This document shows positions 1 to 64,000 of a stretch of DNA of 64,000 nucleotides, piece by piece. The translations under genes and the position numbers were made by a program. The DNA is taken from NCBI RefSeq assembly GCF_026125785.1, contig NZ_JAHCKL010000003.1, positions 1 to 64,000 on the forward strand, given 5' to 3'. Source of the DNA: Hydrogenophaga sp. (GTDB taxonomy: Bacteria; Pseudomonadota; Gammaproteobacteria; Burkholderiales; Burkholderiaceae_C). Within the stretch, counting starts at the first letter, position 1. Each line of letters starts with the position of its first letter. The notes below the pieces were generated by a model. It was given only the letters and a program-made list of their open reading frames with translations, searched no databases and had not been told where the DNA came from.

Positions 1-127
1 AGATGCGTCGCATGATGTTGATCGCCGCGTCGTGCCCGTCGAACAGGCTCGCCGCCGTCACGAACCTCACCTTCTGCCGTGGCTTGTAGCTCGCCAGCGC
101 TTGGTACTCTGCGGATAGGTCGGTCAT
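1..127 (-). CDS. icmF: Fused isobutyryl-CoA mutase IcmF, N-terminal fragment
   Basis: Only the first 42 codons are inside the window; the gene runs off the left edge. The translation begins MTDLSAEYQ and continues into [20 protein letters not shown]. That stretch matches the start of the N-terminal B12-binding domain of IcmF-type mutases as I remember it; the DGHDA segment holds the histidine that ligates cobalt from below. The full-length enzyme (about 1090 residues in the family) fuses a B12 domain, a G-protein chaperone and a mutase domain and interconverts isobutyryl-CoA and butyryl-CoA. The gene follows the PPK2 gene by 21 bp on the same strand and probably shares its promoter. The family call rests on a short fragment. 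Confidence 0.72.
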
Positions 128-148
128 GGGGTGCTCACTTGAAAAGGA

Positions 149-1021
<873 letters not shown>

Positions 1022-1083
1022 GGTGTCTCCAGGCGCTTTGCGGGCCACAACGCGGGCGGCCATCGTCCGTCGCATGATGATTG

Positions 1084-1099
1084 ACGTTTACGTAAACGT
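1084..1099. promoter_or_regulatory. 16-bp perfect palindrome, LiuR-like operator
   Basis: ACGTTTACGTAAACGT is a perfect 16-base palindrome lying 62 bp upstream of the PPK2 start. It closely resembles, from memory, the site of the MerR-family regulator LiuR, which controls branched-chain amino acid and acyl-CoA degradation genes in proteobacteria. A LiuR site before a PPK2-icmF unit would make metabolic sense. The palindrome is directly visible; the regulator assignment is inference. Confidence 0.55.
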
Positions 1100-1119
1100 A
1101 ATGTTAACCCCAATGGACG

Positions 1120-1146
1120 AAAAAAAGGGGCGACCCGGCGCCCCTT
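1120..1146 (-). terminator. Rho-independent terminator of the dctPQM operon
   Basis: Read on the minus strand, a GGGGCG/CGCCCC stem with a 6-base loop is followed directly by seven T residues, 25 bases after the dctM stop codon. It separates the TRAP operon from the palindromic promoter region of ppk2. Confidence 0.85.
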
Positions 1147-1171
1147 CAGGGTTTTGCCCAGGGAAGACGGA

Positions 1172-3166
1172 TCAGCGGTAAAGCACCTCCGGCAGCCACA
1201 GACCAATCTGCGGGAACATGTACAGCAGCACGATGGCCAGGATCTGGATGCCCATGAAAGGCAGCATGCCGGCGAAGATCTGGTTCAGCGTGACGTGCTT
1301 GGGGGCCACGCCCTTGAGGTAGAACGCGCTCATGGCCACCGGTGGGCTGAGGAACGCGGTCTGCAGGTTCAGGGCCACCAGCAGTCCGAAGAACAGTGGA
1401 TCGACACCGAAGTTGTCCAGCAGCGGGATGAAGATGGGCATGAAGATCACGATGATCTCGGTCCATTCCAGAGGCCAGCCCAGGATGAAGATGATGACCT
1501 GGCTCAGGATCAGGAACTCCGTCTTGCTCAGGTTCATGCCCAGCACCCACTCCTCCACCAGGGCCTGACCGCCCAGCAGCGCGAAAGCGGCTGAGAAGAT
1601 GGCCGACCCGACGAACAGCCAGCACACCATGGCGCTGGTCTTGGCGGTGAGGAAGACGCTTTCCTTGACCACGTCGACGGTCAACTGCCGGTAGGCCGCG
1701 GCCAGCAGGAACCCGCCGAGCGCACCCACGGCCGCCGCTTCGGTGGGGGTGGCCAGGCCGAACACGATGGAGCCCAGCACCGCCAGGATCAGCACCAGCA
1801 GCGGAAAGAAGCTGGAGAGCAGCATCTTGAACACTTCCAGGCGCGCATGGCTGAGCAGGGCGTAGAACAGCACCAGGCACAAGGCGCCAGCGCCCAGTCC
1901 GACCCAGTAGCCGATGGGGGCGGGCTGGGTCGTGGCCTCGGCGGTGGTTGCCGCGCCCTCGCCGGCCCCGGGTGGAAGGGCCACGCTGTCCGAGGCCGCC
2001 TCTTCGGTCTTCGCCGCGTCCGTCGGTTCGTCCGCTCCAGGCGGTTCGGCCACTTCACCTGCGGTCTCTTCGTCGCCAGGCGGTTCCGCCAGGCCCTCGG
2101 AGGCCTCATCCACGTCTTCCGGTTCGGCCAGTCCGCCTTCGTTGGATACCTCCTCGCGGGCGTCGTTGAGCGAGGTCAGCTCTGCGTAGGTCTCTTCCAC
2201 CTTGACCTGCGTCAGCCCCTGGTAGGTGCTCAGGGCCACCACGGCGAACAGTACCGCAGGCAGGGCCACGACGGCCAACTGGCGCAACATGTAGCCCGTG
2301 GGCACGTGGTGGTTCTTGCGCCCCTTGAGGGCACGCAGGAGGCTGGCTGGCGCCCAGGCTTCGCCCCGTGCACCAAGCTGCTGCAACCGCGGCGGCAGCG
2401 GGACCAGGCGCTGCTGCGCGCTCAGCGGTGGCGCCCAGGCCGGCTTGAGCTTGGCCATGAGGATCACGTAGACGATGTACAGGCCCGCCAGCATGATCCC
2501 GGGGAAAAAAGCGCCTGCGTACAACTGCACCACGGACACGCCAGCGGTGGCGCCGTAGACGATGAGCAGCACCGAGGGCGGTATCAGGATGCCCAGGCAG
2601 CCGCCGGCCGTGATGGCACCCGCGGTCAGACGCACGTCGTAGCCGGCGCGCAGCATCTGCGGCATGGCCAGCAGACCCATGAGAGTGACCACGGCGCCGA
2701 CGATGCCGGTGGCGGTGGCGAACACCGCGCAGGTGACCAGCGTGGCCACGGCCAACGATCCAGGGACGCGCGCCAGGGCCAGGTGCAGGCTGCGGAACAG
2801 CTTGTCGATCAGGTTGGCGCGCTCGACCAGGTAGCCCATGAACACGAACAGTGGAATCGAAATCAGCACGTCGTTGCCCATGACCGAGAAGGTGCGTTGC
2901 ACCATCAGGTCCAGTGTCTGCCTCACGGCACCGGCCGAAGTCTGTCCACCGGAGTGGTAGGCGAAGAAGGCGAACAGCATGCCCATGCCCATGAGGGTGA
3001 AGGCGGTGGGGAAACCCAGCATGATCGCGACCACCACCAGCGAGAGCATGAGCAGGCCATAGTGCCCATTGGTCATGGTGGGGGCGCTGGCCACCATCCA
3101 GACTGCGCCGGCCAGGATCAGCGCCATGAGACCGAAGCCGAACCAGAGTTCCTTGCGGACGGTCAT
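1172..3166 (-). CDS. dctM: TRAP transporter large permease subunit (DctM)
   Basis: This is the large membrane subunit of a tripartite ATP-independent periplasmic transporter, which drives solute import with an ion gradient. It has many hydrophobic segments, and the GGCLGILIPPS and ATPTEAAAVGALGG signatures of DctM are present. It is 664 residues long against about 430 for short family members. The excess is largely a hydrophilic, acidic, proline-rich insert at roughly residues 325-425, with degenerate AEPPG-type repeats between two membrane segments. An AAGGAGG ribosome site precedes the start. The start overlaps the dctQ stop by 4 bp (ATGA), indicating translational coupling. The substrate is unknown. 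Confidence 0.93.
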   Translation of the reverse strand: MTVRKELWFGFGLMALILAGAVWMVASAPTMTNGHYGLLMLSLVVVAIMLGFPTAFTLMGMGMLFAFFAYHSGGQTSAGAVRQTLDLMVQRTFSVMGNDVLISIPLFVFMGYLVERANLIDKLFRSLHLALARVPGSLAVATLVTCAVFATATGIVGAVVTLMGLLAMPQMLRAGYDVRLTAGAITAGGCLGILIPPSVLLIVYGATAGVSVVQLYAGAFFPGIMLAGLYIVYVILMAKLKPAWAPPLSAQQRLVPLPPRLQQLGARGEAWAPASLLRALKGRKNHHVPTGYMLRQLAVVALPAVLFAVVALSTYQGLTQVKVEETYAELTSLNDAREEVSNEGGLAEPEDVDEASEGLAEPPGDEETAGEVAEPPGADEPTDAAKTEEAASDSVALPPGAGEGAATTAEATTQPAPIGYWVGLGAGALCLVLFYALLSHARLEVFKMLLSSFFPLLVLILAVLGSIVFGLATPTEAAAVGALGGFLLAAAYRQLTVDVVKESVFLTAKTSAMVCWLFVGSAIFSAAFALLGGQALVEEWVLGMNLSKTEFLILSQVIIFILGWPLEWTEIIVIFMPIFIPLLDNFGVDPLFFGLLVALNLQTAFLSPPVAMSAFYLKGVAPKHVTLNQIFAGMLPFMGIQILAIVLLYMFPQIGLWLPEVLYR

Positions 3167-3783
3167 GGCTGGCCTCCTTTCCTGGTGATCAACTGGTCAA
3201 GGTCTTCAATGTCCTTGTCCTTGACGTGCACCATTTCCTTGAGTTTTTCGACATCGACCTCTTCCACGTCCTCCTCGCGCCTGGGCCATTGGCCTTCCCG
3301 CAGACAGAGCACGCAACGCACGATCTCCACCAGGCCCTGCAGCAGCAGCGCCGCACCGGCAACAGGCACGACAAACTTGAACGGGTAGATCGGCAGGGGG
3401 TCGGCGTTGAAGGTCTGCTCCCGGATCGCCAGCGACTCGTTGGCGAAGGTCCAGCCCGCCCAGGTCATGGCGATGATGCCGGGCAGGAAGAAAACCACGT
3501 AGAGCACCAGATCGATCGCGGCCTGGGTGCGTGGCCGAAAAAAGCCGTACAGCACGTCGCCACGCACATGGCCGTTCTTGGCCAGGGTGTAGGCGCCTGC
3601 CATCATGAACAGTACGCCATACAACATGATCTGGGCGTCGAGCACCCAACCGTGTGGCTTGTTCAGGGCATAGCGGGAAAACACTTCCCAACTGATCAGC
3701 AGCGTGAGCACGACCACGGACCAGGCGCAAACCTTGCCCACCCAGGTCGACAGGCCGTCGACCGCCAGGAGAAATTTCTGCAT
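3163..3783 (-). CDS. dctQ: TRAP transporter small permease subunit (DctQ)
   Basis: A 206-residue protein with about four membrane segments, the normal DctQ plan. Family-like features are ISWEVFSRYALNKPHGW in the first half and GHVRGDVLYGFF. The charged C-terminal tail (about 35 residues, rich in E, K and D) is cytoplasmic and unusually acidic/basic. DctQ scaffolds DctM in the membrane. The start at 3783 is chosen because the hydrophobic N-terminus begins there and GGGAG precedes it; an upstream in-frame extension would run through the dctP stop and hairpin. It sits between dctP and dctM. Confidence 0.9.
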   Translation of the reverse strand: MQKFLLAVDGLSTWVGKVCAWSVVVLTLLISWEVFSRYALNKPHGWVLDAQIMLYGVLFMMAGAYTLAKNGHVRGDVLYGFFRPRTQAAIDLVLYVVFFLPGIIAMTWAGWTFANESLAIREQTFNADPLPIYPFKFVVPVAGAALLLQGLVEIVRCVLCLREGQWPRREEDVEEVDVEKLKEMVHVKDKDIEDLDQLITRKGGQP

Positions 3784-3800
3784 CGGAACTCCCAACAGAA

Positions 3801-3822
3801 AGGGGCGCCTCCAGGCGCCCCT
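3801..3822 (-). terminator. Intercistronic hairpin between dctP and dctQ
   Basis: AGGGGCGCC and GGCGCCCCT form a perfect 9-bp stem with a 4-base loop, 16 bases after the dctP stop and 17 bases before the dctQ start. No T-run follows. Such hairpins often protect the upstream mRNA or partly terminate, giving more binding protein than permease. That role is inference. Confidence 0.55.
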
Positions 3823-3838
3823 TGGGTTCAGGTCGGCG

Positions 3839-4957
3839 TCAGCTCTTCTTGGCGCCGCGGCCGAAGTAGTGGTTGTAGGCCATCTTGAAATCGACCATGT
3901 AGTCGTTCTGCCACTGGCCGGCACGGCCGGCGAATGCCTTCTGCGAATCCAGCACCTTCTGGAAGAGCGGGTTGGTCTTGGCCTTCTCGGCGATGGTCTC
4001 GTCCCATGCGGCGAGCTGTGCCCGCAGGATCGCGTCAGGCGTCTTGTAGAACTTCACGCCGGCCTTCTTGAGCTCGATGTAGTCCTGCGAGTTGCGCTGA
4101 ATGGCCTTCCAGCTCATGTCCGCGCTGGCGGCTTGAACGGCGTAGTCCACAACAGCCTTGAGCTCGGCCGGCAGCGCATTGAGCTTGCCCTTGTTGAACA
4201 GGATCTCGAACTGTTCGCCGCTCTGGTGGAAGCTCTGCAGCATGCAGTTTTTGGTGACGTCGGGGAAGCCCAGTACCCGGTCGCTGGAGGCGTTGTTGAA
4301 CTCCGCTGCGTCGATCAGACCCCGGTCGAGCGCCGGCACGATCTCGCCACCCGGCAGCGGGTTGACGGCGGTCCCCATCTTGGTGAAGACGTCCACGGCC
4401 AGGCCAACGGTACGGAACTTCAGGCCCTTCATGTCGGCCACCTTGGCCACCGGCTTCTTGAACCAGCCCAGAGGCTGCGTCGGCATGGGGCCGTACAGGT
4501 AGGACACCACGTCCAGGTTGAGGCTGCCGTAAATCTCTTCGAGCAGGGCCTTGCCGCCGCCGTAGTAGTGCCATGCCAGCACCATGTTGGGGTCCATGCC
4601 GTAGGCCGGGCCGGAGCCCCAGAGCGCCAGAGCCGAGTTCTTGCCATAGTGGTAGGCCACCACGCCGTGACCCCCGTCCAGCGTGCCCTTGGCAACGGCC
4701 TCGAGCAACTGGAAGGCCGGGACGACCGAGCCCGCCGGCAGCACCTCGATCTTCAACCGTCCGCCCGCCATGTCGTTGACCTTCTTGGCGAAGTCGTTAG
4801 CGTACTCGTGGAAGATATCCTTCGCCGGCCAGGTGCTCTGGAAGCGCAGGGAAGTGGTCTGGGCCGTGGCGATCATCGGCACGGACAGGGTACCGGCCGC
4901 GACGGCGGCGCCCTTGAGCATGCCCCGGCGAGAAGTGGCAGCGGATTTCTCGGTCAT
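3839..4957 (-). CDS. dctP: TRAP transporter periplasmic binding protein (DctP)
   Basis: A 372-residue solute-binding protein of the DctP family. It starts with a twin-arginine-like signal (TSRRGMLKGAAVAAG) cleaved near TAQTT, so it is probably exported folded. GGEIVPALDRGLIDAAEFNN and RTVGLAVDVFTKMG resemble the 2-oxoacid-binding TakP subgroup from memory, so keto acids are plausible ligands, though the fit was judged by eye. GGAGA precedes the start 6 bases upstream. It is the first gene of dctPQM. A 266-bp divergent spacer separates it from the CsoR-family gene. Confidence 0.92.
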   Translation of the reverse strand: MTEKSAATSRRGMLKGAAVAAGTLSVPMIATAQTTSLRFQSTWPAKDIFHEYANDFAKKVNDMAGGRLKIEVLPAGSVVPAFQLLEAVAKGTLDGGHGVVAYHYGKNSALALWGSGPAYGMDPNMVLAWHYYGGGKALLEEIYGSLNLDVVSYLYGPMPTQPLGWFKKPVAKVADMKGLKFRTVGLAVDVFTKMGTAVNPLPGGEIVPALDRGLIDAAEFNNASSDRVLGFPDVTKNCMLQSFHQSGEQFEILFNKGKLNALPAELKAVVDYAVQAASADMSWKAIQRNSQDYIELKKAGVKFYKTPDAILRAQLAAWDETIAEKAKTNPLFQKVLDSQKAFAGRAGQWQNDYMVDFKMAYNHYFGRGAKKS

Positions 4958-5184
4958 CGGTTGTCTCCAGTTCAGGTTGTAGGGCTTTCGATGATGCGCC
5001 CCTGCTTCTGCCTCGCTGCGCAGGGTTTTCACCGACCGGAGGTCATCTTGGTGACGGAAGGCGTGCCTGGTGTCGTCGCGGGGCCGGCCGGAGCGGCTCG
5101 GACGCTGGAACCACTGCCGGTCGGACAATCTCCAGCCCTGGCGAATACGCAGGTTTTCATCATGGGCGGCGCCAGGAACCTAAA

Positions 5185-5200
5185 ATACTTCATGGGGTAT
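5185..5200. promoter_or_regulatory. Candidate CsoR-family operator
   Basis: ATACTTCATGGGGTAT has ATAC/GTAT ends around a G-rich core and lies 24 bp before the CsoR-family start codon. CsoR-type repressors bind short sites of this form (TAC...GTA flanking a G/C tract). Autoregulation of the regulator and the sulfur-oxidation gene behind it is inferred. Confidence 0.5.
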
Positions 5201-5223
5201 ACGCCCATCACAGGACCAATGAC

Positions 5224-5469
5224 ATGACCACCGTCACCGACCCCGAGCGCAAACGCGCGCTCCTGCTGCGTCTCAAGCGGGCCGAGGGCCAATTGCGCGG
5301 CATCCAGAAACTCATCGAGTCCGACGCGGACTGCGAAAAGGTTGCCCAACAGCTCGCTGCCGCCCGCAAGGCGCTGGACAAGACGTTCTACGCCCTGGTG
5401 GGCTGCGTCATGGCCCAGGGAGAGGTGCCGCCCGACGATGTGGCCGACATGCTGGCCCGCTTTGCCTGA
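5224..5469 (+). CDS. CsoR/RcnR-family (DUF156) transcriptional regulator
   Basis: An 81-residue all-helical regulator of the CsoR/FrmR/CstR family (LLRLKRAEGQLRGIQKLIE, DCEKVAQQLAAARKALDK). Family members sense copper, nickel, formaldehyde or persulfide through a Cys about residue 36 plus a His or Cys 25 and/or 29 residues later. Here Cys37 is present but the second Cys is residue 61, only 24 residues on, and there is no His at the metal position. Classic Cu or Ni sensing is therefore unlikely. The gene starts 13 bp before a persulfide dioxygenase-rhodanese gene, which suggests a sulfane-sulfur signal like that of CstR; this is inferred from context. Confidence 0.87.
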   Translation: MTTVTDPERKRALLLRLKRAEGQLRGIQKLIESDADCEKVAQQLAAARKALDKTFYALVGCVMAQGEVPPDDVADMLARFA

Positions 5470-5482
5470 CAGGAGCCCTCCG

Positions 5483-6607
5483 ATGCAACCCATCCAGTTG
5501 TTCGACCCCGCTTCCAGCACCTATACCTATGTGCTGTTCGACCAGCAGAGCCGGGAGGCGGTCATCATCGATCCGGTGGACGAGCAGATCGAGCGCGATC
5601 TGGCCAAGCTGCAGGAGTACGGGCTCAAGCTGGTGTGGACCGTGGAGACCCACGCCCATGCCGACCACATCACCAGTGCGGGGCGGCTGGCCGAACTCGC
5701 AGGCGCCCGGACCGCGGCACCGCAGGGTTGCGGGATCGGGACCGCTGGTGTGCAACTGAAGCACGGCGATACGCTGAACTTCGGGGCAGAAAGCCTGCTC
5801 GCGTTGCACACGCCCGGCCACACGGCGGGCAGCATGAGCTTTGTCTGGCGCGACCACGTCTTCACCGGCGATACCCTGCTCATCAACGGCTGCGGCCGCA
5901 CAGACTTCCAGTCTGGCAGCGCGCGCGACCTCTACCGCAGCCTGACGCAGGTGCTGTTCAGCCTGCCCGACGGCACCACGGTCTGGCCGGGCCACGACTA
6001 CCAGGGGCGCACGCACTCCAGCATCGGTCAGGAAAAGGCCACCAATGCCCGGGTGGCGGGCAAGACCGAGGCCGAGTTCGTGGCCATCATGGACACCCTT
6101 CAATTGCCCAAGCCCAGGCGCATCGACGAAGCGGTACCCGCCAACCTCAGTTCGGGCCTGCGCCACGATGCCGATGGGGTTCTTCTGCTGCAGCCATCGC
6201 CCCCGACCGGCGCCCACCAGGGCAGCTACGCGGGTGACGTCTCGGCCGCGCTGGCCTGGCAGTGGGTGCAGTCCGGCGAGGCGGTGATGGTGGATGTGCG
6301 CACCGACGCGGAGCGCGAATGGGTCGGTTTCGTCCCCGGGGCGGTGGGTGTTGCCTGGAAGCAGTGGCCCGGCATGGCCATGAACCCGGATTTCGACCGC
6401 CAGATCCAGGCGGCGGCGCAAGGCCGCAAGCTGGTTCTGCTGTGCCGCAGCGGTGTGCGCTCGATCGCCGCCGCCAAACGGGCCACCGAACTCGGACTCG
6501 AGGCCTACAACATCCTGGAGGGCTTCGAAGGCGACCCGGACGCGAACGCCCAGCGGGGTCGTAAGGGCGGCTGGCGCTACCGCGGCATGCCCTGGCGGCA
6601 GAACTGA
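5483..6607 (+). CDS. Persulfide dioxygenase-rhodanese fusion
   Basis: A 374-residue two-domain enzyme. Residues 1-240 are an ETHE1-like metallo-beta-lactamase fold with the iron-binding THAHADH motif, HTPGHTAGS, FTGDTLLINGCGRTDF and PGHDY. Residues about 265-370 are a rhodanese domain with active-site loop CRSGVRS. Fusions of this type (PRF in Burkholderia, CstB in Staphylococcus) oxidise glutathione persulfide to sulfite and pass sulfane sulfur to form thiosulfate, detoxifying sulfide. The start at 5483 follows an AGGAG site. It lies 13 bp after the CsoR-family regulator and is presumably under its control. Confidence 0.92.
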   Translation: MQPIQLFDPASSTYTYVLFDQQSREAVIIDPVDEQIERDLAKLQEYGLKLVWTVETHAHADHITSAGRLAELAGARTAAPQGCGIGTAGVQLKHGDTLNFGAESLLALHTPGHTAGSMSFVWRDHVFTGDTLLINGCGRTDFQSGSARDLYRSLTQVLFSLPDGTTVWPGHDYQGRTHSSIGQEKATNARVAGKTEAEFVAIMDTLQLPKPRRIDEAVPANLSSGLRHDADGVLLLQPSPPTGAHQGSYAGDVSAALAWQWVQSGEAVMVDVRTDAEREWVGFVPGAVGVAWKQWPGMAMNPDFDRQIQAAAQGRKLVLLCRSGVRSIAAAKRATELGLEAYNILEGFEGDPDANAQRGRKGGWRYRGMPWRQN

Positions 6608-6694
6608 GACATATGTCACGGAGCGGCTGTCGCATTTTTGCGTCGCCGCTTATCGGACAAAACGACCGAAACTTGAGTCGAAAGGTTCACAGCC

Positions 6695-6711
6695 CCTGTC
6701 AACCCTGACAG
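6695..6711. promoter_or_regulatory. lux-box-like operator upstream of cqsA
   Basis: CCTGTCAACCCTGACAG is the core of a perfect 20-base inverted repeat (6694-6713: CCCTGTCA, 4-base spacer, TGACAGGG). It is 65 bp upstream of the autoinducer synthase start. It matches 15 of 17 bases of the site at 10483-10499 beside the LuxR-type gene and resembles Burkholderia lux boxes. Control by the local LuxR-type protein is inferred. Confidence 0.6.
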
Positions 6712-6713
6712 GG

Positions 6714-6743
6714 TCCGTGCAATTTTTCACGGATTTCTTTTTT
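6714..6743 (+). terminator. Terminator- or attenuator-like hairpin in the cqsA leader
   Basis: TCCGTG and CACGGA form a 6-bp stem around an 8-base T-rich loop, followed by TTTCTTTTTT. It sits between the palindromic operator and the cqsA ribosome site. It could end transcription from the persulfide dioxygenase gene or attenuate cqsA. The stem is short. Confidence 0.4.
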
Positions 6744-6776
6744 CAATGGGGTTTTCTATCCGGCAAGGAGAACTCC

Positions 6777-8039
6777 ATGGGAACGTTGGAACTGGTCAGG
6801 GAAGCCGCCTCGAAGGAGCCGACGCTGTCCGCCGCGTTGCGCCAACGCATCGAACGCGACTTCAAGCCGCGTTGGGATGGCCCTTGGGGAGGCAAGTTCG
6901 TGCTGCACGGTTCCGCGCCGGGGCCGAACGCCGTCCGCCTGGATGGCAACGACTACCTGGCCGTCACCGGGCACCCCGACATCGTCGCTGCCCAGGTCGA
7001 CGCCCTGACCCGCAGCAACGAGTTCGTTGTCCAGTCGGGTGTGTTTCTGCTCCAGCAGCACCCCACCCGGGCCCTGGAAATGGCGCTCGCCGACTGGGTG
7101 GGCAAGGAAGATGCCTTCCTGTGCCAGTCCGGTTACACCGCCAATGTGGGTCTGCTGCAGTCGATTGCCGACGCCAACACGCCGGTGTACCTGGACACCC
7201 AGGCCCACGCCTCCCTCTGGGAAGGCGCCCATGCGGCGCGGGCGCCGGCCTTTGCCTTCCGGCACAACGACCCGGTTCATCTCGACAAGATGATGACCAA
7301 GAACGGCCCGGGCGTGGTGGTGGTGGATTCCGTCTACAGCACCACGGGCTCGGTCTGCCCGTTGGAAGAAATGATCGAGGTCGTGGAAAAGCACGGGGCG
7401 ATGATCCTGGTGGACGAGTCGCACTCCCTGGGCACCCATGGGCCGTCAGGCGGAGGCCTCTGCGCTGAGCTGGGACTCACACACCGCGTGCATTTCATTT
7501 CGGCGAGCCTGGCCAAGTCTGTTGCCGGTCGTGCGGGCTTCTTCACCGCGCCTGCCAGCATGCGGTACTACATCCTGAGCACCAGCTTCCCCAACATCTT
7601 CAGCTCCTGCCTGCTGCCCAATGAGATCGCGGGTCTGCGCGCCACCGTCGAGGTGCTGCGCAAGGCCGATGCGGAACGGGAGCGCCTCAAGGCGATCACC
7701 CGTCGCGTGCGCAAGACCCTCAGCGGCCTGGGTTATCCCATTCACCACGGGACCGAGCAGATCATTGCCCTGGAAGCGGGCACCGAGCCCGATACCATGC
7801 GCCTGCGCGACGAACTGGAAGCCAGGGGCGTGTTTGGTGCCATCTTCTGCGCGCCGGCCACGAGCAGCAAGCGTGCGCTGGTGCGCCTGACGCTCAATGC
7901 GGCCCTGACCGAGGCGGAGTTGCTTCACCTGGAGGCGGTGGCGCGCGAGATCGCACCCATCGTCAAGCCCTGGGATTGGCCATGCGCCCGCCGTGCGCGC
8001 GTCCAGGCGGGCAGCGCTCTGGAGCTTGAGGCCGCCTGA
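6777..8039 (+). CDS. cqsA: Alpha-hydroxyketone autoinducer synthase (CqsA/LqsA type)
   Basis: A 420-residue fold-type I PLP enzyme of the alpha-oxoamine synthase family. CqsA and LqsA join an acyl-CoA to an amino donor to make alpha-aminoketone/alpha-hydroxyketone signals. The PLP lysine lies in SASLAKSVAGRAG, the aspartate in VDESHSLGTHG, and FRHNDPVHLDKMM matches the CqsA-type form of the helix following the substrate pocket. AAGGAG stands 7 bases before the start. What separates it from biotin (BioF) or haem (HemA) synthases is the context: it is followed by a convergent response regulator and a CqsS-like kinase, and no bio or hem gene is near. The exact signal cannot be read from sequence. 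Confidence 0.85.
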   Translation: MGTLELVREAASKEPTLSAALRQRIERDFKPRWDGPWGGKFVLHGSAPGPNAVRLDGNDYLAVTGHPDIVAAQVDALTRSNEFVVQSGVFLLQQHPTRALEMALADWVGKEDAFLCQSGYTANVGLLQSIADANTPVYLDTQAHASLWEGAHAARAPAFAFRHNDPVHLDKMMTKNGPGVVVVDSVYSTTGSVCPLEEMIEVVEKHGAMILVDESHSLGTHGPSGGGLCAELGLTHRVHFISASLAKSVAGRAGFFTAPASMRYYILSTSFPNIFSSCLLPNEIAGLRATVEVLRKADAERERLKAITRRVRKTLSGLGYPIHHGTEQIIALEAGTEPDTMRLRDELEARGVFGAIFCAPATSSKRALVRLTLNAALTEAELLHLEAVAREIAPIVKPWDWPCARRARVQAGSALELEAA

Positions 8040-8060
8040 GCGGCCTGGGATCGGCAACCG

Positions 8061-9047
8061 TCAGGCGTCGTGCACCTGACGGCCACCCTGGGCTTCCAGG
8101 AAGTGCCGGTAGGGGTAGATGGGTTGTGGCAGATCGTCCGCGCCCAGGGTGAACACGGCCGCGGTGAGCACGCCATCATCCCCGATGGGGAAAGAGACTG
8201 CGGTGCGTACCGGGCCGCGCAAACCCATCTGCTGATGCAGCTCCACGGCCGCCAGCCGCTGTCCGGCACGGATGGCCCTTACCGTGTCAAATCCCAGGCC
8301 GGCGGAGCCGGCAAGTTCAGCCAGGTCCGGGAGGCTGGACGTGGGTTCGAGTTGCAGCCAGTGGCATTGGCCACCTGAATCCAGGCCGATCAGGCCGAAG
8401 GGTTCCCCCAGCACCACGTATTCCACCCAGTGCTGCTCGGTGTAGGCGCGCAGGGCCTGGGCCACCGACGGTATCTGCAGCATGGACTGTTGGGCCGGGT
8501 GCAGGGCGGCGCGCCACAGGGTGTTCAGCCGTGGGTGCGGCGTTTGCGACAGCTTGCGCAAGACGCCGAGCAGGTGGCGGGTGATGTCGGTGGTCTGCTT
8601 GGGTACGAACTGGTCGATCAGCCCATTGTTGAAAGCCTGGATCGCGATCTGCTCATCGGCCTGGCCGGTGAGCAGGACCCGCGAGCCGGGCCAGTCCAGC
8701 AGGGTGTTGAGCACCTTGAGCCCGTCTGTGCCGGGCATGGCGTAGTCCACCACGCAGGTCTGGGCCAGCTCGTAGCGGGATGCATTGATGGCCCAGTAGC
8801 GCAGCACCTGGGGCAGCAGGGGCTGCCCTTGCCGCCAGCGTTCGATCATCTGCAACTGGGTCATCGCATCGGCTTCCCAGCGGGCAGGCTCGTTCTGCAT
8901 GCGGGTGAAGAAGCCCGACGGGCGCGAGTAAAGCTCCACCTGCCAGTGGGCCGGTATCACCATGCCCAGCATCTCCAGGTAGTCGGTGTCGTCGTCCAGG
9001 AACAGGATGCTGCCTGGGCGGTGGAAGAGGGATATCGTCAGTGCCAT
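8061..9047 (-). CDS. lqsR: LqsR-like response regulator
   Basis: A 328-residue response regulator without a recognisable DNA-binding domain. The acidic pair is in ILFLDDDTDYLEM and the likely phosphoacceptor Asp in CVVDYAMPGTDGL near residue 108. This is about 50 residues later than in a standard receiver because of an insert (approximately residues 40-95). The switch lysine is in FVPKQTT. The C-terminal 160 residues form an unassigned output region. This plan resembles LqsR of Legionella, which sits between LqsA and LqsS. An ATG at 9047 is preferred over an upstream TTG. The stop of the kinase gene is 7 bp upstream, so the two are cotranscribed. Confidence 0.75.
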   Translation of the reverse strand: MALTISLFHRPGSILFLDDDTDYLEMLGMVIPAHWQVELYSRPSGFFTRMQNEPARWEADAMTQLQMIERWRQGQPLLPQVLRYWAINASRYELAQTCVVDYAMPGTDGLKVLNTLLDWPGSRVLLTGQADEQIAIQAFNNGLIDQFVPKQTTDITRHLLGVLRKLSQTPHPRLNTLWRAALHPAQQSMLQIPSVAQALRAYTEQHWVEYVVLGEPFGLIGLDSGGQCHWLQLEPTSSLPDLAELAGSAGLGFDTVRAIRAGQRLAAVELHQQMGLRGPVRTAVSFPIGDDGVLTAAVFTLGADDLPQPIYPYRHFLEAQGGRQVHDA

Positions 9048-9054
9048 GTCGTCT

Positions 9055-10359
9055 TCAGCCTTGCGCAACGGCGGTCGGGTCGGCGGGGTTGTTCAGCGGC
9101 AGATCGATCATGAAGACCGCTCCGAGTCCGGGTTCGGAATGCACGCTGAGCCGGCCATGGGCGGCCTCCACCACGTTTTTGCAGAAGGTCAGTCCCAGGC
9201 CGTTGCCCGCGCCGGCCTGGGTGGAGAAGAAGGGTTCGAAGATGCGTTGCTGTTGCTCGTGGGTGATGCCTATGCCATCGTCGGACACCGCGATGCGGCC
9301 TTTGCCATGGTGGATGCCCACATCCACCCTGAGGTCGCCCGGGCTGGGCGCGTTGCTCGCGGCAGCCAGGGCATGCAAGGCATTTTTCAGCAGATTGGTC
9401 AGAACCTGGGCAAACAGGGGGCGTGACGCCAGGAAACAGAAGTCGTGCTGAATGTGGACCTGCACGCAGTCGCGCTCCCGCGAGGAGCGGTAGGGGTACT
9501 GACTCACCACCTCCTGCACGAGTTCAGCGGCCATGATCGTCGACTGCTCCCGAGGCAGTCGCATGAGTTGGGCGTTCGAGATCTGGGTGTCGATCTGCCG
9601 GTTCATGCTGCGCACCAGGTTCTGCAGGCGGGTGGCCAGTTCCTCCAGCTTCTTGCGCTTGGCCTCCGGGACCTCGTGCTGAACCAGGTTGCGCAGCACG
9701 TCGCCCATGAGGTTGACGGTGGCCAGCGGCGTGCGCAGCTCATGCGCCATCACGCCCATGGTGCTCAAGGTGTTGAGCAGCCGCGCACGGCGCAGGTTGG
9801 CGCTGGAGAAGCCCAGCATCAAGCCCATGATCCAGGCAAAGCCGATCACCACCACATTGGCCATGGGTTCCTCGAAGGGGTGGGTGGTACCGCCATTGAT
9901 CTCGGCGGTGAGCCAACCCGCGGTGCCGCCAGTGATCAGGCCGATGGTGGCCAGCCGCCAGTCGGTGGCGTGGTAGTAGATCAGGATCATGATGGACACG
10001 CTGGCCAGCCACACGGTGTTGCCACCATTCATCCAGTACATCCAGGTGAAGAACCAGGGCAGCTGTATCCAGGTGGCGGCGGTGAACAGCCGGCCCGCCT
10101 CGGTGGACGTGGGGTCGCGGGTGGTCTTGGGCAACACATAGATCAGGGCCAGCAGCGCCATGAACAGGCGAGCCCAGGGGTTCTCGTAAGGCTGGGGCAG
10201 CAGGAAGGCCCAGGTGGCATAGATGAGGGCATGCCCGCAGAAGGTGAAAACACCAATCCACAACAGGCGGCCCCGGGAAGGGTGCAGAATAGGCTCTATG
10301 GGGGCGTGGACGACTTCGTCCAGCAGCCAACGCCAGAGTCGGGCTCTGGCGCTGACCAT
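9055..10359 (-). CDS. cqsS: CqsS/LqsS-like membrane sensor histidine kinase
   Basis: A 434-residue sensor kinase. The first ~190 residues hold about six membrane helices including WAFLLPQPYENPWARL, which matches the signature near the second helix of Vibrio CqsS. The DHp box is MGVMAHELRTPLATV (phospho-His), followed by an N box LTNLLKNALHAL, G1 VSDDGIGI and G2 GAGNGLGLTF. There is no attached receiver, as in LqsS and unlike hybrid CqsS. The start is uncertain: 10359 gives an N-terminus of CqsS-like length, while 10446 would add 29 residues; neither has a strong ribosome site. It is divergent from the LuxR-type gene and upstream of the LqsR-like gene. Confidence 0.83.
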   Translation of the reverse strand: MVSARARLWRWLLDEVVHAPIEPILHPSRGRLLWIGVFTFCGHALIYATWAFLLPQPYENPWARLFMALLALIYVLPKTTRDPTSTEAGRLFTAATWIQLPWFFTWMYWMNGGNTVWLASVSIMILIYYHATDWRLATIGLITGGTAGWLTAEINGGTTHPFEEPMANVVVIGFAWIMGLMLGFSSANLRRARLLNTLSTMGVMAHELRTPLATVNLMGDVLRNLVQHEVPEAKRKKLEELATRLQNLVRSMNRQIDTQISNAQLMRLPREQSTIMAAELVQEVVSQYPYRSSRERDCVQVHIQHDFCFLASRPLFAQVLTNLLKNALHALAAASNAPSPGDLRVDVGIHHGKGRIAVSDDGIGITHEQQQRIFEPFFSTQAGAGNGLGLTFCKNVVEAAHGRLSVHSEPGLGAVFMIDLPLNNPADPTAVAQG

Positions 10360-10452
10360 CCACAACCGGTCCAAAGACAATATGCACTCCTTCGTTCGCC
10401 GGACACCTGCCGCGCTTGACTCCAACAATCCTGACCCAGTTGGCATTGTCTA

Positions 10453-10469
10453 TGCAACAGGGTGTTGCA
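10453..10469. promoter_or_regulatory. Second inverted repeat in the cqsS/luxR divergent region
   Basis: TGCAACA and TGTTGCA form a perfect 7-bp inverted repeat around GGG. Its centre lies 30 bp (about three helical turns) from the centre of the lux-box-like site at 10483-10499. It could be a second operator controlling the kinase and/or LuxR-type gene. The binding protein is unknown. Confidence 0.4.
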
Positions 10470-10473
10470 AGCC

Positions 10474-11142
10474 ATGACGTTGCCTGTCAACTTTGACAGT
10501 ATTGGCCTGGATGGCATTCTGGCCGACTGGCTGTGTGCTTTGCGGGAGCAAGGCGTGGAAGCAGTGCTGGTATTGGGCCCCGATCCTGTGGGAGGCCGTG
10601 ACCAGCGCGAGGTGTTGGCGGTGCATCCGCCCCGGCTGCTGGGACCGGGGCAAGCGCTGGCTGAAAGTCCCGACTTCGGGGCGGGCTGGCGTGACAGCGA
10701 CGCACCGCTGGTTGCCTGGCAGGATATTTCCAAATCGGCTTTCGAGCAATCGAGTCGCTGGCGTCGGCTGTGGCTGGCCCACGGCTACCAGACCCTGGTG
10801 CGCGTGGCATTCAGCCTGCCTGCCGGCCGGGCGTTCGAGTGCTTCATGTTCAGCCCTAGGGCGTTTGCCGACCGCTCCGAGGCGGCTGTGCTGGCTTGGT
10901 CCGCTTTCAATGTCTGGCCGATGCTGCGGAGGTCCATTGCCGAGCAGCGCGTGGTCCTGAGCCCGCGCGAACTCGAAAGCCTGAACCTGGCTTTCGAGGG
11001 ACTGACCGCCCGCGAGACGGCGCAGCGCATGGATTGTTCCGAGCGCACGGTGAACTACCACTTGGCCAACGCCATGGCCAAGCTGCAGACCGACAACAAG
11101 TTGGCGGCTGTCCAGCGGGCCTGCTGGATTGGACTGATCTGA
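10474..11142 (+). CDS. LuxR-family transcriptional regulator
   Basis: A 222-residue regulator with a C-terminal LuxR/FixJ helix-turn-helix (LSPRELESLNLAFEGLTARE through ERTVNYHLANAMAKL, residues ~160-215). The N-terminal 150 residues have the size and WRRLWLAHGYQTLVR pattern of a diverged autoinducer-binding domain, but no acyl-homoserine lactone synthase gene is present, so it would be a LuxR solo. ATG at 10474 is preferred; an in-frame GTG at 10462 is possible. Its own first codons (4-9) contain the palindrome shared with the cqsA promoter. It probably belongs to the quorum circuit; that link is inferred from the shared site. Confidence 0.82.
   Translation: MTLPVNFDSIGLDGILADWLCALREQGVEAVLVLGPDPVGGRDQREVLAVHPPRLLGPGQALAESPDFGAGWRDSDAPLVAWQDISKSAFEQSSRWRRLWLAHGYQTLVRVAFSLPAGRAFECFMFSPRAFADRSEAAVLAWSAFNVWPMLRRSIAEQRVVLSPRELESLNLAFEGLTARETAQRMDCSERTVNYHLANAMAKLQTDNKLAAVQRACWIGLI
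10483..10499. promoter_or_regulatory. lux-box-like operator at the luxR start
   Basis: CCTGTCAACTTTGACAG, with 6-bp arms CTGTCA/TGACAG, is nearly the same as the site upstream of cqsA. It overlaps codons 4-9 of the LuxR-type gene and lies about 125 bp upstream of the kinase start on the other strand. It could repress luxR and activate the kinase gene. Function is inferred. Confidence 0.55.
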
Positions 11143-11208
11143 GCCAGGGCCTGGCTGACATGTTGCGATGCAGCATTCCCGCTTGACCCGCGTGGTGATA
11201 ATCCACGC

Positions 11209-11982
11209 ATGACTTTTCTGGCCCTGGACGTAGGGAACACCCGACTCAAGTGGGCCCTGTACGACGCACCCCATGTCGGGGCATCGCTGCTCGCCAGCGG
11301 TGCCCAGTTCCTAGAGAACATCGAATCCCTGGAAGAGGGCGATTGGCAGGCGCTGCCGGCGCCCGACCGGGTGCTCGGCTGCGTGGTTGCTGGGGATGCC
11401 GTCAAGCGCCGTGTCGAAGAACAGCTCGAGATGTGGGACGTGAACCCGCAGTGGGTCGTGTCCAGCAGTGCCGAAGCCGGATTGGTCAACGGCTACGACC
11501 ACCCGGCCCGTCTGGGTTCGGACCGTTGGGTTGCCATGATCGGTGCTCGCCAGCGCCTGCTGGCGCGGGGGCAGGTCCGTCCCTGCATCGTGGTCATGGT
11601 GGGTACGGCGGTCACCGTCGAGGCCATCGACTCCCAGGGCCGTTTTCTCGGCGGCATCATTCTGCCGGGCCACGGCATCATGTTGCGTGCCCTGGAATCG
11701 GGCACGGCAGGTCTGCACGTTCCTACCGGCGATGTGCGCGACTTTCCCACCAACACCAGCGACGCGCTCACCAGCGGCGGGACCTTCGCGATCGCGGGCG
11801 CGGTCGACCGCATGGTGAACAACCTGCGCCGCCACTGCGGCGAGGAGCCGGTTTGCATCATGACCGGTGGTGCAGGCTGGAAGATGGCACCGAGCATGAC
11901 CACTTCCGTGGAGCTGGTGGAGAGCCTGATCTTTGACGGACTGCTGGAGATCGCCGATCGCCGTCTGACCAGGGTAGTCTGA
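11209..11982 (+). CDS. coaX: Type III pantothenate kinase
   Basis: A 257-residue CoaX, the ATP-dependent pantothenate kinase that starts coenzyme A synthesis. It belongs to the ASKHA fold: [14 protein letters not shown] is the phosphate-1 motif, [12 protein letters not shown] and LGGIILPG are conserved active-site segments, and MTGGAGW is the adenosine loop. In beta-proteobacteria it commonly follows birA; here it stands alone. There is no ribosome site before the ATG. Instead GATAAT ends 7 bases upstream within a GCGTGG/CCACGC hairpin, which would fit a leaderless transcript. Confidence 0.95.
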
Positions 11983-12007
11983 AAGACCAGGGACCCTGGG
12001 GGTAACC

Positions 12008-13573
12008 CTAGCCGGACTTCCGGGGCGGGCGAGACGGGCTGGCTGCGGACTCGCCCCAGGGCAGCATCAAGGTCACGGTCAGCAGGCGGGCGAACTCGGG
12101 CTCGAACTCGTCGATGATGCGCTGCGGATCCGGACACAGGGCGGTGTCGGCAATCACGCCGAACTGTACCCCGCCGCCATAGCTCAGAACCGAGACACCG
12201 AGGCCGACGGTACCGGTCTGCGGCACCCAGAACATGGTTTGCTCCAGCGTGGCGCCGCACACCTTGAGCTTGGTCGAGGGGCCCGGCACATTGGTCATCA
12301 CGGCGGTCGTCTTGCGGCCAAAGAGGTGCAGCATGGCGTCCTGCGCGGGCTTGATGAGCAGGCCGGCGACCGAGAGCAGTCCAAAGGTCAGCAGCGGCTG
12401 CAGGCTGCCCTTGAGTTCGTTCATGCGGGCGCGGACCGTGAACACCCTTTCCACCGGGTTGAGGATGCCGATGGGCAGCAGCAGCGGCACGAGTCCGAAA
12501 CGGTTGCCCAGTTTCCAGGCTTCTTCCATCGGGCGCAGGTTGACCGGCACCATGGCGCGGATGGCCTGACCTTCCGTGGCGTCGCCCTGGGCGCGCAGGT
12601 AGTTGCCGATGGCACCTGCCACGCAGGCCAGCAGCACGTCATTGACGGAGCAGTTCAGCGCCCGGCCGATCGCCTTGACCTCGTCCAGCGCGATCGGCTG
12701 GCACCAGGCCACGCGCTTGGTGGCCCCCGGCTGGCCCTTGAGGCGGGTGGCGGAGTCGTCGGGCATGAGGGCCAGGGCGGCCAAGTCACTGGCGAGCTGC
12801 CCACCCATGCGCGCCACGTCCATGGCCTGGCCCAGACTGCTGCCCAGACTCTTCTGCGGCGTGGCAAGCATCGACAGCGAGCGGGCCGCCCCGCCGCCTG
12901 CGGCCTCCAGGGCCCGCGCCGCGATGTCGCCGAAGGGGCGTATCAAGGTGTCCGCCAGCCAGTCCTCCGCTCCACCAGCGGTGGATCGGCGGTGCCGTTT
13001 CTGGGGCGGTGCGCCACCACCGTCCACCAGGCTCATCATCACGCTGATGAGGGCGATGCCATCGGCGATGCAGTGATGGATGCGGGCAATCAGCGCGGAA
13101 CCGCCCTCATGGTCCTCGATGAGCTCAAGCTGCCAGAGCGGATGGCGGCGGTCCAGCGGCTGCATGGCCAGTTCGGCCACCCGGGCCTGCAGAGCGGCCT
13201 GGGCTGTCTGGCCGCGGCGCCTGGCCAGCCGATGGCTGACCACATGGCGTTCCAGTTGGAAATCCGTGTCCTCGACCCAATGGGCACCCGTGGCGTCTTC
13301 GCGGGCCAACTGGACAAAGCGCGGGTAGGGCAGCAGGCGCTCGCGCACGCGCTCGCTCAGCGCTGCTCGCGTGATGCCGGGCCGAAGCAGCCACACGCCC
13401 AGGATCATCATGAGGTTGGATGGCGAGTCCATGCGCAGCCAGGCGGTGTCGACCTTGCTCATGCGCTCGCCCTCGAAGCCCAGCGTACGCGCCAGCACCT
13501 GAGGACCGGAGGGCCGCACCCGTGCGGGCCGCCTGGCGGGGGAGCCGCGGTCGGCGGCAGCGCGTTGAACCAT
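12008..13573 (-). CDS. Wax ester synthase/diacylglycerol acyltransferase (WS/DGAT)
   Basis: A 521-residue bifunctional acyltransferase of the AtfA family, which esterifies fatty alcohols or diacylglycerol with acyl-CoA to make wax esters or triacylglycerol. The catalytic HHxxxDG motif is HHCIADG at about residue 168. PLW is present in RRHPLWQLEL and the structural ND motif in CSVNDVLLACVAGA. The start at 13573 has a GAGGAG site 6 bases upstream; starting at MSKVDTAW (13462) would remove a 37-residue basic extension and better fit the usual family N-terminus, so both are possible. A fatty acyl-CoA reductase at 24901 could supply the alcohol. Confidence 0.92.
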   Translation of the reverse strand: MVQRAAADRGSPARRPARVRPSGPQVLARTLGFEGERMSKVDTAWLRMDSPSNLMMILGVWLLRPGITRAALSERVRERLLPYPRFVQLAREDATGAHWVEDTDFQLERHVVSHRLARRRGQTAQAALQARVAELAMQPLDRRHPLWQLELIEDHEGGSALIARIHHCIADGIALISVMMSLVDGGGAPPQKRHRRSTAGGAEDWLADTLIRPFGDIAARALEAAGGGAARSLSMLATPQKSLGSSLGQAMDVARMGGQLASDLAALALMPDDSATRLKGQPGATKRVAWCQPIALDEVKAIGRALNCSVNDVLLACVAGAIGNYLRAQGDATEGQAIRAMVPVNLRPMEEAWKLGNRFGLVPLLLPIGILNPVERVFTVRARMNELKGSLQPLLTFGLLSVAGLLIKPAQDAMLHLFGRKTTAVMTNVPGPSTKLKVCGATLEQTMFWVPQTGTVGLGVSVLSYGGGVQFGVIADTALCPDPQRIIDEFEPEFARLLTVTLMLPWGESAASPSRPPRKSG

Positions 13574-13723
13574 GAGTGCTCCTCAGTGCCTGCACGGGGT
13601 GCGTGGGCTTTTCTTGGGGTGGTGCGCCTATTGTGCAGAGAGGCCGCACCGTAAGATAGCGGGACACCCCTAGGCAGGTCTTGCCCTTGACCGCCTGACA
13701 CACAACCCCCGAGGAGTTCCCCG

Positions 13724-13978
13724 ATGGCCGATCTCAAGTCCCGTTTCGAAACCGCCGTGGCGCAGTCGAAAAAGCTCAGCGAGCGTCCCGATAACACCAC
13801 CCTGCTGAAAATCTACGGCCTGTACAAGCAGGCGACCACCGGTGACAACACCGAAAAGAAGCCCGGCTTCGGTGATCTGGTGGGGCGTGCCAAGTGGGAT
13901 GCCTGGAACAGTCTCAAGGGCACCGCGGGCGACGATGCGATGCAGCAGTACATCGATCTGATCGAGTCCCTGCAGTGA
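13724..13978 (+). CDS. Acyl-CoA-binding protein (ACBP)
   Basis: An 84-residue four-helix acyl-CoA-binding protein. The acyl-CoA-binding segments are visible: TTLLKIYGLYKQATTGDN and AKWDAWNSLKG. Such proteins hold long-chain acyl-CoA esters in the cytosol and hand them to enzymes. A GAGGAG site precedes the start. It is divergent from the wax ester synthase gene, whose substrate it would bind, so a functional pairing is plausible though not shown. A strong hairpin follows the gene. Confidence 0.95.
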   Translation: MADLKSRFETAVAQSKKLSERPDNTTLLKIYGLYKQATTGDNTEKKPGFGDLVGRAKWDAWNSLKGTAGDDAMQQYIDLIESLQ

Positions 13979-13986
13979 GACGCCCG

Positions 13987-14008
13987 GCGCCGCCTCGGGC
14001 GGCGCTTT
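13987..14008 (+). terminator. Hairpin terminator after ACBP gene
   Basis: GCGCCGCC and GGCGGCGC pair with a 3-base loop and are followed by TTT, 9 bases after the ACBP stop. The T-run is short, so this may be a weak terminator between convergent genes. Confidence 0.6.
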
Positions 14009-14029
14009 GGAGCCTTGACCACAGCCGGC

Positions 14030-14353
14030 TCAGCCGGCTTTCTTCTTTTTGGCGGCGGGTTTCCTGGCCGCCAGCAGCGTGTCCAGGTTCTTGACGATCT
14101 CGCTTTCGATCCGTTCCTTGAACGCTCCCAGCAGAAAGCCCAGCCGGGCATCGAGTTCGAAGCGCTCGGCCGTGACCTTCAGCGTGCCGTTCACACCGGA
14201 GCGGGTGAACTGCACCTCGTCCGCGGTCTGGCCTTCCTCGTAGGTGCAGCTCATGTCGAACTCCTGCTCGGCCTGTTCGGCCCAGCGCCAGGCCAGCTTG
14301 CGCGCGCCGCTGAGACCCAGGTGGTGTTCGCGCTTGATGTGGATGTCTGCCAT
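14030..14353 (-). CDS. Polyhydroxyalkanoate system/granule-associated family protein
   Basis: A 107-residue protein matching the small family found in PHA-producing beta-proteobacteria (polyhydroxyalkanoic acid system protein). It begins MADIHIKREHHLGLSGARKL, has a central hydrophobic segment LGFLLGAFKERIESEI, and ends in a lysine/alanine tail (AARKPAAKKKKAG). The role in the family is poorly defined. GAGGGA precedes the start. It is convergent with the ACBP gene and lies 20 bp downstream of the aminopeptidase start of the next gene's end, so it may be read with neither. Confidence 0.8.
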   Translation of the reverse strand: MADIHIKREHHLGLSGARKLAWRWAEQAEQEFDMSCTYEEGQTADEVQFTRSGVNGTLKVTAERFELDARLGFLLGAFKERIESEIVKNLDTLLAARKPAAKKKKAG

Positions 14354-14373
14354 GGATCCCTCGGTGGTTGGGT

Positions 14374-15474
14374 TCAGGGGCGTTGCGGCCCGTGATGGGC
14401 CGTCTGGGTGAATGCGTTGGCCAATGCCTTCAGTGCCGCCTGCCGCTCTTCCTTGGGGCGGTCGGCCAGGGCCTGAACGGCATCATAGAAGCGGTTGAAA
14501 TCCTGGCCTTCACGCTCGAACAGCGCCAGAAAGCCCGGCACCAACTCGTCGTAAGCCGCCTGTGCCGCGAAACTGGCGTTGTTGGCCCGGGCGACGAAGG
14601 CGTCGTATCCCGCGAAGCCGCCCCACTGTTCGCGCAGCCCGGCGTAGGCCTGGCGGAAATCACCCATCACCGCTTGCTTGCGCTGCCGCTTGGCTTCGTC
14701 GTCGAGCGTGGCGTTGCCGTAGACCGTCTGCAGGCGCTGGCGCACGGACAACGTGAGGGCCCGGAACGCGCGGCGGCGTTCATCGAAGACGGCGTAATCG
14801 TCACGGGCCTTCTGGCTGGCCTGGGTGCGCAGCCAGCGTTCCCCGCCCAGGCGTTCGACGGCGGTGGCAAAGGATTCGTTGAACACGGTGTCGTTGCGTG
14901 CATAGACCACCTGGTGAGCCAGTTCATGGAAGACGATGCGCGCGAGTTCGCCTTCCGGGTAGCCGATGAAGGTGTTGAGCAAGGGATCGCCGCCGGCCCA
15001 GTTCATCCAGCCCAGGGTGGAGTAGGCTGGTACGGGGTACACCGCGACCTCCAGCGTAGGGTCCAGGCTTCGTGCGAAAGCCTGTGCATCGCCCTCGTCG
15101 AAGTAGCCGCGGTAGCCCACGCAGCCCACCACCGGGAAGCACCACGTCTGCAAGGTGAGCGACAAGGCTGGGGCGGCCACCACGTTGTAGACCGCGGCGC
15201 GGCGCTGCAGATCGGCGTACCGGTGGTAGCTGGCGTTGTCCGGCAAGGCCAGTGCCGTCACGGCGAAAGCGCGGATGCGCCGGGCCAGCTCAAGGCGTTC
15301 TTTCAGCGTCACCGGGGTCTGCGGGTCGGCCAGCCACTGTTCGACCGGACGCGCGGCCTGCATCAGGCGCAGATGGCCCGTGACCGACTGCCAGTAGTAG
15401 CCCGCGCCCGTGGTGCTGGAGCAGCCCGCGCCGAGCAAGGCCAGCATCAGCAGCGCCAGACGCAGTGGCCGCAT
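14374..15474 (-). CDS. Predicted zinc aminopeptidase lipoprotein
   Basis: A 366-residue exported lipoprotein: MRPLRLALLMLALLGAGCSS is a signal peptide with a lipobox LGAGC. The zinc-binding HELAHQ motif sits near residue 183 followed by NESFATAVE, whose Glu is the likely third ligand. This pattern fits the predicted aminopeptidase family PF10023. It probably acts in the periplasm, anchored to a membrane. Its ATG overlaps the stop of the molybdopterin oxidoreductase gene by one base (TGATG), implying translational coupling, though no shared function is obvious. Confidence 0.82.
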   Translation of the reverse strand: MRPLRLALLMLALLGAGCSSTTGAGYYWQSVTGHLRLMQAARPVEQWLADPQTPVTLKERLELARRIRAFAVTALALPDNASYHRYADLQRRAAVYNVVAAPALSLTLQTWCFPVVGCVGYRGYFDEGDAQAFARSLDPTLEVAVYPVPAYSTLGWMNWAGGDPLLNTFIGYPEGELARIVFHELAHQVVYARNDTVFNESFATAVERLGGERWLRTQASQKARDDYAVFDERRRAFRALTLSVRQRLQTVYGNATLDDEAKRQRKQAVMGDFRQAYAGLREQWGGFAGYDAFVARANNASFAAQAAYDELVPGFLALFEREGQDFNRFYDAVQALADRPKEERQAALKALANAFTQTAHHGPQRP

Positions 15475-17549
15475 CACGTAGGGGCGGGCAATCCCGCCAC
15501 GTCGACCAGGCAGTCGTAGAACACCGGTCCGCGTCCCATGTCGGTGAGGCGCTGGCTGGTGAGTTGGTTCACGTTGGTACCGTCGGGCCCGAGTTTGCGC
15601 CACCAGATGCCCAGTCCGTTGACCACGCCCTGGCGCGCACGCCGGGAGACGCTGGCCTTGCAGCGGTATTCGCCCCGGTCGTTGAACACGCGCACCATCT
15701 GCCCATCCTGGATGCCACGTGGTCCGGCGTCGTCGGCGTGGATTTCCAGCAGGGGCTCGCCTTCGATGTCGCGCAGGCTGCTGACGTTGACGAAGCTGGA
15801 GTTGAGAAAGTTGCGTGCTGGCGGCGAGATCATGGCCAGTGGATAGCGGGGGTCGGTACCAGGCGTTTCGAAGTTGGGCAGGTGGTCGGGCAGGCCGTCC
15901 AGGCCTTGCGCGGCCAGCCGGTCGCTGTAGAACTCGCAGCGACCGGAGGCGGTGGGAAAGCCGCCTTGCGCAAAAGGGGCCGCCGGCAGGGGCAGCGTAG
16001 CGAAGCCCTGGTTGAGCAGTTGCTGAAAGTCCACGGTATCGCCAAACGCCGTGCGGCACAGCTGCAGGTCGTCTTCCGTGAAGCAGGGGTCGTCGAAACC
16101 GAGGCGTGCAGCCAGCGCGCGGAAGATGTCGGTGTTGCTGCGGCATTGCCCCACCGGTTCGATGGCGGGGCGATTGAGCAGCACATCGGTGTGGCCGTAG
16201 CTGGTGTGGATGTCCCAGTGTTCGAGCTGGGTGGTGGCGGGAAGGATGTAGTCCGCGTAGTCAGCGGTATCGGTCTGGAAGTGTTCCAGGACCACGGTGA
16301 AAAGATCCTCGCGCTGGAACCCTTGCACCACCTTGCCCGACTCGGGCGCCACTGCCACAGGGTTGCTGTTGTAGACGACCAGGGCTTCTATGCGCGGGCC
16401 AAAGTCCGCCGAAGCGGGGCGCAGCAGGTCGTCGCCGATCGTGCTCATGTTGATCGTGCGCGGACTGCGGCCGGCCAGCAGGTCGGGGCGCTGCAAGGCC
16501 GCCCGTCGGACAGGAAACTGGCCGGAGGCCGACAGGAGCAGGCCACCAGAGGGATGGCGCCAGGCGCCCACCAAGGCAGGCAGGCAGGCGATGGCCCGCA
16601 CCGCGTTGCCGCCGCCCCGCACGCGTTGCATGCCGTAGTTCAAGCGGATGGCCGCCGGGCGCGTGGTGCCATAGTCGCGCGCCAGCGCCACGATCTGCTC
16701 GGCGGGTACGCCGCAGACGGTTGCCGCGCGTTCAGGAGGCCATTGCAGCGCGCGCTCCCTGAGGGCGTTCCACCCCAGCGTGTGGCGCTCGATGTAGTCG
16801 TGGTCGAGCCAGTCGTGCACGATCAGCTCGTGCATGAGCGCCAGCGCCAGCGCGGCGTCGGTTCCCGGTCGCAGGGCGATGTGTTCATGGCATTTGTCGG
16901 CGGTCTCGGTGCGGCGCGGGTCGATGCAGACCAGCCTGGCACCGTTGCGCTTGGCCTGCTGCGCCAGGCGCCAGAAGTGCAGGTTGCTGCCGATGGAGTT
17001 GCTGCCCCAGATCAGGATCAGCCGCGCATCGGCGAAATGCTCCACCTTCATGCCGACCTTGCCACCCAGGGTCTGCACCAGGGCTTCGCCACCGGCAGAG
17101 GCGCAGATGGTTCGGTCCAGCAGCGACGCCCCGAGCCGATGGAAGAAACGCGCCGCCATGGCTTCACCCTGTACCTGCCCCATGGTGCCTGCGTAGCTGT
17201 AGGGCAGGATGGCCTGCGGGTCGTGCGAGGCAATGGCGCGCAGGTGCGAGGCGATGTCGTCCAAAGCCGTGTCCCAGTCCACCGGTTCGAACTGCCCGCT
17301 GCCCTTGGGACCCGTGCGGCGCAGCGGCTGCCGCAGGCGTTGCGGGTGGTATGTGCGCTCCGCGTAGCGAGACACCTTGGTGCACAGGGCGCCGTCGGTG
17401 TGGCGGTGTGCCGGGTTGCCGGCCACGCGCACCGCCACGCCGCCCTCCACGGTGGTCAGCAGGGCGCAGGTGTCCGGGCAGTCGTGCGGGCAGGCACCAC
17501 GCACCTGGACGAGGGAGGAAGGTGCCGGGGAGTCGGGGCTGGCGTTCAT
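15474..17549 (-). CDS. Molybdopterin oxidoreductase, stand-alone catalytic subunit
   Basis: A 691-residue member of the DMSO-reductase superfamily (MopB). The N-terminus binds a [4Fe-4S] cluster through CPHDCPDTC and a fourth Cys in ALCTKV. The molybdopterin-binding body follows, with the segments PYSYAGTMGQVQGEAMAARF and TICASAGGEAL, and the C-terminal dinucleotide-binding domain ends at NQLTSQRLTDMG. There is no twin-arginine leader, so it is cytoplasmic. No gene for an iron-sulfur or membrane partner is nearby. The substrate is unknown. The start at 17549 was chosen because homologous sequence begins right after it; its ribosome site is weak. Confidence 0.88.
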   Translation of the reverse strand: MNASPDSPAPSSLVQVRGACPHDCPDTCALLTTVEGGVAVRVAGNPAHRHTDGALCTKVSRYAERTYHPQRLRQPLRRTGPKGSGQFEPVDWDTALDDIASHLRAIASHDPQAILPYSYAGTMGQVQGEAMAARFFHRLGASLLDRTICASAGGEALVQTLGGKVGMKVEHFADARLILIWGSNSIGSNLHFWRLAQQAKRNGARLVCIDPRRTETADKCHEHIALRPGTDAALALALMHELIVHDWLDHDYIERHTLGWNALRERALQWPPERAATVCGVPAEQIVALARDYGTTRPAAIRLNYGMQRVRGGGNAVRAIACLPALVGAWRHPSGGLLLSASGQFPVRRAALQRPDLLAGRSPRTINMSTIGDDLLRPASADFGPRIEALVVYNSNPVAVAPESGKVVQGFQREDLFTVVLEHFQTDTADYADYILPATTQLEHWDIHTSYGHTDVLLNRPAIEPVGQCRSNTDIFRALAARLGFDDPCFTEDDLQLCRTAFGDTVDFQQLLNQGFATLPLPAAPFAQGGFPTASGRCEFYSDRLAAQGLDGLPDHLPNFETPGTDPRYPLAMISPPARNFLNSSFVNVSSLRDIEGEPLLEIHADDAGPRGIQDGQMVRVFNDRGEYRCKASVSRRARQGVVNGLGIWWRKLGPDGTNVNQLTSQRLTDMGRGPVFYDCLVDVAGLPAPT

Positions 17550-17745
17550 GGGATGCTCGGTGGTTGTGCCAATGATACGGACGGACCGGTGGCTCCGGTG
17601 GCCGGCATGAGGCGCCCGAAGGAGGGAGTGGCGCGACAGGAGGGCTTGCGGCGACCCGCGCTCTGGGAACAATGGGTATTGTTTATCGGGTGTACCCTTG
17701 CGACCCGGTGATCGCCATGCCGCCAAGTACAGGAGACATCCCGCC

Positions 17746-18897
17746 ATGCAACGTCGAACCCTGCTGACATACGCCAGCCGTGTTGCCGGTCTGCAGGCGC
17801 TGGGCGCGCTGCCCTCGCGGGCCAGCGCCCAGGCCAGTGGACTAAACGACACCCGCATCGTGCTCGGACAGTCCGCTCCCTTCAGCGGTGCGGCCGAACA
17901 ACTGGGGCTTCAGTTTCACCTGGGGGCACAGCTGTTCTTCGAAGGCGTGAACCAGAAAGGCGGGGTCCACGGCCGTCGCATCGAGTTGCGGCGCCTGGAC
18001 GATGGCTACGAGCCTGAGCGCTGCGCCGCCAATACCCGGCAACTCATCGGTGAAGGTGTGTTTGCCCTGTTCGGTTATATCGGCACACCCACCAGCGTGG
18101 TGGCCTTGCCTCTGGCCAGCGAGGCCAAGGTCCCCTTCTTCGCGCCCTTCACGGGCGCCGAGGTGCTGCGCGATCCGTTCAACCGCTATGCCATCCATGT
18201 ACGGGCCTCGTACTACGACGAAACTGCCGCCATCGTGCGCCAGACCACGGCCACAGGTATCCGCAAGATCGCGGTGTTCTACCAGAACGACGCCTATGGC
18301 AAGGCCGGTCTGGAGGGCGTGAGCCGGGCACTGAAGACGCTGAACCTGGCGCCGGTGGCGCTGGGCACCGTGGAGCGCAACACGGTGGATGTGGCCAAGG
18401 CGGTGGACGACATCATGGCCCAGCGACCCGAAGCCATTGTGCAGATCAGTGCCTACAAATCGTGTGCGGCCTTCATCCGTGAAGCCCGCAAGCGCGGCTT
18501 CGTGGGCAATTTCTACAACGTGTCCTTTGTCGGTACCCAGGCCTTGCTCGACGAGCTGGGCGCGGATGCCAAGGGTGTCGTGGTCAGCCAGGTCATGCCA
18601 TTTCCCTATACGCCCGTGACGGGCATCTCCGGTGAATACCTGGCGGCGGTGCGCGCCAAGCAAGGCCGTGCACCCAACTACTCGGGCATCGAGGGCTTCG
18701 TCGCCGCCAAAGTGTTCACGGAGGCTCTTGGGCGCGCCGGCCGAGCGCTGACGCGAGAGGGCTTCATCAACGCCATCCAGAGCATGCGCAACCTGGACCT
18801 GGGCGGCTTCCCCCTTGATTTCGGACCCGACAAGCACACCGGCTCCCGCTTCGTCGAGCTCACGCTGCTCACCGAGGACGGCCGCATCCGGCGCTGA
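17746..18897 (+). CDS. ABC transporter substrate-binding protein, branched-chain type
   Basis: A 383-residue periplasmic binding protein of the LivJ-like type I fold. The signal peptide is residues 1-27 (basic QRR, hydrophobic stretch, SRASAQA). The mature part starts IVLGQSAPFSGAAEQLG and contains FALFGYIGTPTSVVALP and FYQNDAYGKAGLEGV typical of the family. AGGAG precedes the start. No permease or ATPase gene is adjacent, so it is an orphan that may use another transporter or act in sensing. It is followed by an amidohydrolase and a peptidase-like gene. Confidence 0.9.
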   Translation: MQRRTLLTYASRVAGLQALGALPSRASAQASGLNDTRIVLGQSAPFSGAAEQLGLQFHLGAQLFFEGVNQKGGVHGRRIELRRLDDGYEPERCAANTRQLIGEGVFALFGYIGTPTSVVALPLASEAKVPFFAPFTGAEVLRDPFNRYAIHVRASYYDETAAIVRQTTATGIRKIAVFYQNDAYGKAGLEGVSRALKTLNLAPVALGTVERNTVDVAKAVDDIMAQRPEAIVQISAYKSCAAFIREARKRGFVGNFYNVSFVGTQALLDELGADAKGVVVSQVMPFPYTPVTGISGEYLAAVRAKQGRAPNYSGIEGFVAAKVFTEALGRAGRALTREGFINAIQSMRNLDLGGFPLDFGPDKHTGSRFVELTLLTEDGRIRR

Positions 18898-18996
18898 CCG
18901 CTGGGCCAAATCCCCCAGGCCATGGTGGCTGTCGCCGCCGTGGCCGCCCGCGCGGGCGCTCTTCGCTACCATGGGCGTTTTGTCTTCGGGTTGCCC

Positions 18997-20220
18997 ATGA
19001 AACTCATCGATTCCATCGTCACACAGGCCGCTGGCATTGCCTCCCTGCGGCGAGACATTCACGCCCATCCGGAACTCTGCTTCGAGGAGGTTCGCACCGC
19101 CGACATGGTGGCGGGCAAACTGGCCGAATGGGGCATCCCGGTGCACCGGGGCATGGGCACCACGGGGGTTGTGGGCATCGTGCACGGCCGTGACGGCGGA
19201 GCCTGCGGTCGCGCGATCGGGCTGCGCGCGGACATGGACGCCTTGCCGATGCAGGAGCACAACCACTTTGCGCACGCCAGCCAGCACGCCGGCAAGATGC
19301 ACGCCTGCGGCCATGACGGCCACACCGCGATGCTGCTGGCGGCGGCCCAGCATTTCGCGCGGCACCGCAACTTCGATGGTACGGTCTACCTCATCTTCCA
19401 GCCCGCGGAGGAGGGGGGCGGCGGTGCACGCGAGATGATCAAGGACGGGCTGTTCGACACCTTTCCGGTCGAGGCGGTGTTTGGCATGCACAACTGGCCC
19501 GGACTGCCGGCCGGCACCTTTGCCGCCAGTGCCGGTCCGGTGATGGCGTCGAGCAACGAATTCCACATCGTCATCCGGGGCAAGGGTGCTCATGCGGCAC
19601 TGCCGCACAACGGCATCGATCCGGTGCCGGTGGCCTGCCAGATGGTGATGGGTTTCCAGACCATCATCTCGCGCAACAAGAAGCCGGTGGACGCGGGCGT
19701 GGTGTCTGTCACCATGATCCACACCGGCGAGGCTACCAACGTGGTGCCCGACAGTTGCGAGATCCAGGGGACCGTGCGCACCTTCACCTACGAGGTGCTC
19801 GACCTGATCGAACGCCGCATGCAGGAGATCGCCGAGCACACCTGCGCGGCCTATGGCGCGACCTGCGAATTCCGCTTCAAGCGCAACTACCCACCCACCG
19901 TGAACCACGCCGCCGAGACCGCTTTCGCACGCGAGGTCATGGCGGAGATCGTGGGTGCCGAGCGCGTGGTGGATCAGGAGCCCACCATGGGCGCGGAAGA
20001 CTTTGCCTACATGCTGCAGGCCCGTCCGGGCAGCTACGTGTTCATTGCCAACGGCGACGGTGCGCACCGCGAGATGGGGCATGGAGGCGGCCCCTGCATG
20101 CTGCACAACCCGAGCTACGACTTCAACGACGATCTGATCCCGCTTGGGGCGACCTATTGGGTGCGGCTGGCCGAGAAATGGCTGGGGCAACCCCGCGTTG
20201 CAGCGGAGGTGGTCCGATGA
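18997..20220 (+). CDS. M20-family amidohydrolase (hippurate hydrolase-like)
   Basis: A 407-residue metal-dependent amidohydrolase of the M20D group, which removes acyl groups from N-acyl amino acids such as hippurate. Metal ligands are visible in MHACGHDGHTAMLLAAA, PAEEGGGGARE and the C-terminal MLHNPSYDFND. LRADMDALPMQE precedes them, and the dimerisation domain includes GKGAHAALPHNGIDP. No clear ribosome site is seen before the ATG. The following gene starts inside its stop codon (ATGA), so the two are coupled. A role in salvaging acylated amino acids or peptides is inferred. Confidence 0.9.
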   Translation: MKLIDSIVTQAAGIASLRRDIHAHPELCFEEVRTADMVAGKLAEWGIPVHRGMGTTGVVGIVHGRDGGACGRAIGLRADMDALPMQEHNHFAHASQHAGKMHACGHDGHTAMLLAAAQHFARHRNFDGTVYLIFQPAEEGGGGAREMIKDGLFDTFPVEAVFGMHNWPGLPAGTFAASAGPVMASSNEFHIVIRGKGAHAALPHNGIDPVPVACQMVMGFQTIISRNKKPVDAGVVSVTMIHTGEATNVVPDSCEIQGTVRTFTYEVLDLIERRMQEIAEHTCAAYGATCEFRFKRNYPPTVNHAAETAFAREVMAEIVGAERVVDQEPTMGAEDFAYMLQARPGSYVFIANGDGAHREMGHGGGPCMLHNPSYDFNDDLIPLGATYWVRLAEKWLGQPRVAAEVVR

Positions 20221-21320
20221 TCGCGCCGCAGGATGGTTTTTCCGCCAGCTATGCCCAGGCCCGTGTGCGTTTCCTGGAAGGCGCTGCCGCCGCCGGCATG
20301 GCCATTTCCAGCCACAACCACCCGTTGCCCGGCCGCGATGGCGAGACGCTGGCCATGGATGTGGCGCTCGATGGCGCGCCCGATGCCCAGCGTCTGCTGA
20401 TCGTGAGCAGCGCCTGCCATGGCGTGGAGGGCTATTGCGGCACCGGTGTTCAGGTGTTCGCCGCCCATGACGCGGAGTGGCGAGAGCATGCGCGTGCGGC
20501 CGGTGTGGCGGTGCTCTACATCCACGCACTCAACCCGCATGGGTTTTCGTGGATGCGCCGCGTCACCAACGAAAACGTGGACCTGAACCGCAACTTCCAG
20601 GATTTCAGCCAGCCGCTGCCCGTCAACGCCGCCTATGCCGAGTTGCACGGGCTGTTGTTGCCGGCCCAGTGGCCGCCTGGCGCGGACAACCAGGCGGCGA
20701 TCCAGAGCTACGTCCAGACCCACGGTCTGCAACGTTTCCAGGCTGCCGTCACGCAAGGGCAGCACGCCTACCCCGATGGCCTTTTCTTCGGCGGCACCGC
20801 ACCCACCTGGAGCAACCAGACCCTGCGCCAGGTGTTGCGCCGGCACGGCCGCAGCGCGCGCCATCTGGCCTGGATCGACCTGCACACCGGCCTGGGCGAG
20901 TGCGGGGTGGGCGAACGGATCTTCGCCTGCCGCGACGACGACAAGGCCCTGGCCCGCGCGCGCGCCTGGTGGGGTGGTGGCGGCCAGACGCCGGTCACCT
21001 CCATCTACGACGGCAGTTCCACGTCCGCGCTGCTGACTGGCTTGATGTGGTGCGCCGCCTATGAGGAGTGCCCGCAGGCCGAGTACACCGGCATCGCCAT
21101 GGAGTACGGCACCGTGCCCGTGACCGAGGTGATCGACGCCCTGCGCGCCGATCATTGGCTGCACCTGCATCCCGAAGCGCCGCCAGCGCAGCGGGCTGAG
21201 ATCAAGCAGCGCATCCTCGCCGCCTTCTACGTCGATACGGACGAATGGAAAGCGCGCATCGTGGCGCAGGCGCGCCAGGCCATGTTCCAGGCCGTGGATG
21301 GCCTGGCGGCCAGCGCCTGA
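20217..21320 (+). CDS. M14-like carboxypeptidase, DUF2817 family
   Basis: A 367-residue protein of the DUF2817 family, which has an M14 zinc carboxypeptidase fold. CHGVEGYCGTG supplies the first zinc-binding His and Glu, NENVDLNRNFQDF contains the NR substrate motif, and AWIDLHTGLGE holds the second zinc His; MEYGTVPV near the end resembles the catalytic Glu region. There is no signal peptide, so it is cytoplasmic. It overlaps the amidohydrolase gene by 4 bp. Its substrate is unknown; a peptide or amide fits the context. Confidence 0.85.
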   Translation: MIAPQDGFSASYAQARVRFLEGAAAAGMAISSHNHPLPGRDGETLAMDVALDGAPDAQRLLIVSSACHGVEGYCGTGVQVFAAHDAEWREHARAAGVAVLYIHALNPHGFSWMRRVTNENVDLNRNFQDFSQPLPVNAAYAELHGLLLPAQWPPGADNQAAIQSYVQTHGLQRFQAAVTQGQHAYPDGLFFGGTAPTWSNQTLRQVLRRHGRSARHLAWIDLHTGLGECGVGERIFACRDDDKALARARAWWGGGGQTPVTSIYDGSSTSALLTGLMWCAAYEECPQAEYTGIAMEYGTVPVTEVIDALRADHWLHLHPEAPPAQRAEIKQRILAAFYVDTDEWKARIVAQARQAMFQAVDGLAASA

Positions 21321-21327
21321 GAGAGTT

Positions 21328-22101
21328 TCAGTTCGTCAGCGCCACCTTGGCAGACGCGACGTAGAGACGCTCCATCGCGTCCAGCGGCTCCATGGCGGCG
21401 GCGCGGTCCAGCAGAGCGGTGGCCTGGGCCAGCCGTTGCTCGCCTTCGAGCATGACCAGCCCGTTGGCGCATTCGGTCAGCGTGACCGCCGAGTCCGGGT
21501 TGAGCGACATGGCCTTGTCGTACAGCGCAAGGCCGGCGGCTTTGTCCGCGCCATAGGTCATGCTGCCGATGAGGTGGCCAACCTTGTCGATGACTTCTGC
21601 GTGGAAACTGGCCAGCGCCAGGTGCGCGTCCGCGTGCTGCGGGCACAGTCTCAGCGTGTTCTCCAGCGCTGTCTTCACCCGCACGCCCAGGCCCTGGGTA
21701 AGAGCCTTGGCCACGCTGATGCCCTGGCCATAGCGGCCGAGCGCGTAGGCCTGCCAGTACCAGGCGCCAGGGTTGTCGGGCTGGCGCTGCTGAAGGCCTT
21801 CGGCGCGCGCTGCCGCCTCCAGGAGCAGCGCTTCCCGGCTGGATTCGCGGCGCTCCACGTAGCTGGCGTGTATGCAGGTGGCCTTGTTCGCCACATTCAG
21901 GCCCGCGTCACCGAGTGCCAGGCCGGCCTCCGCGGCCTGCTGGAATTCGCCGTTGTGGAACAGCAGCCAGGCCTGTTGCAGCGCCGGGTCCTTCGGCCAG
22001 GGTTCGGCATCTCCCAGGTGCAGGCGATTCCATTGCGAGCGCAGGCGCTCGGTGTCAAACAGCGCACTGTCTGGGCGTGCGATCCGGGTCCATTCGCTCA
22101 T
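21328..22101 (-). CDS. TPR-type protein of unknown function
   Basis: A 257-residue soluble protein built from helical tetratricopeptide-like repeats (for example NPGAWYWQAYALGRYGQG, HADAHLALASFHAEV, DSAVTLTECANGLVML). There is no signal peptide or catalytic motif. A GAGGAGA site precedes the start. It is the last gene of a minus-strand unit patatin-TetR-TPR, 21 bp after the TetR gene. It probably mediates protein contacts; the function is not known to me. Confidence 0.75.
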   Translation of the reverse strand: MSEWTRIARPDSALFDTERLRSQWNRLHLGDAEPWPKDPALQQAWLLFHNGEFQQAAEAGLALGDAGLNVANKATCIHASYVERRESSREALLLEAAARAEGLQQRQPDNPGAWYWQAYALGRYGQGISVAKALTQGLGVRVKTALENTLRLCPQHADAHLALASFHAEVIDKVGHLIGSMTYGADKAAGLALYDKAMSLNPDSAVTLTECANGLVMLEGEQRLAQATALLDRAAAMEPLDAMERLYVASAKVALTN

Positions 22102-22122
22102 GTCGTTGTCTCCTCATGTCGT

Positions 22123-22782
22123 TCATGGCGAGGCTCCATAGGCCCCGGTGAGTTGTTGCAGATGCTGACGCTGCGCGGGCTCCAGGTACGGGGCGAGCAG
22201 GTTGAGGACATGGCGCGCCCCGCGCAACAGCGCCTGCTGGGCCTGGTCGGGCTCCAGCGCATGGCGCGGATCACGCACGTACTCGAAGCTCAGCCAGTAC
22301 GTGAGCACCACCACCATGCTGGTCGCGGTTGGCTCCATCTCTCTGGAGTCCATGTCCACGGCACCGTGCTGGCGCATGCCTGCGAGCAGGTGGCGGATGG
22401 CGCGCTCCTTGTTGCGGAGCACCGCCTGGAAGTGGGTTTCCAGCAGGCGATTCTTGGAGAGCAGGTCGTTGAGATCCCGGTAGAGGAAGCGGTACTGCCA
22501 GATGATCTCGAACAGCGAGTGCAGGAAAAACCAGGCGTCTTCGACATTGCGCACGCCATCGCCCGCGCCGAGCAATTCACCCAGCGAGCGCTCGTAGCGC
22601 TGGAACAGCGAGTTGATCAGCTCGTCCTTGGCCGGGTAGTGGTAGTAGAGATTGCCTGGACTGATGCCCAGCTCGGCCGAGATCAGCGTGGTCGAGACGT
22701 TGGGTTCGCCAAAGCGGTTGAAGAGCTCCAGCGTCACCTCGAGGATGCGCTCGGCGGTGCGTCGCGGGGCCTTCTTGACCAT
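22123..22782 (-). CDS. TetR-family transcriptional regulator
   Basis: A 219-residue regulator. The N-terminal helix-turn-helix reads RILEVTLELFNRFGEPNVST and ISAELGISPGNLYYHYPAKD, a typical TetR DNA-binding domain; the rest is a helical ligand domain. ATG at 22782 has GAGGG upstream; a TTG 12 bases earlier is less likely. The gene starts 8 bp after the patatin gene stop, so they form one transcript. Regulation of the lipid-storage genes next to it is plausible but not shown. Confidence 0.9.
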   Translation of the reverse strand: MVKKAPRRTAERILEVTLELFNRFGEPNVSTTLISAELGISPGNLYYHYPAKDELINSLFQRYERSLGELLGAGDGVRNVEDAWFFLHSLFEIIWQYRFLYRDLNDLLSKNRLLETHFQAVLRNKERAIRHLLAGMRQHGAVDMDSREMEPTATSMVVVLTYWLSFEYVRDPRHALEPDQAQQALLRGARHVLNLLAPYLEPAQRQHLQQLTGAYGASP

Positions 22783-22790
22783 GCCCGCCC

Positions 22791-24062
22791 TCAATGGCCG
22801 CGGGCCGCGTCAGGCCGCCAGGACCTGGCCTGTGCAAGGTCGTCCACCTTTTTCTGCAGATCGTCGAGCGTCGCATGCAGGCGCTCGGTCAGCGGATGGC
22901 GGCTGGGCACGCGCGCAGGCAGCAGGCGGCGCGACCCATCCTGCAGGACGGCCAGATCCAGCCTGATGCCATGGCGCGCCAGCAAAGGGGCCAGCGTGGC
23001 CTGGCGTTCCAGCAGCATGCGCCGCGTTTCCTGGTAGGCGTGTTCCGCGAGCTCGCGGCGCTGGCGGTAGCTGAACGTATTGGCGAAGAAGAGGGTGGCA
23101 TCGCGCTGGTCCGGCTCCAGAAGCACGATGTCGCTGCCAGGATAGGCGCGTTCGTAGTGCTTGAGCCCGAGGGCCAGGCGCGAGTGGATCATGGAACGGA
23201 AGGTCTGGCTCATGACCGCGGGAAGGCCGCCTTCCACCAGCGACGGGATCCGCCGGCCGTCCTGCAGGCTCGGACTGGTGTGGAAAGGAACCAGCGGATT
23301 CAGGCACAGCAGCAGGTCGGCGCCGGCGTCCAGCGCCACGGTGGCGTGCAGGGTCTTCTTGAGCGCACCATCAACATAGTGCTGACCCTGGATGTCCACT
23401 GGCGGGAAAAGGCCGGGCAACGCGGCGCTGGCCTGAATGGCGCGCGAGATCGGCACATGGTCCCAGCCAGGCCGGCCGAACGGTGTGGCTTCACCGGTGT
23501 CGAGTTGCGTGGCGACCAGCGTCAGCCGGCTGCGCAGCTGGCGGAAGTCGTTGGTGCGGCCGGGTTGGCTGAACAGGCGCTCGATCTGCCGGTGGATGGC
23601 CTCGTTGTCCAGCACCCCGGTGGGTAGGGCCGAGCCCAGGCGCTCGAACGCACTGTTGAACGACTTGCCCTGCACCACCCATTCCCATGCCGCGCCACGC
23701 AACAGGCCAGGCAGGCGTTGCAGCCGTGCGCCGAACTCGCCCCAGGCGGGCTTGAGCAACCAGTCGGGGTTGAAATTGTCCGGGTCCGGCCGGTCTTCGA
23801 TGAAGGACTCGCAGAGCTGGCGAGGCCGGATGCCATTGGCCAGACCGGCCACGATGAAGCCCCCCGCCGAAACACCAACGTAGTCGTCGCAGGCATTCAG
23901 GTCCAGGCCATCCAGGCTCTCGTCCAGAGCGCACAACGCACCGATTTCATAGATCGCACCCAAGGGCCCTCCACCTGCCAGGGCGAGCGCGATGCGCGGT
24001 CGGCCCGAGGGCTGTTGGCTGCGGCGTTGCTTGCGGCGAAGGGGTTGGCGGGACGGGTTCAT
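22791..24062 (-). CDS. Patatin-like phospholipase
   Basis: A 423-residue cytosolic lipid hydrolase of the patatin family, which uses a Ser-Asp dyad. The oxyanion glycines are in ALAGGGPLGAIYEIGAL, the nucleophile elbow is GVSAGG (Ser), and the catalytic Asp is in HYVDGALKKT. There is no signal peptide; the first 25 residues are basic. In this neighbourhood of phasin, TetR and fatty acyl-CoA reductase genes, a role in lipid-body or PHA granule turnover is possible but only inferred. A terminator separates it from the upstream phasin gene. Confidence 0.88.
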   Translation of the reverse strand: MNPSRQPLRRKQRRSQQPSGRPRIALALAGGGPLGAIYEIGALCALDESLDGLDLNACDDYVGVSAGGFIVAGLANGIRPRQLCESFIEDRPDPDNFNPDWLLKPAWGEFGARLQRLPGLLRGAAWEWVVQGKSFNSAFERLGSALPTGVLDNEAIHRQIERLFSQPGRTNDFRQLRSRLTLVATQLDTGEATPFGRPGWDHVPISRAIQASAALPGLFPPVDIQGQHYVDGALKKTLHATVALDAGADLLLCLNPLVPFHTSPSLQDGRRIPSLVEGGLPAVMSQTFRSMIHSRLALGLKHYERAYPGSDIVLLEPDQRDATLFFANTFSYRQRRELAEHAYQETRRMLLERQATLAPLLARHGIRLDLAVLQDGSRRLLPARVPSRHPLTERLHATLDDLQKKVDDLAQARSWRPDAARGH

Positions 24063-24126
24063 GCGATCGAGTGTAGACGCGCGATGGCGGTCGTGTGTGC
24101 TGCGATGCAGCATCGGGACGCCACGC

Positions 24127-24149
24127 AAAAAAGGGGCGTCAAGCGCCCC
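24127..24149 (-). terminator. Rho-independent terminator of the phasin gene
   Basis: On the minus strand a GGGGCG/CGCCCC stem with a 5-base loop is followed by six T residues, 30 bases after the phasin stop. It isolates the highly expressed type of gene from the patatin operon. Confidence 0.88.
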
Positions 24150-24178
24150 TGTCTGCCGAACCGGGAATCCACCTGGAT

Positions 24179-24694
24179 TCAGGCGGTCTTGCTGCCGCGG
24201 CTGGTTTTGCGAGGGGCCTTGGCGGCGGCCTTCTTCGCTGGCGCAGCGGCTTTGCGGGGAGCCGGCTTGTCGCTCAGCCGCTGCACCTGTGCATGCAGTG
24301 CGTCGATGCGTTCGATCAGGGCATCCACGTCACGGGCGGAAGGCACGCCCAGCTTGTTCAGCGCTTTGGAAACGCGCTCCTCGAAGATGTTTTCCAGCTT
24401 GTCCCACTGGCCGGCGGCCTTGGAGGAAATGTCGGTGGCCATGCTGGTCACGCGGCTGGTCGCTTCGGTCAGGCGTTCCTCGGCCGCGGCCTGGGTCTTG
24501 CGCTGGATCGTCATGCCCTCCTTGACCAGTGTCTCGAAAGCCTTGCCGCCTTCTTCCTGCGCCTTGGCAAATGCGCCCAGGCCGGCCAGCCAGATCTGCT
24601 GCGCCGAGTCCTTGATGGCGCCAGCCAGCGGAGACCCCGAGGCGGATGCGGACGATGAGGGTTTGCTGCCGGACTTCTGGATCTTCTTGACCAT
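24179..24694 (-). CDS. Phasin, PhaI/PhaF-like granule-associated protein
   Basis: A 171-residue phasin that coats polyhydroxyalkanoate granules. The hydrophobic, amphipathic phasin segment is IWLAGLGAFAKAQEEGGKAF, followed by a coiled-coil region and VDALIERIDALHAQVQRL. The last 30 residues are a Lys/Ala/Pro-rich histone-like tail resembling the DNA-binding end of PhaF in Pseudomonas, which may tether granules to the nucleoid. AGGAG lies upstream. It is divergent from the fatty acyl-CoA reductase gene (206-bp spacer) and ends at a strong terminator. Confidence 0.9.
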   Translation of the reverse strand: MVKKIQKSGSKPSSSASASGSPLAGAIKDSAQQIWLAGLGAFAKAQEEGGKAFETLVKEGMTIQRKTQAAAEERLTEATSRVTSMATDISSKAAGQWDKLENIFEERVSKALNKLGVPSARDVDALIERIDALHAQVQRLSDKPAPRKAAAPAKKAAAKAPRKTSRGSKTA

Positions 24695-24900
24695 GGAGGG
24701 CTCCTGTCGTTGGGGGGAGAGGCGTTGGCGGTACGTGGCTTTGCCACGGCGTGCGGGCACTGTACGGCGCGTCGCGCGCGCCTGTGTAGGGGAGCAAGAC
24801 TAAACGCAGCGCCGGCCTGGCCGGCGCGGGTTTGTGCGGAATGCGGTGCCTGCGCGCATGGGGAAGAATGGCAAGTTCCCAACGACCCTGGAGATCACCC

Positions 24901-26886
24901 ATGCAGTACTTCGTCACCGGTGCCACCGGCTTCATTGGCAAGCGCCTCGTTGGCAGGCTGTTGCAGCGCAAGGGAGCCGTGGTGCATTTCCTGATCCGTC
25001 AGGAAAGCGAAGGCAAGGTGGCGGCCCTGCGCGAGTACTGGGGCGTGGGCGAGTCGCGCGCAGTGCCGGTGTTCGGCGACCTCACGGGCAAGAAGCTGGG
25101 GGTGTCGTCCGACGCGATCAAGGCACTCAAAGGACAGATCGACCACTTCTACCACCTGGCCGCAGTGTACGACCTGGAGGCGGATGAAGAAAGCCAGATC
25201 GCGGTGAACGTGGACGGGACGCGCAACACGGTGGAGTTCGCCAAGGCCATTGCCGCCGGGCACTTCCACCATGTGTCCTCGATCGCTGCGGCCGGACTGT
25301 ACGAGGGCGTTTTTCGCGAGGACATGTTCGAGGAGGCCGAGAACATCGACCATCCCTACTTCATGACCAAGCATGAAAGCGAGAAGATCGTTCGCCAGGA
25401 GTGCAAGGTGCCCTGGACCGTGTACCGGCCCGCCGCCGTGGTGGGAGACTCGCGCACCGGAGAGATGGACAAGATCGATGGCCCCTACTACTTCTTCAAG
25501 CTGATCCAGCGGTTGCGCCAGATCCTGCCTCCCTGGATGCCCAGCGTGGGGCTGGAGGGCGGGCGCATCAACATCGTTCCGGTGGATTTCGTGGTCGATG
25601 CGCTGGACCACATCAGCCACCAAAAGCGAGAAGGCGGCAAGTGCTTCCACCTGGTGGATCCCATGGGCTATCGGGTGGGCGACGTGCTCGACATTCTCAG
25701 CAAGGCCGCGCACGCCCCCAAGATGAATCTGTTCGTCAACGCTGCGCTGCTGGGCTTCATTCCCAGGAGCGTGAAAAAGGGGCTGATGGCGCTGGCCCCG
25801 GTGCGGCGGGTCTACCGTGCGGTCATGCAGGACCTCGGCCTGCCCGAGGACATGATGACCTTCGTGAACTACCCCACGCGCTTCGATTGCCGGGAAACCC
25901 TGGCCGCGCTCAAGGGCAGTGGCATCGCCTGCCCCAACCTGAACGACTACGCCTGGCGCCTGTGGGACTACTGGGAGCGCCACCTGGACCCCGATCTGCA
26001 CATCGATCGCAGCCTGCGCGGGACGGTGGCCGGCAAGGTCGTTCTGGTCACCGGCGGAAGTTCGGGCATCGGTCTGGCGGCGGCCCACAAGTTCGCCGAG
26101 GCCGGGGCCATCACCATCATCTGTGGTCGCGACCAGGACAAGCTCGACGAGGCCTGCAAGGAGGCCAAAGACCGGGGCCACGCTTTCATTGCCTACCCGG
26201 CCGATATCGCCGACATGGCCAACTGCGACCGCTTCGTGCAACTCCTGATCCAGAACCATGGTGGCGTGGACTTCCTCGTCAACAACGCGGGGCGCTCCAT
26301 TCGCCGCGCCATCGAAGGCAGCTACGACCGTTTCCACGATTTCGAGCGCACCATGCAGCTCAACTACTTCGGCTGCCTGCGGGTGACCATGGGCCTGCTG
26401 CCCGGCATGGTGGCGCGCAAGCGCGGGCATGTCGTCAACATCAGTTCCATCGGTGTTCTCACCAACGCGCCGCGCTTTTCGGCCTATGTGGCGAGCAAGG
26501 CCGCCCTCGACGCCTGGACGCGCTGTGCCTCCAGCGAGTTTGCGGACCAGGGCATCACCTTCACGACGATCAACATGCCGCTGGTTCGCACGCCGATGAT
26601 CGCTCCCACCAAGATCTACCAGAACGTACCCACGCTCTCGCCGGAGGAGGCGGCCGACATGATCGCGCAGGCCTGCATCTTCCGTCCGGTGCGCATTGCC
26701 ACGCGCCTGGGGGTGACCGGGCAGGTGATGCATGCGCTGGTGCCGCGCGTGGCGCAGATCGTGATGAACACCAGTTTCCGCATGTTCCCTGACTCGGCGG
26801 CCGCCAAGGGCGAGAAGGGCGCGAAGCCCCAGCTCTCACCCGAGGCGGTGGCCATGCAGCAGATGATGCGCGGAATCCATTTCTGA
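24901..26886 (+). CDS. Alcohol-forming fatty acyl-CoA reductase (FAR)
   Basis: A 661-residue fusion of two Rossmann reductases that matches Marinobacter FAR in length and motif order. Residues 1-370 carry GATGFIGKR (NADPH), HHVSSIAAAGLYEG and the catalytic YFMTK (YxxxK). Residues 375-660 form a classical SDR with TGGSSGIG, NNAGRSIRRA and YVASK. The family reduces long acyl-CoA or acyl-ACP to fatty alcohol in two steps. A GGAGA site precedes the start. With the WS/DGAT gene 11 kb away it would complete the two-step wax ester pathway. Monofunctional aldehyde reductase activity cannot be excluded by eye. Confidence 0.92.
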   Translation: MQYFVTGATGFIGKRLVGRLLQRKGAVVHFLIRQESEGKVAALREYWGVGESRAVPVFGDLTGKKLGVSSDAIKALKGQIDHFYHLAAVYDLEADEESQIAVNVDGTRNTVEFAKAIAAGHFHHVSSIAAAGLYEGVFREDMFEEAENIDHPYFMTKHESEKIVRQECKVPWTVYRPAAVVGDSRTGEMDKIDGPYYFFKLIQRLRQILPPWMPSVGLEGGRINIVPVDFVVDALDHISHQKREGGKCFHLVDPMGYRVGDVLDILSKAAHAPKMNLFVNAALLGFIPRSVKKGLMALAPVRRVYRAVMQDLGLPEDMMTFVNYPTRFDCRETLAALKGSGIACPNLNDYAWRLWDYWERHLDPDLHIDRSLRGTVAGKVVLVTGGSSGIGLAAAHKFAEAGAITIICGRDQDKLDEACKEAKDRGHAFIAYPADIADMANCDRFVQLLIQNHGGVDFLVNNAGRSIRRAIEGSYDRFHDFERTMQLNYFGCLRVTMGLLPGMVARKRGHVVNISSIGVLTNAPRFSAYVASKAALDAWTRCASSEFADQGITFTTINMPLVRTPMIAPTKIYQNVPTLSPEEAADMIAQACIFRPVRIATRLGVTGQVMHALVPRVAQIVMNTSFRMFPDSAAAKGEKGAKPQLSPEAVAMQQMMRGIHF

Positions 26887-26887
26887 A

Positions 26888-26969
26888 GCGCCCCCGTCGC
26901 GCTTCTCGCGACCCCCTCAGGGGCAACACCAGCGGCCCGGCCAAGCCGGTCCCGCGGTGTTTCTGGATC
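26888..26969. repeat. Dispersed REP-like intergenic repeat, copy A
   Basis: A palindromic element between the FAR and argB genes containing CCCCCTCAGGGGCAACACC and CCGCGGTGTTTCTGGAT. It shares its layout and most bases with copies at 33761-33846 and 34317-34399. It can fold into a long imperfect hairpin through ACACC/GGTGT and GCGG/CCGC arms. Confidence 0.6.
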
Positions 26970-27039
26970 GGGGTGGGTTGGCGGGCGTGTCTTGTGTCGG
27001 CCCTAGAATTTGGTTTTGCCCGCCTTTGCAGGACCTTTC

Positions 27040-27939
27040 ATGACCGAGCCCACCGACATCACCTCCATTGCCCCGCGCGACAAGGCCGAGATCCTGGCGC
27101 AGGCTCTGCCCTACATCCGCAAGTACCATGGCAAGACCATGGTCATCAAGTACGGCGGCAACGCCATGACCGATCCGGCCCTTCAGCAGGATTTCGCGGA
27201 AGACGTGGTGTTGCTCAAGCTGGTTGGCATCAACCCGGTGGTGGTGCACGGCGGGGGTCCGCAGATCGAAACCTTGCTCAAACGCCTGGGCAAGCAGGGG
27301 CAGTTCATCCAGGGCATGCGCGTGACCGACCCCGAAACCATGGAAGTGGTGGAGTGGGTGCTGGCCGGCGAGGTGCAGCAGGACATCGTGGGGTTGATCA
27401 ACCAGGCTGGCGGCAAGGCGGTCGGCCTGACCGGCCGCGACGGCGCCATGATCCGAGCGCGCAAGCTGCGCATGACCGACCAGAGGGACCCGAACCTGGA
27501 GCACGACGTAGGGCAGGTCGGCGACATCGTCAGCATCGATCCGGCCGTGGTCCAGGCGCTGCAGGACGACCAGTTCATCCCGGTGGTCAGCCCGATCGGC
27601 TTTGGTGAACAGAACGAAAGCTACAACATCAATGCCGATGTTGTCGCCGCCAAGCTGGCCACCGTGCTGCAGGCGGAGAAGCTGCTCATGCTCACCAACA
27701 TCCGCGGCGTGCTGGACAAGGCCGGCCAGTTGCTCACCGAACTCACGCCGCGCGGCATCGACGAGCTCGTGGAGGACGGCACCATCTCCGGCGGCATGAT
27801 TCCCAAGATCGCGGGGGCGCTGGATGCGGCCAAGAGCGGCGTCAACGCCGTGCACATCATCGACGGACGCGTTCCGCACGCCCTGCTTCTGGAAGTGCTG
27901 GGCAACGAGCCTTTCGGGACGATGATCAGGTCGCACTGA
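27040..27939 (+). CDS. argB: Acetylglutamate kinase
   Basis: A 299-residue ArgB, which phosphorylates N-acetylglutamate in the second step of arginine synthesis. The amino acid kinase fold shows [11 protein letters not shown] (Lys for phosphate transfer), [17 protein letters not shown] and ADVVAAKLA, with [10 protein letters not shown] binding substrate at the end. An AGGA site lies before the ATG at 27040. It stands alone among arg genes, followed by a two-component system, as is common in this family of bacteria. Confidence 0.97.
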
Positions 27940-28060
27940 AATGGACATCTGCGCGCCAGCCTGCCCACCGACCCAGGGCCTCCGAGGACGCGGCCGCGCC
28001 GGGCACTGGGTGCGCCTGTTTCCAGGAACGTGCGCCAGCTGCGGCAGGGGGCAAGCTTAG

Positions 28061-28753
28061 ATGCGCCTGCTTCTGGTTGAAGACGACGTGATGGTTGCCA
28101 GCGGCATCAAGCTCGGCCTGAGCGATGCCGGTTACACCGTGGACTGGGTCGGCAGCGCCGAGAGAGCCGCACAGGCACTGGCCAGCGACAGTTTCGATCT
28201 GGCCATTGTCGACCTCGGACTGCCCGGCATCGATGGCCTGGAGTTGACGAGGCGCCTGCGTGTGGCCGGCATGGAGATGCCTGTGCTGATCCTGACGGCA
28301 CGCGATGCCCTGCACGATCGGGTGCAGGGCCTGGACCTGGGGGCGGACGACTACATGATCAAACCCTTTGAGCTGCCTGAGCTGCTGGCGCGCCTGCGTG
28401 CGCTGTTGCGCCGCTCGCAGGCCGCGACTTCCGCCGTGCTGAGTTTTGGCCCGCTGGAGATGAACACCGCTCAAAGGCGCGCCACCCTGGGTGGGCAGAC
28501 CATGGAGTTGGGACCGCGCGAGTGGACCGTGCTGGAGTACCTGCTGATGCAGGTGCCCAAGCCCGCCGCCAAGGACAAGCTGCTGCAGGTGCTGACCGGC
28601 TGGGACAAGGAAATCACACCCAACGCGATCGAGGTCTACGTGTCACGCCTGCGTGCCAAGCTGGAACCCGCTGGCGTGAGCCTGCGCGCGATTCGCGGTT
28701 TTGGCTACCGGCTTGAACTGGCCGAGCAGGCCGGCCATGTCCTCCCCCAGTGA
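28061..28753 (+). CDS. OmpR-type response regulator
   Basis: A 230-residue response regulator. The receiver domain has the acid pocket in LLVEDDVMV, phospho-Asp in AIVDLGLPG and Lys in DDYMIKPFEL. The winged-helix output domain spans about 125-222 (LGPREWTVLEYLL, NAIEVYVSRLRAKL, IRGFGYRLE). It is closest to the TctD/QseB group. Its gene overlaps the kinase gene start by 17 bp, so the pair is cotranscribed. The signal is unknown; no target gene such as tctCBA is nearby. Confidence 0.95.
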   Translation: MRLLLVEDDVMVASGIKLGLSDAGYTVDWVGSAERAAQALASDSFDLAIVDLGLPGIDGLELTRRLRVAGMEMPVLILTARDALHDRVQGLDLGADDYMIKPFELPELLARLRALLRRSQAATSAVLSFGPLEMNTAQRRATLGGQTMELGPREWTVLEYLLMQVPKPAAKDKLLQVLTGWDKEITPNAIEVYVSRLRAKLEPAGVSLRAIRGFGYRLELAEQAGHVLPQ

Positions 28754-30224
28754 CGCGCTGGCGCCGCGCGGCGTGATCTGGGGGCTGCAGCGCCGCCTGC
28801 TGGTCCTGCTGCTGTTCACGATCGGCGTCATCGCGGGTGTCAGCATCTTCTTCCACTACCAGAGCGCGGGCACCGCCGCGCTGCAACTGGACCAGCGCCT
28901 GCTCAGACTGGTGCCGATGCTGGCCGACTCGGTCGTGGTCACCCGGCTGGATACACGGCAGGACGCGCGCCTGGAAGACCCCGTTCTGCAATCTGACGAT
29001 GTGCTCAACGAACCCGATTTGGCCATGCTGCTGGCGCCACCGGTCGTCGAGTTCCTGTCCGAACGGCGGGGCTACGCCGCGTTCGGCGTGCTCAACGCGC
29101 AGGGCAGCCAACTGCTGGGCGAGCGCTGGCTGCCCACCGTGTTGCCAGCGACCCGGGATCCCGAGTTCCTCAGCGTTGTCGAAGGAGGTGTCACCTACCG
29201 CGTGGTCGCCCAGCGGGTCACCACCGAGGCGGGAGACCTCATCGTCATGCTGGCCGATGGATCTGATGCCAACCAGCAGTGGCTGGGCAATGTGCTGTTG
29301 CGCGTCCTGCTGCCCAATCTGGTGCTCTTTGCCGTGGCGGCGGTGGTGGCCACCTGGGGAGTGGCGCGGGCGCTGCAGCCACTGATCGAACTCAAGGAAG
29401 CGGTGGAGAACCGGTCGCCGCGCGACCTCAGTCCCATCGACGTCGGCGATGTGCCTGCCGAGGTACGGCCTCTGGTGGTGTCGCTCAACCGGCTCTTCGC
29501 ACTGGTCAACGCGCAGACGGAGACGCAGCAGCGCTTCGTGGCCGATGCCGCACACCAGTTGCGCACGCCGCTGGCGGGTCTGCAGGCGCAGGTGGAGGCC
29601 TGGGCACAGGCCGCTCGCAGCAAGGAAGGGGGCGATCTGCTGAGCCTGCGCGCGGACCAGGTGCTGCGGCTGCGTGACGCCACGCGAAGAACGTCGCAGT
29701 TGGCCAACCAACTGCTGGCGCTGTCCCGCGCCGATGCGCTCAGCGCGGACACCCAGCCCACGCAGCGCGTGGACCTGCAAGCCCTGTGCGAGAACATATT
29801 GGCGCTCTTCCTGGACGCGGCAACGGGCAAGCGGCTGGATCTCGGCCTGGAGACCCAGCCCGCGCAAACACTGGGCCATGCGTGGTTGCTGCGAGAGCTC
29901 CTGAGCAACCTGGTGGACAACGCCGTCAAATACACGCCCGCAGGCGGCCGCATCACCCTGCGCTGCGGCGTGGACCAGGGGCCGCGTGGTCCTCGGGCGT
30001 GGCTGGAGGTTGAGGACGATGGCGTCGGTATTTCGCCTCGGGAACGCTCGCGGGTGCTGCAGCGCTTCTACCGGGTGCAGGGCACGGCTGGCGAGGGCAA
30101 CGGCCTGGGCCTGGCGATCGCCGACGAGATCGCGCGTGCGCACCGCACCTACCTGCATCTCGACAGCGGCCCCGATGGCCAGGGACTGCGGGTGCGTGTG
30201 GCTTTCGAGGCGGTCACTTACTGA
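28737..30224 (+). CDS. TctE-like sensor histidine kinase
   Basis: A 495-residue membrane kinase. The first membrane helix is LLVLLLFTIGVIAGVSIFF, then a periplasmic domain of the TctE/QseC kind (about 45-185), a second helix near VLFAVAAVVATWGVA, and a HAMP-like linker. The DHp box is FVADAAHQLRTPLAGL (phospho-His), with N box LLSNLVDNAVKY, G1 EDDGVGIS and G2 GEGNGLGLAI. It partners with the response regulator encoded just upstream. A carboxylate or other small ligand is usual for the group; none can be named here. Confidence 0.94.
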   Translation: MSSPSDALAPRGVIWGLQRRLLVLLLFTIGVIAGVSIFFHYQSAGTAALQLDQRLLRLVPMLADSVVVTRLDTRQDARLEDPVLQSDDVLNEPDLAMLLAPPVVEFLSERRGYAAFGVLNAQGSQLLGERWLPTVLPATRDPEFLSVVEGGVTYRVVAQRVTTEAGDLIVMLADGSDANQQWLGNVLLRVLLPNLVLFAVAAVVATWGVARALQPLIELKEAVENRSPRDLSPIDVGDVPAEVRPLVVSLNRLFALVNAQTETQQRFVADAAHQLRTPLAGLQAQVEAWAQAARSKEGGDLLSLRADQVLRLRDATRRTSQLANQLLALSRADALSADTQPTQRVDLQALCENILALFLDAATGKRLDLGLETQPAQTLGHAWLLRELLSNLVDNAVKYTPAGGRITLRCGVDQGPRGPRAWLEVEDDGVGISPRERSRVLQRFYRVQGTAGEGNGLGLAIADEIARAHRTYLHLDSGPDGQGLRVRVAFEAVTY

Positions 30225-30348
30225 CTCCCCACAGGCCGGTCGTGCTTGCGGTGGCCGGATGCAACGCTGTGCGAGAATCGTTGCGAAAGACAACCGACCG
30301 GGGCCGGGCATGCGGTCCGGCAGCTCATCACGAACGGACCGATCACCC

Positions 30349-31044
30349 ATGACCTCCAACGTCCCTGAGTCCCCGTCCCCCGCCGACGATGCGGCGCAGG
30401 AAGCCGCCGACGCCATCGCGGCGGCTGCGCAGACCGACGGGCCCACGGCGCGCAAACGCCCCAAGCCCGGTGAACGGCGAGTGCAGATTCTTCAGGCCCT
30501 GGCCACCATGCTGGAGCAGCCCGGTGCCGAACGCATCACCACCGCCGCGCTGGCCGCGCGCCTGGAGGTGAGCGAGGCAGCGCTCTACCGCCACTTTGCG
30601 AGCAAGGCCCAGATGTTTGAAGGGCTGATCGAATTCATCGAGCAGTCGGTCTTTGGCCTGATCAACCAGCTTGGCGAACGCGAGCCCGATGCCACGCTGC
30701 GCTCGCGCAAACTGGTCACCCTGCTGCTGCAGTTCGGCGAGAAGAACCCAGGCATGACGCGCGTCATGGTGGGAGACGCGCTGGTGTTCGAGAACGAACG
30801 CCTGCAGCAGCGCATGAATCTCTTTTTCGACAAGATCGAGTCCGCCTTGCGGCAGAACCTGCGGGAGTCCTCCGTCGTGGCCGGAGCGGCCACGCCCACG
30901 GTGGATGCCCAGGCCGATGCCTCCGTGGTCACGGCCTTCTGCGTGGGTCGCCTGCAGCGCTTCGCGCGCAGTGGCTTCAAGCGCCAGCCTTGCGAAAACC
31001 TGGACCACAGCCTGTCCCTGCTGCTGCCTGGCGGACGTCTCTGA
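30349..31044 (+). CDS. slmA: Nucleoid occlusion factor SlmA
   Basis: A 231-residue TetR-fold protein of the SlmA type, which binds DNA sites around the chromosome and blocks FtsZ ring assembly over the nucleoid. The HTH reads RRVQILQALATMLEQP and ITTAALAARLEVSEAALYRHFASKAQM, and the dimer domain has EFIEQSVFGLINQLG typical of SlmA. An Ala-rich extension of ~40 residues precedes the HTH. A slmA gene just after argB is the usual arrangement in this bacterial group as I recall. A strong terminator follows it. Confidence 0.93.
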   Translation: MTSNVPESPSPADDAAQEAADAIAAAAQTDGPTARKRPKPGERRVQILQALATMLEQPGAERITTAALAARLEVSEAALYRHFASKAQMFEGLIEFIEQSVFGLINQLGEREPDATLRSRKLVTLLLQFGEKNPGMTRVMVGDALVFENERLQQRMNLFFDKIESALRQNLRESSVVAGAATPTVDAQADASVVTAFCVGRLQRFARSGFKRQPCENLDHSLSLLLPGGRL

Positions 31045-31112
31045 GCGACAGCGGCTGGAGGCAGCCGTCCGGGTGTGACATTTAGGGCACCGTCCCTAGA
31101 CAAAGCCCGAAG

Positions 31113-31146
31113 AAAAAGCCCTTCCCTCGCACGAAGGGCTTTTTTT
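31113..31146 (+). terminator. Rho-independent terminator after slmA
   Basis: AAAAAGCCCTTC pairs with GAAGGGCTTTTT around an 8-base loop, and the T-run extends to seven bases. The A-run on the other side would also let it act on the minus strand. Confidence 0.93.
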
Positions 31147-31223
31147 GCGGTAAAAATAGCACGGTCGTTCGATTCATTCGGCGGCAGTGCCACTCCCCCC
31201 AATTGCCACGAGGACCGACCCGC

Positions 31224-31919
31224 ATGAGTGTGACCACGCCCGCGCGCCGCGCGCGATCCGATGCATCGGCCCACAAGCCGCTGCAGAAGGGCCAGCAGAC
31301 CAAGGCCGCCATCGTGGATGCCGCCCTTGGCCTGGCCACGCAGATCGGCCTGGAGGGTTTGTCCATAGGCGCCCTGGCCGAGGTGATGCAGATGAGCAAG
31401 TCCGGCGTGTTCGCGCACTTCGGTTCGCGCGAGGAGCTCCAGATTTCGGTGGTGCGCGAATACCACACGCGCTTCGAGGACGAGGTGTTCTATCCCGCCC
31501 TGCAGGTGCCGCGTGGGCTGCCTCGTTTGCGCGCGCTTTTCGACAATTGGATGAAGCGCACCTCGGTGGAACTGGACTCTGGCTGCATCTATATCAGCGG
31601 TGCGGTCGAGTTCGACGACCGACCCGGCCCGGTGCGTGATGAGCTGGCCAGCTCGGTCAACACCTGGCTGACCGCCATGCGCCGCGCCATCGAGATGGCG
31701 ATCCAGGAAGGACACCTGAACGCTGGCACGGACGCCGCGCAGATGGCTTTCGAAGTGCATGCCCTGATACTGGCCCTGCACTACGAAGCGCGCTTCCTGC
31801 GCACGCCTGGTTCGGTGCAGCGCGCGCTGGTGGCCTTCGACAGCATCGTTCAGCGGCATGGTGGTAAGCCTGCCGTGCTGCCACCCCGATCGTCCGGCTC
31901 CGCGCCTGCGCGGAGCTGA
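31224..31919 (+). CDS. TetR-family regulator of the fad block
   Basis: A 231-residue TetR protein with HTH in KAAIVDAALGLATQIGLEGL and LAEVMQMSKSGVFAHFGSREEL. Its first residues are basic and Ala-rich. It lies 40 bp before the acyl-CoA dehydrogenase gene and heads the same-strand series of beta-oxidation genes, so it probably represses them until acyl-CoA binds; that is inferred from position. The imperfect inverted repeat AGCACGGTCGTTCGA at about 31158-31172 is a weak candidate operator. AGGA lies 10 bases before the start. Confidence 0.9.
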   Translation: MSVTTPARRARSDASAHKPLQKGQQTKAAIVDAALGLATQIGLEGLSIGALAEVMQMSKSGVFAHFGSREELQISVVREYHTRFEDEVFYPALQVPRGLPRLRALFDNWMKRTSVELDSGCIYISGAVEFDDRPGPVRDELASSVNTWLTAMRRAIEMAIQEGHLNAGTDAAQMAFEVHALILALHYEARFLRTPGSVQRALVAFDSIVQRHGGKPAVLPPRSSGSAPARS

Positions 31920-31959
31920 CCCCCGTTTTCGCTTTCACAAACCCAGCAAAGGAGTCCCC

Positions 31960-33756
31960 ATGCCTGTTTACAACCCCCCTCTGCGAGACATGCAGTTTGT
32001 GATGCACGAAGTGCTCAAGGTCACGGAAGACTTCAAGTCCATTCCGCAACACGCCGAGACCGACGTCGACACCATCAACGCGGTGCTTGAGGAGGCCGGC
32101 AAGTTCGCCACCCAGGTCATCTTCCCGCTCAACATCAGCGGCGACACCGAAGGCTGCAAGCTCGACCGCCAGACGCACGAGGTGACCACGCCCAAAGGTT
32201 TCAAGGAGGCGTACAAGACCTACGTGGAAGGCGGTTGGGCCGCGCTGTCCTGCGACCCTGAGTACGGCGGCCAGGGTTTGCCGCTGGTGGTGAATCAGTG
32301 CCTGTATGAAATGATGAACTCGGCCAACCAGGCCTGGACCATGTACCCTGGCCTGACGCACGGTGCCTATGCCGCGCTGCACACCTACGGGACGGAAGAG
32401 CAGAAGAAGACCTATCTGCCCAAGATGACCAGCGGCGAATGGACCGGCACCATGTGCCTGACCGAGCCGCACTGCGGTACCGACCTGGGCCTGATGCGCA
32501 CCAAGGCAGAACCGCAGCCCGACGGCACCTACAAGCTCACCGGCAACAAGATCTTCATCAGTGCCGGTGAACACGACATGGCCGACAACATCGTCCACCT
32601 GGTGCTGGCCCGGTTGCCCGACGCGCCTCCCGGGATCAAGGGCGTGAGCCTGTTCGTCGTTCCCAAGTACCTGCCCAAGGCGGATGGCTCGCTCGGCGAA
32701 CGCAATGCCATCCACTGTGGTGGCCTGGAGCACAAGATGGGCATCCATGGCAATGCCACCGCGCAGATCGTGATCGACGGCGCCATCGGCACGCTGGTGG
32801 GCCAGCCCAACAAGGGCATGCAGGCCATGTTCGTGATGATGAATGCCGCGCGCCTGGGCGTGGGCAACCAGTCCCTGGGGCTGACCGAAGTGGCGTTCCA
32901 GAACGCGCTGGCCTACGCCAAGGACCGTCTCCAGATGCGCTCGCTGACCGGCCCCAAGGCCAAGGACAAGCCGGCCGATCCCATCATCGTGCACCCGGAC
33001 GTGCGCCGCATGCTGCTCACCGCCAAGGCCTATGCCGAAGGCGGCCGTGCGCTGGCCATCTTCTGCTCGGTGCTGCTGGAGAAGGTGCACCACCATCCGG
33101 ACGAGAAAGTGCGCAAGGACAGCGACGAGATGCTCTCGCTGCTGACACCCATTACCAAGGCCTTCCTGACCGACAACGGCTACAACGCCACCACCCAGTG
33201 CCAGCAGGTGTTTGGCGGCCACGGCTACATCAAGGAATGGGGCATGGAGCAGTTCGTGCGCGATGCCCGCATCAACATGATCTACGAAGGCACCAACACC
33301 ATCCAGGCGCTGGACCTGTTGGGCCGCAAGGTGCTGGGCAACAACGGCGCCACGCTCAAGAAGTTCGGCAAGCTGGTGGGTGCGCTGGTGCAGGAAGAGG
33401 GCGTGAACGAGAAGATGGCCGAGTTCATCAACCCGTTGGCGGGCCTGGGCGAGCAGATCACCAAGTTCACCACCGAGATCGGCTTCAAGGGTTTGCAGAA
33501 TGCGGACGAGGTGGGGGCCGCGGCGGTCGACTACCTGCGTGTGGCAGGCCACCTGGTGTTTGGCTACTTCTGGGCCCGCATGGCCCAGGTGGCGCTGCGC
33601 GAGATCGCGGCCGGCAGCACCGACCCGTTCTACACCGCCAAGCTGCAGACGGCCCGCTTCTACTTCGCCAAGCTGTTCCCGGAGACGGCGTCCCTCATGC
33701 GCACGGCCCGGGCGGGCTCCAAGGCGCTGATGGACACCGACGCGGCACTGGCGTGA
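31960..33756 (+). CDS. fadE: Acyl-CoA dehydrogenase (FadE-like, long form)
   Basis: A 598-residue flavin dehydrogenase performing the first step of beta-oxidation. FAD-binding segments GTMCLTEPHCGTDLG and KIFISAGEHDM are clear, as are QQVFGGHGYIKEWGMEQFVRD and INMIYEGTNTIQALDL, whose Glu is the catalytic base. A C-terminal extension (about 470-598) marks the long subgroup that also includes DmdC. AAGGAG precedes the start. It is followed by a repeat and then by FadN-, FadA- and thioesterase-type genes. The chain length handled is unknown. Confidence 0.95.
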   Translation: MPVYNPPLRDMQFVMHEVLKVTEDFKSIPQHAETDVDTINAVLEEAGKFATQVIFPLNISGDTEGCKLDRQTHEVTTPKGFKEAYKTYVEGGWAALSCDPEYGGQGLPLVVNQCLYEMMNSANQAWTMYPGLTHGAYAALHTYGTEEQKKTYLPKMTSGEWTGTMCLTEPHCGTDLGLMRTKAEPQPDGTYKLTGNKIFISAGEHDMADNIVHLVLARLPDAPPGIKGVSLFVVPKYLPKADGSLGERNAIHCGGLEHKMGIHGNATAQIVIDGAIGTLVGQPNKGMQAMFVMMNAARLGVGNQSLGLTEVAFQNALAYAKDRLQMRSLTGPKAKDKPADPIIVHPDVRRMLLTAKAYAEGGRALAIFCSVLLEKVHHHPDEKVRKDSDEMLSLLTPITKAFLTDNGYNATTQCQQVFGGHGYIKEWGMEQFVRDARINMIYEGTNTIQALDLLGRKVLGNNGATLKKFGKLVGALVQEEGVNEKMAEFINPLAGLGEQITKFTTEIGFKGLQNADEVGAAAVDYLRVAGHLVFGYFWARMAQVALREIAAGSTDPFYTAKLQTARFYFAKLFPETASLMRTARAGSKALMDTDAALA

Positions 33757-33760
33757 AATG

Positions 33761-33846
33761 GAACACCCCAGCGGCGCTGCGCGCCAACCCCTCAAGGGGC
33801 ACACCAGCGGTCTGGCAAAGCCAGTTCCGCGGTGTTACTGGATTGA
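33761..33846. repeat. Dispersed REP-like intergenic repeat, copy B
   Basis: Contains CCCCTCAAGGGGCACACC and CCGCGGTGTTACTGGAT. The arms ACACC-A-GCGG-T-CTGGC and GCCAG-TT-CCGC-GGTGT fold into an imperfect hairpin of about 15 pairs around AAA. It lies between fadE and the DUF2147 gene and may act as a transcription or decay boundary. Confidence 0.65.
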
Positions 33847-33870
33847 GTTTTTCACACCCAGGAGACAAAC

Positions 33871-34311
33871 ATGACCAAGATCGCTCTGACCGCCGTTGCC
33901 CTTTCACTGGCCTCCCTGTCCGCGTTCGCGCAGATGTCCCCCGTGGGGCTGTGGAAAACCATTGACGACGACACCAAGAAGGAAAAGTCGCTGGTGCGGA
34001 TCACCGAGAGCAACGGTGTGTACAGCGGCACGATCGAGAAACTGCTCGATCCCGCCACCAAGCAGGACGCGGTGTGCGACAAATGCACCGATGAGCGCAA
34101 GGACAAGCCCATCCTGGGCATGAACATCCTGCGCAACCTGAAACAGAACGCCGAGGACAAGGGCATCTACGACGGTGGCGACATCGTCGATCCGAACAAC
34201 GGCAAGGTCTACCGCACGCGCCTCAAGCCTGTGGAGGATGGCAAGAAGCTGGAGATGCGTGGCTACATCGGACCGTTCTACCGCACGCAAGTCTGGCATC
34301 GCGTGGAGTAA
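33871..34311 (+). CDS. DUF2147 family periplasmic protein
   Basis: A 146-residue exported protein with a signal peptide (TKIALTAVALSLASLSAFAQ, cleavage after AFAQ). The mature part, starting SPVGLWKTIDDDTKKEKS, is the DUF2147 beta-rich domain with a CDKCTDE segment whose two cysteines could bridge or bind metal, and FYRTQVWHRV at the end. The family is often found with fatty acid degradation genes in these bacteria. Its function is unknown. AGGAGA precedes the start. Confidence 0.88.
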   Translation: MTKIALTAVALSLASLSAFAQMSPVGLWKTIDDDTKKEKSLVRITESNGVYSGTIEKLLDPATKQDAVCDKCTDERKDKPILGMNILRNLKQNAEDKGIYDGGDIVDPNNGKVYRTRLKPVEDGKKLEMRGYIGPFYRTQVWHRVE

Positions 34312-34316
34312 TGAAG

Positions 34317-34399
34317 ACATCCCAACCGTGCTGCGCGCGACCCTTCCTGAGAGCGGTGCCTGCAGCCCGACAAGCCGGTTCCGCGGCTTCTCCCGACAA
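34317..34399. repeat. Dispersed REP-like intergenic repeat, copy C (diverged)
   Basis: Related to copies A and B through GCTGCGCGCGACCC, GACAAGCCGGTTCCGCGG and the same order of arms, but more diverged in the left half. It separates the DUF2147 gene from the FadN-type gene. Confidence 0.5.
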
Positions 34400-34441
34400 C
34401 CACCCCTCGCGTGTTGCATGACGCGCAAAGGAATCTGATCA

Positions 34442-36841
34442 ATGAACCGATTTCAAGTGAAGAAAGTCGCCGTGCTCGGCGCCGGTGTGATGGGCGCGCA
34501 GATCGCCGCGCACCTGGTCAATGTCAAGGTGCCGGTGGTGCTGTTTGACCTGCCGGCGAAGGAAGGTCCCAGGAATGGCATCGTCACCCGCGCGGTGGAA
34601 GGCCTGAAGAAGCTCAAGCCGTCGCCGCTGGGCGTGGCGGAGGACGCGGACCTCATCGGACAGGCCAACTACGAAGAGCACATGGCGCAGTTGCGCGACT
34701 GCGACCTGATCATCGAGGCCATTGCCGAGCGCATGGACTGGAAGCTGGACCTGTACCAGAAGATCGCGCCCTTCGTGGCCGAGCACGCCATCGTTGCCTC
34801 CAACACCTCGGGCCTGTCGATCACGAAGCTGTCACAGGCGCTGCCCGAAGCGATCAAGCCGCGCTTCTGTGGCATCCATTTCTTCAATCCGCCGCGCTAC
34901 ATGACGCTGGTGGAGCTGATTGCCACGCCGACCACCGAGCCGCAGATCCTCAACGACCTGGAGACCTTCGTCACCAGCAGCCTGGGCAAGGGTGTGGTGC
35001 GCGCCAAGGACACGCCCAACTTCGTGGCCAACCGCATTGGCATCGCCGGCATGCTGGCCACGATGAAAGAGGTTGAGAACTTCGGCCTGTCTTTCGACGT
35101 GGTGGACGATCTGACCGGCAAGCGCCTGGGGCGGGCCAGCAGCGGCACCTTCCGCACCGCCGATGTGGTGGGCCTGGACACCATGGCCCACGTGGTCAAG
35201 ACGCTGCAGGACAACCTGAGCCTGGAGAGCGATCCCTTCTACGGCAGCTTCGGCACGCCGCCGGTGCTGGCGCGCCTGCTGGAGCTCAAAAACCTGGGCC
35301 AGAAGACCGGTGCCGGTTTCTACAAGAAGGTCGGGCGCGACATCCTGCGTTTCGACCTCGCGAGCGACGACTACGTGCCTTCCGGAGAGAAGGCCGATGA
35401 AGTCTATGGCCGCATGCTCAAGCGCCCCGCCGCCGAGCGACTTCGCCTGCTGCGCCATGCCGAAGGACCACAGGGCCAGTTCCTGTGGGCGATCCTGCGC
35501 AACAGCTTCCATTACGCTGCCGTGCACCTGAGCCACATTGCCGAGACCGCGCGCGACGTGGACCAGGCCATGCGCTGGGGGTTCGGCATGAAGCAAGGGC
35601 CCTTCGAGCTCTGGCAGGAAGCGGGCTGGCTGGAGGTGGCGAAGATGGTCCAGGAGGACATCGACGCCGGCAAGGCACTTTGCAAGGCACCGCTGCCCGA
35701 CTGGGTGTTCAAGGGCCCGGTCGCGGAGGCGGGGGGCGTGCACACCGCGCAGGGTTCGTGGAATCCGTCCAAGGGCGTGTTCGAGCCGCGGCGGCTGCTG
35801 CCGGTGTACCAGCGCCAGCATTTTCCCGAGTTGCTGTTGGGCGAAGCCGGGCCGAAATTCGAGACCGCCGGCAAGACGCTGGATGAAAACGACGGCATGC
35901 GCCTGTGGACGCTGGACGACGAAGTGCTCATCTTCAGCATCAAGACCAAGATGCACGCCATCAGCCCTGAGGTCTGCGAAGGCCTGATGGCCGCCGTCGA
36001 CCTCGCCGAGAAGGAGTACCAGGGCCTGGTGATCTGGTCGGGTGACGAGCCCTTCAGCGCTGGCGCCGACCTGCAGGCCATGCTGCCCGCGTTCATGGCG
36101 GTGGGTGTCACCGCGATCGAAGACGCCGAGGGCTTCATGCAGCAGACCATGCTGCGCCTGCGCTATGCCGCCGTGCCCGTGGTGTCGGCCGTGCGTGGCC
36201 TCGCGCTGGGTGGCGGCTGCGAACTGGCGGTGCACAGCGCGCGCCGCGTGGTGCACATGGAAAGCTACATCGGCCTGGTCGAGGTCGGTGTCGGCCTGGT
36301 TCCCGGAGCAGGCGGCCTGACCTACATCGCCCGGCGTGCGGCCGAGAACGCCGAGACTTCCACGGGCAAGGACCTGCTGCCCTTCCTCACCGAAGGCTTC
36401 ACCGCAGCCGCCATGGCCAAGGTCGGTACCAGCGCGCTGGAATCGCGCAAGCTGGGCTATGTGCTGCATTCGGATGTGATCGTCCCGCACAAGGACGAAC
36501 TGCTCTTCGTCGCCATCAACGAGGCCCGCAGCCTTTACAACGGAGGCTACCGCGCGCCGCACAAGCGGCAGTTCCCGGTGGCCGGCCGCGATGGCAAGGC
36601 CACCATCATGGGCAGTCTGGTCAACATGCGCGACGGGGGCTTCATCAGCCAGCACGACTTCCACATCGCCAGCCTGATCGCCAATGTGGTCACCGGTGGC
36701 GACGTGGAACCCGGCACGCTGGTGAACGAGGAGTACCTGATGACGCTGGAGCGCCGTGCGTTCTGCTCGCTCATCGTGCACCCCAAGACGCAGGAGCGCA
36801 TTCTCGGCATGCTCAACACGGGCAAGCCAGTCAGGAACTGA
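34442..36841 (+). CDS. fadN: 3-hydroxyacyl-CoA dehydrogenase/enoyl-CoA hydratase (FadN type)
   Basis: A 799-residue bifunctional beta-oxidation enzyme. The dehydrogenase half comes first: KVAVLGAGVMGAQIAAHL binds NAD and CGIHFFNPPRYMTLVEL carries the catalytic His. The hydratase/isomerase half is C-terminal, with SAGADLQAMLP and RGLALGGGCELAVHSARRV forming the oxyanion hole. This order is the reverse of E. coli FadB and equals Bacillus FadN. AAGGAA precedes the start. It is followed 14 bp later by the thiolase gene, its normal partner. Confidence 0.94.
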   Translation: MNRFQVKKVAVLGAGVMGAQIAAHLVNVKVPVVLFDLPAKEGPRNGIVTRAVEGLKKLKPSPLGVAEDADLIGQANYEEHMAQLRDCDLIIEAIAERMDWKLDLYQKIAPFVAEHAIVASNTSGLSITKLSQALPEAIKPRFCGIHFFNPPRYMTLVELIATPTTEPQILNDLETFVTSSLGKGVVRAKDTPNFVANRIGIAGMLATMKEVENFGLSFDVVDDLTGKRLGRASSGTFRTADVVGLDTMAHVVKTLQDNLSLESDPFYGSFGTPPVLARLLELKNLGQKTGAGFYKKVGRDILRFDLASDDYVPSGEKADEVYGRMLKRPAAERLRLLRHAEGPQGQFLWAILRNSFHYAAVHLSHIAETARDVDQAMRWGFGMKQGPFELWQEAGWLEVAKMVQEDIDAGKALCKAPLPDWVFKGPVAEAGGVHTAQGSWNPSKGVFEPRRLLPVYQRQHFPELLLGEAGPKFETAGKTLDENDGMRLWTLDDEVLIFSIKTKMHAISPEVCEGLMAAVDLAEKEYQGLVIWSGDEPFSAGADLQAMLPAFMAVGVTAIEDAEGFMQQTMLRLRYAAVPVVSAVRGLALGGGCELAVHSARRVVHMESYIGLVEVGVGLVPGAGGLTYIARRAAENAETSTGKDLLPFLTEGFTAAAMAKVGTSALESRKLGYVLHSDVIVPHKDELLFVAINEARSLYNGGYRAPHKRQFPVAGRDGKATIMGSLVNMRDGGFISQHDFHIASLIANVVTGGDVEPGTLVNEEYLMTLERRAFCSLIVHPKTQERILGMLNTGKPVRN

Positions 36842-36855
36842 GACGAGGACACGGT

Positions 36856-38064
36856 ATGAGCAAACAGATTCAAGACGCCTACATCGTCGCCGCCACCCGC
36901 ACCCCCATTGGCCGCTCGCACAAGGGTTCCTTCAGGCACCTGCGCCCGGACGACATGCTGGCCCTCGCGCTGCGCTCCGCGCTGGCGCAAGCGCCCGGCC
37001 TGGACCCCAAGGCCATCGAGGATGTGATCTGCGGTTGCGCCATCCCCGAGGCCCAGCAGGGCCTCAACGTCGCGCGCATCGGCGCCATCCTCGCGGGCCT
37101 GCCCAACAGCGTGGGTGGCATCACCGTCAACCGCTTCTGCGCATCCGGACTTTCGGCGGTGCAGATGGCCGCTGACCGCATCCGCGTGGGCGAGGCCGAC
37201 GTGATGGTTGCGGCCGGGACCGAGAGCATGAGCATGGTGCCCATGATGGGCAACTCACCCAGCCTCTCTCCCACCATCTTCACCAATACCGACGATGTGG
37301 ACAGCTACAGCATCGCCTACGGCATGGGGCTGACCGCGGAGAAGGTGGCGCAGAAGTGGAAAGTCTCGCGCGAGGCGCAGGACGCCTTTGCCCTGCAGTC
37401 GCACCAGCGCGCCGTGTTGGCCATGAAGAATGGCGAGTTCACCGACGAGATCACGCCGGTGGAGGTCACCGAGCGCAGCGTGGACCTGGACAGCGCGGAA
37501 GTCTCCACCCGCACGCGCACCGTGAACCTGGACGAGGGTGCGCGGCCCGATACCTCCCTGGAAGGCCTGGCCAAGCTGCGCACCGTGTTCGCCGCGCGCG
37601 GTTCGGTGACCGCGGGCAACAGCTCGCAGACCAGCGACGGCGCGGGTGCGCTGATCCTGGCGAGCGAATCGGCCATCCAGCGCTTCGGGCTCAAGCCGCT
37701 GGCACGCTTCGTGAGCTACGCCTCGCGCGGCGTGCCGCCTCATCTGATGGGCATAGGCCCCATCGAGGCGGTGCCGGCCGCGCTGAAGTACGCCGGCCTC
37801 CGGCAGGACGATATCGACTGGTTCGAGCTCAACGAAGCCTTTGCCGCCCAGTCCCTCGCCGTGATCAACAGCCTGGGCCTGGACCCGGCCAAGGTCAACC
37901 CCATGGGCGGCGCGATCGCTCTGGGCCACCCGCTGGGCGCCACCGGTGCCATACGCTCGGCCACCGTGGTGCATGCGCTGCGCCGTCACAACAAGAAGTA
38001 CGGCATGGTCACCATGTGCGTGGGCATGGGTCAGGGCGCCGCCGGCATCTTCGAGCGCGTGTGA
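36856..38064 (+). CDS. fadA: Acetyl-CoA acyltransferase (thiolase)
   Basis: A 402-residue thiolase that cleaves 3-ketoacyl-CoA in the last step of beta-oxidation. The acyl-enzyme Cys is in VNRFCASGLSAVQ, the two His/Cys catalytic segments are NEAFAAQ with GGAIALGHPLGATGA, and MCVGMGQGAAGIF closes the active site. GAGGA lies before the start. It follows fadN by 14 bp and its stop is 2 bases from the thioesterase start, so all three are one operon. Confidence 0.96.
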   Translation: MSKQIQDAYIVAATRTPIGRSHKGSFRHLRPDDMLALALRSALAQAPGLDPKAIEDVICGCAIPEAQQGLNVARIGAILAGLPNSVGGITVNRFCASGLSAVQMAADRIRVGEADVMVAAGTESMSMVPMMGNSPSLSPTIFTNTDDVDSYSIAYGMGLTAEKVAQKWKVSREAQDAFALQSHQRAVLAMKNGEFTDEITPVEVTERSVDLDSAEVSTRTRTVNLDEGARPDTSLEGLAKLRTVFAARGSVTAGNSSQTSDGAGALILASESAIQRFGLKPLARFVSYASRGVPPHLMGIGPIEAVPAALKYAGLRQDDIDWFELNEAFAAQSLAVINSLGLDPAKVNPMGGAIALGHPLGATGAIRSATVVHALRRHNKKYGMVTMCVGMGQGAAGIFERV

Positions 38065-38066
38065 AC

Positions 38067-38900
38067 ATGTCCGCACCGCACACCTTCGACCAGGCGATCG
38101 CACTGGCGGCGCAGAGCGGCGAGGCCGATGGCCGTTACCGGGGCCAGACCTCGCCGGCCTACGGCAACATGGTCGGGCCGTTCGGTGGGGTCACTGCGGC
38201 CACGGTTTTGCATGCCGTGTTGCGGCACCCGGCCCTGCTCGGCGAACCGGTGGCGCTGACGGTGAACTTCGCCGCCGCGCTCGCTGACGGTCCGTTCACC
38301 GTGGAGGCGCGTCCCGTGCGCACCAACCGCTCCACGCAGCACTGGGTGCTGGAGATCGTGCAAGCCGATGCGCAAGGGCTGCCGACCACGGTGCTGACCG
38401 GTACCGCCGTCACGGCCGCACGGCGCCAGACCTGGAGCGTGGACGACGAGCCCATGCCCCAGGTGCCCGCGCCCGCAGCGGTGCCGCCGCGCGAGATTCC
38501 CACCACCGTGCAATGGGTGCGGCGCTACGACATGCGGCCCGTCGAGGGCAACATACCGGCGGTGTGGGACGGCAGCGGAGACGCCAGCCGCAGCACGCTG
38601 TGGGTGCGCGACAACCCGCCACGCGCGCTGGATTTCCTCAGCCTGACCGCGCTGTCCGATGTGTTCTTCCCGCGCGTCTGGCTGCGCCGCGCCCAGCCCG
38701 TGCCTGCGGGCACGGTGTCCATGACGGTGTACTTCCATGCCGGCTCGGCGCAACTGGCCGCCGTGGGCAGCGGCTGGCTGCTCGGGCAGGCCCGCGCGCA
38801 GGCGCTGCGCAACGGCTTCTTCGACCAGACCGCGCTGCTCTGGAGCGAGTCCGGCGAACTGCTGGTCACCACACACCAGATCGTCTACTACAAGGAATGA
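38067..38900 (+). CDS. Acyl-CoA thioesterase, double hot-dog
   Basis: A 277-residue protein with two hot-dog halves, related to TesB-like and YbgC-independent acyl-CoA thioesterases. The first half contains GNMVGPFGGVTAATVLHAV and THWVLE-like strands (STQHWVLEIVQAD); the second has DFLSLTALSDVFFPRVW and SMTVYFHAGSAQLAAVG. Such enzymes release fatty acids from CoA and may prevent acyl-CoA overload. Only 2 bases separate it from the thiolase stop. The exact substrate is unknown. Confidence 0.85.
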   Translation: MSAPHTFDQAIALAAQSGEADGRYRGQTSPAYGNMVGPFGGVTAATVLHAVLRHPALLGEPVALTVNFAAALADGPFTVEARPVRTNRSTQHWVLEIVQADAQGLPTTVLTGTAVTAARRQTWSVDDEPMPQVPAPAAVPPREIPTTVQWVRRYDMRPVEGNIPAVWDGSGDASRSTLWVRDNPPRALDFLSLTALSDVFFPRVWLRRAQPVPAGTVSMTVYFHAGSAQLAAVGSGWLLGQARAQALRNGFFDQTALLWSESGELLVTTHQIVYYKE

Positions 38901-38913
38901 GCGGCCGGCGGCC

Positions 38914-41214
38914 TCAGGGCCTGCCCAGGAACAGGTAGAGCCCGGTGTAGCCGCGCGGCGCGCTCACGATGCTCAGGTACAACGGCCCGATGCCGGTGTC
39001 CGCGCCGATGAACAGGCTGCTCCCGGCACGCAGCTTGCGCAGCGTGATGTCGCTGCGCTGAGACCAGGCATTGCCTGCCTCCAGCGAGCCACCCACGAAA
39101 AGCGCGCGGGCCACGCCCACGTTCCAGGGCAGGCGCTGGTAGTAGGTGAGGCGGCCGAACAGCAGGTAGTTGCCCGCCACCTGGCCTACTCGGTAGCCCG
39201 ACAGTTGCTGGAAGCCGCCCAGCGCGTATTCATCGATCGCCCCGATAGGAATCTGACTGGCATAGGCAAAGCGCGCACCGACGTTGAAGGTGTGCGGGCC
39301 CCAGGACTTCACTCCCGTGGCGGTTCCCTCCAGCCGGGTGAAGCTGCTGCTGCCGGTGGCCACGCCCTCGAAGGAGCGGCGGCCGAGCACCAGTTCGCCC
39401 TTGGCGCGGTAGCCGCGCGAGGGAAAGTTGGCGTAGTCCAACTGGTCGGCGATGATGGCCGCTCGCACACCCACCTCGGTCCACAACAGAGACCCGACGA
39501 GGTCTTCCGGTTCCACGCCGGCGATGATGTCGGGCGTGACCTTGCGGCTGGCCGCCACCAGGCCCACGCGCATGTCGCCCACATTGCCCAGCAGGCCCAT
39601 GGGCCAGCCCATGTCCAGGCCCACTTGAATCCCCTGGCGCTGTACCAGCGCAGCCGTCTGGCCGCTCTCGGTGTAGAGCTCCACGCGGCGCAGGCTGGCG
39701 TCCACGTAGCCGGCGACGAAACGGTCGCTCTTGAGCGTCAGCGGCTGGTAGATCTCGGAGTACAGGCCCAGCGTCTCACCGAGCTGCACGCGGTTGCGCC
39801 ATTCGGCGCCACTCTCGTTGAGCCAGTGCCGGTTGTGGCTGATGCGCAGGTTGAACGCGCCCTGGCCCTGGAAGTCGGTGCGCAGGTCCAGGCCCAGGCG
39901 CAGGTAGTTGGGGCCCCAGGTGTTCTCGCGCAGGCGCAGCGTCAGGTCCTCGGTGCCGTCGTCGCGGCGGCTCAGGCTGTAGTCCACCCGCTCGTAGTCG
40001 CCCAGGGCGGCCAGCTTCTGCATGTCGCGTTCCAGCGTGGGCACGTCCAGACGCTGGCCCGGGGCGATGTCCAGCGTGGAGGAGAGGCGCTCGGCGCGGG
40101 CGGCGTCCACCCCCTCGAACTTCACCGAGGCCACGGCGCCGATGCGGCCGGTGTTGGCCTTTTCCTGCGCCTCCCGCGCCTGCGCCCAGCGCTGGTAGGC
40201 GGGCGCGTCCACCGCGAAGCGCGCCAGGGCCTCGCCGACGGTGCGGGCGTAGTCGTTGCCGATCTGCACCAGCTCCCGTGACCTGCCGAAATCCGCCGAA
40301 GTGAGCTGGCCCAGCGGGGGCTGCAGCAGCAGGTCCCGGGGCGTCAGCGTGGCAATGCTGGCCTGAACATTCTGTTCGGTGAGGATGTTGACCATCTGCA
40401 TGGTCACGCCAAACACCGTGCCCAGCGTTTCGCGGCCGGCCAGCGGCGTGCCGATGTTCACCGCAATGATGACCTCGGCGCCCATGCGGCGCGCCACGTC
40501 CACCGGCAGGTTGTTCACCAGGCCACCATCTCCCAGCAACTGCCCGTCCACCTCCAGTGGCGCAAAGACGCCCGGCACCGACATGCTCGCGCGCAGAGCG
40601 GCCGCCAGGTCACCGTGGTCCAGCACCACCGCCTTGCCGGTCTCCATGTCCGTGGCCACCGCACGGAAGGGTGTGGGCAGGCCGTCGAAACTCGCCAGAT
40701 GGCGGGTGGACAAGGTGTAGCGCCGCAACAGCATTTCCAGCGAACGGGTGGAAATGGCGCCGCTGGGCAGGATGAACTCCCCATCGCGAAAGCCCAGCGT
40801 GAGCACGGGCGACAGTTCGAAGTCCTCTTCCTTCCTGCGCTGGGAGAGCATCTGCCGCGGCTCGCGCCGGTCAAACAGATTGCCCCACTCCACGCCCAGG
40901 ATCTCCCGCTCCAGATCGTCGGCCGTCATGCCACTGGCGTAGAGGCCGCCGATGATGGCGCCCATGGACGTTCCCACGATCAGGTCGACCGGGACACGGG
41001 CAGCCTCCAGGGCCTTGAGCACGCCCACGTGGGCAAAGCCCCGGGCGCCGCCTCCCGAGAGCACCAGTCCGACCCGTGGGCGTTGCGGCGCGGCCGCACC
41101 GGTCTCGCCGGGCGCGGACGGCGTCTGCTGGGCCATGACCGACGTGGCCGACACGGCCAGCAGCAGGCCCAGGCAGTGGAGGAAGGCGAGGCGGGCAAAG
41201 CGGCGGGATGGCAT
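38914..41214 (-). CDS. Patatin-POTRA-beta-barrel protein (PlpD-type, type Vd secretion)
   Basis: A 766-residue outer-membrane protein. After a signal peptide (LGLLLAVSATSVMAQ) comes a patatin lipase domain with GGGARGFAHVGVL, the nucleophile GTSMGA and DGGLVNNLPVD. A POTRA-like domain follows around 375-455 (VKFEGVDAARAERL), then a 16-stranded Omp85/BamA-like barrel to the end. This domain order equals PlpD of Pseudomonas, in which the lipase is carried to the cell surface. The start at 41214 is fixed by the signal peptide; the frame stays open far upstream but there overlaps the hydratase gene. It is convergent with the thioesterase gene (13-bp gap). Confidence 0.92.
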   Translation of the reverse strand: MPSRRFARLAFLHCLGLLLAVSATSVMAQQTPSAPGETGAAAPQRPRVGLVLSGGGARGFAHVGVLKALEAARVPVDLIVGTSMGAIIGGLYASGMTADDLEREILGVEWGNLFDRREPRQMLSQRRKEEDFELSPVLTLGFRDGEFILPSGAISTRSLEMLLRRYTLSTRHLASFDGLPTPFRAVATDMETGKAVVLDHGDLAAALRASMSVPGVFAPLEVDGQLLGDGGLVNNLPVDVARRMGAEVIIAVNIGTPLAGRETLGTVFGVTMQMVNILTEQNVQASIATLTPRDLLLQPPLGQLTSADFGRSRELVQIGNDYARTVGEALARFAVDAPAYQRWAQAREAQEKANTGRIGAVASVKFEGVDAARAERLSSTLDIAPGQRLDVPTLERDMQKLAALGDYERVDYSLSRRDDGTEDLTLRLRENTWGPNYLRLGLDLRTDFQGQGAFNLRISHNRHWLNESGAEWRNRVQLGETLGLYSEIYQPLTLKSDRFVAGYVDASLRRVELYTESGQTAALVQRQGIQVGLDMGWPMGLLGNVGDMRVGLVAASRKVTPDIIAGVEPEDLVGSLLWTEVGVRAAIIADQLDYANFPSRGYRAKGELVLGRRSFEGVATGSSSFTRLEGTATGVKSWGPHTFNVGARFAYASQIPIGAIDEYALGGFQQLSGYRVGQVAGNYLLFGRLTYYQRLPWNVGVARALFVGGSLEAGNAWSQRSDITLRKLRAGSSLFIGADTGIGPLYLSIVSAPRGYTGLYLFLGRP

Positions 41215-41394
41215 GGGCGTGACATCGGCAGACGGGGAGGGGAGCCGCAAGTGTAGGGCCCACCCACGGCCTGCCCCGCGGTGGAAACATGCTGTCACGC
41301 AGCGGTCAGTCCCTGGAGGAGGCGCTCCTCGGGCAGGGGCTTGTTCGTGGTAATTTGCGGACCTCCCCATTCGCCAACACGAGACCATCCATCC

Positions 41395-42159
41395 ATGAGC
41401 GACATCCTCGTCCACACCGAAGCCGGCGTCGGCACCATCACATTCAACCGCCCCGACAAGAAGAACTCCATCACCTCGGCCATGTACGGTGCGCTGGCCG
41501 ACGCGCTCGCCACCGCGCAGGCCGATCCCAGCGTGCGCTGCGTGGTGCTGCAAGGCAGCGAGACCATCTTCAGTGCGGGCAACGACATCGCCGACTTCCT
41601 CAACAACCCGCCCGCTGCCGCCGATGCCCCGGTATTCCGCTTCCTGCGGGGCATCGCACAGTTTCCCAAACCCCTCATTGCCGCTGTCTGTGGTCCGGCC
41701 GTGGGTGTGGGAACCACGCTGCTGTTCCACTGCGACCTGGTCTACGCGGGCGACAACGCCGCCTTCTCCATGCCCTTCGTCAACCTCGGGCTGTGCCCCG
41801 AAGCCGCTTCCAGCCTGCTGGTGCCGCAGATGCTGGGCTACCACCGCGCCGCCGAAGCCTTGTTGCTGGGGGAACCTTTCATGGCGGAGGCCGCGCTGGA
41901 GGTGGGGTTGGTCAACCGCGTTCTGCCACCGTCGGAGACCACCGGGTACGCCCAGTCCGTGGCCCGCAAGCTGGCGGCCAAACCGTTGAGCGCGCTGGTG
42001 GAGACCAAGCGCCTCATGAAGAAGAACCAGAACGCGCAGGTGCTGGCGGTGATGGACGAAGAGGCGGTCAGCTTTGGCCGCATGCTGCAGGAACCCGCGG
42101 CGCGCGAGGCCTTTGGTGCGTTCATGGAACGCCGCAAACCCGACTTTTCCAAACTGTGA
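41395..42159 (+). CDS. Enoyl-CoA hydratase/isomerase family protein
   Basis: A 254-residue crotonase-fold protein. The oxyanion-hole segments are IFSAGNDIADF and AVCGPAVGVGTTLLFHCDL. At the place of the first catalytic Glu of classical hydratase it has FVNLGLCPEAASS, which keeps a Glu two turns later, more like isomerases or PaaG. It may act as a dienoyl or cis-trans isomerase instead of a hydratase. Its terminator is shared with the convergent tannase gene. Confidence 0.9.
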   Translation: MSDILVHTEAGVGTITFNRPDKKNSITSAMYGALADALATAQADPSVRCVVLQGSETIFSAGNDIADFLNNPPAAADAPVFRFLRGIAQFPKPLIAAVCGPAVGVGTTLLFHCDLVYAGDNAAFSMPFVNLGLCPEAASSLLVPQMLGYHRAAEALLLGEPFMAEAALEVGLVNRVLPPSETTGYAQSVARKLAAKPLSALVETKRLMKKNQNAQVLAVMDEEAVSFGRMLQEPAAREAFGAFMERRKPDFSKL

Positions 42160-42201
42160 CCCCACCCTATGGCCGCTGACGGCCATCACCGCCTCCAAAG
42201 C

Positions 42202-42229
42202 AGAAGGCCTCGCATGTGCGAGGCCTTCT
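42202..42229. terminator. Bidirectional hairpin terminator
   Basis: AGAAGGCCTCGCA and TGCGAGGCCTTCT form a perfect 13-bp inverted repeat with a 2-base centre, followed by TTCTT on the plus strand. It separates the convergent enoyl-CoA hydratase and tannase-family genes and can serve both. Confidence 0.8.
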
Positions 42230-42269
42230 TTCTGGTGTTCAGCCCGTCAGGACAGGGCGGTCAATCAAG

Positions 42270-44036
42270 TCAGTCCGCGCACGTGTAGGACTCTGCCAAC
42301 GCCGCATCGCCCGAGACGTACTTGGGGTATTGCGGATAGGAGCACATCGGCAAAGCCTTGGCGCCCGCCGTCACCGTGGGGTTCTTGCTCGGTGCCTCGT
42401 TGCGCTCCACCCAGTCGACGACCATCTGCAGGCCATTGAACGCGTTCGGAATCGCCACCGATGGGATGGTGTCGCCGTCGCCGTTCACCCCCAGGTTGGT
42501 GCCTGACAGACCATGCCCGGTCTGCGGCAGCACCCACAGGCGAGCAAAGGCGTCCACCACCGGGCGTGTCATCTTGTCGAGCACCGACTGGTAGTAGTCC
42601 AACTGCGCTCCTGTGGACGCCAGGCTGTCGTTCGAGCCGATGGTGATCACCACCTTGCCTCCGCGCTTGTAGAACGTCGTCAGGTCCGGGTTGGTGGCAT
42701 CGAGGTGCTTCGAGATCTGTTCCCGGCGTGCGTTGAGCGTGCCGCCTTCCACGTAGTCCAGTGGGTTGGCGCTCAGGTTCTTGAACAGGAAGCCCGTCAC
42801 ACCCAGAATGCCCAGGTGGCTGTGGATGGTGGCCCCCGGGTCGGCACCTTCCTGGCCCACGTGGCGGGTGTTGATCAACAGGCCCGAGCCACCAGGGTCG
42901 GTCGTGGGAGCCCACATGCCGAACGAGGTGACGCCGTTGGCCAGCGGTGTGGCGAAGTTGTAGGGCGAGTAGATGAACTTCAGCGTTTCGATCTGGCCAT
43001 CGGTGAAGCAGGCGCTTGCCGTGTTGTCCGTCGGATTGGGGTCGATGTTGTCCGGGCAGCGCTTGCTCAGCCACGGGTTGCGGCCCGGCGTACCGGCCTT
43101 GACGTTGAAGATGTCGCGGCAAGCCTGGTAGTTGTTGATGATGCCGTCGGCCAGGCCATCGAGCTTGTCGCACTGACGCATGAACTCCTGGCGTATCGCC
43201 GCCACCTTGACGGGCGGCACCCAGTTCGCCAGCGGCTTTTCCTGGATACGGATCAGTTCCGGCGCCAGCATCAGGGTTGAAAAGTTGACGATCGGCACCG
43301 TGAGCGCCGCGCCATCGTAGTCGGCCGGGTAACGCTGCATCACCGTCAGGCCTTCCCGGCCACCTTGCGAACCACCTTGCCAGTAGGTGAAGCGGGGCTT
43401 TTCGCCGTACATGCGCTCGACCAGTTTCACGCCCACATCGCGGGTCTTCTTCATCTGCATGAAGCCCAGGTTCATCATGGCTTCTTCGTTCAGGGCCCAG
43501 GTCGAGTCCAGGAAGCTGTGGCCCGAGTCGCTGCCCCAGGTGGCGGCACCCAGCGCAAGGATGGCTGCCGAGGGGTTCCCCGGTGGGAAACCGTTCATGC
43601 CGCCACCGCCCGTGTGTACCGCGCGCAGGCTCCAGCTCGACGGCAATGACACACGGAAATTGATGGGCGGGGCACTGGGGTCCACCGCGTAGATGGCACC
43701 CGTGATCGAGCAATAGGCCTGGTTGGAACCTGCGGCAGCCGTCCAGGTGGGGGCGTTCAGCGTCACCGCTGCCACCGGCTCGCCAATGTCACCAACCGGC
43801 ACGGCCGTGCCCAGCTTGGCGCTCGTGCAATCGGTTTGCTCAATGAGCTTGGGAGCTGCCGCTGGCAGCAGAGAGCCTGGCGCGGCGATGACGAGGGAGG
43901 GTTCGACCGGTGTGGTGGGCGTGGTGGGTGTGGTTGGCGTCGACGGTGTGGCGACGTCTCCTCCTCCCCCTCCGCACGCCGCGAGCAAAACCGCAGTACT
44001 GGCCGCTGCGAAAGCGGCCATCTTGATCTGAAGCAT
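42270..44036 (-). CDS. Tannase/feruloyl esterase family lipoprotein
   Basis: A 588-residue secreted esterase of the tannase family (PF07519). The signal ends in a lipobox (VLLAAC) followed by a glycine run and a Thr/Pro linker (TPTTPTTP), so it is lipid-anchored. The nucleophile is in YWQGGSQGGREGLT (GxSxG), the catalytic His probably in LPQTGHGLSG, and the lid region between holds several cysteines. Family members split esters of gallic or ferulic acid or mono-(2-hydroxyethyl) terephthalate; the real substrate is unknown. AGGAG precedes the start. It is divergent from a MarR gene with a shared operator. Confidence 0.88.
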   Translation of the reverse strand: MLQIKMAAFAAASTAVLLAACGGGGGDVATPSTPTTPTTPTTPVEPSLVIAAPGSLLPAAAPKLIEQTDCTSAKLGTAVPVGDIGEPVAAVTLNAPTWTAAAGSNQAYCSITGAIYAVDPSAPPINFRVSLPSSWSLRAVHTGGGGMNGFPPGNPSAAILALGAATWGSDSGHSFLDSTWALNEEAMMNLGFMQMKKTRDVGVKLVERMYGEKPRFTYWQGGSQGGREGLTVMQRYPADYDGAALTVPIVNFSTLMLAPELIRIQEKPLANWVPPVKVAAIRQEFMRQCDKLDGLADGIINNYQACRDIFNVKAGTPGRNPWLSKRCPDNIDPNPTDNTASACFTDGQIETLKFIYSPYNFATPLANGVTSFGMWAPTTDPGGSGLLINTRHVGQEGADPGATIHSHLGILGVTGFLFKNLSANPLDYVEGGTLNARREQISKHLDATNPDLTTFYKRGGKVVITIGSNDSLASTGAQLDYYQSVLDKMTRPVVDAFARLWVLPQTGHGLSGTNLGVNGDGDTIPSVAIPNAFNGLQMVVDWVERNEAPSKNPTVTAGAKALPMCSYPQYPKYVSGDAALAESYTCAD

Positions 44037-44100
44037 GGCAGTCTCCTACGTGTGTTTGTGATTTCTTGCGGGTAACTTACGTCACTTGCGCGCCGGAAGA

Positions 44101-44117
44101 TTAGTTCAGTTAACTAA
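44101..44117. promoter_or_regulatory. Candidate MarR operator
   Basis: TTAGTTCAGTTAACTAA has 6-bp inverted arms TTAGTT/AACTAA with a 5-base centre that also includes GTTAAC. It lies in the AT-rich divergent region between the tannase-family gene (65 bp) and the MarR gene (86 bp). Such sites are usual targets of MarR repressors; binding is inferred. Confidence 0.55.
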
Positions 44118-44202
44118 ATAAATAGACTGGGGAATACCCTCAGATCCGAAGCAGGCAGAATTCACGCTCTCCCGGTGCATCCCGCGGCGGGGGGAGAACC
44201 TC

Positions 44203-44805
44203 ATGGAAAAAAAACGCAGTCCCAAGACGCCAACCTCCGGAAGCCGCGGGAGCGCGCCGCGGCCGCGCAGCGGAGCCCAGCCACCGCCCGTGACGGATAA
44301 AAAGGCAACGACCAGGGCAGCACGTTCCCGTGCCGAGGAATCCAAGCTCGCTGAGATCTCGACTCCAGCAGGGCGTTTGCGAGAAGGGGCCTTGCAGCAA
44401 CTGCTGGGCTACCAGCTTGCCCAGGCATCCATCGTCACCATCGGCCTGTTCCAGGAGGAGGTGGGTGACCCGCACGGCCTGCGGACGGTGGAGTACACCC
44501 TGCTGGCGCTGATCGAGGCCAATCCACGCGTGTCACCCGCCCACCTCACCAAGGCGCTTGGACTCAGTGCGCCCTACATCACCAACGGCCTTGACAAGCT
44601 CGCTGGCAGAGGGTTGATAGTTCGTGAAACAAACGAAAATGACCGAAGGGGCTTCCATCTCTCGGTCACCGAAAAGGGCGAAGCCCTCGCCCGGCAGCTC
44701 ACCACGCAGTTGCTTGAGAGCGAGCGCGCGCGCTTCAAGACCCTGACATCCGCCGAGTACCTCATGCTCGCGGAACTGCTGCACAAGCTGGCCCGCTCGC
44801 GTTGA
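44203..44805 (+). CDS. MarR-family transcriptional regulator
   Basis: A 200-residue winged-helix regulator with a long disordered N-terminus of about 60 residues (basic, Pro/Ser-rich). The MarR fold runs from LGYQLAQASIVTIGLFQEEV through EYTLLALIEANPRVSPAHLT, recognition helix LSAPYITNGLDKLAGRG and wing NENDRRGFHLSVTEKG. The start at 44203 has GGGGAG upstream. It is divergent from the tannase-family gene, and the aromatic acids released by that enzyme are plausible effectors; this is inferred. Confidence 0.9.
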   Translation: MEKKRSPKTPTSGSRGSAPRPRSGAQPPPVTDKKATTRAARSRAEESKLAEISTPAGRLREGALQQLLGYQLAQASIVTIGLFQEEVGDPHGLRTVEYTLLALIEANPRVSPAHLTKALGLSAPYITNGLDKLAGRGLIVRETNENDRRGFHLSVTEKGEALARQLTTQLLESERARFKTLTSAEYLMLAELLHKLARSR

Positions 44806-44855
44806 GCGGCCGGCCGCCCGGTCCGCTGGACCGAGGGCTTGTCAACCTCTCATGA

Positions 44856-45551
44856 TCAGCCCGCAGCGGGGTCGAAGAAACGCGGTGCCAGACCCGCGCG
44901 CCCCGGATAGAAGCGGAACCAGGGGCGGGCCTGGTCGATGGTGCGGACCACTGCGGGGTGCTCCATCAGCCGGTCGAAATAGGCTGCCAGGTGCGCATGC
45001 GGCGAGGGCAGCGGGACATAGGTCACCGCGTAGAACAGGGCCGGTGCGGCGGCGCAGTCCGCCAGGCTGAAGGTGTCTCCCGCCACCCAGGTCCTGTTGC
45101 TCGCGCGCAGGTGTCCGTCGATCAGCGCGTACGTCGACAGCAGGCGCTCCCGCGCCTGATCCACCCCTCGCGCATCGCGTTCACCCTCGGGCCGCAGCAG
45201 GTCCGCCGTGAAAGCCTGCATCGGCGTCATCACGTACAGGTCGAACACCCGGTCCCACAGGCGCACCTCCAGCGCCGCGTCCGGGTCCGTTGGAATCAGC
45301 GCCTGTCCGTTGCGCGCGTGTTGGCGCTGCGCATGCTCGATGATCACGCTCGCCTCGGGAATGGCCCTGCCTTCGTCCACCAGCAGAGGCATCTTGCCCA
45401 CCGGCCACAGGGCCAGAAAAGCGGCGCGCTCTGCCGGGTCCATCAGATCGAGCAGGCGCTTCTCCACGGAAACGCCCAGCACGTCGAGCGCGATCAGGAC
45501 CTTGTGGCAATAGGACGAGAGCGGGTGGTAGTGCAGAACCGGGGTGGCCAT
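44856..45551 (-). CDS. Glutathione S-transferase family protein
   Basis: A 231-residue GST. The thioredoxin-like N-terminal domain starts LHYHPLSSYCHKVLIALDVL with the glutathione-binding VGKMPLLVDEGRAIPEASVI; the all-helical C-terminal domain has WVAGDTFSLADCAAAPALF. The active residue is probably Ser or Cys in HPLSSYCHK. A GGAGA site precedes the start. It is followed upstream by a GNAT gene on the same strand 26 bp away. The substrate is unknown. Confidence 0.92.
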   Translation of the reverse strand: MATPVLHYHPLSSYCHKVLIALDVLGVSVEKRLLDLMDPAERAAFLALWPVGKMPLLVDEGRAIPEASVIIEHAQRQHARNGQALIPTDPDAALEVRLWDRVFDLYVMTPMQAFTADLLRPEGERDARGVDQARERLLSTYALIDGHLRASNRTWVAGDTFSLADCAAAPALFYAVTYVPLPSPHAHLAAYFDRLMEHPAVVRTIDQARPWFRFYPGRAGLAPRFFDPAAG

Positions 45552-45577
45552 GAGACGTCTCCAGAGTGACCTCGGCA

Positions 45578-46036
45578 TCAACGCAGGCGCAGCTGCATGA
45601 ACACGCTGTTGGGATCCTCGATGTAGTCCGCGAACGGTCCGCGCGTCTCGAAACCATGGCTGGCATACAGCCTGCGAGCCGGCGCAAAGCCGGGCTGGCT
45701 TCCCGTCTCCAGGCGCAGCCATGCATAGCCGCGTTCGCGCGCCACCGCCACGATGTGCTCCAGCATCCGCCGACCGGCGCCCTGGCCGCGCCGCGCATCC
45801 GGCGTGCGCATGGACTTCACCTCGCCTTCCGTCGGACTCAACTCCTTCAGCGCGCCGCAGCCCATCAGCAGGCCGTCCTGCCACGCGGTCCAGAAGGTGA
45901 TCTCCGGGCGCTGCAGCTTGGCGATGTCCAGCGCATGCACGCTTTCCGGCGGAGACCACTCGTACATGTTGCGCAGGTGCTCGTTGAGCAGGTCGAGGAT
46001 CTCGGGGCCGGTGAGATCGTCTGGTCGGATGTCCAT
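45578..46036 (-). CDS. GNAT-family N-acetyltransferase
   Basis: A 152-residue acetyltransferase. The acetyl-CoA-binding motif A is MRTPDARRGQGAGRRMLEHI (RxxGxG), followed by WLRLETGSQPGFAPARRLYASHGF, typical of small-molecule GNATs. The start at 46036 gives the normal length; in-frame sequence upstream does not look homologous. It is 26 bp before the GST gene and may be cotranscribed. The acceptor is unknown. Confidence 0.9.
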   Translation of the reverse strand: MDIRPDDLTGPEILDLLNEHLRNMYEWSPPESVHALDIAKLQRPEITFWTAWQDGLLMGCGALKELSPTEGEVKSMRTPDARRGQGAGRRMLEHIVAVARERGYAWLRLETGSQPGFAPARRLYASHGFETRGPFADYIEDPNSVFMQLRLR

Positions 46037-46082
46037 CGTCGGTGCCTGGCGTGTTGGGGGTCTGGGTGAAGCGTACCGCATC

Positions 46083-46102
46083 AAATGCACATAAATGCAC
46101 AT
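46083..46102. repeat. 10-bp tandem direct repeat upstream of the ABC binding-protein gene
   Basis: Two adjacent perfect copies of AAATGCACAT, one helical turn apart, lie about 172 bp upstream of the binding-protein start. Tandem half-sites in phase are typical for AraC-type activators, and an AraC gene sits in the cluster. The function is inferred. Confidence 0.4.
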
Positions 46103-46274
46103 GGAAGGCGCCTGGAAGGCCGCCCGCATGCCGGCGGCCGGGCGGGCTTGGTCCAGGTGGATTTCGAGTATCTCCCTGTGGCTCCCACCCATGGTTTCGC
46201 GCTGACCCCGCTCCTAGCATTGGCCGGACTCGAACACCCGGTTCGGGGCTACAACCAATCAGGAGACAAAGAGC

Positions 46275-47501
46275 ATGGATCTGAAACTGTGGGCAGCCGC
46301 GTCTGTTGTCGCCGCGGCGAGCGTGGGCGTGGCTCAGGCGCAAGGCAATCAGCCGCAAGGCAAGCTTTCCAATGACGTGTTGCGCATCGGTGTGTTGACG
46401 GACATCTCCGGTGTGTACGCCGATATCTCCGGCAAGGGTGCGGTGGAGGCCGTGAAGATGGCCGTGGAGGACTTTGGCGGCAAGATGTTCGGCAAGGACA
46501 TCGAGGTGGTTTTTGCAGACCACCAGAACAAGGCGGACGTGGGGGCGGCCAAGGCGCGCGAGTGGTACGACGGCGGCGTGGACATGATCAACGACCTGGC
46601 CAACTCGGGCGTGGCCCTGGCGGTGGCGGGGGTGGCCAAAGAGAAGAAGCGCCACGCCATCGTGAACAACGCGTCCAACGTGGGCGTGACGAATGCGCAG
46701 TGCTCGCCCTACACGGTGCACTACGCCTACGACGCCTATTCCCTGGCCCACGGCACGGGCCGTGCGGTGGTGGAGGGCGGCGGCGACACCTGGTTCTTCC
46801 TGACGGTCGACTTCGCTTTCGGCATCGGCCTGGAGCAGCAGGTCAGCGATGTGGTGCGGGCCAACAAGGGCCGTGTGGTGGGCGCCGCGCGCCACCCGTT
46901 GGGCACGACGGACTTCTCTTCGTATGTGCTGCAGGCGCAAGCTTCCAAGGCCAAGATCGTCGGCCTGGCGTCCACCGGCAACGACACCATCAACGCGATC
47001 AAGGCGGCCAACGAGTTCGGCCTGACCAAGAACCAGAAGCTGGCGGCGCTGTTGCTGTGGATCCAGGACGTGCATGCGCTGGGGCTGCCCACCGCGCAGG
47101 GCCTGCAGCTCACCAACGCGTGGTACTGGGACATGAACGACGAGTCGCGGGCGTTCGCACGCCGCTTCCAGCAGCGCGTGGGAGGCCAGATGCCGAACAT
47201 GGCGCATGCGGGTGACTATTCGTCCACCATGCACTACCTCAAGGCGGTGCAGGCCGCGGGCACGGACGACCCGGATGCCGTGTCGGCCAAGATGCGCGAG
47301 ATGCCCATCAGCGACATGTTCACCAAGGCGGGCAAGATCCGCGAGGACGGCCGCATGGTGCACGACATGTACCTCTGGCAGGTGAAGACGCCGGCCGAGT
47401 CCAAGGGGCCTTGGGACTACCTCAAGCCGGTGAAGACCATTCCTGCGGACCAGGCCTTCATGCCGCTGTCGCAAAGCACCTGCTACCTGGTGAAGAAGTA
47501 G
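46275..47501 (+). CDS. Branched-chain-type ABC transporter substrate-binding protein
   Basis: A 408-residue periplasmic protein of the LivJ fold. The signal peptide is residues 1-22 (AAASVVAAASVGVAQAQ). The ligand-binding part starts LRIGVLTDISGVYADISGKG and includes DMINDLANSGVALAVAGVA and FFLTVDFAFGIGLEQQ. This subgroup is often linked to aromatic or amide compounds more than to amino acids, judged from memory. AGGAGA precedes the start. It is followed by livG, livF and, beyond a divergent AraC gene, livH and livM, so the full importer is present. A strong hairpin after it may limit reading into livG. Confidence 0.93.
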   Translation: MDLKLWAAASVVAAASVGVAQAQGNQPQGKLSNDVLRIGVLTDISGVYADISGKGAVEAVKMAVEDFGGKMFGKDIEVVFADHQNKADVGAAKAREWYDGGVDMINDLANSGVALAVAGVAKEKKRHAIVNNASNVGVTNAQCSPYTVHYAYDAYSLAHGTGRAVVEGGGDTWFFLTVDFAFGIGLEQQVSDVVRANKGRVVGAARHPLGTTDFSSYVLQAQASKAKIVGLASTGNDTINAIKAANEFGLTKNQKLAALLLWIQDVHALGLPTAQGLQLTNAWYWDMNDESRAFARRFQQRVGGQMPNMAHAGDYSSTMHYLKAVQAAGTDDPDAVSAKMREMPISDMFTKAGKIREDGRMVHDMYLWQVKTPAESKGPWDYLKPVKTIPADQAFMPLSQSTCYLVKK

Positions 47502-47558
47502 AGACTCCCCGCTGCTCGCTCACGGCGCGTGGCTCATGCCCCCCTGCGGGGGGCGGGC

Positions 47559-47578
47559 CGGCCGCTTCGGAGCGGCCG
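47559..47578. terminator. Hairpin between binding-protein and livG genes
   Basis: CGGCCGCT and AGCGGCCG pair perfectly around TCGG. No T-run follows. It lies in a GC-rich spacer and probably stabilises the upstream message or reduces expression of the ATPase genes relative to the binding protein. Confidence 0.5.
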
Positions 47579-47615
47579 TGCGCAGCGGCCCCTCGTTTGT
47601 TGCCTTGTCTTCACC

Positions 47616-48413
47616 ATGTCCCACATTCTTGAAACGCAGGGGCTCTCCCGCACCTTCAACGGGTTTCACGCCGTCTCGGACGTGAGCCTGTCGGTGCAGG
47701 AGGGCAGCATCCACGCTCTTATCGGGCCCAATGGGGCGGGCAAGACGACCTGTTTCAACCTGCTCACCCGCTTCATCGACGCGACCGCCGGCCGCATCCA
47801 CTTCCAGGGCAAGGACATCACGCGCACGCCTGCCGATGCGGTGGCGCGCGGCGGGCTGGTGCGCTCGTTCCAGATATCGGCCGTGTTCGGGCAGTTGAGC
47901 GTGTTCGAGAACGTGCGTCTGGCGGTGCAGCGCCGCCGGGGCCATTCCCTGGACTGGTGGCGCAGCGACAAGGTCCTGGCGGCGTACGACGAGCGTACCC
48001 ACGCTTTGCTGGCCGAGGCGGGCTTGTCCGAATGGGCCGACCACCTGGCGGGTGAGCTGCCCTACGGCCGCAAGCGCGCGCTGGAACTGGCCACCACCTT
48101 GGCGTTGGAGCCCCGCGTGCTGCTGCTGGACGAACCCATGGCCGGCATGGGCGCGGAAGACATTGCGCAGGCCGCCGCGCTCATCCGCCAGGCCGCGCGC
48201 GGGCGCACCGTGCTGATGGTGGAGCACAACCTTTCCGTGGTGGCCGACCTGTGCGACCGCATCACCGTGCTGGCGCGCGGCGAGGTGCTGGCCGAGGGCG
48301 ACTACGCCACGGTGTCGAAGGACCCACGCGTGGTGGAGGCCTACCTGGGCTATGGTCACGCCGGTCAGCGCAAGCACCACAATCCCGTGGCGGTGGAGCC
48401 TGGACATGGCTGA
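47616..48413 (+). CDS. livG: ABC transporter ATP-binding protein, LivG type
   Basis: A 265-residue ATPase. Walker A is GPNGAGKTT, the signature LPYGRKRALELATTLA is the LivG form of LSGGQ, Walker B is RVLLLDEPMAG and the switch His is in MVEHNL. It powers import together with LivF. There is no clear ribosome site before the ATG at 47616. Its end overlaps the livF start by 8 bp, so translation is coupled. Confidence 0.95.
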   Translation: MSHILETQGLSRTFNGFHAVSDVSLSVQEGSIHALIGPNGAGKTTCFNLLTRFIDATAGRIHFQGKDITRTPADAVARGGLVRSFQISAVFGQLSVFENVRLAVQRRRGHSLDWWRSDKVLAAYDERTHALLAEAGLSEWADHLAGELPYGRKRALELATTLALEPRVLLLDEPMAGMGAEDIAQAAALIRQAARGRTVLMVEHNLSVVADLCDRITVLARGEVLAEGDYATVSKDPRVVEAYLGYGHAGQRKHHNPVAVEPGHG

Positions 48414-49134
48414 TGCGCGTCAAGCTGTTGCCACCGAGCCCTTGCTGACAGTGCAGGACCTGAAGGCTTGGTACGGACCGAGCCAGGCGCTGCACGGTGC
48501 CAACCTGTCGGTGCGCGAGGGGGAACTGATCACGTTGCTGGGGCGCAATGGTGCTGGCAAATCCACGCTGCTGAAGTCCATCATGGGCATGATGGACAAG
48601 CGCGAGGGATCGATTCGCTTCAGGGGCAAGGAACTGATCGGTCTCGCGCCGCACCACATCGGCCGGCTGGGCGTGGCCTTCTGCCCGGACGACCGGGGGA
48701 TTTTTGCCTCGCTTTCCGTGCGCGAGAACCTGCGCCTGCCCCCCGTGGTGGCCGAGGGCGGCATGAACGAGGCGGAGCTCTACGAGCTGTTTCCCAACCT
48801 CGCGCAGCGTGCCGGGTCGGCGGGCACGCACCTCTCGGGCGGCGAGCAGCAGATGCTGGCGATTGCGCGCATCCTGCGAACAGGGGCTCGCGTGCTGCTG
48901 CTGGACGAACCCACAGAGGGCCTGGCTCCGGTCATCGTGGACCGCATTGGCGAACTCATCCGGCAACTCAAGAAGCGGGGCTACACCATTGTGTTGGTGG
49001 AGCAGAACGTGCATTTCGCCGCCGAGCTGGCGGACCGGCACTGCCTGATGGAGTCGGGCCGGATCACGGACACGTTCGACGCGGCCACGCTGCTGCGCGA
49101 TTTCGACGCGATCACCGCGCGGATAGGGGTCTAG
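48406..49134 (+). CDS. livF: ABC transporter ATP-binding protein, LivF type
   Basis: A 242-residue ATPase. Walker A is GRNGAGKST, signature LSGGEQQMLAIARIL, Walker B VLLLDEPTEGLAP, switch His LVEQNVHFA (Gln-Asn in place of the usual His, as normal in LivF). CPDDRGIFASLSVRENL is typical. The gene overlaps livG by 8 bp and its stop overlaps the end of the convergent AraC gene by 4 bp. Confidence 0.95.
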   Translation: MADARQAVATEPLLTVQDLKAWYGPSQALHGANLSVREGELITLLGRNGAGKSTLLKSIMGMMDKREGSIRFRGKELIGLAPHHIGRLGVAFCPDDRGIFASLSVRENLRLPPVVAEGGMNEAELYELFPNLAQRAGSAGTHLSGGEQQMLAIARILRTGARVLLLDEPTEGLAPVIVDRIGELIRQLKKRGYTIVLVEQNVHFAAELADRHCLMESGRITDTFDAATLLRDFDAITARIGV

Positions 49135-49973
49135 AGATGCCGCATCCTGTAGTCGGAAGGGCGGAACCCCGTCAAACGCTTGAAGGTGTTCGAGAACGCG
49201 AACGGATTCACGTAGCCCACGGCGTGCGCGATCGCCTCGATTTTCTCGGGGGTGGTGGCCAGCAGGTGCGCGGCGTGCGCAATGCGCAGCGTGGCCAGTT
49301 GCCTGCCGGGGCTGCGGCCCAGGTTCTTCTGGCACAGGCGGCGCAGATGTTCCTCGCTGGTGTTGGCCAGCGCCGCCAGGTCGGCCAGCGTCCAGTCGCG
49401 CGCAAGGTCGTTCTTCACCGCGTTCCACACCGGCACCAGGCGCGGCTCGCGTTGCAGCGGCTCCAGGATGCGCGCCACATAGCGTTCGATCACGTCCACC
49501 CACACGACGCAGGTGCCCGGGTCGGCCGCGCCCTCCATCTCGGCGGCCAGGCCCAGAATGGCGTTCTGCAGCACACGGCCGTCGAACGGGCTCATGGTGG
49601 GCGCCATGGCGCCGTCCACCGAGCGCACCGAATCGGGCTTGAAGCGCACCCAGGCCAGTTGCCAGCGCTTGCCCGGCACGCAGTGAAAGGCGTGCAGCAC
49701 GTGGGCCGGCGCGAAGCTCACGCTGCCGGGCCTGTGGGTGTACCAGCGTCCATCGAGCAGGGTCTGGCCCTCGCCGCCCAGGCACACCTGCATGAAGGCG
49801 CCGCTCAGGTTGGTCCGCACCACCGTGTAGGGCGCGGCGGCGTCCACCACCGATACGTGGGCGATGTGGCGCGCGGCCAGCGCGTCGCACTGCTCCGCAC
49901 GCACCACCGTCTGCGCGGTGTCATCACCCATCACCAGGGTTTCACGGGAGAGATCGGGATGTTTCGACGGCAT
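49131..49973 (-). CDS. AraC-family transcriptional regulator
   Basis: A 280-residue regulator with an N-terminal cupin-like effector domain (about 20-150; YTHRPGSVSFAPAHVLHAF) and a C-terminal AraC double HTH (DLAALANTSEEHLRRLCQKN and IEAIAHAVGYVNPFAFSNTF). The gene divides the transporter set: livF converges on it and livH starts just 25 bp away divergently. It probably activates the transporter and downstream genes when their substrate binds. The livH promoter must then lie inside the AraC coding region. Alternative upstream starts would overlap livH. Confidence 0.92.
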   Translation of the reverse strand: MPSKHPDLSRETLVMGDDTAQTVVRAEQCDALAARHIAHVSVVDAAAPYTVVRTNLSGAFMQVCLGGEGQTLLDGRWYTHRPGSVSFAPAHVLHAFHCVPGKRWQLAWVRFKPDSVRSVDGAMAPTMSPFDGRVLQNAILGLAAEMEGAADPGTCVVWVDVIERYVARILEPLQREPRLVPVWNAVKNDLARDWTLADLAALANTSEEHLRRLCQKNLGRSPGRQLATLRIAHAAHLLATTPEKIEAIAHAVGYVNPFAFSNTFKRLTGFRPSDYRMRHL

Positions 49974-49998
49974 GGCCTGCGCATCATAGGGACCGCAC

Positions 49999-50892
49999 AT
50001 GGTTGAGGTATTCGGTCTTCCCCTGCCTGTGCTGGCGGGGCAACTCATGCTGGGGCTGGTCAACGGCTGTTTCTACGCCGTGCTCAGCCTGGGCCTGGCG
50101 GTCATTTTCGGCCTGCTGCGCATCGTCAATTTTGCGCACGGGGCGTTCTTCATGGTGGGGGCTTTCGGCGCCTGGATGCTGCAGCACTACCTGGGCTGGG
50201 GCTACTGGGCGGCCATCGTGCTGGTGCCGCTGGCCGTGGGCGCGCTGGGCGGCTTGTTCGAGCGCAGCCTGCTGCGCCGTCTCTACGGCCTGGACCCGAT
50301 CTACGGCCTGCTGCTCACCTTCGGCCTGGTGCTGGTGCTCGAAGGTGGCTTCCGCGTGGCCTACGGCACGTCAGGCCAGCCCTATCCGGTGCCCGACAGC
50401 CTCAAGGGGGTGTTCCATCTGGGTTTCATGGTGCTGCCCATCTACCGTGCCTGGGTCATCGTGGCCGCGCTGGCGGCCTGCGCGCTCACCTGGTGGCTGA
50501 TCGAGCGCACCTCGCTGGGCGCACGCCTGCGCGCCGCCACGGAGAAGCCGCAGCTCACGCAGTCTTTCGGGGTGAACGTGCCGCTGCTGCTGACCTTTAC
50601 CTATGCGGGCGGCATCGCGCTGGCGGCCTTCACCGGCGTGCTGGCCGCGCCCATCCTGCACGTGAACTCGGGCATGGGTTCCAACCTGGTCATCATCGTC
50701 TTCGCCATCGTGGTCATCGGCGGCATGGGCTCCGTGCTGGGTTCCATCGTCACCGCGCTGGGCATCGGCGTGATCGAAGGCCTGACCAAGGTCTTCTATT
50801 CGGAGGCGTCCACCACGGTGATCTTCGTGGTCATGGCGCTGGTGCTGCTGTTCCGCCCACGCGGCCTGTTCGGCAAGGAAGGTGCCGCATGA
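49999..50892 (+). CDS. livH: ABC transporter permease, LivH type
   Basis: A 297-residue inner-membrane permease with about eight helices. Typical LivH features are LVNGCFYAVLSLGLAVIFGL, RIVNFAHGAFFMVGAF and VIGGMGSVLGSIVTALGIGV. It forms the channel with LivM. GGGA precedes the start. The gene overlaps livM by 4 bp (ATGA). Confidence 0.96.
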   Translation: MVEVFGLPLPVLAGQLMLGLVNGCFYAVLSLGLAVIFGLLRIVNFAHGAFFMVGAFGAWMLQHYLGWGYWAAIVLVPLAVGALGGLFERSLLRRLYGLDPIYGLLLTFGLVLVLEGGFRVAYGTSGQPYPVPDSLKGVFHLGFMVLPIYRAWVIVAALAACALTWWLIERTSLGARLRAATEKPQLTQSFGVNVPLLLTFTYAGGIALAAFTGVLAAPILHVNSGMGSNLVIIVFAIVVIGGMGSVLGSIVTALGIGVIEGLTKVFYSEASTTVIFVVMALVLLFRPRGLFGKEGAA

Positions 50893-51851
50893 CCCGCTCC
50901 CCACGCTCCGCCGCGCCCGCGGCAAAGGTATTCATGGCCCTGGTGGTCCTGGCGCTGCTCGTGGTGCCCTGGGCGCCGCAGGTGGTCTACCCGGTGTTCG
51001 TGATGAAGCTGCTGTGCATGGCGCTGTTCGCCTGCGCCTACAGCCTGCTGCTGGGCTTTGGCGGCATGATGTCCTTCGGCCATGCGGCCTTCTTCGGCAG
51101 CGCGGCCTACATGACCGGCCTGGCCGCCAAGCACTGGGGCCTGCCGCCCGAGCTGGCCCTGCTGTTCGGCACCGCGTCGGCGGCGCTGCTGGGTGCGGTG
51201 TTCGGTGCCCTGGCGATCCACCGCCAGGGCATTTACCTGGCCATGATCACGCTGGCTCTGGCGCAGATGGTGTACTTCATCTTCCTGCAGCTGCCGTTCA
51301 CCGGCGCGGAAGACGGCATGCAGCAGATCCCGCGCGGCACGCTGCTGGGTTTCATCGACCTGCGCAGCGATTTCGCCATGTACCACCTGGTGCTCGTTCT
51401 CACGCTGGCCGGCTTGTGGCTCATCCACCGCGTGGTGCGTTCGCCCTTCGGCCATGTGGTGGTGGCCATCCGCGAACACGAGCCGCGCGCCCGTTCGCTG
51501 GGCTACCCGGTGGAACGCTACAAGCTCATGCTGTTCGTTCTCTCGGCCGCGCTCTCGGGTCTGGCGGGTTCCATGAAGGCGCTGGTGTTCCAGCTCGCCG
51601 CGCTGTCCGACGTGCACTGGCACCTCTCCGGCGACGTGGTGCTCATGGCGCTGCTGGGTGGCATGCACACCGTCTTCGGCCCGGCCATCGGTGCCGCGCT
51701 GGTGGTGGGGCTTCAGTACTACCTCGATGCGTTTGGCGGCTGGGTCACCCTGGTCACCGGCGTGATCTTCATGGTCTGCGTGCTGTCCTTCCGCAGCGGC
51801 ATCGCCGGTGCCGTGGCGGCGCTGCGAACGCGTCCGCGCACGGGACCCTGA
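50889..51851 (+). CDS. livM: ABC transporter permease, LivM type
   Basis: A 320-residue permease with about nine helices. LivM hallmarks are YSLLLGFGGMMSFGHAAFFG, IREHEPRARSLGYPVERYK and MALLGGMHTVFGPAIGAAL. It pairs with LivH. Its stop is 48 bp before the TIM-barrel gene, which has its own strong ribosome site, so transport and the following unknown genes are most likely one transcript. Confidence 0.96.
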   Translation: MTRSPRSAAPAAKVFMALVVLALLVVPWAPQVVYPVFVMKLLCMALFACAYSLLLGFGGMMSFGHAAFFGSAAYMTGLAAKHWGLPPELALLFGTASAALLGAVFGALAIHRQGIYLAMITLALAQMVYFIFLQLPFTGAEDGMQQIPRGTLLGFIDLRSDFAMYHLVLVLTLAGLWLIHRVVRSPFGHVVVAIREHEPRARSLGYPVERYKLMLFVLSAALSGLAGSMKALVFQLAALSDVHWHLSGDVVLMALLGGMHTVFGPAIGAALVVGLQYYLDAFGGWVTLVTGVIFMVCVLSFRSGIAGAVAALRTRPRTGP

Positions 51852-51899
51852 CCTCTTCCTCGTACATACACATCCGCCTTCCATTTCAAGGAGACATAC

Positions 51900-52730
51900 A
51901 TGCCGCGTTTTGAACGCCAAGCCCTCATGGCGAAGTTCCAGGCCATGGTGAAGAACCGCCAGCCCATCATCGGCGGTGGCGCCGGCACCGGCATCTCGGC
52001 CAAGTGCGAGGAGGCCGCCGGCATCGACCTCATCGTCATCTACAACTCCGGCCGCTACCGCATGGCCGGGCGTGCCTCGTCGGCCGGCCTGCTGGCCTAC
52101 GGCAACGCCAACGACATCGTGCTGGAGATGGCGGGCGAGGTGCTGCCGGTGGCGAAGAAGACGCCGGTGATCGCTGGCGTGAACGGCACCGACCCCTTCA
52201 TCGTCATGCCCGTGTTTCTCAAGAAGCTCAAGGAGTTGGGGTTTTCCGGCGTGCAGAACTTTCCTACCGTGGGCATCATCGACGGCACCTTCCGCCAGAG
52301 CCTGGAGGAGACCGGCATCAACTACGCGACGGAGGTCGAGATGATCGCGCAGGCCCATGCCATCGATCTGCTGACCACGCCCTACGTGTTCTCGGCCGAG
52401 GAGGCCGTGGCCATGACGGAGGCCGGCGCCGATTTCGTGGTGCCGCACCTGGGCGTGACCACCGGCGGCACCATCGGCGCGACGTCGGCGAAGTCGCTCG
52501 CCGAATCGGTGGCGCTGATCGACGAATGGGGGGAGGCAGCGCGTAAGGTGCGCAAGGACGTGATCGTGATCGCGCATGGCGGCCCCATCTCCTCTCCGGA
52601 GGACGTGGACTACGTGTTCAAGCACAGCACGCATTGCAACGGCTTCTATGGTGCGAGCAGCATGGAGCGCCTGCCCACCGAGATCGCCATCAAGTCGCAT
52701 GTGGAACGCTACAAGCACCTGACTTTCTGA
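51900..52730 (+). CDS. PEP-hydrolase-like TIM-barrel protein (Tm-1 C-terminal homologue)
   Basis: A 276-residue protein of the phosphoenolpyruvate hydrolase-like family (PF09370), which is a TIM-barrel related to isocitrate lyase-type enzymes. [21 protein letters not shown] is the start of the barrel, and [35 protein letters not shown] and [14 protein letters not shown] are conserved strands. In plants this domain is the C-terminal part of the Tm-1 virus-resistance protein, whose N-terminal part is homologous to the UPF0261 gene at 53200. The reaction is unknown. AAGGAGA precedes the start. It belongs to the livHM operon. Confidence 0.88.
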
Positions 52731-52759
52731 AGACTGAAAACCAACGACAGGAGACACAC

Positions 52760-53203
52760 ATGGCCAGGGTATACGTGAGTGCGGTGATGAACGCCACGCT
52801 GGAGCAGGCGTGGGCCTACCTGCGCGACTTCGGCGCGCTGGGCAACTACCACCCTTTCTTCGAGAAGTCCTACATAGAAGACGGCAAGCCGGCCGACCAG
52901 ATCGGCTGCGTGCGCCACTTCACCGTGCGCGAGGACGGCGGCTACCTGCGCGAGCAGTTGCTGGCGCTGTCCGACGACGAACACCGCTGCCGCTACAAGA
53001 TCCTGCACATCGACGCGCCGTGGACGAACTACGTGGCCGAGATGCACCTGCTGCCGATCACCGAAGGCAACCGCTGCTTCGGCGAGTGGTGGGCGGAGTT
53101 CGACGTGCCGCCCGAGGAGGAGGCCGCCGCGCTCGAACGGGTCGCGGGCACCTTCCGCACCTTTTTCGAGTGCGTGAACGCCCATCACGAGCGGCGCTCA
53201 TGA
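52760..53203 (+). CDS. SRPBCC-family (polyketide cyclase-like) protein
   Basis: A 147-residue START/SRPBCC-fold protein (ARVYVSAVMNATLEQAWAYL, YHPFFEKSYIEDG, CFGEWWAEFDVPPEEEAA). The fold makes a deep pocket for hydrophobic ligands and includes aromatases, cyclases and hydrolases. It lies between the two Tm-1-like genes and overlaps the second by 4 bp. A step on the imported compound or ligand binding is plausible; no activity can be named. AGGAGA precedes the start. Confidence 0.85.
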   Translation: MARVYVSAVMNATLEQAWAYLRDFGALGNYHPFFEKSYIEDGKPADQIGCVRHFTVREDGGYLREQLLALSDDEHRCRYKILHIDAPWTNYVAEMHLLPITEGNRCFGEWWAEFDVPPEEEAAALERVAGTFRTFFECVNAHHERRS

Positions 53204-54417
53204 GCGCCACGCCACCCACCGCCTGGGTGGTGGGCACCTTCGACACCAAGGCCGCGGAGCTGAACTACCTCGCGGGGCTGCTGCGTGCGGCGGGGGCGCG
53301 CGTGGTCACGGTGGACATCGGCACGCGCAGCGCGCCGGGCGCGGCCGACATCGAAACCGGGGCCGTGGCCAGCCACCATCCACGTGGTGCGTCGGCCGTG
53401 TTCACACCGTCCGACCGGGGCGAGGCCGTGGTTGCCATGGGCGAGGCTCTGGCCGCGCTGGTTCGCCAGCGCCTGGCGGCCGGCGAGATCCAGGGCATGC
53501 TCGGCGTGGGCGGTTCGGGCGGCAGTTCCATGATCGCCCCGGCCATGCGCCTGCTGCCCATTGGCACGCCCAAGCTGCTGGTCTCCACCATGGCGGCGGG
53601 CGACGTGTCGGCCTATGTCGGCGTGGTGGACATGACGCTGATGTACCCGGTGACCGATATCGCCGGCCTCAACCGTCTCTCGCGCACCATCCTGGCCAAT
53701 GCCGCGCACGCACTGGCCGGCATGCTGCTGCACCGTGTGCCGGCGGACCGCGCGCAGGACAAGCCCGCCATTGGCCTCACCATGTTTGGCGTCACGACGC
53801 CGTGCGTGCAGGCGGTTCGCGCACTGCTGGCCGATGACTTCGATGCGCAGGTGTTCCACGCCAACGGCGCAGGCGGGCGCACGCTGGAGGCGCTGGCAGC
53901 GGCGGGCATGCTGAGCGCGGTGGTGGATGTGACCACCACCGAGATCGGCCAGCATCTCGCGGGTGGCGTATGCGATGCCGGGCCGGACCGGCTGGACTGT
54001 GCCGCGCGCCATGGCCTGCCCTGGGTCGGCTCGGTGGGCGCGCTGGACATGATCAACTGGGGCGCACCGTCGACGATTCCCGCGCGCCACCAGGGACGCA
54101 CTTTCCATGTGCACAACGCCAACGTGACGCTCATGCGCAGCAACGCGCCGGAGTTGCGGGCCTCGGCCCTGCGCATCGCCGAACAGCTCAATAGGGCCAG
54201 CGGTCCGGTGCGGCTGCTGCTGCCCGAGGGCGGCCTGTCGATGATCGACGCGCCAGGCCAGCCGTTTCACGATCCCGAGGCCGATGCGGTGCTGTTCGAC
54301 ACGCTCGAAGGCGCCTTTGCCGCCAGCGAGTCGCATCGGCTGATCCGGTTGCCGCTCCACATCAACGACCCGGCCTTCGCGGCCGCGGTGGCCGAACAGG
54401 TGAGGGCGGTGGTGTAA
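53200..54417 (+). CDS. Tm-1-like ATP-binding domain protein, UPF0261
   Basis: A 405-residue protein of the UPF0261/Tm-1-like family (PF06792). It starts AWVVGTFDTKAAELNYLAGL, and has the glycine-rich LGVGGSGGSSMIAPAMRLL, KLLVSTMAAGDVSAYVG and LTMFGVTTPCVQAVR, as expected for its two Rossmann-like lobes; the fold binds ATP in the plant relative. Its bacterial function is unknown. The start overlaps the SRPBCC stop (ATGA). Together with the TIM-barrel gene two genes upstream it reproduces, as separate proteins and in reverse order, the two halves of plant Tm-1. Confidence 0.9.
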   Translation: MSATPPTAWVVGTFDTKAAELNYLAGLLRAAGARVVTVDIGTRSAPGAADIETGAVASHHPRGASAVFTPSDRGEAVVAMGEALAALVRQRLAAGEIQGMLGVGGSGGSSMIAPAMRLLPIGTPKLLVSTMAAGDVSAYVGVVDMTLMYPVTDIAGLNRLSRTILANAAHALAGMLLHRVPADRAQDKPAIGLTMFGVTTPCVQAVRALLADDFDAQVFHANGAGGRTLEALAAAGMLSAVVDVTTTEIGQHLAGGVCDAGPDRLDCAARHGLPWVGSVGALDMINWGAPSTIPARHQGRTFHVHNANVTLMRSNAPELRASALRIAEQLNRASGPVRLLLPEGGLSMIDAPGQPFHDPEADAVLFDTLEGAFAASESHRLIRLPLHINDPAFAAAVAEQVRAVV

Positions 54418-54428
54418 GGTGCGGGGCC

Positions 54429-55661
54429 ATGACCGACACCGACACCCTCGAACGCGCCCGCGGCCATTTCTTCGACGGCAACACGCACTTTGAAGCGGGG
54501 CGCCTGGCCGAGGCGCGCCACAGCTACCAGCAAGCCCTCGCGCTGGTGCCCGGCCGGCCCTCGGTGCTGGCCAACCTGGGGGTGACCGAGTGCCGCATGG
54601 GTCTGTGGGACGAGGCCGTCGCGCACCTCGCGCCGGCCACGGTGGCGGACCCGGCGCACCGAGACGCCTGGGTGGCGCTGGGGCTTTCGCATGAGGCGCT
54701 GGGGCATTGGCAGGCGGCGGTGGACGCCCTTCGCGAGGGCCTGCACCTGGGCGCCGGCACGCCACAGCTCTGGCTGTCCCTGGCGCTGTGCCAACTGCAC
54801 CTGGAACAGCCAGCGCCGGCGCTGGCTTCGCTGGACCAGGCGCTGGCGCTCGATCCCACACTGGGCGAAGCCTGGAGCCAGCGCGGCGGCCTGCTGCGCG
54901 ACGCGGGTCGCTTCGACGAGGCGGCGCGCTGTTTCGAGCAGGCACTGACGCATGGCGCCGATGCCGATCTCAACCGTTTCTACCTCGCCTCGGTTCGTGC
55001 ATCGGGCGCCGGAGGCATTGACGAGGGTGTGCCGCCGCAGCCGCCACGCGCTTACGTGGAGAGCCTGTTCAACGAATACGCCGGCGATTTCCAGACCCAC
55101 CTGGTCGAACAGCTCAACTACCAGGCCCACCGCACCCTGCTGGCGCCCCTGCGCGAATCGGGCCGCCACTTCCCCCTCGTGCTGGACCTGGGCTGCGGCA
55201 CCGGCCTGTGCGGACAGATCATCCGCGACCGCGCCGATGCCGTGGACGGCGTGGACCTGGCCGAGGCCATGGTTGCACGGGCCCGCCAGGGCGGCGCCTA
55301 CCGACGCGTGGTGCATGGGGACCTGCTGGGCTTTCTGCGCGAACAGGCCGAGCCGGTGGACCTGGTGATCGCCGCCGACGTGTTCATCTACGTGGGTGCG
55401 CTCGACGAGGTGTTCGCCGCCGTTCGCTCATGCCTGCGGCCCGGTGGCGCATTGGCCTTCTCGGTCGAACTCGCCAGCGGTGAGCCGGGCCTGCAGTTGC
55501 GGCCCAGCCTGCGCTACGCCCACACCCCCGCCTATGTGGCGCATCTCGCCCAGGCCCATGGCTTTCAGGTGCGCCAGCAATGGCAGGCACCGCTGCGCGA
55601 AGACCAGCGCCAGCCGGTCATGGGCTTGTATGTCTGGCTGGAACCCGCGTTGGCGGCCTGA
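54429..55661 (+). CDS. TPR-repeat SAM-dependent methyltransferase
   Basis: A 410-residue fusion. Residues 10-190 are about five tetratricopeptide repeats (for example HFEAGRLAEARHSYQQAL, PAHRDAWVALGLSHEALGHW). Residues 225-400 are a class I methyltransferase with motif I VLDLGCGTGLCGQ, motif II-like DGVDLAEAMVARAR and ADVFIYVGAL. The target is unknown; TPR-methyltransferases often modify proteins or lipids. It begins 11 bp after the UPF0261 gene, possibly the last gene of the transcript, although such genes also occur alone. Confidence 0.9.
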   Translation: MTDTDTLERARGHFFDGNTHFEAGRLAEARHSYQQALALVPGRPSVLANLGVTECRMGLWDEAVAHLAPATVADPAHRDAWVALGLSHEALGHWQAAVDALREGLHLGAGTPQLWLSLALCQLHLEQPAPALASLDQALALDPTLGEAWSQRGGLLRDAGRFDEAARCFEQALTHGADADLNRFYLASVRASGAGGIDEGVPPQPPRAYVESLFNEYAGDFQTHLVEQLNYQAHRTLLAPLRESGRHFPLVLDLGCGTGLCGQIIRDRADAVDGVDLAEAMVARARQGGAYRRVVHGDLLGFLREQAEPVDLVIAADVFIYVGALDEVFAAVRSCLRPGGALAFSVELASGEPGLQLRPSLRYAHTPAYVAHLAQAHGFQVRQQWQAPLREDQRQPVMGLYVWLEPALAA

Positions 55662-55676
55662 GCGCGGGACAGCCGC

Positions 55677-55976
55677 TCAGCCGCCTGCGCGCCGCGCCAC
55701 CCAGTAGGTGGCCCCTTGCGTCCCGTAGCGTTCGGCGTGGAGCACGTTGCGTTCGATCTCGAAGGTGTCGCCCGGACGCAGCTGCCGCGTCAGGTCGCCC
55801 ACGGTGAGCCACATCTCGCCCCGGGTGACGATGGCCTTGGCGTCGAAGGGATGGCTGTGCATGTCCACCAGGGTGAGCGGCGCCCAGTCGCGCTCCAGCG
55901 CCTCGTCGTAGCCTTCCATCAGGGCCTGCAGGCGGAAGGCTTCGAAAGAGGTGGTGCTGGTGCTCATGCAAGGCAT
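55677..55976 (-). CDS. Small cupin-domain protein
   Basis: A 99-residue single cupin. VDMHSHPFDAKAIVTRGEMW and LRPGDTFEIERNVLHAERYG are the two cupin motifs, with metal-binding His and Glu residues in place. Such proteins bind a metal and a small ligand or act as simple enzymes. The start may be 55976 or 55967; neither has a strong ribosome site. It is convergent with the methyltransferase gene. Function unknown. Confidence 0.8.
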   Translation of the reverse strand: MPCMSTSTTSFEAFRLQALMEGYDEALERDWAPLTLVDMHSHPFDAKAIVTRGEMWLTVGDLTRQLRPGDTFEIERNVLHAERYGTQGATYWVARRAGG

Positions 55977-56036
55977 TGTGGGCGTTTGCTCCGGCGGGTC
56001 AAGCGTTAGCATGTCGAACCTTCGTAAGACGAAAGA

Positions 56037-56396
56037 ATGCCCATGTCCCACATGCTTCTGATCATCGAACCCACCGGCCAGCGCGCCACGCGCACGGAGG
56101 CGCAAGGGCGCGAGGTGTACGCGCGCATGCAGCGCTTTGGGGAATCCCTGCAGGCGCGCGGCAAGCTGCTGGCTGTGGAGTCTCTGGCGTCCCAGGACCG
56201 TGCCGTGCGCGTGCAGGGGGGTGGGGCCAAGGCCCAGGTGGTGGACGGCCCATTCGCGGAGGCCAAGGAAATGGTGGGCGGCTTCTTCCTCCTGAAATGC
56301 GACAGCATGGAAGAGGCGGTGGCGATCGCCCGGGAATGCCCCGCCGCGGAATGGGCGACGGTGGAGGTTCGGGCGGTAGCGCCCTGTTACGAGTGA
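56037..56396 (+). CDS. YCII/DGPF-domain protein
   Basis: A 119-residue YciI-like protein with the characteristic VVDGPFAEAKEMVGG motif that names the DGPF group and EEAVAIARECP after it. The function is unknown, but DGPF genes are the standard neighbours of ECF42 sigma factor genes, one of which is at 58829. ATG at 56037 or 56043 is possible. TGTCGA, the -35 motif reported for ECF42 promoters, lies at 56012, but no matching -10 is seen at the right distance. Confidence 0.85.
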   Translation: MPMSHMLLIIEPTGQRATRTEAQGREVYARMQRFGESLQARGKLLAVESLASQDRAVRVQGGGAKAQVVDGPFAEAKEMVGGFFLLKCDSMEEAVAIARECPAAEWATVEVRAVAPCYE

Positions 56397-56480
56397 TGCG
56401 TTTCGCAGGGCTTGTTCACACTGTTTTTCCAGGTGTGAGTGGGTGAACAGGCCCTGGCGCCGCTGTATTTTTTCGGGCCT

Positions 56481-56507
56481 TGTCGAAAAGCGCCGACCTG
56501 GTTCGTC
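56481..56507 (+). promoter_or_regulatory. Candidate ECF42-type promoter
   Basis: TGTCGA (56481-56486) and CGTC (56504-56507) are separated by 17 bases, 35 bp before the first VOC gene. Published ECF42 promoters have TGTCGA at -35 and CG(A/T)C-like bases at -10 as I recall. It would let the sigma factor encoded at 58829 transcribe its own operon. Confidence 0.55.
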
Positions 56508-56541
56508 GTACCGGTTGAAACCCCATCAACAGGAGATCACG

Positions 56542-57018
56542 ATGACCAGCCGCATTCAGACCTGCCTCTGGTTCGACCGCCACGCCGAGGAAGCCGCCCG
56601 CTTCTACGTGTCGGTGTTTCCGAACTCGCGCATCGGCGCCATCACCCGCTACGGTCCCGGCAACCACCTGCCCGAGGGCACGGTGCTCACGGTCGACTTC
56701 GAGCTCGATGGCCAGCCCCACACCGCCCTCAACGGCGGCATGCCCATGGCCTTTTCTCCGGCCACGTCCCTGGTGGTGCGTTGCCGAACCCAGGCCGAGG
56801 TGGACCACTACTGGCAGGCCTTGTCCGCCGTGCCGGACCAGGAGCGCTGCGGCTGGCTGCAGGACCGCTATGGCCTGTCCTGGCAGATCGTGCCGGAGCA
56901 GGTCATGGCGATGCTGCAGCACCCGGACGCGGCGCGCCGCCAGCGTGTGACCGAGGCGCTCAGGACCATGGGCAAGCTGGACATCGCCGCCCTGGAGCGC
57001 GCCTTTGAACCGGCCTGA
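56542..57018 (+). CDS. VOC-family protein (PhnB/3-demethylubiquinone methyltransferase-like)
   Basis: A 158-residue VOC-fold protein of the PhnB-like group (IQTCLWFDRHAEEAARFYVS, FPNSRIGAITRYG, FELDGQPHTALNGG, CGWLQDRYGLSWQIVP). The fold is shared with glyoxalase and bleomycin resistance proteins. Function in this group is unknown. AGGAGA precedes the start, and a candidate ECF42 promoter lies just upstream. First gene of the ECF42 operon. Confidence 0.9.
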   Translation: MTSRIQTCLWFDRHAEEAARFYVSVFPNSRIGAITRYGPGNHLPEGTVLTVDFELDGQPHTALNGGMPMAFSPATSLVVRCRTQAEVDHYWQALSAVPDQERCGWLQDRYGLSWQIVPEQVMAMLQHPDAARRQRVTEALRTMGKLDIAALERAFEPA

Positions 57019-57055
57019 CCCTTTTTCGCCCACCCAGCAACCCCAGGAGCCTTTC

Positions 57056-57451
57056 ATGATGAATCCGGTCGTGCACTTTGAGATGCCCTATCGCGATGCG
57101 CACCGCGCCTCGCGCTTCTACACCCAGGCCTTTGGCTGGCGCTGCGAGCTGCTGGGCGAGGAAATGGGCGCCTACGTGCTGCTCACCACAGCGCTGACCG
57201 ATGCCAAACCCGGCGCACCAGCGGGGGCCATCGGCGGTGGCATGTTCCCCTTCAAGCCCGACTGGCCCATGCAGCATCCCTCGGTGGTGATCGGCGTGGA
57301 AGACATCCAGGCGGCGATGACCCGCGTGCGCGATGCCGGTGGGCGGGTGCTGGGTGAACCGATGGCGATTCCCGGTGTGGGTGACTATGTGGCCTTCGTC
57401 GACACCGAAGGCAACCGCCACGCCATGCTCCATCCCAAGGCCATGCCTTGA
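57056..57451 (+). CDS. VOC-family protein (glyoxalase-like)
   Basis: A 131-residue VOC protein (VVHFEMPYRDAHRASRFYTQ, GGGMFPFKPDWP, VGDYVAFVDTEGNRHAML). His at residue ~7 and Glu near the end (DTEGN) fit a metal-binding pair of the fold. AGGAG is upstream. It follows the first VOC gene by 37 bp. No substrate can be named. Confidence 0.9.
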   Translation: MMNPVVHFEMPYRDAHRASRFYTQAFGWRCELLGEEMGAYVLLTTALTDAKPGAPAGAIGGGMFPFKPDWPMQHPSVVIGVEDIQAAMTRVRDAGGRVLGEPMAIPGVGDYVAFVDTEGNRHAMLHPKAMP

Positions 57452-57483
57452 TGTGTTTCTGAACAACCACCCGGAGGACCCCC

Positions 57484-57915
57484 ATGCGATTCATGATCCT
57501 TGTCAAATCCTGCGACGCGTTCGAGGCCGAGACCGGACCGACCTCGGACGACCAGGAACTGATGACCGAGATGGTGCGCTACCACGAGGAACTGGCGCGC
57601 GCCGGCGTGCTGCTGGACGGCTCGGGCCTGCAGCCCAGCCGCAAGGGCTGGCGCGTGCACTACGCCGCCGACGGCAGCAAGCGCATCGTCGACGGCCCGT
57701 TCGCCGAGGCCAAGGAACTGGTGGCCGGCTACACCGTGATCCAGGTGCGCACGCGCGAAGAAGCGATGGAGTGGAGCCGGCGCTTTCCCAACCCCGCTGG
57801 TCGCGGCAAGGAGGCCGTGATCGAACTTCGCCAGCTCTATGAACTGGACGATTTCCCTCCTGGCGAGCCGCTGGAGGATTTCAAGCGGCTCGATGCCCGC
57901 AACCGGCAGAACTGA
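57484..57915 (+). CDS. YCII/DGPF-domain protein
   Basis: A 143-residue DGPF protein (MRFMILVKSCDAFEAETGP, IVDGPFAEAKELVAGYTVIQ). It starts 32 bp after the VOC gene with a GGAGG site. A second, shorter DGPF gene is at 56037. They are conserved partners of ECF42 sigma factors, with unknown activity. The C-terminal 40 residues (ELRQLYELDDFPPG) are usual for the longer form. Confidence 0.92.
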   Translation: MRFMILVKSCDAFEAETGPTSDDQELMTEMVRYHEELARAGVLLDGSGLQPSRKGWRVHYAADGSKRIVDGPFAEAKELVAGYTVIQVRTREEAMEWSRRFPNPAGRGKEAVIELRQLYELDDFPPGEPLEDFKRLDARNRQN

Positions 57916-57929
57916 ATCAGGAGCCTGGC

Positions 57930-58373
57930 ATGCAGACCCAACATTTCGAGATCCACATCCAGGCACCACGCGAGCGCGTGTGGGCCGTCATGCTGCAGTC
58001 CCCCACCTATGAGCGGTGGACGCGCGTCTTCTGCGAAGGTTCGCGCTACGAGGGGTCCTGGCAGCAGGGCGAGAAGATCCGTTTCCTGGGGCCGGACGGC
58101 CAGGGCATGGTGTCGGAGATCGCCGAGCACCGGCCCGCCGAGTTCGTGTCCATCCGCCACCTGGGCCTCATCGAGAAGGGCCGGGAGGACACCACCAGCG
58201 AGGCCGTGCGCGCCTGGGCTCCCTGCTACGAGAACTACACCTTCACCGACGAGGCCGGTGGCACCCGCCTGAAGGTCGCCGCCGATGTGTTCGGCGGCTA
58301 CGAGGAAATGATGGCCAGTACCTGGCCGCGTGCGCTCGACGCGCTCAAGTCCCTGTGCGAAAGCGCAGCCTGA
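57930..58373 (+). CDS. SRPBCC/AHSA1-like protein
   Basis: A 147-residue START-fold protein of the AHSA1 type (HFEIHIQAPRERVWAVML, YENYTFTDEAGGTRLKVAAD, WPRALDALKSL). It is 14 bp behind the DGPF gene with AGGAG upstream, inside the ECF42 operon. It likely binds a hydrophobic ligand; no activity known. Confidence 0.88.
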   Translation: MQTQHFEIHIQAPRERVWAVMLQSPTYERWTRVFCEGSRYEGSWQQGEKIRFLGPDGQGMVSEIAEHRPAEFVSIRHLGLIEKGREDTTSEAVRAWAPCYENYTFTDEAGGTRLKVAADVFGGYEEMMASTWPRALDALKSLCESAA

Positions 58374-58393
58374 ACCCCTACGGGAGAACCACC

Positions 58394-58804
58394 ATGTTCA
58401 GAGAAATCTTCGTCAACCTGCCCATCCACGACATGGCCCGCTCGCAGGCTTTCTTCAAGGCCCTGGGCCTGAAGTTCAACCCGCAGTTCACGAATGAGCA
58501 AGGGGCCTGCCTGGAGATCGGTCCGAACTTCTACGCCATGCTGTTGATCGAGCCCTTCTTCCAGGGCTTCACCAAGCTGCCCATCTCGGACGCGAAGAAG
58601 GCCACCGAGGTGCTGATCGCACTGTCCTGCGACAGCCGGGCCGAGGTGGACGAGGTCGTGGCCAGGGCGGTGGGGGCGGGCGGCACCACGCCCAATGCCC
58701 CCGTGGACCACGGCTTCATGTACCAGCACGGCTTTGCCGACCTCGACGGCCATCAGTGGGAGGTGTTCTGGATGGACATGGCGGCAGCCCCCGCCCAGAT
58801 GTGA
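58394..58804 (+). CDS. VOC-family protein, glyoxalase-like
   Basis: A 136-residue VOC protein (FVNLPIHDMARSQAFFKALG, SDAKKATEVLIALSCDS, DHGFMYQHGFADLDGHQWEV). His in NLPIHD and Glu in HQWEVFW could bind a metal. GGGAGA precedes the start. It lies between the SRPBCC gene and the sigma factor gene. Confidence 0.9.
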   Translation: MFREIFVNLPIHDMARSQAFFKALGLKFNPQFTNEQGACLEIGPNFYAMLLIEPFFQGFTKLPISDAKKATEVLIALSCDSRAEVDEVVARAVGAGGTTPNAPVDHGFMYQHGFADLDGHQWEVFWMDMAAAPAQM

Positions 58805-58828
58805 GCGCGCCGCGGTAGATTCCGGCGC

Positions 58829-60106
58829 ATGCACTCCAGTGTCCACCACAGCATCGCCACGGTGTGGCGCCTTGAATCCGCGAGCGTCACCGCGGCCGTG
58901 GCCCGCATGGTGCGAGACATCGGCGTGGCCGAGGAACTCGCTCAGGACGCGCTGGTGGCCGCGCTGGAACACTGGCCGACCGAAGGCATGCCCGACAACC
59001 CCGGTGCCTGGCTCATGACCACCGCGAAGCGCCGCGCGCTGGACCACATCCGCCACCGGGACATGGCCCAGGCGCGGCACGAGGACATCGCGGCCGACAT
59101 GGAGGCACTGGGTGCGACCCACGTGCCCGACTTCGTCGACGCGCTCGACGAGGCCCGCCAGGACGACATCGGCGACGACCTGCTGCGCCTGATTTTCACC
59201 GCCTGCCATCCGGTGCTCTCCACCGACGCGCGCGTGGCGCTCACGCTCAAGCTGCTGGGCGGCCTCACCACCCATGAGATTGCGCGCGCCTACCTGGTGC
59301 CCGAAGCCACGGTGGCCCAGCGCATCGTGCGCGCCAAGCGCACGCTGGGCGACGCCGGCGTGCCTTTCGAGGTCCCGCGCGGTGACGCCCTGGCCGAGCG
59401 CCTGGCCTCGGTGCTGGAGGTGGTCTACCTGGTGTTCAACGAAGGCTATACCGCAACCACCGGCGGCGACTGGATGCGCCCCGCGCTGTGCGACGAAGCG
59501 CTGCGGCTGGGCCGCATGCTGGCGGGCATCGCGCCACGCGAACCCGAGGTGCAAGGCCTGCTGGCGCTGATGGAAATCCAGGCCTCGCGCACGGCCGCCC
59601 GCACCAACGCCCAGGGCCGCCCGGTGCTGCTGGCCGAGCAGGACCGCAGCCGCTGGGACGTGCTGCTCATCCGGCGCGGCCTGGAGGCGCTGGAACGGGC
59701 CAACCTGCTCACCGATGTGCCCGGCCCCTACCACCTGCAGGCCGCCATCGCCGCCTGCCATGCGCGCGCCCTGCGAGCGCAGGACACCGACTGGTCTCGC
59801 ATCGCGGCCTTGTACGGAGAACTGGTCCGCGTCATGCCCTCGCCGGTGGTGGAACTCAACCGCGCGGTGGCGGTGTCCATGGATGCGGGACCGGCCGCTG
59901 CCCTGGTGCTGGTGGACGCGCTGCGCGAACACAAGGCCCTGCGCCAGTACCACTGGCTGCCCAGCGTGCGCGGGGACCTGTTGCAGAGGCTGGGCCGGCA
60001 TGCGGAGGCCCGGGCCGAGTTCGAGCGTGCGGCGAGCCTGGCAGGCAATGAACGCGAGAAGGCGTTTCTGCTGGAGCGCGCCAATGCATTGCGCAGCATG
60101 ACCTGA
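58829..60106 (+). CDS. ECF42-type RNA polymerase sigma factor
   Basis: A 425-residue sigma factor with a large C-terminal extension. Region 2 spans ~5-75 (AQDALVAALEHWP, NPGAWLMTTAKRRALDHIR), region 4 ~115-175 (LKLLGGLTTHEIARAYLVPE, TVAQRIVRAKRTL). The remaining 230 residues (EVVYLVFNEGYTATTG onward) are a helical TPR-like domain required for activity in studied members. No anti-sigma gene is nearby, as expected for ECF42. It is the last gene of the VOC-DGPF-SRPBCC-VOC operon. The inducing signal is unknown. Confidence 0.93.
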   Translation: MHSSVHHSIATVWRLESASVTAAVARMVRDIGVAEELAQDALVAALEHWPTEGMPDNPGAWLMTTAKRRALDHIRHRDMAQARHEDIAADMEALGATHVPDFVDALDEARQDDIGDDLLRLIFTACHPVLSTDARVALTLKLLGGLTTHEIARAYLVPEATVAQRIVRAKRTLGDAGVPFEVPRGDALAERLASVLEVVYLVFNEGYTATTGGDWMRPALCDEALRLGRMLAGIAPREPEVQGLLALMEIQASRTAARTNAQGRPVLLAEQDRSRWDVLLIRRGLEALERANLLTDVPGPYHLQAAIAACHARALRAQDTDWSRIAALYGELVRVMPSPVVELNRAVAVSMDAGPAAALVLVDALREHKALRQYHWLPSVRGDLLQRLGRHAEARAEFERAASLAGNEREKAFLLERANALRSMT

Positions 60107-60187
60107 ATCGCCGGTCGCGTACCTTCGGTGAAACCCCCATGGTGGCGTGGGGAGGCGCCCGCCACACTGGTTGAAAACAAGGTCCGC

Positions 60188-61342
60188 ATGAACGCCGCCT
60201 CCGAGCCTCTCATTCCCCTGGATGTCCTGGTCATCGGCGCGGGGCCGGCCGGACTGGCCACCGCCGCCAGCCTCGTTCCACTGGGCCTGGAGGTCCGCGT
60301 GATCGACCGCGCGCTGGAGATCGCCGCGTCCTGGCGACACCACTACGAGCGCCTGCACCTGCACACCGTCAAGACGCACTCGGCGCTGCCCGGCATGCCG
60401 TTTCCCGACAGCGCGCCGCGCTACGTGCCGCGCCAGGGCGTGGTGGACTATCTGGTGGCCTATGCGCGGCACCACGGCATCCGCCCCGAACTGGGCCGTG
60501 AGGTGCTGGCCATCGAACCCTCGGCCCCAGGCTCCGCGGCGCGCTGGACCGCCCGGCTGGCCGACGGCACACGCATCCTGGCGCGCCATGTGGTGGTGGC
60601 CACCGGCGCCAACCGGCGCCCGCGCATGCCTGCATTGCCAGGGCAGGAAGATTTTGGCGGACGCATCCTGCACAGCCGGGTCTACCGCAACGCGGGGCCG
60701 TTCCGCGGCCAGCGCGTGCTGGTGGTGGGCATGGGCAACACCGGCGCGGAAATCGCGCTGGACCTGGCGGAGCAAGGCGTCCGCACGGCACTGTCGGTGC
60801 GCTCCCCGGTCAACATCGTGCACCGGGATGTGCTGGGCCGGCCCACGCAGCTTTCCAGCATCGCGCTGAGCCGGTTGCCCACGGCCTGGGGCGACGCGCT
60901 GGCCACCCTGTTGCGCAACATCACGGTGGGCGATCTCAGCCGCTACGGCCTGCAGACACCCACGCAGTCACCGCTGCAGCAACTGCGCGAATCCGGGCGC
61001 ACGCCGGTGATCGATGTCGGCACCGTGCGGCGCATCCAGCGTGGCGAGATACAGGTTTACCCCGGCATCCAGGCGCTCACGGCCGGTGGCGTGCGCTTCG
61101 TCGATGGCAGCGAACACCCCTTCGACACCCTGCTGCTGGCCACCGGCTACGAGGCCGCGCTGCGCGAACTGTTTCCCCGCACGCCGCTGCCGCTGGACGA
61201 ACGCGGCATGCCGCCCGGCGTGGTCGGCGAGGGCGCGCTGTCGGGCGTGTTCTTCGTCGGCTTCGATGTGCGCCAGCCCGGGGGGCTGCTGCGCTCCATC
61301 GGCCCGCAGGCGCGGGCGGTGGCCGCGCAGTTGGGCATCTAG
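60188..61342 (+). CDS. Flavin-containing monooxygenase-like NAD(P)/FAD oxidoreductase
   Basis: A 384-residue two-dinucleotide flavoprotein. FAD binding: VLVIGAGPAGLATAASL; NADPH binding: VLVVGMGNTGAEIALDL. FGGRILHSRVY fits the FMO fingerprint FxGxxxHxxxY, and TLLLATGYEAAL is the linker motif. Flavin monooxygenases of this kind hydroxylate N or S atoms or make esters from ketones. No ribosome site is clear before the ATG. It lies 81 bp after the sigma gene and need not belong to that operon. The substrate is unknown. Confidence 0.9.
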   Translation: MNAASEPLIPLDVLVIGAGPAGLATAASLVPLGLEVRVIDRALEIAASWRHHYERLHLHTVKTHSALPGMPFPDSAPRYVPRQGVVDYLVAYARHHGIRPELGREVLAIEPSAPGSAARWTARLADGTRILARHVVVATGANRRPRMPALPGQEDFGGRILHSRVYRNAGPFRGQRVLVVGMGNTGAEIALDLAEQGVRTALSVRSPVNIVHRDVLGRPTQLSSIALSRLPTAWGDALATLLRNITVGDLSRYGLQTPTQSPLQQLRESGRTPVIDVGTVRRIQRGEIQVYPGIQALTAGGVRFVDGSEHPFDTLLLATGYEAALRELFPRTPLPLDERGMPPGVVGEGALSGVFFVGFDVRQPGGLLRSIGPQARAVAAQLGI

Positions 61343-61378
61343 GGCCTGTTCACCCCATTCGCACCTGGAAAAACAGGG

Positions 61379-62449
61379 TCAGGTCGTGGAGGGCGGCCGG
61401 GCTTCGATGCTGTGCAGCCACTCCCGCCAGATGGCCACCAGCAAGGCCATCAGCACGGGCCCCACGAACAGGCCGACGAAGCCCATGGTCTTGACGCCAC
61501 CGACCAGGCCGAAGAAGGTGGGCAGAAAGGGCAGCTTGACCGGTCCGCCCACCAGGCGCGGGCGCAGGGTCTTGTCGACGATGAACAGTTCTACCGAACC
61601 CCAGATGAACAGGGCCACGCCCGCGGCGGCGTGGCCGGAGCCCACCAGGTAGAGCGACACCAGGGTAAAGGACAGCGGTGCGCCGCCTGGGATCAGCGCC
61701 ATGAACCCGGTGACCACGCCCAGCAGCACGGGCGAGGGCACCCCTGCGACCCAGTAGGCCACGCCCAGCACCACGCCTTCGCCCACCGCGATCAGGCCCA
61801 TGCCGATCACGGTGGCGCTCACGGTGGCCGGCACCACGCGCGAGAAGCGCTGCCAGCGCTGGTGCAGCACGCGCTCGCCGACGACGTCGATCTGCCCCGC
61901 GATGCGGCTGCCGTCCTTGTAGACGAAGAACAGCGTGATGAGGATGAACAGCCCGGTCAGGGCGAGGTTGAAGACGTTGCCGGTGGCGGCCAGGACCCAG
62001 CGGTAGATGTTGCCGATGTGCTGTCCGCTGAGGATCTGTATCCACTCGCCCAGTGCGCCGGGTTCGCCCAGGTGGTCGCGCCAGTAGACCGCCAGTTGCG
62101 CGCCCACCAGCGGCAGCGCCTCGATCCAGGGCGGCACCGGGGCGCCGTGGCGGTTGGCGTCGAGCAACCAGTTCACCAGGATGGAGGCTTCCTGCAGCGC
62201 GTAGTGCAAGGCCAGTATGAGCGGCACCACGAGGACCCCCATCACCACCACCAGGGCCAGGCTGGCGGCCAGCGTGGTGCTGCCATTGCAGCGCGCCACC
62301 AGACGCTGGTAGAGCGGCCAGCTCGCAAAGCCCACGATGAGCGCGGCCAGTACCGGGACGACGAAACCGCGGAAGAAGTAGACCCCGGCGGCGAGCACCA
62401 GGAACAGCAGGACGCGGGCAATGAGCGAAATGGGCATCACAGGGGGCAT
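61379..62449 (-). CDS. AI-2E family transporter (YdiK/PerM type)
   Basis: A 356-residue membrane protein with about eight helices in the AI-2E fold: ARVLLFLVLAAGVYFFRGFV at the start, FALIT-like LFILITLFFVYKDG, GVVTGFMALIPGGAPLS and the long VGLFVGPVLMALLVAIW at the end. The family exports diverse small molecules; the name comes from one proposed AI-2 exporter. No luxS is near. Alternative start 12 bp inside is possible. Confidence 0.92.
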   Translation of the reverse strand: MPPVMPISLIARVLLFLVLAAGVYFFRGFVVPVLAALIVGFASWPLYQRLVARCNGSTTLAASLALVVVMGVLVVPLILALHYALQEASILVNWLLDANRHGAPVPPWIEALPLVGAQLAVYWRDHLGEPGALGEWIQILSGQHIGNIYRWVLAATGNVFNLALTGLFILITLFFVYKDGSRIAGQIDVVGERVLHQRWQRFSRVVPATVSATVIGMGLIAVGEGVVLGVAYWVAGVPSPVLLGVVTGFMALIPGGAPLSFTLVSLYLVGSGHAAAGVALFIWGSVELFIVDKTLRPRLVGGPVKLPFLPTFFGLVGGVKTMGFVGLFVGPVLMALLVAIWREWLHSIEARPPSTT

Positions 62450-62485
62450 CGGGAAATTCTGACAGATGGACCCGGCAGGGCCGTG

Positions 62486-63379
62486 TCAGTTCACCGGCTG
62501 GCGCAGGGAACGCTCCAGATGGTCGATCAGCAGGCGGACCTTGGGTGACACATGCTTGCGGCTCGGGTACACCGCGTGGATGCCCAGTTCGGGACAGCGG
62601 TAGTCCGGCAGCAGCGCCACCAGCGTGCCCGCGCGCAGATCGTCCTCCACCAGAAAGGCGGGCTGCATGATCACACCCGCGTGGCGCAGCGCCGCCGCGC
62701 GGCAGGTGTCGCCGCTGTTGGTGCGCAGGCGTGGCTCCACCTTCACCGAGGCCGGTCCCCCTGGCCCTTCGAAAGACCAGGTGTCGCCCATGGAGAGCAG
62801 GCTGTAGGCCACCACACTGTGCCGCGCCAGGTCGGCCGGCTCGCGCGGCCGGCCGTGGCGGCGCAGGTAGGCGGGCGAGGCACAGACCACCATGCGCGTG
62901 GTGGCCAACTGCCGGCTCACCAGGGAGGACGCCGGCAGGCGCGCGATGCGCACCGCGAGGTCGAAGCCTTCCTCCACCAGGTCGACCATGCGGTCGGAGA
63001 GCACCACGTCGAGCTTCACACGCGGATGGCGGGCCAGGAAGCCCGGCCACAGAGGCGCCAGGCGCAGCAGGCCGAAACTCACGGGTGCACTCACCTTGAG
63101 CAACCCGGTGGCCTCGCCGCTGCGCGAGGTGATCTCGGCTTCGGCCTCGGCCACGCCGGCCAGCAGTTCCTTGCAGCGCGCGTGGAACACCTCGCCCTCG
63201 GCGGTCAGCGAGAGGCGGCGCGTCGTCCGGTGCAGCAGCCTCACGCCCAGGCGCGTCTCCAGATCGGCCACCAGGCGCGAGACCACCGGGCGGGAGAGCG
63301 CCAGCGCATCGGCCGCGCCGACGAAGCTGCCGGCATCGACCACCGCGGAGAACACGCTCATTTCCTGGAAACGGTCCAT
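62486..63379 (-). CDS. LysR-family transcriptional regulator
   Basis: A 297-residue LysR protein with HTH at 3-60 (FQEMSVFSAVVDAGSFVGAA, SRPVVSRLVADLETRLGVRL) and a periplasmic-binding-like effector domain after 90. It is divergent from the DodA-type dioxygenase gene with a 133-bp spacer holding AATATCGG and GATATCGG repeats near 63408-63439, which may be its site. Regulation of the dioxygenase gene is the usual arrangement and is inferred. Confidence 0.94.
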   Translation of the reverse strand: MDRFQEMSVFSAVVDAGSFVGAADALALSRPVVSRLVADLETRLGVRLLHRTTRRLSLTAEGEVFHARCKELLAGVAEAEAEITSRSGEATGLLKVSAPVSFGLLRLAPLWPGFLARHPRVKLDVVLSDRMVDLVEEGFDLAVRIARLPASSLVSRQLATTRMVVCASPAYLRRHGRPREPADLARHSVVAYSLLSMGDTWSFEGPGGPASVKVEPRLRTNSGDTCRAAALRHAGVIMQPAFLVEDDLRAGTLVALLPDYRCPELGIHAVYPSRKHVSPKVRLLIDHLERSLRQPVN

Positions 63380-63512
63380 TTGTTCTGATTTTTGGAACAG
63401 TTCATGAAGAATATCGGAGTTTATCTTTGATATCGGGACATATACAGTGCCTCCATGCACCGTGCGGGGTGGGCTGTTCCCTCTGCGGCGGTGTGCTGAA
63501 AGGACCTCGACC

Positions 63513-64000
63513 ATGAACACGCTGCCCAGCCTCTTTGTTTCCCACGGCGCACCCAGCTACGCGCTGGAGCCCGGCCTGGCCGGCGCCCAACTCGGGGCGC
63601 TGGGGCGGGCCCTGCCGCGCCCGCGCGCGGTGCTGGTGGTCTCGCCGCACTGGATGACGCACCAGGCGGCCGTGGCCACCTCGCCCCGGCCGGCCACCAT
63701 CCACGACTTTGGGGGCTTCGCGCCCGCGCTCTACGACCTGGCCTACCCCGCGCCCGGCGAGCCGGCGCTGGCCGGGCGTGCCCTGGCCCTGTTGCAGGCC
63801 GAAGGCTGGAACGCGCGTGCCGATGCGCAGCGCGGCCTGGACCATGGCGCCTGGGTGCCGCTGATGCACCTGTTCCCGCAGGCCGACGTGCCAGCCTTCC
63901 AGGTGTCCCTGCCGGCGCGTCTGCAGGCGCAGGCCGCGTTCGACTTCGGCCGCGCGCTCGCGCCGCTGGCGGCCGAAGGCGTGCTCATCGTTGGCTCGGG
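63513..64000 (+). CDS. DodA-type class III extradiol dioxygenase, 5' part
   Basis: The gene runs off the right edge; 162 codons are seen. The start TLPSLFVSHGAPSYALEPG holds the first metal His, VLVVSPHWMTH the second, and GLDHGAWVPLMHLFP the active-site His, as in bacterial 4,5-DOPA dioxygenase (YgiD). The family is about 260 residues and opens catechol rings next to the hydroxyls using Zn or Fe. AAGGA precedes the start. It is divergent from a LysR gene. The real substrate is unknown. Confidence 0.92.
   Translation, partial: MNTLPSLFVSHGAPSYALEPGLAGAQLGALGRALPRPRAVLVVSPHWMTHQAAVATSPRPATIHDFGGFAPALYDLAYPAPGEPALAGRALALLQAEGWNARADAQRGLDHGAWVPLMHLFPQADVPAFQVSLPARLQAQAAFDFGRALAPLAAEGVLIVGS

Follow-up and report, generated by a model that had tools for sequence, protein, structure and literature searches.

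How a LuxR-type protein could join an alpha-hydroxyketone (AHK) circuit was the question raised by a locus in a freshwater, Hydrogenophaga-like Comamonadaceae genome, in which genes for an AHK synthase, an LqsR-type regulator, a CqsS/LqsS-type kinase and a LuxR-type protein lie together. A concrete answer to test is offered by two candidate lux boxes, one before the synthase gene and one inside luxR. All four genes were found where the original prediction had placed them. The following features were recognized in the window (the whole stretch of 64,000 nucleotides analysed).

6696..6711 (flanks CCC/GGG, 6693-6714), no strand: lux-box palindrome CTGTCAACCCTGACAG upstream of the synthase; exact copy, conserved in relatives
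6742..6747, plus strand: TTCAAT element, starting 30 nt past the box end
6746..6778, plus strand: predicted leader hairpin (folding z-scores against dinucleotide shuffles; pair counts)
6777..8039, plus strand: LqsA/CqsA/JqsA-type AHK autoinducer synthase, 420 aa (NF005526; CqsA structures)
8061..9047 (or from TTG 9068), minus strand: LqsR-family response regulator, 328 aa (profile match 6sy9; Foldseek)
9055..10446, minus strand: CqsS/LqsS-type membrane sensor histidine kinase, start uncertain (HATPase_c, HisKA; PQPYEN)
10474..11142, plus strand: LuxR-type DNA-binding protein, 222 aa (GerE HTH; model resembles AHL-type LuxR regulators)
10484..10499, no strand: second lux-box palindrome CTGTCAACTTTGACAG, luxR codons 4-9 (exact copy; conservation; codon constraint)

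Synthase, regulator and kinase

The synthase scored 540.5 bits against the NCBIfam model NF005526, 'alpha-hydroxyketone-type quorum-sensing autoinducer synthase' (cut-off 428), and 217.9 bits against the BioF model, below the cut-off of 426; its match to the KBL model was also below that model's cut-off. The nearest solved structures in the PDB were CqsA (322 bits) and then serine palmitoyltransferase (156 bits), confirming the proposed CqsA type. When the alignment was read by eye, a lysine was retained at the place of the CqsA PLP-lysine. In the same way, six of the nine CqsA acyl-pocket residues named in PMC3285556 were kept, and F, L and S were read at the places of CqsA H30, V32 and F257. 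The product is presumably an AHK-like signal.

In the profile search the regulator matched Legionella LqsR (6sy9) with an E-value of 1.2e-25, the next best match being 1.1e-05. LqsR was also the first-ranked Foldseek match (E 2e-10, TM-score 0.30) of a weak model (pLDDT 65, pTM 0.48). The protein had been described as receiver-only and of LqsR plan; the family assignment held, but a C-terminal domain follows the receiver. It is without a known DNA-binding domain. HATPase_c and HisKA domains were found in the kinase, which has PQPYEN and other invariant positions in common with 18 other kinases. PQPYEN was also present in the kinase beside the Vibrio campbellii synthase, whose sensor was identical to the one here at 35 of 159 residues, in agreement with the CqsS-like signature noted earlier. 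The matches of synthase, regulator and kinase bore out a gene set of the Lqs/Cqs/Jqs type, and by sequence an AHK-type circuit is almost certainly encoded here.

The convergent order of the synthase with the regulator and kinase had been considered unusual. However, the same order was seen in 9 of 18 loci viewed outside the family; related bacteria often have it, and for this reason it was rejected as a novelty. Beta-proteobacterial Lqs-type clusters have already been published (PMC3566124, PMC3376566 and PMC10653808). The Lqs gene set itself is known, as is Hydrogenophaga lqsR from a published survey (PMC10653808). What is new is the LuxR-type protein as a fixed fourth part of the set in this family, together with the palindrome before the synthase and in luxR, the LqsR/LuxR pair kept without synthase and kinase, and the hairpin predicted over the synthase ribosome-binding site.

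A LuxR-type protein inherited with the set

In the scan of named genomes, 22 of 27 loci had the four genes ordered and oriented as they are here (in one, L023, three genes aligned only partially); in the other five, the enzymes were 25-27% identical and the remaining three genes were absent. A luxR ortholog accompanied 26 of 29 synthases in a sample of 220 family genomes, and none was found outside the family in a sample of 300 genomes of the order, in searches that scored the best first-look candidates (as many as 13 or 9 in each genome for LuxR) and that a weak ortholog could escape. One of the three family synthases without luxR came from a genome that was 55% complete and whose contig breaks off. 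The shared order and co-inheritance upheld the view that the LuxR-type protein is part of the set. In ten non-Hydrogenophaga loci (L013-L022), luxR was better conserved (69-73%) than the kinase (47-52%) or the regulator (40-50%). In L204, outside the family, the LqsR gene has another LuxR-type gene as its neighbour, which also speaks for a link between LqsR and LuxR. When the LuxR alignment was compared with that protein by hhalign, the probability was 97, with the N-terminal part poorly aligned.

Of two candidate starts of luxR, the GTG at 10462 is less likely than the ATG at 10474: counted from the latter, the gene has 222 codons in 22 of 22 named relatives, including L008, which reads ACA at the start codon. 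A GerE HTH was found in the protein (6.8e-15). The first 32 ranks of a PDB search with the full-length model were AHL-binding LuxR regulators (TraR, QscR, RhlR, SdiA, LasR and CviR), with TM-scores of 0.31-0.52. No LuxI-type synthase (PF00765) was matched in this genome, and an AHL system was rejected on this ground; 4 of 60 genomes of the genus had one over the cut-off. These matches and the missing LuxI would suit a LuxR-type protein that itself acts in the cytosol as receptor for the AHK, or for its amino-ketone precursor, the signal being read twice, by membrane kinase and by LuxR. However, Pfam reported no autoinducer-binding domain even at E-values up to 10, and the binding pocket therefore need not be kept; the TM-scores also count against this reading. 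Moreover, four genomes of the family sample (G114, G128, G220 and G233) retained luxR with no synthase, and a self-made AHK is therefore not needed there. We regard such a receptor as unlikely.

In these four genomes an LqsR-type gene with its receiver Asp kept adjoins luxR, with no kinase at these loci. This retained pair argues against an independent LuxR-type regulator that responds to another signal and merely gates the synthase, with LqsR using some other output such as a GGDEF-like domain. A putative nucleotide-binding, GGDEF-like output domain is given for Legionella LqsR in the available text of PMC10653808 and PMC11237717, and synthases outside the family work without such a LuxR; even so, independence seems improbable. 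The LqsR/LuxR pairs could also reflect neighbouring genes moving together and not contact between the proteins.

Candidate lux boxes and the synthase leader

The 4.17-Mb genome has two exact copies of CTGTCA-N4-TGACAG, one ahead of the synthase and the other within the beginning of luxR (control pattern, 0); the same two were the only exact copies in the window. By sequence and conservation the box has the geometry CCTGT-N8-ACAGG of the classical lux box, the 20-bp-type palindrome at LuxR-controlled promoters. Of 45 testable luxR-bearing loci, 41 had the box before the synthase with at most one mismatch; a good box was missing from the other four (L077, L079, L093 and L105). The best match before the three luxR-less family synthases had 4-5 mismatches, and no exact box was present in 18 loci outside the family. 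Again with at most one mismatch, 40 of 46 loci had the inner box at the beginning of luxR, compared with 0 of 29,394 positions elsewhere in these genes, and the codon constraint there was the strongest in luxR. LuxR residues 1-9 are predicted to be disordered, yet the codons of the inner box were constrained; in L087, L099 and L102 the encoded residues had changed and the box was retained. The LuxR-type protein probably binds these putative boxes.

The palindrome and its flanks form an almost perfect dyad around four central nucleotides, as a transcription terminator or RNA hairpin would, but this reading was rejected because a T run is missing (the 8 nt that follow contain 0-4 T at 41 loci), and with arms conserved as sequence around a variable centre and a second copy at a fixed codon in luxR it is highly implausible. 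Exact boxes outside the cluster numbered 34 in 26 genomes that have both synthase and luxR, versus 8 in 18 genomes that lack luxR (the control pattern gave 2 over all 49 genomes); four of the eight were in G072, despite its having no luxR ortholog. All 34, one of G220 and five of the eight were inspected, and the nearby genes, called by our own codon-composition script, are leads only.

T[TC][CT]AAT lay 30-32 nt from the box in 41 loci and was absent from three further loci with a box-like site. An ordinary -10 is doubtful, because either T or C occurs at the second position and a promoter scan found no sigma-70 promoter in this region. In the predicted hairpin, 6746-6757 pairs with 6767-6778, which comprises the Shine-Dalgarno GGAG and the A and U of the start codon. 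A hairpin over the synthase ribosome-binding site was predicted where luxR is present, whereas 19 loci without luxR lacked it; the folding z-score was not below -2 in 12 of 44 leaders (dinucleotide shuffles). RNAalifold gave no consensus hairpin on the leader alignment, whose rows do not all share one register; for this alignment, pair counts were above shuffles and slides. No Rfam family, RNA thermometers and riboswitches included, matched at the leader (one chance-level match lay elsewhere in 6000-11500). The hairpin probably controls translation of the synthase.

A possible circuit and its relatives

On balance we favor an AHK circuit of the Lqs/Jqs type with a dedicated LuxR-type protein as its DNA-binding output. 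The synthase would make an AHK-like signal; the kinase would sense it and set the phosphorylation of the LqsR-type regulator, which would act on the LuxR-type protein and probably touch it directly. That LuxR acts downstream of LqsR could equally prove right or wrong. The LuxR-type protein would bind the lux boxes and activate the synthase gene in positive feedback, limit its own gene through the box within luxR, and may reach a few more genes in some relatives. The hairpin would hold back synthase translation. A hybrid form of quorum sensing, in which an LqsR-type regulator without a DNA-binding domain works via or with a LuxR-fold protein that possibly binds AHK, and in which the synthase is under a lux box and a ribosome-binding-site hairpin, is a tentative proposal.

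The Jqs system of Janthinobacterium/Duganella (JqsA, JqsS, JqsR) is also a beta-proteobacterial cluster of AHK-type synthase, kinase and LqsR-type regulator, with a palindrome common to regulated genes. However, three genes and no LuxR protein are described in the available text of PMC3566124 and PMC5080296, and the motif there is TTGA-N6/7-TCAA, not CTGTCA-N4-TGACAG. Lqs of Legionella pneumophila shares the LqsR-family regulator (6sy9), synthase and kinase, but the available part of PMC11237717 describes no LuxR-type partner, and its network includes the transcription factor LvbR. Cqs of Vibrio shares the synthase family and the kinase sensor signature but has no LqsR, the signal passing via LuxU/LuxO (PMC3376566, available part). 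The lqs/phcX survey of Proteobacteria (PMC10653808) found lqs clusters widely in beta-proteobacteria, named Hydrogenophaga with phc genes near, and reported that Ralstonia LqsR can outlive lqsA and lqsS, but the word LuxR is absent from its text. AHL-type LuxR regulators (TraR, QscR, RhlR, SdiA) are alike in the HTH, the predicted overall fold and the lux-box geometry, and differ in the LuxI partner, missing here, and in the autoinducer-binding domain, not found by sequence.

The output domain of the LqsR family is termed putative in the available text of PMC10653808 and PMC11237717. A family in which LqsR goes together with a LuxR-type protein, and in which a candidate site has been mapped, would allow a direct test of the output step in freshwater bacteria that are harmless. 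A LuxR switch with its own candidate DNA sites suggests how an AHK-type system may turn genes on, and the leader hairpin would place AHK synthesis behind a translational gate as well.

Four genes and their control elements

The cluster and the elements discussed here are arranged as follows:
6696-6711, lux box before the synthase gene
6742-6747, TTCAAT hexamer
6746-6778, forward strand, predicted leader hairpin over the synthase ribosome-binding site
6777-8039, forward strand, alpha-hydroxyketone (AHK) synthase gene
8061-9047, reverse strand, LqsR-type regulator gene
9055-10446, reverse strand, kinase gene
10474-11142, forward strand, LuxR-type gene (luxR)
10484-10499, second lux box, inside the start of luxR

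The genome carrying the window (4.17 Mb, 93.8% complete) had Hydrogenophaga as its closest named relatives. In a profile search the synthase passed the threshold of the AHK synthase model and stayed well short of the BioF and KBL thresholds, and its nearest solved structure was CqsA, confirming the original prediction of an AHK-family enzyme rather than BioF or KBL. The regulator matched Legionella LqsR with a profile E-value of 1.2e-25 (runner-up, 1.1e-05); LqsR also ranked first in a fold search (E 2e-10), yet with a TM-score of 0.30 from a weak model. PQPYEN and further positions of the kinase were shared with the kinase adjoining the Vibrio campbellii synthase. For the LuxR-type protein Pfam reported a GerE HTH; it detected no autoinducer-binding domain. 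Ranks 1-32 of a PDB search with its model (pLDDT 80, pTM 0.73) held AHL-type LuxR regulators at TM-scores of 0.31-0.52.

Published sources list lqsA/lqsS homologues for Polaromonas, Burkholderia xenovorans and Ralstonia eutropha (PMC3376566), describe the Jqs system and its TTGA-N6/7-TCAA motif (PMC3566124, PMC5080296), and treat CqsA pocket residues (PMC3285556) and the Legionella Lqs network (PMC11237717). A survey of the LqsR family names Hydrogenophaga, and the word LuxR occurs nowhere in its text (PMC10653808). Searches of the open-licence literature revealed no report of this LuxR, lux box or leader hairpin.

Distribution of LuxR and its pairing with LqsR

Gene order and orientation were identical in 22 of 27 loci from a scan of named genomes; the remaining five were distant enzymes. 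Among 220 sampled genomes of the host's family, 29 carried the synthase, 30 a luxR ortholog (E < 1e-60) and 26 both. The synthase stood without luxR in G068, G152 (55% complete, on a contig that breaks off) and G187. Two extra luxR matches were weak: G275 (HTH only) and G129 (35% identity, residues 74-226). At the G129 locus, a distant LqsR-type gene (32%) adjoined a distant LuxR-type gene (38%) on the same strand, with no synthase. Across 300 sampled Burkholderiales genomes, the synthase was present in 17, including 15 from other families (G291 among them, below the cut-off), and the luxR search returned family members, two HTH-only matches and nothing else. This confinement indicates, at the level of sequence, that the LuxR-type gene is a family-specific addition to the set, made within the family. 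Of 18 loci from other families, 9 also showed the convergent order of synthase, regulator and kinase.

Four genomes (G114, G128, G220 and G233) had luxR and no synthase hit that reached the search threshold. At each of their luxR loci an LqsR-type gene (46-49% identity) was oriented divergently to luxR, and the kinase gave no match. As in the window, coaX followed luxR at one such locus, L084, and the window's transporter and hydrolase genes preceded luxR at another, L102, so these two, at least, seem to be the window's site minus synthase and kinase. The receiver Asp motif was retained in all four LqsR-type genes and in the distant G129 pair. At L204, outside the family, a different kind of LuxR-type gene (2657-3403) lay beside LqsR and kinase genes. 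Mainly because LqsR/LuxR pairs are kept together, the comparison points indirectly to LuxR acting downstream of LqsR.

Lux boxes and the synthase leader

CTGTCA-N4-TGACAG had two occurrences in the whole genome, both of them in the window; the reversed pattern had none. Two matches at up to two mismatches per 64 kb are no more than chance when taken alone, and the weight of the box evidence is that both copies are exact, sited at the two genes and conserved. The box before the synthase was exact in 35 of 45 testable luxR-bearing loci, with one mismatch in six and 2-4 in four (L100, cut too short, was left out). By comparison, the best upstream match had 4-5 mismatches at the three luxR-less family synthases, and an exact box was found in 0 of 18 loci outside the family. 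An exact box also lay within the kinase gene of one relative (L079, position 4441).

The second box sits 10 nt downstream of the luxR ATG. Across 46 luxR loci it was exact in 14 and had one mismatch in 26, a match level reached by 0 of 29,394 other positions in the same genes. For synonymous conservation over 168 columns, its codons 4, 7 and 8 (CCT, TTT, GAC) ranked 1, 3 and 4, and codons 9, 6 and 5 ranked 20, 55 and 151. Residues 1-9 were modelled with low confidence, and luxR-only loci altered the encoded residues (PVKSDS, PVRTAS) while keeping the box at 0-1 mismatches. ATTGT(C) recurred in many relatives some 25-35 nt ahead of the luxR ATG (about 10444-10450 in the window), and may be part of the luxR promoter.

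TTCAAT, between box and hairpin, lay 30-32 nt past the box in 41 loci; no such hexamer accompanied the boxes at other genomic sites. Classical lux boxes are centred at -42.5. With that placement, transcription would start within TTCAAT and the transcript would open with the hairpin; a promoter scan of the region found no -10 element to support such a start.

When the 38 nt ending at the synthase ATG were folded against dinucleotide shuffles, luxR-bearing loci gave a mean z of -2.86, with 32 of 44 below -2. Two of the 12 others reflected the choice of start or window (an internal ATG in L098, a longer hairpin in L103). The same script (duplicates kept) gave a mean z of 0.01 at both luxR starts (1/43 below -2) and regulator starts (1/49). 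None of the three luxR-less family leaders fell below -2, nor did any of the 16 scorable among 18 loci outside the family (mean z -0.12). In a sequence-only alignment of 40 leaders, paired cells (76.5% vs 68.7% shuffled), double changes (52 vs 31) and covariation (0.339 vs 0.221; 0.09-0.19 with slid partners) each exceeded all 500 shuffles; RNAalifold predicted no structure on this alignment. In the window, GGAG and two bases of the start codon, A and U, fall within the stem.

Possible further targets

The exact box was found at other sites in relatives' genomes, recurring in three genera before genes for TpsB-type (ShlB/FhaC) outer-membrane transporters (L156, L168, L175 and L160), a possible shared target across genera, and in three genera before a phosphonate-type periplasmic binding protein gene. 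For two transporters and one binding protein the identity came from Pfam; for the other two transporters and two binding proteins it came from BLAST. The genome G072, which lacked both a luxR ortholog and the synthase, held four exact boxes (L187-L190), several adjoining genes for proteins with signal-peptide-like starts. Since the window's genome holds only the two cluster boxes, the circuit here may be largely self-directed, or may work through sites weaker than the exact box.
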